IMG/VR virus record: IMGVR_UViG_3300038701_001381
Coordinates: 1 to 28,979 of that record
DNA length: 28,979 nucleotides
Origin: a virus
Reading direction: 5' to 3' (one strand)
Positions 1 to 28,979 of this stretch are shown in pieces. Numbering within the stretch: position 1 is the stretch's first letter; every line of letters starts with the position of its first letter. The translations under genes were made by a program, and so were the position numbers. Below the pieces are notes generated by a model. That model did not search any database. It saw only the letters and a list, made by a program, of their open reading frames with translations, and was not told the DNA's origin.

Positions 1-222
1 AACATTACCCGGTACTACATCACCCGTGAGGGTGGGGAACTGGTGAAGATCATGCCCCCCACACCCACGATGCTAAAGCAAGGCAAGACCGAGAACCGAA
101 GGATCGGGGTTCAAAAGGGTTGGCGGGTCTGTGTGTGCAATGACATCCGGGATGCTGTGGATGACATTAATTATGACTACTATGTCAACGAGGTTGAGAA
201 ATTAGTGATGGGGTTGAAGTGA
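1..222 (+). CDS. C-terminal fragment of an unrecognised phage protein
   Basis: An open frame enters from the left edge and gives 73 residues before a TGA at 220-222. The fragment starts NITRYYITREGG, has a basic middle part (KQGKTENRRIG) and ends in an acidic and tyrosine-rich stretch (NYDYYVNEVEKL). I do not recognise a named domain. It overlaps the nuclease start by one base (TGATG), so it belongs to the same rightward operon of replication and nucleic-acid genes. A role in DNA metabolism is a guess from position only. The start lies outside the window. Confidence 0.75.
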   Translation, partial: NITRYYITREGGELVKIMPPTPTMLKQGKTENRRIGVQKGWRVCVCNDIRDAVDDINYDYYVNEVEKLVMGLK

Positions 223-536
223 TGCTAGAAAAAGACATTGAGAAAAAGGTCTACACCTACGGCAAAACGCTGGGTATCGACCACTACAAGTTCACCTCGC
301 CGGCCAGGGCAGCCGTGCCTGATCGGATGTTTGTTTCAGAAGGTCGAGTGTTCTTCATCGAGTTCAAGCAGACCGGGAAGAAACCCACCCCCGCACAAGA
401 GCGGGAGATTACCCGGCTGCGGAACAACGGTGTACCCGTGTTCGTGGTGGACACGGTTGACGGGGGAAAGTACATCATGGATATGGTTCATATGGGCATG
501 GTGCCAGATCGGATACCGGGGAGTGGGCTGTCGTGA
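222..536 (+). CDS. VRR-NUC domain nuclease
   Basis: A 104-residue single-domain protein of the VRR-NUC branch of the PD-(D/E)XK nucleases, a family common in phage replication modules next to SNF2 helicases. Visible motifs are an N-terminal acidic residue E3 (LEKDIEKKV), PDRM at 33-36 and the core FIEFKQTGKKPTPAQ at 45-59, which supplies the acidic and lysine residues (E47, K49) and the typical PTPAQ turn. The family acts on branched or structured DNA; the substrate here is unknown. I chose ATG at 222, which overlaps the previous stop by one base; an in-frame GTG at 219 would add one residue. The next gene overlaps its stop (GTGA). Confidence 0.9.
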   Translation: MLEKDIEKKVYTYGKTLGIDHYKFTSPARAAVPDRMFVSEGRVFFIEFKQTGKKPTPAQEREITRLRNNGVPVFVVDTVDGGKYIMDMVHMGMVPDRIPGSGLS

Positions 537-1132
537 AGGTCTTGGTTGCATGTGAATACTCGGGGATTGTCAGGGACGCCTTTGCGAAACGTGGGCACTT
601 CGCCATGTCTTGCGACTTATTGGAGACAGAAGTACCCGGGTTCCATTGGCAAGGTGATGTTCGAGAGATATTGAATTTTGGTTGGGATTTGATGATAGCT
701 CATCCCGACTGCACATACTTATGCAGCAGCGGTCTGCATTGGAACAAAAGGGACACCACCAGGCAGGGAAAGACCGAAACAGCGTTGGTTTTTGTTAAGT
801 GTCTGATGGACGCTCCGATAGAAAAAATCGCAATAGAGAACCCTGTTGGTTGCATATCCACCCGTATTCGGAAACCAGATCAATACATCCAACCGTATGA
901 ATATGGACACGACGCTAGTAAAAAGACGGGGTTGTGGTTGAAGAATCTACCGTCGCTAACTCCTACTAAATTGGTTGAACCACGAGTGGTGGACGGTAAA
1001 AAGAGGTGGTCTAATCAAACCGATTCTGGTCAAAATAACCTGCCTCCGTCAGAGGATCGGTGGAGAGAGCGAGCGAGAACATACCAAGGGTGGGCTGATG
1101 CAATGGCGGAACAGTGGGGGTCTACATGTTAA
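533..1132 (+). CDS. DNA cytosine-C5 methyltransferase-like protein
   Basis: A 199-residue protein resembling the short phage DNA cytosine methyltransferases. Motif I-like VACEYSG is at 5-11. HPDCTYL at 57-63 takes the place of the catalytic Pro-Cys loop (usually PPC; here Asp precedes Cys60). IENP is at 101-104, matching the ENV/ENP motif. TGLWLKNLPSL at 132-142 follows. No obvious target-recognition domain is present, so it could be a minimal enzyme or a relative with altered activity. It starts at GTG 533 inside the nuclease stop. The helicase ATG at 1126 overlaps its end by seven bases. Its DNA looks AT-richer than the flanking genes, which hints at separate acquisition. Confidence 0.8.
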   Translation: MKVLVACEYSGIVRDAFAKRGHFAMSCDLLETEVPGFHWQGDVREILNFGWDLMIAHPDCTYLCSSGLHWNKRDTTRQGKTETALVFVKCLMDAPIEKIAIENPVGCISTRIRKPDQYIQPYEYGHDASKKTGLWLKNLPSLTPTKLVEPRVVDGKKRWSNQTDSGQNNLPPSEDRWRERARTYQGWADAMAEQWGSTC

Positions 1133-4100
1133 CCCCTGATCAACTCCACGACTACCAAAAGAAGGCGTCCAATTTCCAGTCCACACATCCTAACTCCGCC
1201 ATCTGGGCCGATATGGGGCTGGGCAAGACCGCGATAACCCTCACCAGCATCGCACATCTGCTGAATGCCGGGTTTTTACGGGGAACCCTCATCGTCGCTC
1301 CGATACGGGTGATCCGTCTCGTGTGGCGCCAGGAGGCCCTGAAGTGGTCACACACCCATCACCTCAAGTTCTCCATGGTTGCCGGCACGAAGGACCAGCG
1401 CACAAGGGCGTTGATGCAAAAGGCCGATGTCTACCTCATCAACTACGAGAACCTGAAATGGCTCGCAGATACTCTGACCACATACTATATCAAGAAGGAC
1501 CGCCAGATCCCCTTCAACGGGGTGGTGTGGGATGAATGTTTTCCTGCTGAAGTTCAAGTGTCCACCTCCGATTCTGATATTAGTATTGCGAATGTCAAGA
1601 TCGGTGATATAGTGGAGACACATCTTGGCCCGCGACGTGTAATAAACACCATGCGCAAGAGGGCTTATTGTCTTGTCACCATCACGCTGACATCTGGAGA
1701 AACTATCAGGTGTACACCCAACCATCCCTTTATGGCGAACGGTGCGTGGTGTGTAGCTGGGGAACTTAACGAAGGAGACCTTCTGCATGAAAGAACACAG
1801 CATTCGACGGTTCGGCCAGGGGTCTTGTCAAATATGTGGAAAGGTGTTCTGGAAAAGACGAGAGTCTCAGTTCACTTGTTCCAAAGGGTGCGCAAGTACG
1901 TGGCGAATGCAGCAACCCGAGATCAAGAGTTCAATCACCAATGGTGGAATAAGAGCCCTGGAGAAACATCGGCAGGAGAATGGTGTTTGGAACAAAGGGA
2001 AGTCTTGGTCCGCAGAGATGCGATTGAGAATGAGCGAGTCTCACAAGAAAAGAGACCATTCCCATTTAACTGGTGGGAATGGTACAGGGGGTTCTTGGGC
2101 AGAAAATCTTCTGAGGACGGTTCTGCCAGAACGATTCGAGCAGGAGTATATCCTACGCATCCCGAAGAAGATCGACGGAATACCAACCCACTACAAATTG
2201 GATTTCGGAGATCCGGTAAACCGGGTGGCAATCGAGGTTCAGGGGCAGTCTCATATCACCCACTTGGGGAAGATTCGAGACAAGAAGAAACGGGACTATT
2301 TGAACAGCCAAGGGTGGTCAGTGTTGTACATAACCAATACCCAGGTGGCGTTGATGTTTGGAATCTCCACGTAGAAGAAGCCGAGACGTACTTCGCAAAT
2401 GGCATACTTGTTCACAATTGCTCAAAAATGAAGAACAGCACCACGAAAAGGGTGTCGGCCTTCCGCAAGATTCTCCCTTTCTTCGACTGGACCACCGGAC
2501 TCACCGGCACCCCGGCTGCCAACGGTTACCGGGATCTCCACGGTCAATACCTGGTCCTGGACAAAGGGGTGCGTCTGGGCACCAGTAAGACCGCGTTCAC
2601 GGAGCGATTCTATTACAAGAAGTCAGCCTACAAGCTGGAGGCATTCCCGGATACCGAGGAGACCATCAAATCCCTGATCGGGGATATCACGATGCAGATG
2701 TCAGCGGAGGACTACAATCCTCTCCCGGACCTCATCATGAACGATATCCGGGTGGATCTCCCACCACAGATGCGTCGGAAATATGAGGATCTGGAAAAGG
2801 ACTTCTTCTTCCAACTCGACAACGGGACCGATGTGGAGGTGTTCAACAAGGCATCCTTGACCAATAAATGCATAGCTGAAGGTACTGAGGTTTTAACCAC
2901 TGATGGGTGGATACCTATTGAGCAGTATGATGGCCAAATGGTTTGGGATGGTGAGGAATGGGTAAACACCTCCGGTTTATCTTTCAATGGTTATAAATAT
3001 ACTATAAACTGTCACGATGTTCTTATGACTCCAGATCATAAGGTTCTCACGACAGACGGTTGGAAAGAGGCGAGGGATATTACCGATGGCGAATCCCGCG
3101 AAAGATATGACAGATCAGCAGTTCGATTACCTGACGGTTATTCGGAGAGCTGGGAGCAGAAAGAGGAAGGACGGTTCATCCCTGGCATTATGGGAAGTTC
3201 TCTGCGTTTGCGGGAACAAGAAGGTGATGATTGGTCAGAATCTTCGCAGGAACACCAATCGTCTAAAATCATGTGGGTGCAAACACTCGGAAGCAATAAT
3301 AAAGGGTCGGAAGGAGAAAGGTGTCTCGCACCACAATATGACGGGCACGCGTCCTTATGTTATATGGATCAACATGAAGTCCCGATGCAACAACCCATCA
3401 GACAAAGACTACCCGAGCTATGGGGGAAGGGGTATCACTGTATGCGAAAGGTGGTTAGGGTCATTTGCCGCTTTTTGGGAGGACATGTGCAATGGGTATC
3501 AGGATCACCTGACCATAGAGAGAATGGACAATTCTGCGGGGTACTATCCGGGGAATTGCAGATGGGGAACGATGACTCGTCAAGCGAACAATCGAAGATC
3601 ATCGGTCTACATCGACACCCCGATTGGTCGAATAACCGTAGCTCAAGCAGCAAGAAGGTACGGTCTAAAACCAATAACAATATACAAAAGGTTAGAGAGA
3701 GGGGCGTCAGATACAGAGGCGATAGCACCCGTAGGGTCTACGACATAGTAAACGCTGGTCCCAGACACAGGTACACTGTTAGAGGGACAGACGGTAAACC
3801 ACTGATTGTGCATAATTGCCTTCAGTTCAGCAACGGATTTGTCTACCCCATACCCGGCATCCCGAAGTGGGAACACATTCACGATCTGAAACTGGACGCC
3901 TTGGAGGACATCATCGAGGAGGCGGGCGGGTCCCCGATCCTTTGTGCGTATCAGTACCGGGCAGACGCGGAACGGATCATGGAGCGGTTCAAGAAACTCC
4001 GCCCGATCAACTTGACTGAGTGCAAATCTGAGGCGTCATTGAACAACGCGATGGCCCGGTGGAAGAACGACGACTGTCAACTGATGATAGGGCATCCGGC

Positions 4101-4365
4101 AAGCATGGGCCATGGTGTGGACGGATTGCAGGACAACGGTCACATCCTCGTCTGGTTCGGCCTGAACTGGTCACTGGACCTCTATCTGCAGTTCAATGCC
4201 CGGATACGTAGGCAGGGGCAGGGTGCCCCGGTAATCTGCCATCGGATATTGGTGGAGGACACCCTGGACCAAGCACAGGCATTGGCTCTGGGTGATAAGG
4301 AGGAGAGTCAGACATCTCTCCGCAATGCAATCAAGGCGTATCGTCAAATGAAGGAGAACGGGTGA
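1126..4365 (+). CDS. SNF2/DEAD-type phage helicase interrupted by two inteins
   Basis: A 1079-residue precursor. The extein parts are 1-137, 432-581 and 898-1079, which join into about 469 residues, a usual size for phage SNF2-like helicases. Seen in order: Walker A DMGLGKT at 29-35; Walker B VVWDE at 133-137, interrupted straight after the Glu by intein 1; GLTGTP at 458-463; an extein segment ending LTNK at 581, then intein 2; and the C-terminal helicase lobe with HPASMGHGVDGLQ and the motif VI-like QFNARIRRQGQG. Without the inteins the reading is WDE-CSKMKN and LTNK-CLQFSNG, both normal for the family. ATG 1126 is preferred over the in-frame GTG 1114. Function requires removal of intein 1, because it splits the ATPase motif. 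The family remodels or unwinds DNA; its partner here may be the VRR-NUC nuclease. Confidence 0.93.
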   Translation: MLTPDQLHDYQKKASNFQSTHPNSAIWADMGLGKTAITLTSIAHLLNAGFLRGTLIVAPIRVIRLVWRQEALKWSHTHHLKFSMVAGTKDQRTRALMQKADVYLINYENLKWLADTLTTYYIKKDRQIPFNGVVWDECFPAEVQVSTSDSDISIANVKIGDIVETHLGPRRVINTMRKRAYCLVTITLTSGETIRCTPNHPFMANGAWCVAGELNEGDLLHERTQHSTVRPGVLSNMWKGVLEKTRVSVHLFQRVRKYVANAATRDQEFNHQWWNKSPGETSAGEWCLEQREVLVRRDAIENERVSQEKRPFPFNWWEWYRGFLGRKSSEDGSARTIRAGVYPTHPEEDRRNTNPLQIGFRRSGKPGGNRGSGAVSYHPLGEDSRQEETGLFEQPRVVSVVHNQYPGGVDVWNLHVEEAETYFANGILVHNCSKMKNSTTKRVSAFRKILPFFDWTTGLTGTPAANGYRDLHGQYLVLDKGVRLGTSKTAFTERFYYKKSAYKLEAFPDTEETIKSLIGDITMQMSAEDYNPLPDLIMNDIRVDLPPQMRRKYEDLEKDFFFQLDNGTDVEVFNKASLTNKCIAEGTEVLTTDGWIPIEQYDGQMVWDGEEWVNTSGLSFNGYKYTINCHDVLMTPDHKVLTTDGWKEARDITDGESRERYDRSAVRLPDGYSESWEQKEEGRFIPGIMGSSLRLREQEGDDWSESSQEHQSSKIMWVQTLGSNNKGSEGERCLAPQYDGHASLCYMDQHEVPMQQPIRQRLPELWGKGYHCMRKVVRVICRFLGGHVQWVSGSPDHRENGQFCGVLSGELQMGNDDSSSEQSKIIGLHRHPDWSNNRSSSSKKVRSKTNNNIQKVRERGVRYRGDSTRRVYDIVNAGPRHRYTVRGTDGKPLIVHNCLQFSNGFVYPIPGIPKWEHIHDLKLDALEDIIEEAGGSPILCAYQYRADAERIMERFKKLRPINLTECKSEASLNNAMARWKNDDCQLMIGHPASMGHGVDGLQDNGHILVWFGLNWSLDLYLQFNARIRRQGQGAPVICHRILVEDTLDQAQALALGDKEESQTSLRNAIKAYRQMKENG
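1772..1777 (+). promoter_or_regulatory. Shine-Dalgarno sequence of nested endonuclease gene 1
   Basis: AAGGAG lies 9 bases before the ATG at 1787. In the intein frame the same bases encode the Glu-Gly-Asp of LNEGDLL, a conserved type of turn after block B. The site can therefore serve translation of the nested gene without disturbing the intein. Confidence 0.75.
1787..2374 (+). CDS. Vsr-like (EDxHD) homing endonuclease nested in intein 1, +1 frame
   Basis: A 195-residue protein fully inside intein 1 but read one base forward of the helicase frame. It has a zinc finger with Cys14, Cys17, Cys31 and Cys35 (CQIC..CSKGC), a NUMOD3-like DNA-binding motif NKGKSWSAEMRLRMSESHKK at 69-88, and a C-terminal Vsr-like nuclease with E106, D139 (YKLDF), H156 (EVQGQSH), D165 or D170 (RDKKKRD) and the core strand GWSVLYIT. 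This domain order is typical of mobile endonucleases, including the EDxHD class linked to split phage inteins. It would cut intein-less helicase genes near the insertion site. It starts at ATG 1787 with a good SD and stops at TAG inside the bases that encode block F. It is intact. Expression by internal initiation is inferred. Confidence 0.88.
   Translation: MKEHSIRRFGQGSCQICGKVFWKRRESQFTCSKGCASTWRMQQPEIKSSITNGGIRALEKHRQENGVWNKGKSWSAEMRLRMSESHKKRDHSHLTGGNGTGGSWAENLLRTVLPERFEQEYILRIPKKIDGIPTHYKLDFGDPVNRVAIEVQGQSHITHLGKIRDKKKRDYLNSQGWSVLYITNTQVALMFGIST
3072..3076 (+). promoter_or_regulatory. Shine-Dalgarno-like sequence of nested endonuclease gene 2
   Basis: GAGGG lies 9 bases before the ATG at 3086, with another purine run AAAGAGG just upstream. 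In the intein frame these bases encode WKEARD. The spacing is the same as for the first nested gene. Confidence 0.6.
3086..3748 (+). CDS. HNH-like homing endonuclease nested in intein 2, +1 frame
   Basis: A 220-residue protein fully inside intein 2 and shifted +1 to it. It has a zinc-ribbon-like pair CVCGN (Cys40, Cys42) and SCGC (Cys63, Cys65), then the phage HNH-family signature TRPYVIWINMKSRCNNP, YGGRGITVCERW, IERMDN at 144-149 and NCRW at 157-160 with QANNR at 166-170, and a C-terminal helix-turn-helix of NUMOD1 type, GRITVAQAARRYGL..IYKRL at about 181-203. This domain order is common in phage-borne mobile endonucleases. It starts at ATG 3086 and stops at TAG 3746-3748 within the bases that encode VYDIV of intein block F. 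It is intact and unrelated in family to the first nested enzyme. Target preference for the empty helicase site is inferred. Confidence 0.88.
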   Translation: MANPAKDMTDQQFDYLTVIRRAGSRKRKDGSSLALWEVLCVCGNKKVMIGQNLRRNTNRLKSCGCKHSEAIIKGRKEKGVSHHNMTGTRPYVIWINMKSRCNNPSDKDYPSYGGRGITVCERWLGSFAAFWEDMCNGYQDHLTIERMDNSAGYYPGNCRWGTMTRQANNRRSSVYIDTPIGRITVAQAARRYGLKPITIYKRLERGASDTEAIAPVGSTT

Positions 4366-4499
4366 AACTCCTCATCGGCATCCTGCTGGTGCTGGTTACC
4401 ACAACGGTTAACCGGGACCCTGTTGTACGAGACCCCGGGGAGCAGAAGCCACCCGGTGTCTGTCAGTACTGTGTGATCGTGAAATGGGTTACCGATTAG
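4362..4499 (+). CDS. Small signal-peptide-like protein, 45 residues
   Basis: It starts at GTG 4362, whose last two bases form part of the helicase stop (GTGA). The product has a positively charged start and one hydrophobic segment, MKLLIGILLVLVTTT, followed by a short polar tail with the pair CQYC. It could be a secreted or inner-membrane peptide; there is no lipobox. Function unknown. It is the last rightward gene; its TAG is 11 bases from the stop of the converging late operon, leaving no room for a separate terminator. Confidence 0.55.
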   Translation: MKLLIGILLVLVTTTVNRDPVVRDPGEQKPPGVCQYCVIVKWVTD

Positions 4500-4510
4500 C
4501 GGAAGGGTCC

Positions 4511-4816
4511 TCACCTTGGCGACGGTCCCCCGTTCCTGAATGTGTACCAGATAATGCCTGCCGCTGCGATCACACCGGCTGCCCACTTCACGAACTTCCC
4601 GATGGTGGAGAAGAATGTCACCCCTTTGACCACGGTGTCCCATGCCGCCAGCATGTCTCGGGTGTTGCAATGGATCTCTTTTACCATTTTGGTGTTGCTA
4701 TCCACTGCATCCTTCAGGGTTTCTTGAACTTTCTGTTCGTGCTCTTGGTGCAGAAGGAACTCGCTATGAAATTTTGATAGTTCTTCGTCAGACCATCGGC
4801 GATTTTCGTCAGTCAC
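4511..4816 (-). CDS. Coiled-coil, C-terminally membrane-anchored lysis-cassette protein
   Basis: A 101-residue protein. The N-terminal two thirds (about 7-65) are charged and helical, probably coiled coil. A single hydrophobic segment near the end (FVKWAAGVIAAAGIIWYTF) is followed by a short tail. I chose GTG at 4816, which shares one base with the TAG of the upstream peptidase gene, so the start MTDENRRW is coupled to it. It is the promoter-distal gene of the late operon, next to the holin and endolysin. A second holin, an antiholin or a spanin-like partner are all possible; no family is recognised with certainty. Confidence 0.65.
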   Translation of the reverse strand: MTDENRRWSDEELSKFHSEFLLHQEHEQKVQETLKDAVDSNTKMVKEIHCNTRDMLAAWDTVVKGVTFFSTIGKFVKWAAGVIAAAGIIWYTFRNGGPSPR

Positions 4817-5115
4817 TACAATTCCCCAAGAGAGTAATGGTTTCCATCCTTGCGTTTGAACCGGCCACCCCACGATCCGCCGATAGATTCCCAGTATTCA
4901 CCGAGCGGAAGGTGGTCCTCTGTCTCAGTAAGATACTGACCGTCCTTGAATAGGTTCAGATCGATGGCCAGCCGCTGGTAGTGGAACGATCCGTTAATGT
5001 GGCCGGAGGTAGCATAGGCGTCCCCGAAAGTCACCTCGTACCCAAGCACGGTCGCGTGGTCAATAAGTCGAGCAACCATCCTGGCGAATTTAGATTGTCT
5101 TTCTCGCAGTGTCAT
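4816..5115 (-). CDS. M15-family peptidase, probable endolysin
   Basis: A 99-residue single-domain protein resembling phage L-Ala-D-Glu type peptidases of the M15 (VanY-like) family, which cut peptidoglycan stem peptides at lysis. Zinc-ligand candidates are H45 and D52 in SFHYQRLAIDLN and H93 in DGNHYS, with the family hallmarks LGYEVTFGDAY at 24-34 and GEYWESIGGSWGGRF at 72-86. It lies at the short end for the family but has both ligand motifs. The ATG overlaps the holin stop by four bases (ATGA). It has no signal peptide, so it fits holin-dependent export. Confidence 0.9.
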   Translation of the reverse strand: MTLRERQSKFARMVARLIDHATVLGYEVTFGDAYATSGHINGSFHYQRLAIDLNLFKDGQYLTETEDHLPLGEYWESIGGSWGGRFKRKDGNHYSLGEL

Positions 5116-5519
5116 GACTTCCCTCCCAGGCCCACCCCTAAATTTTTCAAAGCTCGTTCACCGTACCAAAAACCCATACTGATCAGATTGAGTTGCCAGA
5201 GCATAGTCATAGTGTCGGGGTCAGTACCACTAGGTCCCTGCACAAAACCGTACAGAAAGAACCCTGCCAGAGTGTACGTGATTACAGGTCTGACCGAACC
5301 GCGCAATATCTGGATGATCGGGTGCACCTGATCCCCACGACCCTCGTATGCGACGATAAAGTCTCTGAAAGACTGGTCCTGTTTAAGATCAATATTCGCC
5401 AACTCATTCGCCAACTCGATCTTGGCTCTTGCCGCAGTCTCCGGGTCTGGCCAAATCTTGTCTATAACTTTCTCCCCCACCCCGACAAGAGGTGCAAGGA
5501 GCGCCATTGGGAAAGCCAT
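5112..5519 (-). CDS. GTA-type 3TM holin family protein
   Basis: A 135-residue protein matching the GTA_holin_3TM family. Typical features are VIDKIWPDPETAARAKIEL at 18-36, FRDFIVAYEG at 51-60 and ILRGSVRPVITY at 71-82, followed by hydrophobic segments (TLAGFFLYGFV; LWQLNLISMGFWYG). It should form inner-membrane lesions that release the adjacent peptidase. I chose ATG 5519 because it forms TAATG with the upstream stop and has GGAGG at a suitable distance. A longer start at 5534 would lie within the fibre gene. Confidence 0.88.
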   Translation of the reverse strand: MAFPMALLAPLVGVGEKVIDKIWPDPETAARAKIELANELANIDLKQDQSFRDFIVAYEGRGDQVHPIIQILRGSVRPVITYTLAGFFLYGFVQGPSGTDPDTMTMLWQLNLISMGFWYGERALKNLGVGLGGKS

Positions 5520-6976
5520 TACATTTTCCTCCATCCTGTCGTACCAGATCCCGTATTCTTGACGTAAGGATTGCCGCCGTCTCTATCCATACACAAAGAA
5601 CCGGGTATTGCCGGTATCTTCCCCTCCGGCGACCCCTCGCAACTGGTCACCATCACCCCGCCATCCAGGTAGACGGATCGGAATCCGAAATCATGTGTGC
5701 CCAGGTCGTACTTACCCGGGAGTGCCGGGGCCATCGCGGCAGAGTGGACAGGGCGATTGACCTGACTGTCGCCCACGATCAGCTTGGCGGACGGGAAGGG
5801 CGCACCCTTCTTGCCGACGAATACCTTGCTGTGCTTGCCCTCCGTGGGCTGTAACTGCATGCCCATCGGCATACCGGCCTCATCCTCGGCCTGTAGGAAC
5901 GGCCCCACGTAGTCGTTGAAGGTGCCAAGCACCAGTCGCCGGTTGGTGTGGTCGCCGTGGTATCGGCTGGTCAGGGATAACATGTCGTGCCGGGTGCGAC
6001 CGTTCGGATCGTTCTTGATCCCGGTAGGAATGTCGTCCACCACATTCAGTCGCGCCGATGTGGGAGCATCCCTGAAACCGTTACCAAAGGTGACACTACC
6101 AGTGTGATCCACGGTCATGGCCACCCGGCTGGAACTGAAATCTTTATTCTCCGAATACCAGTCATTGCGGGGTCCGGTTCGGAACACCATCGGCATGTAG
6201 TCGCCATCCCCGGCAAACTGCGTCTCGATCATGTAGCGACGTTCCGGGGTGATCACATGAGCGGCCACCTCTTCCGAATCGCCATATCGACCCTGCAGTC
6301 GCAGCAGGGTGATGTAAGCCGCACCCTCCGGAGGACGCCCCCGGTAGATGTAGGGGACAGTGGTGGCATCCGGTGCCCCGGGGACCATCAGGGTATTGCC
6401 GTCCTGGCGGGTCAGGTTGCGATACAGCACCCCGTCGATGACCACTGACAGGTCATGGTCACGATGGAACAGATCACCCTTCAGGCGGATGACCCTACCA
6501 TCCTTGACGCTGCACTGGCCCCGGGCATGGTGGTAGACGTGATAGCCTGTGTGGATCCGACCACCCTTACGTGCAGTCTGCTCGTCGGGGTAGACCGAGA
6601 AGTGTGGATTTTTCCCGGATGCGGTCTTGAGGCGTATGGTGTCCCGGGTCAGCCTTTGCGCCACCCGGTAGCACACCCCATTCCACCAGATGCTGTCGTC
6701 CACATACAGGTCCGGGGTGGTCAGGTCCGTGCCGCCCGAGGTCGTGAGTACATCGGGACCGGACGCCCATGCCGAGAACTGGATTGCGTTGGGGTATATC
6801 TGAAACTGCGTGGGGGACCCCAGCCTGGTGGCCTTAATTTTCGGCCATGCAGGGTTGCCACCGCCCTTCAGGATCACACCGTCGGGTCCGGGCCCCTCGC
6901 CACCGATGATCAATCCACCGGTCGCAGCATTGTTGGCATTCGGCAATGACAGCCCGACCCGCAGCGTGTGGGCCAT
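5519..6976 (-). CDS. Tail fibre or receptor-binding protein
   Basis: A 485-residue protein with no catalytic motif that I can see. The N-terminus (MAHTLRVGLSLPNANNAATGG) is polar, the middle is rich in beta-strand-like segments, and the end has a fibre-tip style sequence: DLGTHDFGFRSVYLDGGVMVTS, then PGSLCMDRDGGNPYVKNTGSGTTGWRKM, like the C-termini of many phage fibres. It probably sits at the host-contact end of a fibre or spike. Its ATG overlaps the stop of the glycine-rich gene by one base. The assignment as a structural receptor-binding protein rests on composition and position. Confidence 0.75.
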   Translation of the reverse strand: MAHTLRVGLSLPNANNAATGGLIIGGEGPGPDGVILKGGGNPAWPKIKATRLGSPTQFQIYPNAIQFSAWASGPDVLTTSGGTDLTTPDLYVDDSIWWNGVCYRVAQRLTRDTIRLKTASGKNPHFSVYPDEQTARKGGRIHTGYHVYHHARGQCSVKDGRVIRLKGDLFHRDHDLSVVIDGVLYRNLTRQDGNTLMVPGAPDATTVPYIYRGRPPEGAAYITLLRLQGRYGDSEEVAAHVITPERRYMIETQFAGDGDYMPMVFRTGPRNDWYSENKDFSSSRVAMTVDHTGSVTFGNGFRDAPTSARLNVVDDIPTGIKNDPNGRTRHDMLSLTSRYHGDHTNRRLVLGTFNDYVGPFLQAEDEAGMPMGMQLQPTEGKHSKVFVGKKGAPFPSAKLIVGDSQVNRPVHSAAMAPALPGKYDLGTHDFGFRSVYLDGGVMVTSCEGSPEGKIPAIPGSLCMDRDGGNPYVKNTGSGTTGWRKM

Positions 6977-8073
6977 CAGCCTATCCCCACGATCTGGATG
7001 ACGATAATTCCATCGCCACCTGCGGCACCAATGGCGGAATAATTGTTTGTATTAACAACGCCGCCAGAACCGGCACCAATGCCTCCGGGTCCCGCTGTTA
7101 AATTACCGGCAGGATATCCTGCAGCTCCACCGCCCCCTCCAAACCGACCTCCGTCACCTCCTATTCCACCGGCAGCATTTCCGACAGGACCGCCACCCGC
7201 CCCAGACCCGCCATCCCCGGGCTGACCGGAATAATTCCCACCTCCACCACCTCCATACCCGTCTAATACGGATGATATTTCCATGGGATCTGCGCCATTA
7301 GCACCGGCTGCTGCGACACCACCTAGAGCATCCTGCCCTGGATCTGCAACACCGCTTGTCGATCTATCATCGCCACTGCTCACAGCGCTCCCAGCACCAC
7401 TTAACGCATACCCGGTGCTCGATATACTGGCGTCACCTGATTTTCCGCCGACCCCTGCACCGCCCGACGAGACACTATGGTTAGTCGACGTGGATGTAAT
7501 GATGGCCGACCCGGACGGAAACCCATCCCGGTAGAACCCAACCGCACCACCGCCTGTTGCCGCAGCATGGCTCGCGTAATTTTCAGTCGTAGCATCCCCA
7601 GATCCACCGCCTTGGCAGTTGATGTCACCACCACTTGCGGTACCACCTGTGGCACCGGCCGCACTTGCAGCACTTGCGCTTTGCGCATCGGCATTCCCTC
7701 CAGCACCACCATTAGCCGTCAGGGTGACAATATCCGCCCCAGAGAAGCTGGAGGTACCTCCTGAGTTACCGTTGTTTGCGTTACCTGTCGTCGCTGTAGT
7801 AGGGGCAGCGCCTCCGGCACCAATGGTCGCCGTATACGCCGTTCCTTTACTCAGTTTCCGCTTTCCTTGCGCCATACCTCCAGCTGTACCACCTGACGCC
7901 GCTGCTTTCCCACCGCTCTGACAGGCGACACCCCCACTGCCTCCCGCCCCGATCACAGTGACGATGGCTTCCACGTCGTCGGCCGGAGTAAACGTTTGGG
8001 TGCCACGGATTACTATCTCTTTCAAAACCGTCATGCCACCGGCTACAGCGCCTGGGAAATTATCAGTACTCAT
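6976..8073 (-). CDS. Glycine-rich tail adhesin-like protein
   Basis: A 365-residue protein. It begins with a short beta domain of the form TQTFTPADDVEAIVTVIGAGGSGG, then a long region dominated by Gly, Ala and Ser with many polyglycine runs (GGGGGG, GGAGG, GAGGGP), and ends with GAAGGDGIIVIQIVGIG. This layout matches glycine-rich tail adhesins, in which polyglycine-II helices present variable loops to the receptor (for example gp38 of T4-like phage S16). It neighbours other fibre genes, so a host-range role is likely. The ATG overlaps the upstream stop (ATGA). Confidence 0.8.
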   Translation of the reverse strand: MSTDNFPGAVAGGMTVLKEIVIRGTQTFTPADDVEAIVTVIGAGGSGGVACQSGGKAAASGGTAGGMAQGKRKLSKGTAYTATIGAGGAAPTTATTGNANNGNSGGTSSFSGADIVTLTANGGAGGNADAQSASAASAAGATGGTASGGDINCQGGGSGDATTENYASHAAATGGGAVGFYRDGFPSGSAIITSTSTNHSVSSGGAGVGGKSGDASISSTGYALSGAGSAVSSGDDRSTSGVADPGQDALGGVAAAGANGADPMEISSVLDGYGGGGGGNYSGQPGDGGSGAGGGPVGNAAGGIGGDGGRFGGGGGAAGYPAGNLTAGPGGIGAGSGGVVNTNNYSAIGAAGGDGIIVIQIVGIG

Positions 8074-8381
8074 TTGTCGTACCCCTCCATGCTCACGGAA
8101 ACGAGGTTGCCCGCACCAGCCTGGGCGTTCAGGTACTCACTCGCTCCCAGCACCACCTTGATGCGCAGCGGCTCACCGGTAGCCGGGAGTTCGTACTGGT
8201 AGACCTTGGTGCCGGCATTGGCAATGGTGGCCGATGCGGCATTGGCGGCAATGGTCACGGTCGTTGCCGTACCCCGGGCCACCGCCGTGACGATGTAGGT
8301 GCCGCCGTTTGCCCCAGCCTGACCCACTTCGGTCGCGCTGGTCGTGGTCAGATCCACGGATGACGTGTTGATTGTGGCCAT
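8070..8381 (-). CDS. Small fibre-cluster structural protein
   Basis: A 103-residue protein rich in Thr, Ala and Val, probably all beta: alternating segments such as GGTYIVTAVARGTATTVTIAAN, then a pattern YQYELPATGEPLRIKVVLGASEYLNAQAGAGN that looks like a small carbohydrate-binding or decoration domain. I do not recognise a family. It starts 3 bases after the previous stop and overlaps the adhesin gene by ATGA, so it is translated together with the fibre genes. Confidence 0.7.
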   Translation of the reverse strand: MATINTSSVDLTTTSATEVGQAGANGGTYIVTAVARGTATTVTIAANAASATIANAGTKVYQYELPATGEPLRIKVVLGASEYLNAQAGAGNLVSVSMEGYDK

Positions 8382-8384
8382 CGT

Positions 8385-8960
8385 TTATTCTCCAAAAAAT
8401 ATGAGTTCGTCTTCTGCGATGGTAGCGGCTGTCAGCCCATCGAGGGTAGATCCGTCGGTTGCGATGTTTCGCCCATCCACAGTGCCTCCGACGGTGATGT
8501 TCCCCCCGACGGTGATGTTTCCCGCCCCGTCAATATTCAAAGTACTGGCGGCGGACCAACCGATTGACCCGTCAGTGTAAGCGAAAGTCGATACGGAGTA
8601 GCTGGCAGGAGTATAGTCTGCTGCCGCACTGTTGATGTTCTCACCGCTTCTGCCGACCGTCAAAGCGTTGGTACTGGAATCCAGGGTGAGAATAGTCACA
8701 TGGTTCCCGGCCCCGGGAGTCCCCGGAAGATTGATCGTGAACGCACCTCCCGACATGTCGGCTATAAGTTTATCCCCAGGATTAGCAGTATGGGGACCAC
8801 TCGTCACGACTTCCCATTCAAAATCAGCAACTCGCAATATCGATGCGTCTGCCGGCTCATAAGTGCCGGAATGGTTGTGGGTGGTGTCCGACTTCAGTGC
8901 TAACTGGGCAGCAGTTGGGACATCCGAATCCAACATATTTGCCGACGGTTTAGTTGTCAT
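8385..8960 (-). CDS. Tail fibre-type repeat protein
   Basis: A 191-residue protein. The C-terminal part contains the pattern GNITVGGNITVGGTVDGRNIATDG followed by STLDGL, a motif seen widely in phage fibre and chaperone-adjacent tail proteins. The middle (PGDKLIADMSGGAFTINLPGTPGAGNHVTI) resembles the small beta repeats found in fibre stalks. It probably forms part of the fibre or an adaptor. Its start codon overlaps the end of a 45-residue gene by 11 bases. Confidence 0.75.
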   Translation of the reverse strand: MTTKPSANMLDSDVPTAAQLALKSDTTHNHSGTYEPADASILRVADFEWEVVTSGPHTANPGDKLIADMSGGAFTINLPGTPGAGNHVTILTLDSSTNALTVGRSGENINSAAADYTPASYSVSTFAYTDGSIGWSAASTLNIDGAGNITVGGNITVGGTVDGRNIATDGSTLDGLTAATIAEDELIFFGE

Positions 8961-9087
8961 CGGTCTGATCCTCCACCGGTGTGGAATGCTGCAAGGCGTT
9001 AATTAACTGGTGCACCTCAGCATAAGGTTTCGTAGCGAGATAATCCACAACCTGTTGCAGAATTTCCCCCTGTACTTGATACATCAT
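8950..9087 (-). CDS. Small protein of 45 residues between fibre genes
   Basis: The start is ATG at 9087 (ATGATG, overlapping the fibre stop by ATGA) with AAGGAGAG just upstream. The product, beginning MMYQVQGEILQQVVDYL, is probably helical (AEVHQLINALQHS) with an acidic end (VEDQTDDN). It ends at TAA 8950, overlapping the next gene by 11 bases. Tight coupling on both sides and a good ribosome-binding site support it as a real gene. Function unknown; similar tiny helical proteins in fibre clusters are sometimes assembly helpers. Confidence 0.7.
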   Translation of the reverse strand: MMYQVQGEILQQVVDYLATKPYAEVHQLINALQHSTPVEDQTDDN

Positions 9088-11459
9088 ATTACTCTCCTTG
9101 CTTTCAGATCCGTTACCATGGCGTTCAGATATCGCATGATCCCCACGATGTAGTCCGCGTGAGATGTGAGATTGGCAGACGGATAAGAGTCCGAGTTGAA
9201 AGTGTGACGATAGGCCGTACCTGTGGGGCTCGCCCAGCTCGCGCTTGACCCCAACTGGGCAGACGCCCCGGGGAGTAGAATGTTTTGCGAGAACTCAGTC
9301 ACCCCGGTAGTCTTGATCGTAAAAGCCGTAGTCAACCCAGTTTTGACAATCAGATCAGGGTAACTCCCTCCGCCTGTGGCGAATGTCTGGATGACTGCAT
9401 CCGAACTGTTCATCCCCATAATCAACTGGGCACTGGCAGCGTCCATGTCACTGTCATTGGTGCACACTATGGTTGCATTATCGTCCCCGGACCCCGGCCT
9501 GATTGTAAACACGGTAGGTGTACTGGCGGATAGATCCTGGAAGCTGAACCGTTCACTTAGAGTGGCACTGCTCGTATTGGCTCTCAATGTCCGATCTGTT
9601 CCCGGGATGGAGATCGAGTCGTCCGTGTTAATCTTCAACTTCACCGTATCATCAACACGGAATTCCATTGCCCGGGTTGTACCCGTTCCCAACTTCCCTG
9701 AATCAAACTTCACGGCAGAAGCCGTGGTCGCCATGCTCAGATAGTGCCCATTTGCGAAGGCACTGTCGGAGAAAGCAGTATATGACGAGATGTTACTGGT
9801 CCCGTTGGGGATGACGAATACTGTGGTTCCACTGTTTGTCGTCTGATCTTGGAATGCCGCATTCTTCTCGAAGTTGACCACGTCATCACTTACGATTTTA
9901 ATTCTTCGTTCGTTCCCCAACAGACTCAGATTAGCTGATAGGTTCCCGTCAAAGGTGCTCCCGCCACCTTCAGCTGCTTCTCGGTTAACATGAGTCGTGG
10001 GTTCTCTGGCCGGACCCCAGAAACTGCGCATGTTGGTTATTTCAACCGTCCATGGTACAAGGTCGTCATTGAACGCATGCCCTATGGCAATGCCAGAATT
10101 GGTGAGATCCGCGTAGGTGTTATCGTCGCGCACATCCCCCGTATCGCGCTCCAAATCCCACGCACTGTACGTATTATTGTACCGATATAACTGGTATCGA
10201 ATGTAAGAATTCCCGTCGTGAGCCTGCATTGCAGTGCAGATTACTTTATACTGCTCACCATCAAGAAGAGGCGTATCTGTTCGACCTTCCGATCCCGGAA
10301 TGAGATAACGCTGACCAGCAGGAGCACCTAATCCAGAGAAGAAAGTTTCAATCTGAGTAGTAGGATAATTACTAGCTCCTTCCTGTGCACCTGAGACATT
10401 ACCAAAAATCATACCCTGACCGCGAGTATAAGTTTCAATAACATCGGTGTCACATCGTAAGATTAAAGCTAAATGACCAGTAGGATTAGCTGCAAAGTAA
10501 TCATTAAAGGCAATATCGAACTCTACACCTGCCAGCCCGAATCCTGTGTTCCATCCCAATGGTACTGTACTGTCATAGACACTTCTGACAACCAACGGGG
10601 TTGCGTCGGAGAAAGTGGCATCGGCCAACGATGTTCCACCGAACTCGACACCTGTAGTGGAATCCGCGTAGTCGATAAACACACCGTACCCATATCGAAT
10701 AAGCACTGTGCCAGTCCCCGCTGGGAATGCGGTGACAGGGGTGACAACGGCGCCCGACAAGGTGAAATCCACCGTGGGTGTCTGATACACGCCATCCACG
10801 ATGACCTCTACCGCCTCAATGCTGGCCGGTTCGTAGGACAACGTGTAACTGGCCTCTCCACCATCGAATATTTCAGTGGTTCGGACCTGGTCAACCCAAC
10901 CCTGCAAGGTAGCCGACGCTGCAAGTGCTGCTGCCTCTGCTGCCTCTGCTGAATCGGCTACACTGGCAATGTCGATGTTGGTGTTGATCAACCCGTCTTC
11001 GGCTGTATTCCATGCCAACGCCTTCCCGGCGTCAGGGATGGGCAGGGTGACGTTGTTGCCCGTAGTCGATAGTGGGAACCGGATTGTTCTGCTCGCCAGC
11101 TCTGCAAGCTGCTGGCATATCATGGTCAACTTGTCGAGAGCGGTCTCATGGGTCTCTGCCGGGAACGGATCGTTCTCAACATAATCCGTTTCCTGGGTGA
11201 ATTCCATGTCCCGGCTGATGACCAGGGTGTACCCGAATGGTGGGGCTGTCAACGTCGTGAGTGTACCGGCGACCCCGGTGCCCGCCCCCGTTAGGGTGTA
11301 ATGGGTCGTAATCGTCTGAGCGGTCTCCGCACCAGTAGCATCACTCACCAAAGTGACGAGGACATCAGCGTCAGCGATGAATGCGAACCCTGTGGAGAAC
11401 TCCGTGGTGGAGTCATTGCCGGCATACGATACTTTGCTTGTTTCGCTGGAGACTGTCAT
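9084..11459 (-). CDS. Major tail fibre protein, T7-like N-terminal domain
   Basis: A 791-residue protein. The N-terminal part (about 1-150) follows the T7-tail-fibre attachment-domain pattern: GNDSTTEFSTGFAF, VLVTLV, HYTLTG, GYTLVISRDMEFTQETDY, ETALDKLTMICQQLAE. An Ala-rich probable coiled coil (EAAEAAALAASATLQGWVDQV) follows, then a repeat of the N-domain type, a beta-rich region at about 270-480 that could be a lectin-like fold, a fibre shaft, and a C-terminal helix (YIVGIMRYLNAMVTDLKARR). It should attach to the tail tube and make primary host contact. The ATG overlaps the upstream stop (ATGA). Confidence 0.87.
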   Translation of the reverse strand: MTVSSETSKVSYAGNDSTTEFSTGFAFIADADVLVTLVSDATGAETAQTITTHYTLTGAGTGVAGTLTTLTAPPFGYTLVISRDMEFTQETDYVENDPFPAETHETALDKLTMICQQLAELASRTIRFPLSTTGNNVTLPIPDAGKALAWNTAEDGLINTNIDIASVADSAEAAEAAALAASATLQGWVDQVRTTEIFDGGEASYTLSYEPASIEAVEVIVDGVYQTPTVDFTLSGAVVTPVTAFPAGTGTVLIRYGYGVFIDYADSTTGVEFGGTSLADATFSDATPLVVRSVYDSTVPLGWNTGFGLAGVEFDIAFNDYFAANPTGHLALILRCDTDVIETYTRGQGMIFGNVSGAQEGASNYPTTQIETFFSGLGAPAGQRYLIPGSEGRTDTPLLDGEQYKVICTAMQAHDGNSYIRYQLYRYNNTYSAWDLERDTGDVRDDNTYADLTNSGIAIGHAFNDDLVPWTVEITNMRSFWGPAREPTTHVNREAAEGGGSTFDGNLSANLSLLGNERRIKIVSDDVVNFEKNAAFQDQTTNSGTTVFVIPNGTSNISSYTAFSDSAFANGHYLSMATTASAVKFDSGKLGTGTTRAMEFRVDDTVKLKINTDDSISIPGTDRTLRANTSSATLSERFSFQDLSASTPTVFTIRPGSGDDNATIVCTNDSDMDAASAQLIMGMNSSDAVIQTFATGGGSYPDLIVKTGLTTAFTIKTTGVTEFSQNILLPGASAQLGSSASWASPTGTAYRHTFNSDSYPSANLTSHADYIVGIMRYLNAMVTDLKARRVI

Positions 11460-14245
11460 TGATCGTCCTCGGTCGCATCCTTGATGGAGATTATACCACT
11501 GGTTACCAGGTATGAGTGCATTTGTGCACCCAGTTTGATCCGCTGTGCCTGCGTTGTCGGTTGCGTCAACAGCATACGGGCCAGATCCTTATCCAAGGAC
11601 GCCTGCATCAGAATCTCACGCACTTTCTCTGCTGGCACTTTCTTGAATACTGATTGACCGAACCTGGAACCTGCGCCGGCAACAAGGATGCCGTGACCCT
11701 GGGCGCTACCGCCAAACAGCTTTGTGGCGCCCACTGCACCAGTCACCCTAGACATCAGGTCTACCACCATGTCGTAAGGGCTCTCGATGTCGTCAACAGC
11801 CATACCGGGTCGGAATGTAGACTCTATTCGTGCTGCCTCCAAAAGCAGTTTTTTACTCCGATCAAGATCTCCGGAGTCCATTGCTCCGGTTTTTACCATA
11901 AGCTCAGCGAGACTAGGCTGTCCTTCTCGGATTGGGTCGAACATGATTTTGCTGAACTTGCTTAACGACAATCCTTGCTGCCCGGTGGTAGCCGAGGAAA
12001 CAGCGTAATCGTAGACCGCCGCCTTTAAACCGTCCAATGAGTCGTCATTCTTTCCAGCAAGCCTCACCAACCCGGACATCGACTTGATCGGATCTTTACT
12101 CTTGATTGCGTTCCTAACCGCATCAACCGGGTGTTCAAACTCCAACACCTTAGCGAAGGCTGCCTTTTGGGAAACCAGCTTGTTTACATTATTGACCGAG
12201 TTTTCCAGGTCAGTGAGTGCTCTGGTAGACGACACCGCCCGCTCCAAGTCGGCCTTTGCCTCCGGGAACCGTTTCAGTAATTCCGAATTGTTCCGCATGA
12301 AATCAGACAGCTTCTTCTGACTCAGTTTACCGGTCGCAGAATCAATGGACTCCGACGCCATGATTCGGATCATCCGTTCTTGGGAGTCGATCATGGTGTC
12401 GAAGGTCTGCAACGATTCGGCACTCTCCCGGTTCATGCTCTTCAGGAAGGTGGTGGCGTCTTCCAACTCTCTCATCTTTAGCGCGGCAGCTTCTCTTCCC
12501 CCGGACATAGCCTTCCGTAGCATGAGTTCTGGAGAAATCGTCTGACCGTATGCGGAGTCAGCTAACGCCTTCCCAACAAAAGACCTCTTGAACGTCTCAT
12601 TGAGTGCCCGAGAAAAGAATCGCGCCTCATCATAGGATTCCGCCACGTTCGGCATCCCCGGAAGATTGGGAATAGTTATCGTTTTGAACTTGGAGTCAAG
12701 ATCATCCAGCACCGAATCTGCAACGATACCCAGACGCCTGGCGACGGATGGTTTGGCGTTGGCCCCCTTCAAGGCGTCCCGTTGCAGTTCCAGAACCCTA
12801 CTCCGAAACAGGATCATCTCTCCAGTGGTCAGTGGGGTCTTATCCTGGATCACTCTCTTGGCGAAAGTCAGGATCTCCGTCATCCCTTCGATACTGGACA
12901 GCTTGGTGGTGGACGGCAATTCCGCTTTAAGGGAACGTAGGGTTTCTACGAAATTGTCACCGGTCATCTGCATGTCTTTGGGGATTCGACCCCACAGTTC
13001 GGATTCCACTTTCCGGGATTCACGCAGAGCGGTGCCTACGGCTTCCTGGGCCTTGGTGCTGATATCAGCAACGGCGTCCGGGGCATCCCGCGTGATCCTC
13101 CGTGCTGCTTCGAGTGCTTCCCCTTCTGCCGCCTGAAGTCGGGAAGACAACACCATAGAGAAGTATTGCTTCTTCAACCTCGCAGCCTCTTTCAGTGCAG
13201 CAGGGTCTCCTATATTGTGCAGCACTCCGATCATGTCTTTCACGGAGTCCAGACCTTCGGTTGCAAGCCTACCTGTCTCCGCTCCGAAGTTGGCGCTGTA
13301 TTCCCCCAATTTCTTCTGCATCGCAGCAAGAGAAGGGGAGCCCGTGAGTTGGGCTATAGTCTGATTGGTGCCAGTCAGATTGGATTCCTTCAACATCCGT
13401 GCCAGCATGACCGGATCTTCGCCCGCGTCCGTCACAATCTGCTGCAGGAGTCGGGCAGCCTCATTTTGCCTGGACGCAGGAGACATGACCTGTGATACTC
13501 TCGTCCACGTCTGCTTCGCCAGTCTCCCACTGGTGGCCAGCAGCCGGGATGGGTTGAATAGACCCCCCACAACCTCGGCACCAAGACGAACGCCTCCTTC
13601 ACCGGGAGCCAACTCTTCCGCAACTGCACCACCAAGACCCGCGCCACCAGCAGAAGCTACTTCGGCGCCCATGAACGCTTTCGGAGAGCTTCGGATCGTC
13701 TCCAACATGGAGTTGGTCCACTTTCCTACCAGTGTTTTGCCCTCAAACGACGCACCTCTTAGTGCAGCATTCATCGTCATGGTTGTTGGAACAGCAGACC
13801 CGAAGAATACTTCTCCGGCAATCCCTGCAGGTCTCAAATCGGAGGGCAGATCATCCACAGAACCAACCGCAAAGGGAGTATCGGTTCCGGGGATGTTGGT
13901 TTCGGACAGCGTTTCTCTGCCACGAGTACCCACTTCCTGCCCGGCAAAGGCACCTATGAGTCCACCACCGATTCCCCCCAGAGCGGTTAGTGCGGGAACA
14001 CCTGTCTGCGCCCCCGCCTGCATCCCGACACGGGCACCCATTACCGCGCCACCGAGCAGTGATCCACTCTGGACCATCTCCCCTGCACCTGCCTGGCCTG
14101 CCGCTCCCAACTGTTCTGCAGCGGTCGGCCCTTGGTCTACGGGTTCCAGCATAGAATCGAAATCATCTGAGGGAGGAGCACTGGTCCCGTCAACCGGGAT
14201 AAGTGCCTTGTCGAAATCCTCAAGTGATTGGTTATTCTGCGGCAT
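11456..14245 (-). CDS. Large internal virion (ejection-type) protein
   Basis: A 929-residue protein with no enzymatic motif seen. After an acidic N-terminus (MPQNNQSLEDFDKAL) comes a Gly/Ala-rich hydrophobic stretch at about 60-115 (LLGGAVMGARVGMQAG, ALGGIGGGLIGAFAG) that could insert into membrane, then a very long helical, coiled-coil-rich body. This suits the podovirus ejectosome proteins that leave the capsid and form a channel in the host envelope (T7 gp15/gp16 position). I chose ATG 14245, with AGAGAGG upstream; it overlaps the previous gene by 14 bases. A longer frame to 14281 lies within that gene. Confidence 0.75.
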   Translation of the reverse strand: MPQNNQSLEDFDKALIPVDGTSAPPSDDFDSMLEPVDQGPTAAEQLGAAGQAGAGEMVQSGSLLGGAVMGARVGMQAGAQTGVPALTALGGIGGGLIGAFAGQEVGTRGRETLSETNIPGTDTPFAVGSVDDLPSDLRPAGIAGEVFFGSAVPTTMTMNAALRGASFEGKTLVGKWTNSMLETIRSSPKAFMGAEVASAGGAGLGGAVAEELAPGEGGVRLGAEVVGGLFNPSRLLATSGRLAKQTWTRVSQVMSPASRQNEAARLLQQIVTDAGEDPVMLARMLKESNLTGTNQTIAQLTGSPSLAAMQKKLGEYSANFGAETGRLATEGLDSVKDMIGVLHNIGDPAALKEAARLKKQYFSMVLSSRLQAAEGEALEAARRITRDAPDAVADISTKAQEAVGTALRESRKVESELWGRIPKDMQMTGDNFVETLRSLKAELPSTTKLSSIEGMTEILTFAKRVIQDKTPLTTGEMILFRSRVLELQRDALKGANAKPSVARRLGIVADSVLDDLDSKFKTITIPNLPGMPNVAESYDEARFFSRALNETFKRSFVGKALADSAYGQTISPELMLRKAMSGGREAAALKMRELEDATTFLKSMNRESAESLQTFDTMIDSQERMIRIMASESIDSATGKLSQKKLSDFMRNNSELLKRFPEAKADLERAVSSTRALTDLENSVNNVNKLVSQKAAFAKVLEFEHPVDAVRNAIKSKDPIKSMSGLVRLAGKNDDSLDGLKAAVYDYAVSSATTGQQGLSLSKFSKIMFDPIREGQPSLAELMVKTGAMDSGDLDRSKKLLLEAARIESTFRPGMAVDDIESPYDMVVDLMSRVTGAVGATKLFGGSAQGHGILVAGAGSRFGQSVFKKVPAEKVREILMQASLDKDLARMLLTQPTTQAQRIKLGAQMHSYLVTSGIISIKDATEDDQ

Positions 14246-16076
14246 TCTGACCTCTCTCCGGGATACGGTATTCCTTACCATTGGGTCCGATAACGATTGA
14301 TCCTGGTGGATATGACAGTGCCTCGTCCACGGTCTTCACTCGTGGAGGGACCCCAACTCTCTCACGGAACTGTTGTATTCGTATCGCAGCCCGTAAATTC
14401 TGCTTCCTAAACTCGGCGTCGGCTCTCATATCGGTACTGTTCTTCATCGCGTCGTTGTACAGACGCTCCAGGTCGATGTCTCTTGCCAGTAACCGTTGCT
14501 TGTATGCTGTGGGATTGTCCATGAGAGACGGTTCGATTGTTACAACTTCCTCAATCCTCTCCATCTCACCTACGGCAAACCGCGGATTCTGCTGCAATGA
14601 TGTGACCAACTGTCTCTGGAGAGTTGCAATCTGCTCTCTAGCCAGCACCACTTGTCTCGATCCCACCACCTCCCCTAAAGCACCACCTACTCCGGGAATT
14701 CTTCCAACGAATTCACGGGCAGCGGGTATCGGTCCGGTAACGTCTCCCGCTCCTGCAGATTGCCATACAGAAGGCCCCTCGTATGTATTTTCCCCACTCA
14801 GATCAAGGAATTTGTCTGTCGCAACTTCGGGGGTCTGCTCCGGGGTCTCCCCTGTCGCCACTTGACCACCGGGGATAGGAATACCAGCACGACGGGCAGC
14901 CTCCAGAATGTGCCTGGCCGGGGTTCTGCGAATCGTCTGGATATCGCCCGTCTGGGGGTCTTTATACTGCTGGGGCTTCATGTACTCATTCAGCGCCGAC
15001 TCGAACATCGTCACTTCACGTTCATCTGCCAAGCCATACGCCACAGCATTTGCAGAATCATTGAGAATGTTCAGCGATTGTCCAGTGATGCCCCGACCGA
15101 AGTCTGGCTGAGAGGATTCCAGCCCGATAATGTTCTGCCTCTCGGACTCATTCAACGGGCGCCCGAGTACCGCTTCAGCGTCCGCCACCTTGTCAGCAAA
15201 GGTAGTCGCCCCTTCTTTCGGTGCAAGCCCAGCCAATCGTAAACGTTGTTCCGGCGTGATCTGATCCACAGAGACCCCAAGAATCTGAGCAGTCTCCTGG
15301 AGCTTCTGGAGACCTTTATTCGATTCAATCTCATTCTCCCGGCGTTTCTTCACCACTTGGAGTTTAAGGGAACGCATGTCTGCCGCTGGAAGAGACTCCA
15401 CGGCGACCTTTGATGTAAGCACCTGCTCTACTTGATCAAGATCCCCCTGAATCATCAGGGTCTGGACACCAGATTTCAGGATTTCCCCTCTACCAGTGAT
15501 CCTGTGCGCTGTCTGCTCCTCCTCGGTGAGGGCTCCGGACATTTGGTCCACTTCGGCATCCCATGACGCCATGTGTTCGAGAATCATGTCCGGTGACTTG
15601 GCAGATGTATCAGCCAGTGTTTTTCTTACCGACGAGATGTGGTTATTGACCAACGCCTTCTGGGACTCAATGGCGGTCTTGGATGCAATCCCCGCGTGGC
15701 TCCCCCTCGACTGTTCCAGCATCGCATTCAGTTGTAAACGACTATCTTCACTCCCACCATGGCCCTGCAGAAGTTCATCCCGTTTTTCCGCCAATGCCTC
15801 TCCGTAAGAGGATAGGACACTGGGGTCGGTAAAGTCCTGTTCTGCCTGCATCTGGGTCAGTTGATCCCGTGCAAACGTATCGTACTCATTGAGAGCCCGA
15901 ACCCGCTGGATCGTATCAAGTCGGCTCTGCTTCTTCTGCTGTACCTGCTGGATCTGATTCACCGCGTTTGCCATATCACCAAACGGGTTAGCCCCAAAGT
16001 CTTCGGCGGTAGCCCGGCGAGTGTTGATCCCGCCTTGGGCTGTAGTCTGCTGCGTGTATTCTCTGATTTTTGGCAT
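14232..16076 (-). CDS. Internal virion protein, helical
   Basis: A 614-residue protein. The N-terminal half is glutamine- and charge-rich helix (NQIQQVQQKKQSRLDTIQRVRAL; AEQDFTDPSVLSSYGEALAEKRDELLQG), and the C-terminal region ends in a small beta segment (PPGSIVIGPNGKEYRIPERGQ). The position between a gp14-like protein and the large internal protein points to an ejection-complex subunit like T7 gp15. I see no lytic transglycosylase motif. The ATG shares one base with the upstream TGA. Confidence 0.72.
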   Translation of the reverse strand: MPKIREYTQQTTAQGGINTRRATAEDFGANPFGDMANAVNQIQQVQQKKQSRLDTIQRVRALNEYDTFARDQLTQMQAEQDFTDPSVLSSYGEALAEKRDELLQGHGGSEDSRLQLNAMLEQSRGSHAGIASKTAIESQKALVNNHISSVRKTLADTSAKSPDMILEHMASWDAEVDQMSGALTEEEQTAHRITGRGEILKSGVQTLMIQGDLDQVEQVLTSKVAVESLPAADMRSLKLQVVKKRRENEIESNKGLQKLQETAQILGVSVDQITPEQRLRLAGLAPKEGATTFADKVADAEAVLGRPLNESERQNIIGLESSQPDFGRGITGQSLNILNDSANAVAYGLADEREVTMFESALNEYMKPQQYKDPQTGDIQTIRRTPARHILEAARRAGIPIPGGQVATGETPEQTPEVATDKFLDLSGENTYEGPSVWQSAGAGDVTGPIPAAREFVGRIPGVGGALGEVVGSRQVVLAREQIATLQRQLVTSLQQNPRFAVGEMERIEEVVTIEPSLMDNPTAYKQRLLARDIDLERLYNDAMKNSTDMRADAEFRKQNLRAAIRIQQFRERVGVPPRVKTVDEALSYPPGSIVIGPNGKEYRIPERGQNAAE

Positions 16077-16519
16077 CAGCCTGTCCTGGTTAAATAGTCT
16101 TGAGTGCCAGTCAACAATGAGCTACCGGCTTTGAAAATGGAACCGGTCATCGCACTCTTCCCGCGTGACTCTTCCAGTGTAGCCGTACTCTCAAACCCAC
16201 TCGCCTTGAGGTCGCCCGCATACAGGATGTTTTGCCGGTCAAGTTCTGCCTCCAAGGCCGACTGCTCAATGATGTCCAGGGGAGACCCTTCAAGGGCGAC
16301 ACCCGATGCCCCGTACCCGGCTCTCGCTGACCCAATACGTCGCCGGGCCTCCCGACCCTGGGCTTCCGCGTTCGCGGCTGCCTGTTGCCGGGCTGCAATC
16401 GCATTGTTCCTGGCGACGGCGGCATTGTACTCGGCAGCATTCTTCTCCTGTCGGCCCTGAGAGATGGCACCGACAACAGAGAACGCTGTACTGAGAATAC
16501 TCATTGTGACGGGGTCCAT
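16076..16519 (-). CDS. Internal virion protein B-like (T7 gp14 position)
   Basis: A 147-residue protein. It begins with a hydrophobic segment (PVTMSILSTAFSVVGAISQG), followed by the family-typical string EKNAAEYNAAVARNNAIAAR and the motif RRRIGSARAGYGASGVALEGSPLDIIEQSALEAELD, which recurs in small ejection proteins of many podoviruses. It probably forms the outer-membrane or tail-extension part of the ejection channel. TAG of the previous gene is directly followed by its ATG. Confidence 0.8.
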   Translation of the reverse strand: MDPVTMSILSTAFSVVGAISQGRQEKNAAEYNAAVARNNAIAARQQAAANAEAQGREARRRIGSARAGYGASGVALEGSPLDIIEQSALEAELDRQNILYAGDLKASGFESTATLEESRGKSAMTGSIFKAGSSLLTGTQDYLTRTG

Positions 16520-16939
16520 CTACAAAATCCTCGCATATAGTGCACAATCCCTACCATCCGGAGTATAAGCCCGGCGTCTCTCACACTCAAGCTCGAACCC
16601 CAGCATCCGCGCCCACCGATGAGCTTCCGGGAAGTCACAGTCCACGTCCATCTCAATTCGCCGGTATGGGGCGATACTGAGATACCGCTTCACCGCCCGG
16701 GTGACCTGAATCATCCGAGGCCCCACGTCACGGGAAATATAGGCCCACGCCAATGCTCTATTGGGACATACCTCGCTGGCCCCTGCACACGCGATGATCT
16801 CCCCGTTGTCAACAGCGGTATACCCATCCTTTTCCAGTTGTCTCATCAGTAGTGGGGTCAACAGCTCTTGGAAACCCTCCTGCTGGTTCTGGATCAGGAT
16901 ATTCTTCAGATGTTCTCTTTTGAAAGGCACGATCTCCAT
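16520..16939 (-). CDS. GNAT-fold protein, T7 gp13-like internal virion protein
   Basis: A 139-residue protein with the layout of a GNAT acetyltransferase-like fold: ITP-style strand MEIVPFKREHLKNILIQN, YTAVDNGEIIACAG, AWAYISRDVGPRMIQVTRAVKRYL, RIEMDVDCDFPEAHRWARMLGFELE. This is the pattern of the T7 gp13 family of podovirus internal proteins, which keep the fold but not proven activity. I chose ATG 16939, which overlaps the nozzle-gene stop (TGATG); an upstream start would lie inside that gene. Confidence 0.82.
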   Translation of the reverse strand: MEIVPFKREHLKNILIQNQQEGFQELLTPLLMRQLEKDGYTAVDNGEIIACAGASEVCPNRALAWAYISRDVGPRMIQVTRAVKRYLSIAPYRRIEMDVDCDFPEAHRWARMLGFELECERRRAYTPDGRDCALYARIL

Positions 16940-18954
16940 CACCTGTCCTGTGTCACAAGCTGCGGGAATATTCCCAACAGGGTGAATGGCAACGGCTGCT
17001 CCTGCCGGAAGTACATATACCCCTCTCGTTCGTACCCACCGTTCCACGCCACCGACTTGTCTCCGGTGAACAAGGCGGGAGGGTCCCCCATCGCATCCGC
17101 AGATGTACGAAACGGCAGGGTGTCCAGATTTGAAGCAGATGGGCCGAACTGCAGTCCAAGTGTTTTGTAAAGGCGGACCCCAACCCGGTGAATTCGTTTG
17201 GTCTTGCCTTGGGCAGTCCCATCAGCAGCACCCGCTTCGATTCGCAATGTCTGCAGGTTCGAAGTGTACTTCAACCCAAGGTGTACAACGCTGGAGGATC
17301 TGACAAGGGTCACACTCCCACTCGACACCGTAACATCGGGATGGGTTGCCCCATCAGCCAGGACCTGCAGGGTCTCACCTTCAAGGTGATCCAAGCCACT
17401 GATGCTAGTCGTTGCAGTACTGTCGTAGGTCAGTCCGCAATCCACGAAGAAGGCGTCTTCCGTCGTGGTATCTTCGAACTTCGGTGTAAGGTACTCGATA
17501 TAGCGGACTGTGCTGCCGTCAATAGTTCTCTTGACCACAAGCCATAGCTCGTCTGCTGTCTCATCAGGGGTGGGGATCACCGCTACTGATTCAACCACTG
17601 CGTCCCCGCTACCGAAGGACCCACCGACGATATGCCTGTGCCACCCAACAACGTCCTGATCTCGTTCGTAGGTAAGACCGACCAATTGGCCGTCTGACCG
17701 GACGAACCACACAATGGAAGAGGGCTCCTGCTGATATGCGAATTGGGTCACACCCCCCACCAGGACGTGTTCTGCTAGGATGGTCATGTCTGGAGAACGG
17801 AACCCGTCCACCTCGTAGACATAGGCCAACTCTCGCACTTTACGACCCGCCCTCTGAACATACAGAGCGGCCTTACCCGCCCGGAGCGCCTGGAGGTTGT
17901 CACTTCCATAGGCCGTTGACCGTTTGGCTGCGATATTAGTTGGGGTGATCGCCTCCTGCAGCGAAGATGGACGCAAGATCCATTCACCCGAGGTGGTGCC
18001 GATCAACAGGCCCTTCTCGTCGTCCACCATCCATCGGATGGCATTCACATCATTGGCATTCAGGGTTACCGCTACCGCGTTGTCGTCCGCCACCACGCCA
18101 TCGGTGGCAGATGGCGCGAAATTCTCATAATCTCCCACTATGCTCATGTCCACTCGCTGGGGGGAGTAATCGCCCCCGGCGAAGCACAACCTATCCTCGA
18201 AAAAGATACAGGCAGCCGGATAACCGGTTGTGTCACTCCATAATCCGAGGCGCCATTCAGTTGATGCTGTAGTGTCGGCGAAGTCGTTTATCACCGTGGC
18301 GTCCACCACAGTCGTGCTGGTGAATGCGGTGATCTTGGCGTACCCCCACGTTGAGGAGTGCTTGATCCTCACCAACCGGTTCACATCGGTCGAGGCAAAC
18401 AGTGCCGCACTAGCCGTCAATGTAATAGACCCGGTGGTGGCCGACGGCGTGATCGTCGTGGTGCCCGAATTCGTCACCAGGTAGGGTCCGTCCAGGAAAC
18501 TGATAGCGGTCAGGGTCCAGGATGTGTGCCCCGTACGGGACAGTTTCCGGGGAGCGTAATCCGGGTGTGTGATGTAGATCACATCCGCAGACTGGGTGAA
18601 CTTCAGTTCAAACAGATCCGCTTCCAAGTAGGGGGATACAATCTCATACGGCGACCCACCACTCTCAATTTGCCCTCGATCCCGGTAGAACCGGAAATAT
18701 TGATCCCCGGCTTCGATGATGTAGGCTTGGGTAACGGAGAACTGGAAAGGGATCAGCCGGGTGGACTTGGCGCTGGTCTTCACTTCCGCCACGAACATTG
18801 TACCGGTGCGCCGGCTGATGCCGCCCTGCACCAGAGGGATCATGTTCTCTAAGAGTGTGCAGGCGTACGGGTATTTCTTGTAATTGACTACTGCTGCCGA
18901 AAGCTCAGAGAATTCTCCCGCGTTGAATGCTTCTTGGATAGGGGATGCTTTCAT
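16939..18954 (-). CDS. Tail tubular protein B-like nozzle protein
   Basis: A 671-residue protein matching the podovirus nozzle or stabilisation proteins (T7 gp12 type). The N-terminal signature is clear: IQEAFNAGEFSELSAA, ENMIPLVQGGISRRTGTMFV and TRLIPFQFSVTQAYIIEAGD. A long beta-rich body follows, including YPAACIFFEDRLCFAGGDYSPQRVDMS and LIGTTSGEWILRPSS. It should cap the tail tube below the adaptor. Its ATG and the upstream TAA form TAATG. Confidence 0.92.
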   Translation of the reverse strand: MKASPIQEAFNAGEFSELSAAVVNYKKYPYACTLLENMIPLVQGGISRRTGTMFVAEVKTSAKSTRLIPFQFSVTQAYIIEAGDQYFRFYRDRGQIESGGSPYEIVSPYLEADLFELKFTQSADVIYITHPDYAPRKLSRTGHTSWTLTAISFLDGPYLVTNSGTTTITPSATTGSITLTASAALFASTDVNRLVRIKHSSTWGYAKITAFTSTTVVDATVINDFADTTASTEWRLGLWSDTTGYPAACIFFEDRLCFAGGDYSPQRVDMSIVGDYENFAPSATDGVVADDNAVAVTLNANDVNAIRWMVDDEKGLLIGTTSGEWILRPSSLQEAITPTNIAAKRSTAYGSDNLQALRAGKAALYVQRAGRKVRELAYVYEVDGFRSPDMTILAEHVLVGGVTQFAYQQEPSSIVWFVRSDGQLVGLTYERDQDVVGWHRHIVGGSFGSGDAVVESVAVIPTPDETADELWLVVKRTIDGSTVRYIEYLTPKFEDTTTEDAFFVDCGLTYDSTATTSISGLDHLEGETLQVLADGATHPDVTVSSGSVTLVRSSSVVHLGLKYTSNLQTLRIEAGAADGTAQGKTKRIHRVGVRLYKTLGLQFGPSASNLDTLPFRTSADAMGDPPALFTGDKSVAWNGGYEREGYMYFRQEQPLPFTLLGIFPQLVTQDR

Positions 18955-19538
18955 TACAGACGATCCGTGATCCAGGACCCGTCAGCGGCCTCCACCGGGG
19001 GTGTCTCGAACGCATTGTGTTTCCGTGCATCCCGGATAACATCCTGGTACTCCTGCATCGCCAACTGTCGCTTGGAGTTGCTCTGGGTCAACTGTTCACA
19101 CATCTCCATCGCTAACCGGGCGGACAGGGCCTCGACGAACAGTGAGTCGAACTTATTTGGATCGGTCACCCGGCTGACATACCGGATCTCCAGTGGAGCA
19201 TCTTCGTCGGTGACGATGCACCGACTGCCACCAACATCCTCCAGCTTCCAGTCAGTCATGTAGACTTTTTCGCGATGGTCTGGTGGGACCAGCTTCAGAT
19301 AGTCTGCCGGGAGGGGGAATGCGTTGTCATATCCAAATGGTGGTGACGTGGAGGACGCGGCAAGGGACGCCCGTTTGATGGCAAACGACCACCAGTGTGA
19401 GCGCAGCAGGGCATCCCTGACCGGTTCATAGGCAAGATTACATGCCCTACCCTCGGTGCTATCCTCAGTCAGAGACAGGATGGTCGAGGCGCCAAGTTTC
19501 TGGAGAGCCCTGTTGCATATCTGCACTTCTGATGTCAC
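18954..19538 (-). CDS. Tail tubular protein A-like adaptor protein
   Basis: A 194-residue protein of the podovirus adaptor type (T7 gp11). Typical N-terminus: EVQICNRALQKLGA, STEGRACNLAYEPVRDALLRSHWWSFAIKRASL; later FPLPADYLKLVPP. It should ring the portal and connect it to the nozzle protein coded next. The start is GTG 19538 with a strong GGAGGT seven bases upstream. Confidence 0.9.
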   Translation of the reverse strand: MTSEVQICNRALQKLGASTILSLTEDSTEGRACNLAYEPVRDALLRSHWWSFAIKRASLAASSTSPPFGYDNAFPLPADYLKLVPPDHREKVYMTDWKLEDVGGSRCIVTDEDAPLEIRYVSRVTDPNKFDSLFVEALSARLAMEMCEQLTQSNSKRQLAMQEYQDVIRDARKHNAFETPPVEAADGSWITDRL

Positions 19539-19560
19539 GAATTACCTCCGGCATGGATCG

Positions 19561-19971
19561 CTACTCACGCACTTCCCTGGTGTAGAACTTGCCGCTGAAC
19601 TCATCGCCGGCTACACCATTGAACGCACTACACCGCATAGACCATCCAGACTGCAACGTGAACTTCGTCGGGATTGGGGACTGCAGTGCTGTGTCAATGA
19701 AGGATGTCTCCCGATAAATCCCTTGCAAATACTGGATATGGACTCCCGTCTGGCTTGCAGGCACCGCTGCACCGGCATGCATATCCATGAAAAATGTACC
19801 AGACGCATCATACAGCGCGAGTCTGATATATCGGTTGGCGACGGTTGCATCGGTCGTGACACTCACCTCACCGAACAATATTTCCAGCGTTTCACCAGTA
19901 GTATTGGACATTACGGCGACCACGTTCCCCGCTGTCGCCTCGAACTCAAGAACGTGATCAACAGGTCTCAT
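19561..19971 (-). CDS. Virion protein of unknown role, beta-rich
   Basis: A 136-residue protein with alternating hydrophobic segments that suggest a beta fold: HVLEFEATAGNVVAVMSNT, LEILFGEVSVTTD, YIRLALYDASGTFF, KFTLQSGWSMRCSAF. I recognise no family. It lies between the capsid genes and the adaptor, where podoviruses carry decoration, head-fibre or connector proteins. The start is ATG 19971, 9 bases past the previous stop. Confidence 0.68.
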   Translation of the reverse strand: MRPVDHVLEFEATAGNVVAVMSNTTGETLEILFGEVSVTTDATVANRYIRLALYDASGTFFMDMHAGAAVPASQTGVHIQYLQGIYRETSFIDTALQSPIPTKFTLQSGWSMRCSAFNGVAGDEFSGKFYTREVRE

Positions 19972-19980
19972 GAAGCACCC

Positions 19981-20175
19981 CTACGCAATCGGACTGGTTT
20001 CGGTCGCCTTGAGATGATTCATAATCGCCTCAAGACCCAGGATGACATCCAACTTGGTGGTGTAGATTGAGTCCGCCACTCGCAGTTCGATAGCCTCACT
20101 GGACGTGGATGCACCCTCGGTGACCTCATGGGTCATCTCTTCGCCCAGCACAACGGAATAAAATTTGTCGGCCAT
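19981..20175 (-). CDS. Small head-module protein, 64 residues
   Basis: Begins MADKFYSVVLGEEMTHEVTEGASTSSEAIELRV, with a C-terminal helix (KLDVILGLEAIMNHLKATE). The start is preceded by GGGAGG. Small proteins of this size after the capsid gene are common in podoviruses and may be cement or assembly proteins; no family is recognised. A strong hairpin lies immediately upstream, in the leader of its transcript. Confidence 0.68.
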   Translation of the reverse strand: MADKFYSVVLGEEMTHEVTEGASTSSEAIELRVADSIYTTKLDVILGLEAIMNHLKATETSPIA

Positions 20176-20195
20176 GATAGCCTCCCGTGGAAAGA

Positions 20196-20213
20196 GGGGG
20201 ACCGAAGTCCCCC
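20196..20213 (-). terminator. UUCG-capped hairpin, probable partial terminator or mRNA stabiliser
   Basis: On the minus strand the sequence reads GGGGGAC-TTCG-GTCCCCC, a perfect 7-pair stem with an extra-stable UUCG loop, followed by TCTTT and preceded by AAAG. It lies between the genes ending at 20221 and starting at 20175. It is either a weak intrinsic terminator that reduces expression of later genes or a 3'-end stabiliser of the abundant capsid messages. Confidence 0.7.
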
Positions 20214-20220
20214 TTTCTGG

Positions 20221-20721
20221 TTACACCGCGTAGCGGACCTTCAGACCGATTACAGTCGGACCACCGTTGAACACCGTTTCCACGACACAACAGATGTCGT
20301 ATTCGATGTTCGGATCGGCAGACAGACCCAGGACTTCCCACAGTGGGTTGTCTGACTCGGCGTAAGTGTACTCACCGGACTCATAGGTCTGGTCGGAGTT
20401 ATTGAACGGACCACCAGTCAGTGCAAGTGCGCTGGCGAACAGATCACGATCAACTACCGCGCCGCCGTTACCATCGGTCTGGTACACGCCGATGTCGATG
20501 GCGCCGCCTGTGGTTGCATCTGCAGCATTCAGCAGCACCTGCGAGATGCGACAGTTCGAGGGGACCCGACACATCCGCATGATGGTGTCATCTGCCTGGT
20601 CTGCAGCCGGCGAGACCACCCCCACTGCTTCCATCAGGCGACCCTGACCTTCTGCGGCGTTGGTGAACACGACCGGGGTAGCGGTGGCATTCGTGATATG
20701 GGTAGATTTCAGATCAGCCAT
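20221..20721 (-). CDS. Head-associated structural protein, possible decoration
   Basis: A 166-residue protein directly after the capsid gene. It looks beta-rich: THITNATATPVVFTNAAEGQGRLMEAVGVV, NCRISQVLLNAADATTGGAIDIGVYQTDGN, EYDICCVVETVFNGGPTVIGLKVRY. Its strong ribosome-binding site (AGGAGATTATC before ATG) and the stem-loop after it suggest high expression, as for a capsid cement protein. I do not recognise a named family. Confidence 0.7.
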   Translation of the reverse strand: MADLKSTHITNATATPVVFTNAAEGQGRLMEAVGVVSPAADQADDTIMRMCRVPSNCRISQVLLNAADATTGGAIDIGVYQTDGNGGAVVDRDLFASALALTGGPFNNSDQTYESGEYTYAESDNPLWEVLGLSADPNIEYDICCVVETVFNGGPTVIGLKVRYAV

Positions 20722-20734
20722 GATAATCTCCTAA

Positions 20735-21625
20735 TTATGCCCGGTAGGACTCGATAGCATACACCTTGTCTTCTTCGAGACGGGTGGCGCCAGCGGTCAT
20801 TTTGGTGTAGAGCTGCCAGGGTTCACCCTGCAGGTCATTACGCCGGGAGATGGAATTGTTGATGTCATTCCAGAGCCCCAGGTACATACCGGACTTCACC
20901 CACACAGGAAGGGTCACTTCGTTGGTGCCGGCCAGAGAGGTCTCGATCTGCTCACAGTGGATGAAATTGAACCCCAGGAACTGCTGCACCTTCCCATCCA
21001 CCAGCACGGGCCGGGAGTTGAAGTCGGTGCTGATCACCTGGATCTCGTTCAACAGGGACGCATGATCAGCGGCAGTGATGCCGATGAACACTTCTTCCAT
21101 GTCAAAGTCCACGAAATTCGCCATCATCAGTTCCTTGACGGCCTTGATCTTGGCGACGTTCAGCTTTGAGTTCGCACCACCAACGGCCACGTCCACTTCG
21201 TTCGCAGCAGTGAAACTGGTCGAAGTGCTGCCGGTTTCACCGGTCTTGGCTGTACCCGTGAACGCAGTACAGATCAATTTATCGAACTGGCGACCTGCTG
21301 CCATGACGGCGTTTGCCACGTAAGCCGAGGACGGGTCGGTGATCAGACGCAGCTTGTCGAACTCGTCGATGAGCTGGGGCAGATCGAAGTCGGACGGGAA
21401 AACCCACCGACGGTCGGTTGCGGCGTCCACTCGGGGCATCGCATTGAACCGGCCAGACACCGACTGCATCTCAACAGCACCGAACTGATCGACCGGGGAA
21501 GCCTGCTTACCAACATGGGAGCCCATGGTCACCGCATTGCGGAGTTTGGAGCCCTTCTGCTGAAGCAGGAGCTGGATATTCGTGCTGTACTGCTGCACGT
21601 AATGTGTAGGGATATTTTCAGACAT
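20735..21625 (-). CDS. Major capsid protein
   Basis: A 296-residue protein with the features of podovirus capsid proteins of the HK97 fold: HYVQQYSTNIQLLLQQKGSKLRNAV at the start, a middle RRWVFPSDFDLPQLIDEFDKLRLITDPSSAYVANAVMAAGRQFDKLI, and FNFIHCEQI..LPVWVKSGMYLGLWNDINNSISRR near the end. It follows the scaffold in the expected order and has a strong AGGAGA site. It forms the icosahedral shell. No separate protease is visible, in line with non-processed podovirus capsids. Confidence 0.9.
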   Translation of the reverse strand: MSENIPTHYVQQYSTNIQLLLQQKGSKLRNAVTMGSHVGKQASPVDQFGAVEMQSVSGRFNAMPRVDAATDRRWVFPSDFDLPQLIDEFDKLRLITDPSSAYVANAVMAAGRQFDKLICTAFTGTAKTGETGSTSTSFTAANEVDVAVGGANSKLNVAKIKAVKELMMANFVDFDMEEVFIGITAADHASLLNEIQVISTDFNSRPVLVDGKVQQFLGFNFIHCEQIETSLAGTNEVTLPVWVKSGMYLGLWNDINNSISRRNDLQGEPWQLYTKMTAGATRLEEDKVYAIESYRA

Positions 21626-21665
21626 TTCAGTCTCCTAATGAGAAATACAAAAGAGTGCGACCCTT

Positions 21666-21920
21666 TCAGGCGATCACATTCCCTGGCGTGTCCTCATCAG
21701 GAGAGGGGCCGTTTTGCCGACTTCCCCGGGGGCCTCTGCGTTTACCACGCTTCGGCGTATCTCGGGTATTACCGACATCATTGCACAAGATCCCCCGTTC
21801 GTAAAGATCCCGTGCAATTTTAATTACTTCCCCCGGAGCGTCCGCTACCGAGGGGCTCACCAAGGTACGGGCCAACTCCAGGCACCGCATCCGAATATCG
21901 TGGATAGCGTTCTCAGACAT
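21666..21920 (-). CDS. Small basic protein between scaffold and capsid genes
   Basis: An 84-residue protein. The N-terminal half is a helix-rich domain (IHDIRMRCLELARTLVSP, EVIKIARDLYERGIL) and the C-terminal half is basic and disordered (PKRGKRRGPRGSRQNG). Small proteins with such helix pairs occur next to capsid genes in phages, but its role is unknown; DNA or RNA binding through the tail is possible. It overlaps the scaffold gene by 8 bases. Confidence 0.68.
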   Translation of the reverse strand: MSENAIHDIRMRCLELARTLVSPSVADAPGEVIKIARDLYERGILCNDVGNTRDTPKRGKRRGPRGSRQNGPSPDEDTPGNVIA

Positions 21921-22791
21921 CGGGGTACGCCGCCTTCATCAACCGTTCCATCTCGGCTCGCGCCTCATGATTACCAGCGATGTACTTCGAGGACCATTCC
22001 TTGTCACCCTGGAGTTGCTTAATGCGGGCTTGCGCACCTGCGGGGGTCATCTTTCCGTTGAAGTTACCGCCACCGTTGCCACCTGTGACGAAGGTATCTT
22101 CGCCCAGCTTGGCGCCGATGTTCGACATGAACTTCATCAAACCATCGAATCCCAGCGCCTTCTCCATGGCGTCGATCTGGTTCTCCTGCAGGCCAAACTC
22201 ACGCGCAGCCGACTTCGCCTTGTCGATCTGGTCATCGTAGGCTTCGCCCCACTCTTTACGGAGTGCAGCATCCTGCTGCTTCAGATTCTCTTGGTACTGC
22301 TCGACCTGAGCATCACCCTGCCCTGCAACGTAGTCGTTCCACTTGTCGTTAATCAGTCGCGCCTGTCGGTCGGTCAGGCCGGCCTCGTGGAACATGGTCT
22401 TGGCGAAGTCTGCAAAGTCTGTCGGCTGCCCTTCGGGGACCGTCAGCTCGTACTTCTCGGCGTCAGCCGGGCGGCCCAGCTTGGAGTAGAACTGGTCAAG
22501 TTCCGCTTTGTCCGCCTTGTCGAAGTCCGGCACCGTCAGCAACTTCTCGTGGGGAGTGCCCACATACTTCTCGGCATTCCTGAACCCCTTAACGGCGTTC
22601 TCCAAGGCTACCGTCGGGTCCATCTTGGTTAGACCACGGTTCTCCATCCAGCCCCGAGTGTCCTCATCGAAACTTGAATACCACGGCTGCTCGGTCGCAC
22701 CGGTTTCATTCGTCACGGCACCAGTCGCTGCGGCTGCAGTAGTGGCACCACCGTCCCCGGTCTCACCGGAGGTGATAGCTTCTTCAGTCAT
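21913..22791 (-). CDS. Scaffolding (capsid assembly) protein
   Basis: A 292-residue, acidic, helix-rich protein. The N-terminus is disordered (Gly, Ala, Thr), followed by PWYSSFDEDTRGWMENRGL, ALENAVKGFRNAEKYVG and LGRPADAEKYEL, all typical of podovirus scaffolds, then a coiled coil (AQVEQYQENLKQQDAALRKEWGEAYDDQIDKAK). It should guide procapsid assembly. Position before the capsid gene agrees. The ATG overlaps the previous stop by ATGA. Confidence 0.9.
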   Translation of the reverse strand: MTEEAITSGETGDGGATTAAAATGAVTNETGATEQPWYSSFDEDTRGWMENRGLTKMDPTVALENAVKGFRNAEKYVGTPHEKLLTVPDFDKADKAELDQFYSKLGRPADAEKYELTVPEGQPTDFADFAKTMFHEAGLTDRQARLINDKWNDYVAGQGDAQVEQYQENLKQQDAALRKEWGEAYDDQIDKAKSAAREFGLQENQIDAMEKALGFDGLMKFMSNIGAKLGEDTFVTGGNGGGNFNGKMTPAGAQARIKQLQGDKEWSSKYIAGNHEARAEMERLMKAAYPDV

Positions 22792-23057
22792 TTTTGAATC
22801 TTCCTCTGTTGTGGAATGTGCAACTCAGTCAGTTGCTCTTCGGTCAGGTCAAGATGCTCCTTGATCCTCAACCATACTTCACGCCTCCCCTCCATCAGTG
22901 CCGATGCTCGGGCGTCTGGGTGGAAACACGATTCGTGAGCTCGGCAGAACTGGGCCAGGTCTTGCAACACGGTATCCCCAGCTACCCCACCAAACGTTAG
23001 CTTATACGCCCGCTGGCGACCGGATAGGAATGATCGGGCTCTCTCAACTAAACTCAC
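22788..23057 (-). CDS. Bbp19-like phage protein
   Basis: An 89-residue protein with the pattern of the Bbp19 family found beside portal genes in BPP-1-like podoviruses: RQRAYKLTFGGVAGDTVLQDLAQFCRAHESCFHPDAR, then LMEGRREVWLRIKEHLDLTEEQL. The function of the family is unknown; a role in head assembly is inferred from constant position. It starts at GTG 23057, which overlaps the portal stop (GTGA). Confidence 0.87.
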   Translation of the reverse strand: MSLVERARSFLSGRQRAYKLTFGGVAGDTVLQDLAQFCRAHESCFHPDARASALMEGRREVWLRIKEHLDLTEEQLTELHIPQQRKIQK

Positions 23058-24703
23058 GCTTCAGCCCCCACACCCGACTTCATCATCGCCGCCACAGAGG
23101 GGCCTGCGTCAATCAGTTGCTGAGTCTCGGACTGCTGCTGACGCCCTTTCCTCATCTCTTCGACCGCATTCATGTCGTTAAGAAACCGGACAGGCATCGC
23201 GTTCACGTCTGCCAGATAAGGCACAATCTCGTCGAAGTTGAAGTGATCCATGGGCGCCGGGTTTTGTGCACTCGCAGCAATCTCCGCAGCCCACTGAATG
23301 GTCCGCATGGTGCCAGCGCCAGACTCAGCCTTCTGCGCACGGGACAGTGGGGAATCGTACTCGATCTTGTACTCACCCTCCGCCTCGGTCAGCACCCGGG
23401 GCATCGGGGGCAGTTTCCCCTGACGACTCAGGATGTCCAACTCACGTTCGATCATAGGACCCAGAAGTTCGGACTGCTGTCGCCCCATCGTCGGGGCCAG
23501 CAAGGCTCCCTTCTCACGGGCTCGCTCCATGACCTCGGTTGCAGTCATCTGCGGCGTATCTACGAGGATCTGGAACAGGGTGACGAGGAATGCATCGTTG
23601 ATGACGGCGCGTTCATCGTTCATCATCTCATTGGCGATAGCCAGGCTGCCGGTAGGCAGTGTCTGGATCAGAGACCTGCCCTGCTCGTTCACACCACCGT
23701 AGTTCAGGGCACCGGGAGCCATGCTGAAGGAGTCCAGGACTCCATCATCGTAGGCCAGAAGTACCGGGTCCACGATCCGCTGACCCTGCTTCAGTACCGT
23801 CTTCTTCTCGGCATTCAGGGTCTTGATGGCTGGCAGTACCTGCATTGCAGGGCTTCGACCGTACAACTCGCCCGGGGTTGTCACATGTCGGCTGACTGGC
23901 ATTGGGAAGGTTTCGTACCCACCCTCACGAAGAACAGCCCGACCTTCCACGGAGACATAGATGGACCGGAAGGGCATCCCTTTGAAGTCTGCCCTGGATG
24001 AGTCCATCTCCTCGTTGGGGCGGATGCAGTGGATCACCTCGTAATTCTTGTCCGGGTTATTGTCCGCGTTCTCTGCGATACTCTTCGGAACCTGGTCCTC
24101 GAACTGCTGAATCATCTGCCGAACTGTCATCGGGAACCGTCGATATGCCGTATCCACGATGCCCTGGTGGTTGACGCAGAAGAACACCTCGCCCAGGAAC
24201 ATGGACTTGTACCGGATGCCGTCCTTCCTGCCCCGAACCATCATGTCATCTATGAACATAGCACCGGTACCGAACGCACCCAGGGACATATAGATCTCGT
24301 GGATCTGGGACGCGAAGTTGGCGTTCGGCATGTACCGGTACTTGAACAACAACCGGTTCACTTCATCGAACCATAACCGAACCTCCCGCATCTTCATCAG
24401 ATCCGGGTTGGTGGCGTTCAGTTGGTGCCAGATCCCGTTTCGGGGGGTCAGCATCGACTCCATAGCGGAAGAAAACCGGGTCAGTGCGATGGATGCTGTG
24501 GAGTCGAACTGTTCTTGGGTCCGCTTCTCACCCTTGGACACATCGGAGTAATTCCCCGCCTCGAACAGGGTGCTGTAGCTGGGCCAGACCCGTTCGGCCA
24601 CTTCTTCCCAGTGTGATTCCCAGTTCGAGCGGTCACCCTTGAGCTGATCCGCCCTTTTGATGACAGCATCGGCACGGGAGTCTTGACCCAGATTCTCAGC
24701 CAT
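23054..24703 (-). CDS. Portal (head-tail connector) protein
   Basis: A 549-residue protein of the podovirus head-to-tail joining family. Recognisable parts: ADQLKGDRSNWESHWEEVAERVWPSY, FDSTASIALTRFSSAMESMLTPRNGIWHQL, VRLWFDEVNRLLFKYRYMPNANF, GTGAMFIDDMMVRG and a C-terminal segment of the kind RAQKAESGAGTMRTIQWAAEIA. Twelve copies should form the DNA gate and the base for the adaptor protein. ATG 24703 lies 3 bases after the preceding stop. Confidence 0.94.
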   Translation of the reverse strand: MAENLGQDSRADAVIKRADQLKGDRSNWESHWEEVAERVWPSYSTLFEAGNYSDVSKGEKRTQEQFDSTASIALTRFSSAMESMLTPRNGIWHQLNATNPDLMKMREVRLWFDEVNRLLFKYRYMPNANFASQIHEIYMSLGAFGTGAMFIDDMMVRGRKDGIRYKSMFLGEVFFCVNHQGIVDTAYRRFPMTVRQMIQQFEDQVPKSIAENADNNPDKNYEVIHCIRPNEEMDSSRADFKGMPFRSIYVSVEGRAVLREGGYETFPMPVSRHVTTPGELYGRSPAMQVLPAIKTLNAEKKTVLKQGQRIVDPVLLAYDDGVLDSFSMAPGALNYGGVNEQGRSLIQTLPTGSLAIANEMMNDERAVINDAFLVTLFQILVDTPQMTATEVMERAREKGALLAPTMGRQQSELLGPMIERELDILSRQGKLPPMPRVLTEAEGEYKIEYDSPLSRAQKAESGAGTMRTIQWAAEIAASAQNPAPMDHFNFDEIVPYLADVNAMPVRFLNDMNAVEEMRKGRQQQSETQQLIDAGPSVAAMMKSGVGAEA

Positions 24704-24706
24704 AAT

Positions 24707-24907
24707 TTATGATCCCAGCAGCTTCTTACGTGCGGTCTCCGGTTCGTTGGATACCTCTCCGGCAAGAATAGTGGATGATCTTCCTTGTGCCAACTGGCGA
24801 CGTTTCCGCTCTTCAGCAGCAGCCGCTTGCACAGATGCGTCGTCTTGAGTGGGTGCCGGGGGCGGGGGAGGGGGCGGTGTGGGACCACCACCAAACAGAC
24901 TGGACAT
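24707..24907 (-). CDS. Small proline-rich protein between terminase and portal
   Basis: A 66-residue protein, MSSLFGGG followed by a run of prolines and then DDASVQAAAAEERKRRQLAQGRSSTILAGE and ETARKKLLGS. Very similar layouts (short hydrophobic start, proline run, RxSTIL, terminal KLLG) sit next to portal genes in many phages. Its role is unknown. I chose ATG 24907, with AGGAGA 8 bases upstream; the longer frame up to 24964 has no such site and runs into the terminase gene. Confidence 0.75.
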   Translation of the reverse strand: MSSLFGGGPTPPPPPPPAPTQDDASVQAAAAEERKRRQLAQGRSSTILAGEVSNEPETARKKLLGS

Positions 24908-24941
24908 AGACTCGTCTCCTAGTTTACCTTCGTGAACGCTA

Positions 24942-26477
24942 TCACCCGAGTACGGGGGCGTCAAGCCCCTTGGCTACCGGGGTCCTGTTTCTTCGTGCAG
25001 CCCGGATATCTCTCCGGGCTACGGGTTCCGCGAAAGTGAGTACTAAGGCATCACCGTCATCAGGCGACCGCCCGATCCGTTTCTTCAGTTCATCTTTCCG
25101 TTCCAGGATGATCTTGTCCCGGGCAGCCCCGTACTCTTTATACTCAACTGCCGTCAGATCGGTGTACAGGTCCGCATCCTTGTCGATGCAGCCTCCATCA
25201 GCCAACCAATCCCGAAGGTAAGCATACATGTCGGTCCGCTTGTAGGCATACTCTGCCCGGGTGGATGGGCCGCCGAAGGCCACCTCCCGGGTCTTGTACT
25301 TCATACTCTTCAGGATCTCGACTACTGCAGACCCCATGCCCTGGTCAATGAACACGGCATCCGGGTTATATTTGTCCATCAACCACGCAATCTTCCGGGC
25401 CGAGTCCATGAACGTGGGTGCCCGCCACTTGGTCGGCGGGATACCCTGCGCATCTTTACCGTGACGGAACCGGGCCACACAGTAGTCGTTGTTACCCCTA
25501 CCAATGTCCACACCCATGATCAGCGGGGCATCGGGGTCCGGCACCGGCTCCCGCTTCTGCGCCTCCACCACCAGCTCTCTCGATATGAATTGTGCTTCAC
25601 CCTGCCTCGGAAACTGCCCTTTCACCTCGACACGGGCTTCGTCACTGTCTTCCCCGTGCATTTCGATGATCCGGTTGTAGACCGACTGGTCCACCCCCTC
25701 CACCGTTCTGCTGTCAATGCTCTGGGTCTGCCAGAACTTCGCATTCGTATGGAAACAGTCGAAGAACCGACCGCTTGCCCGTCGCGGGTTCGAGTAGCAT
25801 ATCCACAGTCGCATCTCCGCCAGGTCCGTAAAAAACCCGTCTGACACGCTCCATATATTGTCCGGGATGCCCGACGCCTCGTCCATGATCAACAGCATGC
25901 CGATCATACTGTGGGCGCCGGCGAACGCATCCGGGTTCTCCTCGCTCCACGTCTGGGCATCGGCGTAGTAATACTGAGTGTCGATCTTGAGCTGCTTCTG
26001 CAGGAGCTGGGCGAACCACGATGCCGGGCGGACGCTCATCGCACTCCTCTCGAACCAGTGCGAGTTCAGTCCCATGGTGACCCACTTCCCCACCTCGGCC
26101 ATGGTCCTTGATCGTAACTGTGCCTCGGTGTTCGCCGTGATGATCTCGGTCCCGCCCCACCACGTACTCATGAACCAGTCCGATATCATGCCCACCCCTG
26201 CGGACTTCCCGATACCGCGCCCACTGGACCGGGCCAGGTATAAGGGAGTCGGTGGGAGGCCGATCCGACGCTTCTCCTGGTCAAGCTGTAGATGGTCCGC
26301 GATGCGCAGCATGTCATCCCGCTGCCAGGCTCTCGGTCCCTCAAACATCTCCAATGGGGTTTTCTCCTGCCCCCAGGGGAAGTTGTACAGGGAAAACTCA
26401 TACGGGTTGTACTTATACTGGAGCAGGTCCTTCATCAGATCCTGCTCACGGGCGGTGGGTTTTGCCTTCTCAGCCAT
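24942..26477 (-). CDS. Terminase large subunit
   Basis: A 511-residue packaging motor. The ATPase domain has a Walker A of the form SSGRGIGKS at 84-92 and Walker B LLIMDE at 195-200. The nuclease domain has D324 in GVDIGRGNND, a second acidic site in VFIDQGMG and a third in DDGDALVLTFAEP. It cuts and packages genomic DNA through the portal. I chose ATG 26477 (MAEKAK), overlapping the small-subunit stop by 8 bases; a GTG at 26489 would add four residues. Confidence 0.94.
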   Translation of the reverse strand: MAEKAKPTAREQDLMKDLLQYKYNPYEFSLYNFPWGQEKTPLEMFEGPRAWQRDDMLRIADHLQLDQEKRRIGLPPTPLYLARSSGRGIGKSAGVGMISDWFMSTWWGGTEIITANTEAQLRSRTMAEVGKWVTMGLNSHWFERSAMSVRPASWFAQLLQKQLKIDTQYYYADAQTWSEENPDAFAGAHSMIGMLLIMDEASGIPDNIWSVSDGFFTDLAEMRLWICYSNPRRASGRFFDCFHTNAKFWQTQSIDSRTVEGVDQSVYNRIIEMHGEDSDEARVEVKGQFPRQGEAQFISRELVVEAQKREPVPDPDAPLIMGVDIGRGNNDYCVARFRHGKDAQGIPPTKWRAPTFMDSARKIAWLMDKYNPDAVFIDQGMGSAVVEILKSMKYKTREVAFGGPSTRAEYAYKRTDMYAYLRDWLADGGCIDKDADLYTDLTAVEYKEYGAARDKIILERKDELKKRIGRSPDDGDALVLTFAEPVARRDIRAARRNRTPVAKGLDAPVLG

Positions 26478-26982
26478 CCACCACCTCACCGTTCTCGATT
26501 AAAGCAGGCTGCCTTTTGTTTTCCACCCGGGCACGGGCCTCCTGGATCACTTCACCCATGTCCACGGTAACCCCTACGTCGATCTGCTTCTTTTCCCCGT
26601 ATCTGGCACGATTCTTGACAGACAGTAGCCACTTACGAGTGTTGATCCGAAGAGCGTCGCGCTGTACATCGGAGGGCATTCCATAGGGATCGCTCATGCC
26701 ATCCGCGATGTCGATCATCTCATCCTCCACATGACCACTCCCGATAGCGTCTGCCTCGTAATACTCATCCAACCGTTTCGGATCGGCGTGTATCCATCGA
26801 CGCAGCCTGCCGGCGTCCGGGGCGTTGTGGTTCTCTCGACAGTACGATGTGAGCGTACCCCCACCCCTGATCCAGTCGAGGAACTGTTCCCAGGTGTACT
26901 CAGTAAACGGGGGATGGCGGTCCAGCTTTGGCGGCTGGAGCCAATGAGGGATGCCTGTTTCTATGAAAAGTGGTGTCTTCAT
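26470..26982 (-). CDS. Terminase small subunit-like protein
   Basis: A 170-residue DNA-recognition subunit. It has a helix-turn-helix-like N-terminal region, WEQFLDWIRGGGTLTSYCRENHNAPDAGRLRRWIHADPKRLDEYYEAD, and the common C-terminal pattern DALRINTRKWLLSVKNRARYGEKKQIDVGV of the Sf6-type small terminases. It is the first gene of the late operon and directly precedes the large subunit. I chose ATG 26982; the frame extends to 27000 without a better start. Confidence 0.85.
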   Translation of the reverse strand: MKTPLFIETGIPHWLQPPKLDRHPPFTEYTWEQFLDWIRGGGTLTSYCRENHNAPDAGRLRRWIHADPKRLDEYYEADAIGSGHVEDEMIDIADGMSDPYGMPSDVQRDALRINTRKWLLSVKNRARYGEKKQIDVGVTVDMGEVIQEARARVENKRQPALIENGEVVDG

Positions 26983-27055
26983 ATCACGGGAGTCTAGCAC
27001 GAGTGGGGGTGGTGGAGAAGATGTGGATGCCGTGGGTTCCTGGTTCCAATGGGTT

Positions 27056-27350
27056 TGTGGATAACTTATTTTTTGAGAAATTGTTACGCGGGATCTGGGT
27101 AGTTAAGGAAACCCTTATATAGGTATTTTAAAATTTTATTCGCGGGATCTGGGTTGATCCCCACACTCACAGACGCAACCCGGATTCCCTGCCCCCACCC
27201 CCGGTACACTCCCCCCTCTGGCGCACGGGATCCGGGTTGCCTGGTTGCCTGGTTGCCAGTGGGGAGGTGGCCGGATACCCATTGGATAGGTAGCCGGGTA
27301 GCCGGGTTGCCTATCCACTAGGTACATGTATCCATTGGGGTTGTGGATAA
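27056..27350. other. Candidate replication origin / control region with two DnaA boxes
   Basis: Two perfect DnaA boxes (TGTGGATAA on this strand, the complement of TTATCCACA) lie at 27056-27064 and 27342-27350, within a 12-base identical block TTGTGGATAACT. Between them are an AT-rich stretch (27110-27140, TATATAGG through AAATTTTATT), iteron-like repeats, triple CTGGTTGC (27233-27256) and an 8-base inverted pair TGGATAGG/CCTATCCA (27283-27290, 27310-27317). The combination resembles a host-DnaA-dependent origin. No gene is present from 26983 to 27714. Confidence 0.5.
27087..27240. repeat. Iteron-like repeats, GGGATCYGGGT family
   Basis: CGCGGGATCTGGGT occurs perfectly at 27087-27100 and 27141-27154. 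A third direct copy with ATCCGGGT is at 27223-27240 (GCACGGGATCCGGGTTGC). An inverted copy is at 27175-27192 and pairs with the third over 18 bases with two mismatches, so it could also form a cruciform. Such arrays usually bind an initiator or regulator. Confidence 0.65.
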
Positions 27351-27664
27351 CTCCCTAGGGCGCACTGTCACCACTGAGCCAATAACCCCACTGAACCTCT
27401 CAACCCCAGTGAATACAAAAGTACTCATTGGGGTGCCGGGATACCCAGTGAAGCAGTGCGACCAGTGCGCCCTAGGGAAAAGGTCGATTTAGGACTTAAA
27501 TTGCACGAGTGGTGACAGAGCGGCCATACGCTACGCAACCCCGATTTTGGCTCTCTCTCAAATGAGATTTTCATCTACCCCCATTTTCCCCCCACTAACC
27601 CGTTGTCTAGGGCGCACTGTCACCACATTGAAAAAAGGTTCATTGGGGTTGACATACCCAGTGA
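27333..27664. repeat. CATTGGGGT motif cluster, five copies
   Basis: CATTGGGGT lies at 27333-27341, 27426-27434 and 27641-27649; the inverted form ACCCCASTGA lies at 27385-27394 and 27403-27412, 18 bases apart. Two copies extend into a longer unit ending ATACCCAGTGA (27426-27451 and 27641-27664). The second of these sits on the early promoter. This looks like the binding site of a phage regulator. Confidence 0.65.
27355..27626. repeat. 20-base direct repeat with inverted partial copies
   Basis: A 20-base sequence beginning CTAGGGCGCAC and ending TGTCACCAC is identical at 27355-27374 and 27607-27626. A 15-base inverted copy (CAGTGCGCCCTAGGG) is at 27463-27477, matching 27353-27367. A 10-base inverted copy of the other end (GTGGTGACAG) is at 27509-27518. 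The core CCCTAGGG is itself a palindrome. Spacing and orientation suggest multiple protein-binding sites rather than a mobile element. Confidence 0.7.
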
Positions 27665-27677
27665 GGTGGTTTATGGT
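27649..27677 (+). promoter_or_regulatory. Sigma-70-like early promoter inside an inverted repeat
   Basis: A perfect -35 TTGACA (27649-27654), 17 bases, then TATGGT (27672-27677) as -10. Predicted start near 27684, about 30 bases before ATG 27715. The promoter is framed by a perfect inverted repeat GGGTTGAC (27646-27653) and GTCAACCC (27676-27683), 30 bases apart, so a repressor bound there would cover the -35 and the start site. Confidence 0.65.
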
Positions 27678-27714
27678 CAACCCACATACAGAGAAACACA
27701 AAGAGGACAACATC

Positions 27715-27933
27715 ATGAATGACTATGGAAAGATCAAATCGGTAAAACTCAAAGTACTTGCTACTGCAGCGTACGCATGTATTGAAACGGACAAACGTTC
27801 ACTAGATGTCAAACTATCACCCGGTAAACCGGCAGGCGCGTCCCTACGGGAGACTGTTGCCGATTTACGCGAAAAGGCAAAACGCCTTGAGTATCAGGCA
27901 AACCTGATCGAATTGGCAGATCAGTTGCTCTAA
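27715..27933 (+). CDS. Early protein of 72 residues, unknown function
   Basis: First rightward gene after the promoter. The product (MNDYGKIKSVKLKVLATAAY...) has an N-terminal basic part and a C-terminal helix, RETVADLREKAKRLEYQANLIELADQLL, likely coiled coil. The start is ATG 27715 with AAAGAGGAC upstream. The frame is open up to 27547, but that start would lie upstream of the promoter, so I reject it. Small unknown proteins at this position in phages are often host-takeover factors. Confidence 0.75.
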   Translation: MNDYGKIKSVKLKVLATAAYACIETDKRSLDVKLSPGKPAGASLRETVADLREKAKRLEYQANLIELADQLL

Positions 27934-27948
27934 GAGGAGGACAACATC

Positions 27949-28065
27949 ATGAACCGCTGCATCCTGCTCGCACTACTCCGGGACTATAACAACCCGGCTT
28001 CCAAAACCTACCGCTCGCCCATCATTGCACGGGTGATTGCGGAACAGATGAACAAAGGGGATTGA
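27949..28065 (+). CDS. Small early protein of 38 residues
   Basis: MNRCILLALLRDYNNPASKTY, ending IAEQMNKGD. It has a strong AGAGGAGG before the ATG at 27949 and begins 15 bases after the previous stop; its leader repeats that of the previous gene (GAGGACAACATCATGAA). The first ten residues are hydrophobic, the rest mixed. Function unknown. The site and operon position support it as a gene although it is short. Confidence 0.6.
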   Translation: MNRCILLALLRDYNNPASKTYRSPIIARVIAEQMNKGD

Positions 28066-28067
28066 TT

Positions 28068-28244
28068 ATGATTAATACTTTCGATGTACATCTCAGCACA
28101 GACCAAGGGTTGATCGTGATAGAGGGGATCGTATTGCATGAATCAGAGGGTGATGGTGACCATGCAACGGTATTAGCAATAGAATTATTGAGAGATGACG
28201 GAATTACAGGTGCCATCAGCCCGATCCTCATCATATGCCACTAA
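28068..28244 (+). CDS. Small early acidic protein, 58 residues
   Basis: Starts at ATG 28068 with AAAGGGGATTGATT just before it and begins 2 bases after the previous stop. The product MINTFDVHLSTDQGLIVIEG followed by IVLHESEGDGDHATVLAIEL looks like a small acidic beta protein. No family is recognised. Confidence 0.62.
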   Translation: MINTFDVHLSTDQGLIVIEGIVLHESEGDGDHATVLAIELLRDDGITGAISPILIICH

Positions 28245-28253
28245 CCCAGTGTC

Positions 28254-28297
28254 CCGGCTTTACCTTCTCCCACCATCACGGGAGAGGGTAAACCCGG
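28254..28297 (+). other. Strong intergenic hairpin
   Basis: Left arm CCGGCTTTACCTTCTCCC (28254-28271) pairs with right arm GGGAGAGGGTAAACCCGG (28280-28297): 18 positions with one mismatch and one G-T wobble, and an 8-base loop. There is no T-run after it, so it is not a classic terminator. It may be an RNA stability element, a pause site or a regulator-binding structure between two small genes. Confidence 0.65.
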
Positions 28298-28334
28298 CAA
28301 CATTGCCGAACATCGACAACAAAGAGGGTTGATT

Positions 28335-28568
28335 ATGAAAATCACAAAGCAGGACTATGCCGAATTAAAAAACGCAATCGAAAGTTCACCGATTTTCCCA
28401 CGACTCATGGAATACCGGGAGAAAGGATTGTCAGACAAGCGCTACAGGTGGGACTGTCTCTGGTCAATAAACCGCGAGTTCCGAAGTGGGTGGTTTGATC
28501 GTGTATACCAATACGCCGATGATACGCACGTCGATACCGCCCTTCGCAAAATCACTAACACAAAGTAA
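28335..28568 (+). CDS. Small early protein of 77 residues, unknown function
   Basis: ATG 28335 with AAAGAGGGTTGATT upstream, almost the same leader as the gene at 28068. The product, MKITKQDYAELKNAIESS, then EKGLSDKRYRWDCLWSI and DDTHVDTALRKIT, is the common small-phage-protein style with many aromatic and charged residues. No named family is certain. Confidence 0.72.
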   Translation: MKITKQDYAELKNAIESSPIFPRLMEYREKGLSDKRYRWDCLWSINREFRSGWFDRVYQYADDTHVDTALRKITNTK

Positions 28569-28584
28569 AAGAGGAAATAACACC

Positions 28585-28966
28585 ATGAACACCAACTATG
28601 TCAAAGCAAACCGGAAACAAATCATCTCGTCCCTGCAGTCATCCGACATTAGCCGCCGGATCGACAAAATGGACCTGCACACGGAATATAAGTACATCCT
28701 TCTGGACGACGCCAAGCGGGCAACGAAAGAATCCTATAAGCACGCTCGAGCGTTCGTCCACTGCAAAGTCTACGTCACAGCGAACCCAGGTACATACGGC
28801 CACCAGTTCATGGCGGCAATCTGGATCACGGTGGACGGTAAATGGTATCAGGCATCAGGGTCCATTACCGGCGGTTGCGGATACGATAAAATATCAACCG
28901 CTATCGACTCCGCTGTGCGCTCCATCGGGCTGGATAGTAAACAGGTCGATTATTTCGCCTCTCTCC
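28585..28966 (+). CDS. Truncated early protein, unknown function
   Basis: ATG 28585 with AAAGAGGAAATAACACC before it. The frame stays open to the window end; true phage sequence stops at 28966, giving about 127 residues. Middle part: AFVHCKVYVTANPGTYGHQFMAAIWITVDGKWYQASGSITGGCGYDKISTAIDSAV. The GGCGYD stretch with a following helix is seen in small phage proteins of unknown function. The last bases of the frame are adapter and code nothing natural. Confidence 0.7.
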
Positions 28967-28979
28967 AGATCGGAAGAGC
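28967..28979 (+). other. Illumina adapter remnant at the contig end
   Basis: The last 13 bases are AGATCGGAAGAGC, exactly the start of the standard Illumina adapter. This is untrimmed read-through, not biology. The right end of this window is therefore an assembly end, not a genome end. Confidence 0.95.

Follow-up and report, generated by a model that had tools for sequence, protein, structure and literature searches.

Inteins have been taken either to bear their homing endonuclease within the intein frame or to consist of two halves that flank it. The split arrangement was reportedly described by Dassa et al. in 2009 as fractured genes, in which split inteins are said to have a free-standing Vsr-like homing endonuclease between their halves. 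For the ShiLan domain, an insertion in a phage DNA methylase, an out-of-frame HNH endonuclease within an open host frame was reported (Arsenault, Gosselin, Gogarten 2025, PMC11855218). This insertion lacks an intein splicing domain, would according to its authors be retained in the protein and shows a mobile-like distribution; its HNH gene lies in the 'third' frame, starts with GTG 18 bp in, has no RBS that could be found and was seen in one host-gene type (PMC11855218). Applejack is a case similar to ShiLan (PMC12613952). Here, a phage helicase gene with two inteins was analysed, each of which contains an endonuclease gene in the +1 frame while the helicase frame remains open. The gene is located on IMG/VR record IMGVR_UViG_3300038701_001381, a single metagenome-derived record that was used in its whole length of 28,979 nucleotides and is referred to as the window.

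The coordinates of the features are listed in Table 1. The helicase frame yields 1079 codons from the ATG at 1126, with a GTG at 1114 as alternative upstream start. In profile scans it matched the DNA helicase family phrog_62 (E=2.7e-114) and an SNF2 domain, as well as the intein models PF14890 (in two stretches), TIGR01445 and TIGR01443. In intein 1 C1, the block-B HPF, block F and the terminal HN|C are all present. When intein 2 was scanned on its own PF14890 stayed below the cut-off; an alignment of 14 loci nevertheless covers its blocks A, B, F and G. After removal of both inteins (1537-2418 and 2869-3816), the remaining protein was collinear with the helicase of phage DSL-LC05, which is uninterrupted. 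By their splicing motifs, their nucleophiles and the collinear host protein obtained upon removal, both elements are inteins that are predicted to splice, and a previous sequence-only reading of this DNA, according to which one open frame of 1079 codons contains two complete inteins, was confirmed by the splicing models and by this collinearity.

Table 1. Features of the helicase locus in the window (positions in nucleotides; products and functions as predicted).
Feature	Position	Strand	Remarks
Phage SNF2/SF2-type DNA helicase precursor, 1079 aa	1126..4365	+	open frame; predicted spliced extein ~470 aa
Intein 1, 294 aa	1537..2418	+	helicase motif II, between DE and C (WDE|CSKMKN)
Shine-Dalgarno-like GAAGGAGA	1772..1780	+	well spaced ahead of ATG 1787; dG -8.8
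Nested Vsr-like (EDxHD/DUF559) endonuclease, 195 aa	1787..2374	+	+1 frame; zinc-finger-like N-terminus
Intein 2, 316 aa	2869..3816	+	helicase C-domain, LTNK|CLQFSNG
Purine-rich SD-like AGAGGCGAGGG	3062..3084	+	ahead of ATG 3086
Nested HNH endonuclease, 220 aa	3086..3748	+	+1 frame in intein 2

In the window the helicase is preceded by a VRR-NUC-like nuclease (phrog_93) and a putative DNA methyltransferase (phrog_757) at 219-1132; in DSL-LC05 a nuclease is located immediately before the helicase. A podovirus-like structural module comprising terminase, head-tail adaptor, major head, tail tubular and tail fibre proteins occupies 4816-27000 on the minus strand, against the direction of the replication genes. 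For two large proteins (11456-14281 and 14232-16076) no PHROG match was obtained.

The AlphaFold (AF2) model of intein 1 in the host frame reached pLDDT values of 97-98 at residues 1-80 and 261-294 and of about 40 over most of the dual-coded stretch. The top Foldseek match of this model was the gp41-1 intein (6qaz), which we take to belong to the fractured-gene set of Dassa et al. 2009, and a HINT fold was recovered, a result that refers to intein 1 only. It is very unlikely that the insert fails to splice and is tolerated as a loop of the helicase, as proposed for ShiLan. That domain has the same open host frame and out-of-frame HNH and lacks a splicing domain (PMC11855218), whereas in the present case the HINT domain is conserved together with all nucleophiles, and the insertion interrupts helicase motif II.

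The same sites were compared among relatives of the helicase: DSL-LC05 has neither intein, L001 intein 1 only, and L092 and L013 both (loci are designated by L and a number). As in the window, the L012/L092 contig and L013 combine the Vsr-like and the HNH kind in one gene. The intein-less helicase of DSL-LC05 (L009) has Ile at the +1 site of intein 1 (DEISK) and Cys at the site of intein 2 (NKCLQF), and L001 has Leu at the +1 site of intein 2. The +1 Cys of the inteins may be co-converted during homing.

Both nested open reading frames occupy the interval between blocks B and F of their intein at +1 to the host frame, and the stop codon of the Vsr-like gene falls within block F. The lengths, the register and the assignment to a Vsr-like and an HNH family, as given in the sequence-only reading, were borne out, the families by profile matches and, for the first protein, by a Vsr/I-Bth0305I fold. 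The Vsr-like protein matched DUF559 (E=1e-5) and, in profile searches, 3hrl and 3r3p (I-Bth0305I). Its AlphaFold model (mean pLDDT 86.6) was most similar in Foldseek to 3r3p (probability 1.00, E 9.5e-3), and Vsr itself (1vsr) was matched with a probability of 0.93; these Foldseek E-values do not go below 9.5e-3 and are weak, so that sequence and structure are both needed to assign the fold. On this joint basis the product of 1787-2374 is classified as a Vsr-like/EDxHD endonuclease with a predicted Vsr-like catalytic core. The product of 3086-3748 is an HNH protein as judged by its match to phrog_374 (E=1.6e-58), and its similarity to I-HmuI (1u3e) was weak (E=0.013).

Within the Vsr-like family the catalytic residues D139, E150 and H156 were found in 132, 131 and 132 of 132 proteins, respectively, and all three are intact in the window protein. 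Position 152 is Asp in 130 of 132 relatives and Gln only in the window, L012 and L001. Some PD-(D/E)XK enzymes, e.g. BglII, have Gln at that position. Because Gln replaces the nearly invariant Asp152, it is uncertain whether the window protein cuts DNA, as the analogy with BglII would allow.

The nested layout proved not to be restricted to the window. By tblastn of phage records, the Vsr-like protein was found inside helicase-annotated genes of Vibrio phage CP-T1, Corynebacterium phage phi673, Pseudomonas phage MR14 and numerous Vibrio phages. The HNH protein was located within the DNA polymerase genes of Caulobacter phages GB2A, RW, RLK and KcrB and of Shewanella phage SFCi1. In cultured phages the endonuclease was at +1 in every case checked, and the nested gene was unannotated in the phage records examined (among the Caulobacter phages: GB2A). 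When viral contigs and bacterial genomes were scanned with profiles, 133 unique Vsr-like loci were obtained, for which the register was assayed by searching HMMs of the two intein halves in all forward frames. Expressed as shares of loci gathered via their endonucleases and not of all inteins, 116 of the 133 combined an unbroken host frame with intein N and C motifs flanking the endonuclease, which lay at +1 to either motif. In four further loci the host frame was open and one side lay off the contig, giving 120 of 133 at +1 in an unbroken frame, and the remainder consisted of six fractured loci, six free-standing genes without intein and the ambiguous L077. An endonuclease at offset 0 or +2 to the intein was found in none of the 133 loci. 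The in-frame fusion of canonical large inteins was thus rejected for this family, including the homologues fused in frame that the sequence-only reading had considered, and both window genes are at +1.

The nested Vsr-like loci include loci from bacterial MAGs (L176, L177 and L179), and their exteins are SF2 helicases, clamp loaders, a terminase and methyltransferase/DarB-like proteins; nested HNH inteins reside in DNA polymerase A and helicases. All of 103 complete nested inteins have Cys as residue 1, they end with HN, SN or KN, and their +1 residue is Cys or Ser. A single-protein HNH scan of viral contigs and a search of the L046 protein against genome contigs gave no match. In L094, two nested HNH inteins (872-1558 and 3986-4675) are located in two genes of one phage, one belonging to the polymerase-type and one to the helicase-type clade. 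Nesting at +1 inside an intein is the rule for the Vsr-like endonuclease family and is not unique to the window. Assembly or sequencing frameshifts that turned an intein with an in-frame endonuclease into two separate frames, an error already considered in the sequence-only reading, would have to occur as paired, compensating errors at every locus, which is implausible. Such an artefact is refuted because the layout recurs in cultured phages and ~130 independent contigs, and we give it practically no weight. The search of phages and metagenomes that had been proposed on the basis of the sequence was hence positive, with CP-T1, phi673, GB2A and ~130 contigs as further cases.

The start regions of the nested genes were analysed with regard to separate translation. 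The site GAAGGAGA encodes the NEGD motif of intein 1 in the intein frame. The ATG at 3086 is preceded by GAGGCGAGGG, a weak SD with a dG of -6.5. For comparison, about 3% of unrelated ATGs reach a dG of -8 and about 10% reach -6. Family-wide, 46% of nested starts had an SD dG at or below -6 versus 29% of matched ATG numbers. As this signal is just moderate and many relatives are without a strong SD, conservation of the SD site was dismissed as a proof of initiation. Programmed +1 ribosomal frameshifting, which would generate a fusion of N-extein, N-intein and endonuclease with no need for internal initiation, agrees with the lack of a strong SD in many family members and with the endonuclease frame being open for 30-57 bases upstream of each ATG. 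It is nevertheless unlikely: the spacing of SD and ATG in the window is good (dG -8.8 and -6.5), similarity to zinc-finger or HNH domains begins at the ATG, and the same protein is encoded by an ordinary gene in the free-standing L061, L175 and L228. Internal initiation at the two ATGs would account for these observations.

The universal +1 register may be explained by the genetic code. At +1, each host codon is composed of the third base of one endonuclease codon and the first two bases of the next, so that a host stop always needs a third-position T, which is always replaceable by C. At +2, a TGA is unavoidable wherever the codon after Met begins with A. For 85 nested proteins there were no unavoidable host stops at +1 and a mean of 1.6 per protein at +2, with five at +2 for the window HNH protein. 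We infer that this escape from stops is the reason why the register is +1 throughout. For ShiLan a +2 register is read from the published coordinates, and +2 is thus possible there.

Synonymous shuffling of the window endonuclease codons produced on average 7.3 (Vsr-like) and 10.5 (HNH) host-frame stops, and none of 300 shuffles was stop-free for either gene. The sequence-only reading had estimated the chance of a stop-free frame by (61/64)^n; the improbability as such was upheld by the shuffles, and the formula is crude because one frame is coding. In the window, T was used at 0 of 32 (Vsr-like) and 0 of 39 (HNH) codons where a synonymous T would stop the host frame, with a T use of 38% and 37% elsewhere. 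Over 85 unique nested genes, 0 host-frame stops were observed versus ~582 expected from synonymous shuffling (~6.8 per gene). The mean for 65 HNH relatives that are not nested was 17 stops in the corresponding frame. Risk sites were defined as pyrimidine-ending endonuclease codons before AAN, AGN or GAN, where T creates a host stop. T occurred at 0 of 1164 such sites in nested genes versus 1143 of 2143 in non-nested relatives, and at 53.5% elsewhere in nested genes. Since T is absent at risk sites when the gene is nested and common when it is not, the open host frame is selected.

Substitutions at endonuclease codon positions 1/2/3 numbered 347/325/747 (pooled, 11 pairs), and the third-position bias was also present over all pairs. 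Between the window and L092, the host-frame linkers were 33% and 32% identical, versus 52-78% for the splicing parts, 60-62% for the exteins and 71% and 53% for the endonucleases. The linker identity was 0.9-3.3 sd above the synonymous-redraw expectation; at values so near this expectation, selection on the host-frame linker as a protein would be little or none and was discarded. The third-position substitutions and the linker identity together indicate that the endonuclease is the selected protein and that the linker is merely kept open. The proposal that the overlap is selected therefore holds for the open host frame, with 0 of 1164 T, while dual coding is mostly one-sided, the linker being just stop-free. 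As 115 of the 116 nested ORFs extend into the motif of block F, the sequences indicate a true double constraint where the endonuclease tail enters block F.

By their profile matches and, for the Vsr-like protein, its fold, both nested endonucleases are regarded as real proteins and not merely open frames. Decaying remnants or chance open frames without a product seem highly improbable: decayed copies do exist (L017 and L174), but the catalytic D139, E150 and H156 are conserved, substitutions are third-position-biased and non-neutral, and full-length frames are found in ~130 loci.

In the six fractured loci (L046, L056, L172, L227, L236 and L247) the host gene is broken, and the stretch under the endonuclease contains 12-35 stops. 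The two intein halves share a register; the endonuclease lies at +1 to each of them and overlaps their ends. These loci form one clade (support 98) within the nested genes, with the nested L224 as nearest relative (89). In five of the six an ATG occurs at a common position of the C-half (KRMR); L224 does not have it. The simplest reading of these sequences is that a nested intein gained a start for its C-half, that stop avoidance was then relaxed and that a split intein resulted. The direction from nested to fractured rests on a tree that is sensitive to sampling, with one transition seen, and could be shaken. The window itself is a single open frame and not a fractured gene, and its Vsr-like endonuclease is homologous to those of the six fractured loci. 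The contrast with fractured genes drawn in the sequence-only reading therefore stands for the unbroken frame of the window, but the fractured relatives share the register and appear derived.

Nested HNH genes group in one clade (support 82) that lies among non-nested genes, and L232 is separate, joining the non-nested L140 (95); the host of L232 has a helicase intein (DE|CLPTGT...VHN|S). Together with the unrelated Vsr-like family, this clade, whose support of 82 is modest, and L232 point to at least three origins. The view that two unrelated endonucleases converged on the same layout was thus corroborated and extended by a separate HNH origin in L232.

Free-standing Vsr-like genes (L061 3355-3996, L175 3462-4073, L228 3444-4088 and L067 1-435) overlap the start of an intein-less SF2 helicase, the gene type invaded elsewhere. 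In L017 (4001-4576) the endonuclease frame contains a stop while the host intein frame is still open, and in L174 (2678-3078) a shortened endonuclease lies between split helicase halves and the register is lost; decay in these two loci fits a homing cycle of gain and loss. L022 (3581-4564) carries an additional intein in the same ORF, with a 235-aa linker and a +1 frame of 109 aa, which is possibly a decayed nested gene.

Each element is thus very probably an intein with a homing endonuclease encoded as a separate gene, placed at +1 over the loop that connects the two parts of the splicing domain. Ribosomes from the helicase start would read through, with the nested gene appearing as a long, unstructured, stop-free linker, and intein and linker would splice out to give a working helicase. 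A second ribosome would start at the internal ATG (1787 or 3086), served by SD-like sites at the end of the intein N-terminal half, and produce the free endonuclease. This protein probably cuts intein-less alleles, so that the whole intein would be copied by homing, as the distribution suggests. Selection would keep the splicing residues, the endonuclease protein and the absence of third-position T before AAN, AGN or GAN, and an own start codon of the C-half would release the T constraint and lead to a split-intein 'fractured gene'.

Such inteins would represent a third solution, in which the endonuclease is expressed separately and the host gene remains whole. This would explain inteins with unrecognisable linkers, would mean that annotated phage helicases hide unannotated nucleases, and would give split inteins a specific route of origin that lends itself to testing. 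The system would also be a natural experiment on overlapping genes, with the free-standing relatives as control and a +1-over-+2 coding rule that can be stated exactly. We consider it rather probable, with less confidence than for the explanation of the individual element, that +1-nested inteins are a distinct, widespread and unrecognised class with at least three origins and a precursor of some split inteins.

The sequence-only reading had named no described system of this kind. No description of the intein form was found in the open-access literature searched, and an actinobacteriophage-intein preprint ('non-canonical architecture') may hold related cases; ShiLan is a precedent, and the layout is present in ~130 other viral and bacterial sequences. 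The overlap principle therefore has a published precedent, while the intein form appears to be unrecognised and recurrent. Like ShiLan, the window has an out-of-frame endonuclease, an open host frame and a mobile-like distribution; unlike ShiLan, the elements are true inteins, as judged by their motifs, at +1, with SD-like sites, many exteins and two endonuclease families. With the fractured genes reportedly described in 2009, the system shares an endonuclease that is Vsr-like, off the intein polypeptide and between its halves, with homology judged on the six fractured loci found here, whereas the host gene is one unbroken frame here and broken in two there. I-Bth0305I (3r3p, EDxHD) and I-HmuI (1u3e, HNH) resemble the nested proteins in catalytic fold or sequence; they are intron-encoded, whereas the window proteins lie inside inteins in another frame. 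As in canonical large inteins such as PI-SceI, the endonuclease is located between blocks B and F of a mobility element, but instead of being fused in frame and excised with the intein, it is encoded here by a separate out-of-frame gene.

Follow-up and report, generated by a model that had tools for sequence, protein, structure and literature searches.

Endonuclease genes nested out of frame within two inteins of a phage helicase gene

We found that a phage helicase gene contains two inteins, each enclosing an endonuclease gene that is read in the +1 frame relative to the host gene, and we consider it very probable that these are mobile inteins in which the homing endonuclease is a separate gene, nested out of frame at the usual insertion site. 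In current descriptions, an intein either fuses a splicing domain to an endonuclease domain read in the same frame or, in the mini and split forms, lacks the endonuclease. The stretch of DNA that was analyzed (the window) spans the 28,979 bases of an IMG/VR virus record; the host gene, its inteins and the nested genes are located as follows (a slash in a motif marks the intein site).

1114 to 4365, + strand: ORF of a phage SNF2-type DNA helicase (phrog_62), frame 1, with two in-frame inteins; intein-free homologues are L012 (Phage DSL-LC05) and L002
1537 to 2418, + strand: intein 1, 294 aa, between D-E and C in helicase motif II; site empty in L002
1787 to 2374, + strand: nested endonuclease gene 1, frame 2 (+1 to host), ATG 1787, 195 aa, with a zinc-finger-like N-terminus and a predicted Vsr/EDxHD-fold nuclease
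2869 to 3816, + strand: intein 2, 316 aa, between K and C in NK/CLQF; site empty in L002, L012 and L009
3086 to 3748, + strand: nested HNH endonuclease gene 2, frame 2 (+1 to host), ATG 3086, 220 aa

The helicase ORF matches phrog_62 along 1114-4365 (E = 2.8e-114). Intein 1 matches Pfam Intein_splicing PF14890 (E = 3.9e-15) as well as TIGR01445 and TIGR01443 (above cut-off), and its residues 5-85 align to residues 8-89 of gp41-1 (E = 4.4e-6), while intein 2 matches the N and C intein profiles. Both have the splicing residues C...HN/C (Cys at position 1, terminal His-Asn and +1 Cys). Neither intein is present in L002 or L012, and the junction at site 1 of L002, which is ~82% identical in DNA to the window and has Ile in place of the +1 Cys, is exact to the codon. 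Thus, by their N- and C-terminal splicing regions, terminal residues and empty homologous sites, 1537-2418 and 2869-3816 are inteins as judged from sequence, with splicing itself predicted, and the empty sites in the close relative L002 point to a recent gain or loss of the kind that is typical of homing elements. We considered three other kinds of insertion and rejected each: a group I or group II intron, given that an Rfam search of window 1-5500 found no intron or other RNA family up to E 0.1; a split intein or fractured gene, given a host frame that is unbroken from 1114 to 4365; and a canonical intein with an in-frame endonuclease, given that both nested genes are +1 to the host frame. 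Just 5′ of the helicase, at 219-1132, lie a phrog_93 endonuclease (219-536) and then a DNA methyltransferase (533-1132); the structural genes of the window are on the opposite strand from the helicase.

The catalytic domain of gene 1, which matches DUF559 (E = 1e-5), is predicted to adopt a Vsr-like nuclease fold, its model aligning to 3hrl (Z 9.1, 2.2 A, 74 aligned), to the EDxHD homing endonuclease I-Bth0305I (3r3p; Z 8.8, 2.6 A, 77 aligned) and to Vsr (1cw0; Z 8.3); in the model the nuclease fold is complete to about residue 190. This predicted fold is what gene 1 has in common with I-Bth0305I and Vsr, but I-Bth0305I is by its PDB name a mobile intron protein, whereas gene 1 is nested in an intein. 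Residues D139, E150 and H156 are invariant in A1, and Q152 stands for the D of L003, L004 and L010, such that E-x-Q (IEVQGQSH; EVQG) is found in gene 1 and in the two relatives closest to it, in contrast to the E-x-D-G of the other relatives of gene 1. Judging from this substitution, nuclease activity is not assured in the EVQG clade to which gene 1 belongs. For gene 2, residues 3-213 match phrog_374 (E = 1.6e-58); no Pfam model matched at E 0.1 or better, and querying PDB sequences with the alignment of gene 2 gave no match. Free-standing relatives of gene 2 exist (e.g., L022 and L023).

The original prediction had given the coordinates of both genes exactly (gene 1 from ATG 1787 to TAG 2372-2374, gene 2 from ATG 3086 to TAG 3746-3748, both +1) and had rightly placed their starts in intein residues 84 (gene 1) and 73 (gene 2). 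Its proposal that the genes enter at the usual endonuclease site agreed with the alignment of gp41-1 to intein 1 and with an SF1-type helicase from an archaeal MAG (L215, 1319-4000), which has an in-frame EDxHD intein at VDE/C and was the single in-frame member recovered by the EDxHD profile. In L215, the EDxHD domain follows closely on the 'GD' motif that L215 shares with intein 1, and its end lies ahead of the strand preceding VYDI. Based on this comparison, the entry in the window is canonical. The canonical exit is near intein residue 258, where the nuclease-only segment of gene 1 ends; gene 1 runs 21 codons further, and thus its stop does not mark the exit, contrary to what had been proposed. 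Since the endonuclease domains of inteins occupy one conserved site (PMC6801210) and engineered inteins have had this domain swapped for a flexible linker (PMC7090010), a long filler at this site is plausible. The nested genes sit at the same position as the endonuclease domains of canonical inteins and of L215, whose nuclease family (EDxHD) is also that of gene 1. In contrast to those domains, which are part of the intein protein, the nested nuclease is encoded by its own gene in a different frame, and the 3′ end of that gene overlaps the codons for the C-terminal strands of the intein.

The arrangement recurs well beyond the window. The set comprises 80 distinct nested endonucleases (58 of the EDxHD type, all +1; 16 HNH +1; 6 HNH +2) from IMG/VR, cultured phages and 13 bacterial or archaeal genome contigs; these were found with profiles built from nested members, such that the set is no measure of the frequency of nesting among all inteins. 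Relatives were found with alignment queries, while the single sequences P0002 and P0003 yielded few or none. Intein N- and C-terminal splicing motifs in the host frame flank every nested case, and 55 of the 58 EDxHD-type inteins are inserted exactly at DE/C. Cultured carriers are the Vibrio phages CP-T1, 1.088.O and 159E43-1b, Corynebacterium phi673, Pseudomonas MR14, Caulobacter GB2A and Salmonella FSL SP-101. We examined published phage records that contain nested cases: in none of them is an endonuclease annotated within the host gene (helicase or DNA polymerase), and some label this gene hypothetical.

Across the 80 nested cores, we observed no stop codon in the host frame, compared to 649 expected when synonymous nuclease codons were resampled; the third frame holds 972. 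In the window, 8.4 host-frame stops were expected for gene 1 and 11.7 for gene 2 (0 observed), with a probability of an open frame of 0.0003 for gene 1 and no open frame among 4000 resamplings for gene 2. A natural control is provided by L005a, in which the intein halves are in two different frames, an intact HNH gene occupies the third and no frame is open throughout; here 15 stops fall in the frame used by the C-terminal half, compared to 14.5 expected. We infer from this difference that the host frame is free of stops in the nested cores because it is translated through. Most cases are on metagenomic contigs, as might be expected if ordinary in-frame endonuclease inteins had acquired frameshifts in assembly or sequencing, but an indel would break the host frame, which is open through the insert in 80 of 80 cases, including cultured and independently sequenced phages; the sequences of these phages refute this explanation, which we find hardly credible. 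Thus, we conclude that the nested out-of-frame architecture is real and widespread.

The constraint on the two frames could be read from intein 1, which is 882 nt long in the window, L001 and L009 and aligns without gaps (the CP-T1 and 1.088.O pair has gaps and was left out of this position profile). Among these three, the first 250 nt differ mostly at host codon position 3; from nt 251, exactly at the start of gene 1, most differences are at host position 1, which is gene 1 position 3, and from about nt 781-840, near the end of gene 1, host position 3 again predominates. Between the window and L001, the differences at host positions 1, 2 and 3 number 31, 26 and 61 in the N-intein, 107, 45 and 32 in the endonuclease-only segment, and 2, 3 and 12 in the C-only segment. 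Moreover, in the +2-frame pair L005b and L007, the differences move to host position 2, as the model requires. Over the part of intein 1 that holds gene 1, identity in steps of 60 nt ranges from 10-55% in the host frame, compared to 37-89% in the nested frame.

These patterns bear on two further explanations. If the host-frame product over the nested gene were the functional domain and the +1 ORF a passenger, one would expect the host frame to be open in every case, as it is. However, it is the nested frame that is the better conserved and that encodes recognizable nucleases, and host-frame residues 85-256 have no confident structure when modeled (pLDDT mostly near 22; mean pLDDT 34.5, 3 sequences), and we regard a host-frame domain as very improbable. 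The nested genes might instead be truncated remnants, with the block F stops as early stops in decaying genes, since the same frame continues in the closest relatives, by 12 codons past the stop of gene 1 and also past that of gene 2. We think decay distinctly improbable: the differences between the window and L001 are concentrated at the third codon positions of gene 1 (107 of 174 sites, compared to 45 of 175 and 32 of 175), and the modeled fold lies entirely upstream of the lost tail.

The 3′ ends of the nested genes, where they run into the C-terminal part of the intein, comprise the following features.

2311 to 2374, + strand: apparently dual-coded stretch encoding residues 175-195 of the gene 1 endonuclease and intein residues 259-280; fewest differences among relatives
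2372 to 2374, + strand: TAG stop of gene 1 in block F, across GTA-GAA (V-E of VWNLHVE), 44 nt before the intein end
3746 to 3748, + strand: TAG stop of gene 2 in block F, across ATA-GTA (I-V of VYDIV), 68 nt before the intein end

Among the intein 1 relatives, differences per site amount to 0.20-0.28 at 2311-2374, compared to 0.35-0.38 in the endonuclease-only segment and 0.46-0.48 in the N-intein. In the models, the same stretch encodes the last nuclease strand and helix (residues 178-190) and, in the host frame, the intein C-terminal strands (259-266 and 272-279). Because it has the fewest differences and encodes structural elements in both frames, we read the last ~20 codons of gene 1 as dual-coded, on the evidence of alignment and models together. 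Dual coding at the end of gene 2 covers a short stretch, in which constraint on both frames was not detected. Thus, the proposal that the last endonuclease codons are dual-coded holds for gene 1, and to a greater extent than had been proposed, but was not borne out for gene 2.

Both stops lie within block F codons, as predicted. The stronger claim, that they occupy the same structural place, holds for the block but not for the alignment column, since their distances to the intein end are 44 nt for gene 1 and 68 nt for gene 2. Relatives that continue past these positions, which the original prediction had named as its refutation, do exist: L001 and L009, the closest to gene 1, run 12 codons beyond it, to a stop 8 nt before the intein end, and L001, the closest to gene 2, runs beyond gene 2. 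For gene 1, reading this as a damaging truncation does not hold; from the alignment and the model, the block F stop is a 12-codon shortening in which the lost tail lies outside the nuclease fold and the enzyme would not be broken. The stop position of gene 2 is as expected by chance.

In the EDxHD family the position of the stop shows a clear pattern. The 58 stop sites are distributed among block G (35), the block F zone (10), the interval between them (7) and positions beyond the intein (6), and the block G stop is in almost all cases a TAG formed from NTA + GTN inside 'LVHN'. Where the endonuclease frame is still open, the codon before the Val of block G is NTA in 32 of 38 cases, compared to 4.9 expected from their own codon usage, whereas where it has already stopped the count is 6 of 32 (6.4 expected). 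When averaged in 60% identity clusters, the corresponding values are 11.5 of 17 (1.7 expected) and 3.5 of 16 (3.4 expected). Overall, a stop in the endonuclease frame occurs within the last 28 intein codons in 52 of 58 cases, compared to 27.7 expected. Since the NTA excess is found only where the endonuclease is still open, the stop inside the intein is selected through synonymous codons in this family, and because the codon change is synonymous it costs the intein nothing. The block G codon of window intein 1 is CTT rather than NTA. For the HNH group, no selection for a block F stop was detected: among the 16 HNH genes in the +1 frame, 15 have their stop in the block F zone, compared to 13.3 expected by synonymous choice. 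Given these proportions (15 of 16 and, for EDxHD, 10 of 58), it is not remarkable that both window stops are in block F. We rejected a shared stop site as a conserved feature, as stops range from block F to beyond the intein end. The nested endonuclease of L010 (2998-3687) stops 58 nt beyond the intein end, in the C-extein, and five other nested genes also end beyond the intein (L053, L055, L207, L210 and L220).

We propose that a ribosome reading the helicase would cross the nested gene in the host frame, producing N-extein, IntN, filler, IntC and C-extein, with a long filler that has no fold or function of its own; the HINT halves would then join the helicase and the filler would be discarded. 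Other ribosomes would initiate inside the intein, at ATG 1787 and ATG 3086, using Shine-Dalgarno-like sites in intein codons, and release a free endonuclease, which would cut an intein-free helicase gene and so allow the element to be copied in. Selection would both keep the host frame free of stops and supply the endonuclease stop in the last codons of the intein, with the EDxHD stop arising by synonymous choice, usually as NTA-GTN in 'LVHN', and that of window gene 1 as GTA-GAA in block F. The putative initiation sites in the window are as follows.

1767 to 1786, + strand: Shine-Dalgarno-like AAGGAGA 5′ of ATG 1787, within intein E-G-D codons; anti-SD duplex -8.8 kcal/mol
3066 to 3085, + strand: Shine-Dalgarno-like GAGGGA 5′ of ATG 3086; duplex -8.1 / -7.7 kcal/mol

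Initiation is the least certain step of this mechanism. Shine-Dalgarno-like sites are strong at both window starts and slightly above control over the set (median duplex -3.3 compared to -2.7 kcal/mol in the control, P = 0.013, with the choice of start uncertain). The intein 'GD' codons were rejected as a general source of such sites; they provide one in gene 1, L001 and L009, but not set-wide. A nuclease-frame stop is found inside the intein upstream of the core in 78 of 80 cases, and thus entry to the nuclease frame must occur within the intein. Such entry could also come about by programmed frameshifting inside the intein, which would make an intein-endonuclease fusion, ended by the block F stop, with no internal initiation. 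Consistent with a frameshift, 13 of the 80 nested ORFs have no ATG start, one of these (L055) has no ATG, GTG or TTG, and the Shine-Dalgarno signal over the set is weak. However, in L001, which among full-length relatives is the closest, both nested ORFs start with an ATG directly after an in-frame stop, which the shift would have to follow; furthermore, both window starts have strong Shine-Dalgarno-like sites, and both +1 and +2 arrangements occur. We therefore consider frameshifting unlikely and favor internal initiation. In L068, L070, L077, L079, L089 and L118, which have DE/CNAYK-like sites, the nested ORF lacks an ATG and the nearest start is a TTG at intein residue 85; initiation in this subgroup needs another explanation.

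Dassa et al. reportedly described, in 2009, fractured genes, in which the two halves of a split intein flank a free-standing endonuclease gene. The likeness is that an endonuclease with its own start and stop lies between IntN and IntC, and gp41-1, which among solved inteins is the nearest, is itself split; the difference is that the host frame in the window is unbroken and splicing would be in cis. One DNA polymerase gene, L005 (1973-4100), has two HNH inteins: in intein a, the halves are in different frames around an intact HNH gene, with IntN, nuclease and IntC in three frames, so that it looks like a fractured, split-intein-like form of the same arrangement, while in intein b the host frame is uninterrupted and the nested HNH gene is read in the +2 frame. 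Together, these two inteins resemble the two stages of a single path within one gene. In E. coli phage ST4 (L021, 687-4109), the annotation divides DNA polymerase I into two pieces that flank a free-standing HNH gene; the junctions, when inspected, had no obvious intein motifs. The closest published case is the ShiLan element, an out-of-frame HNH gene without an intein, for which the authors propose leaderless initiation (PMC11855218; also PMC12613952). In ShiLan, as in the window, the endonuclease gene is in another frame, the host frame is open and a disjunct distribution suggests homing, but the ShiLan insertion has no splicing domains and is thought to be retained in the protein, whereas the window genes are at the endonuclease site of a recognizable intein and their filler would be removable by splicing. 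Our literature search found no description of an out-of-frame endonuclease within an intein; a preprint outside that search (Gosselin et al. 2025, 'Non-Canonical Architecture', 10.1101/2025.01.02.630785) might contain one.

In a broader sense, out-of-frame nested endonucleases may constitute a distinct, old and widespread class of mobile inteins, one that is almost exclusive in one EDxHD lineage in helicase motif II, whose stop is kept by synonymous-codon selection in the intein C-terminal motif, and which is intermediate to split inteins with free-standing endonucleases by a single host-frame stop; we would put the case for this general view as evenly balanced. Because annotation missed the nested gene in every published record that we examined, such inteins would be counted as endonuclease-free with a long unexplained linker, and intein mobility is probably underestimated. 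The nested arrangement would offer a concrete path to split inteins, and each nested pair is a case of overlapping genes in which the constraint on each frame is directly readable. Finally, our results suggest that a spliced-out region of a protein may host a second gene, provided that the host frame is without stops.
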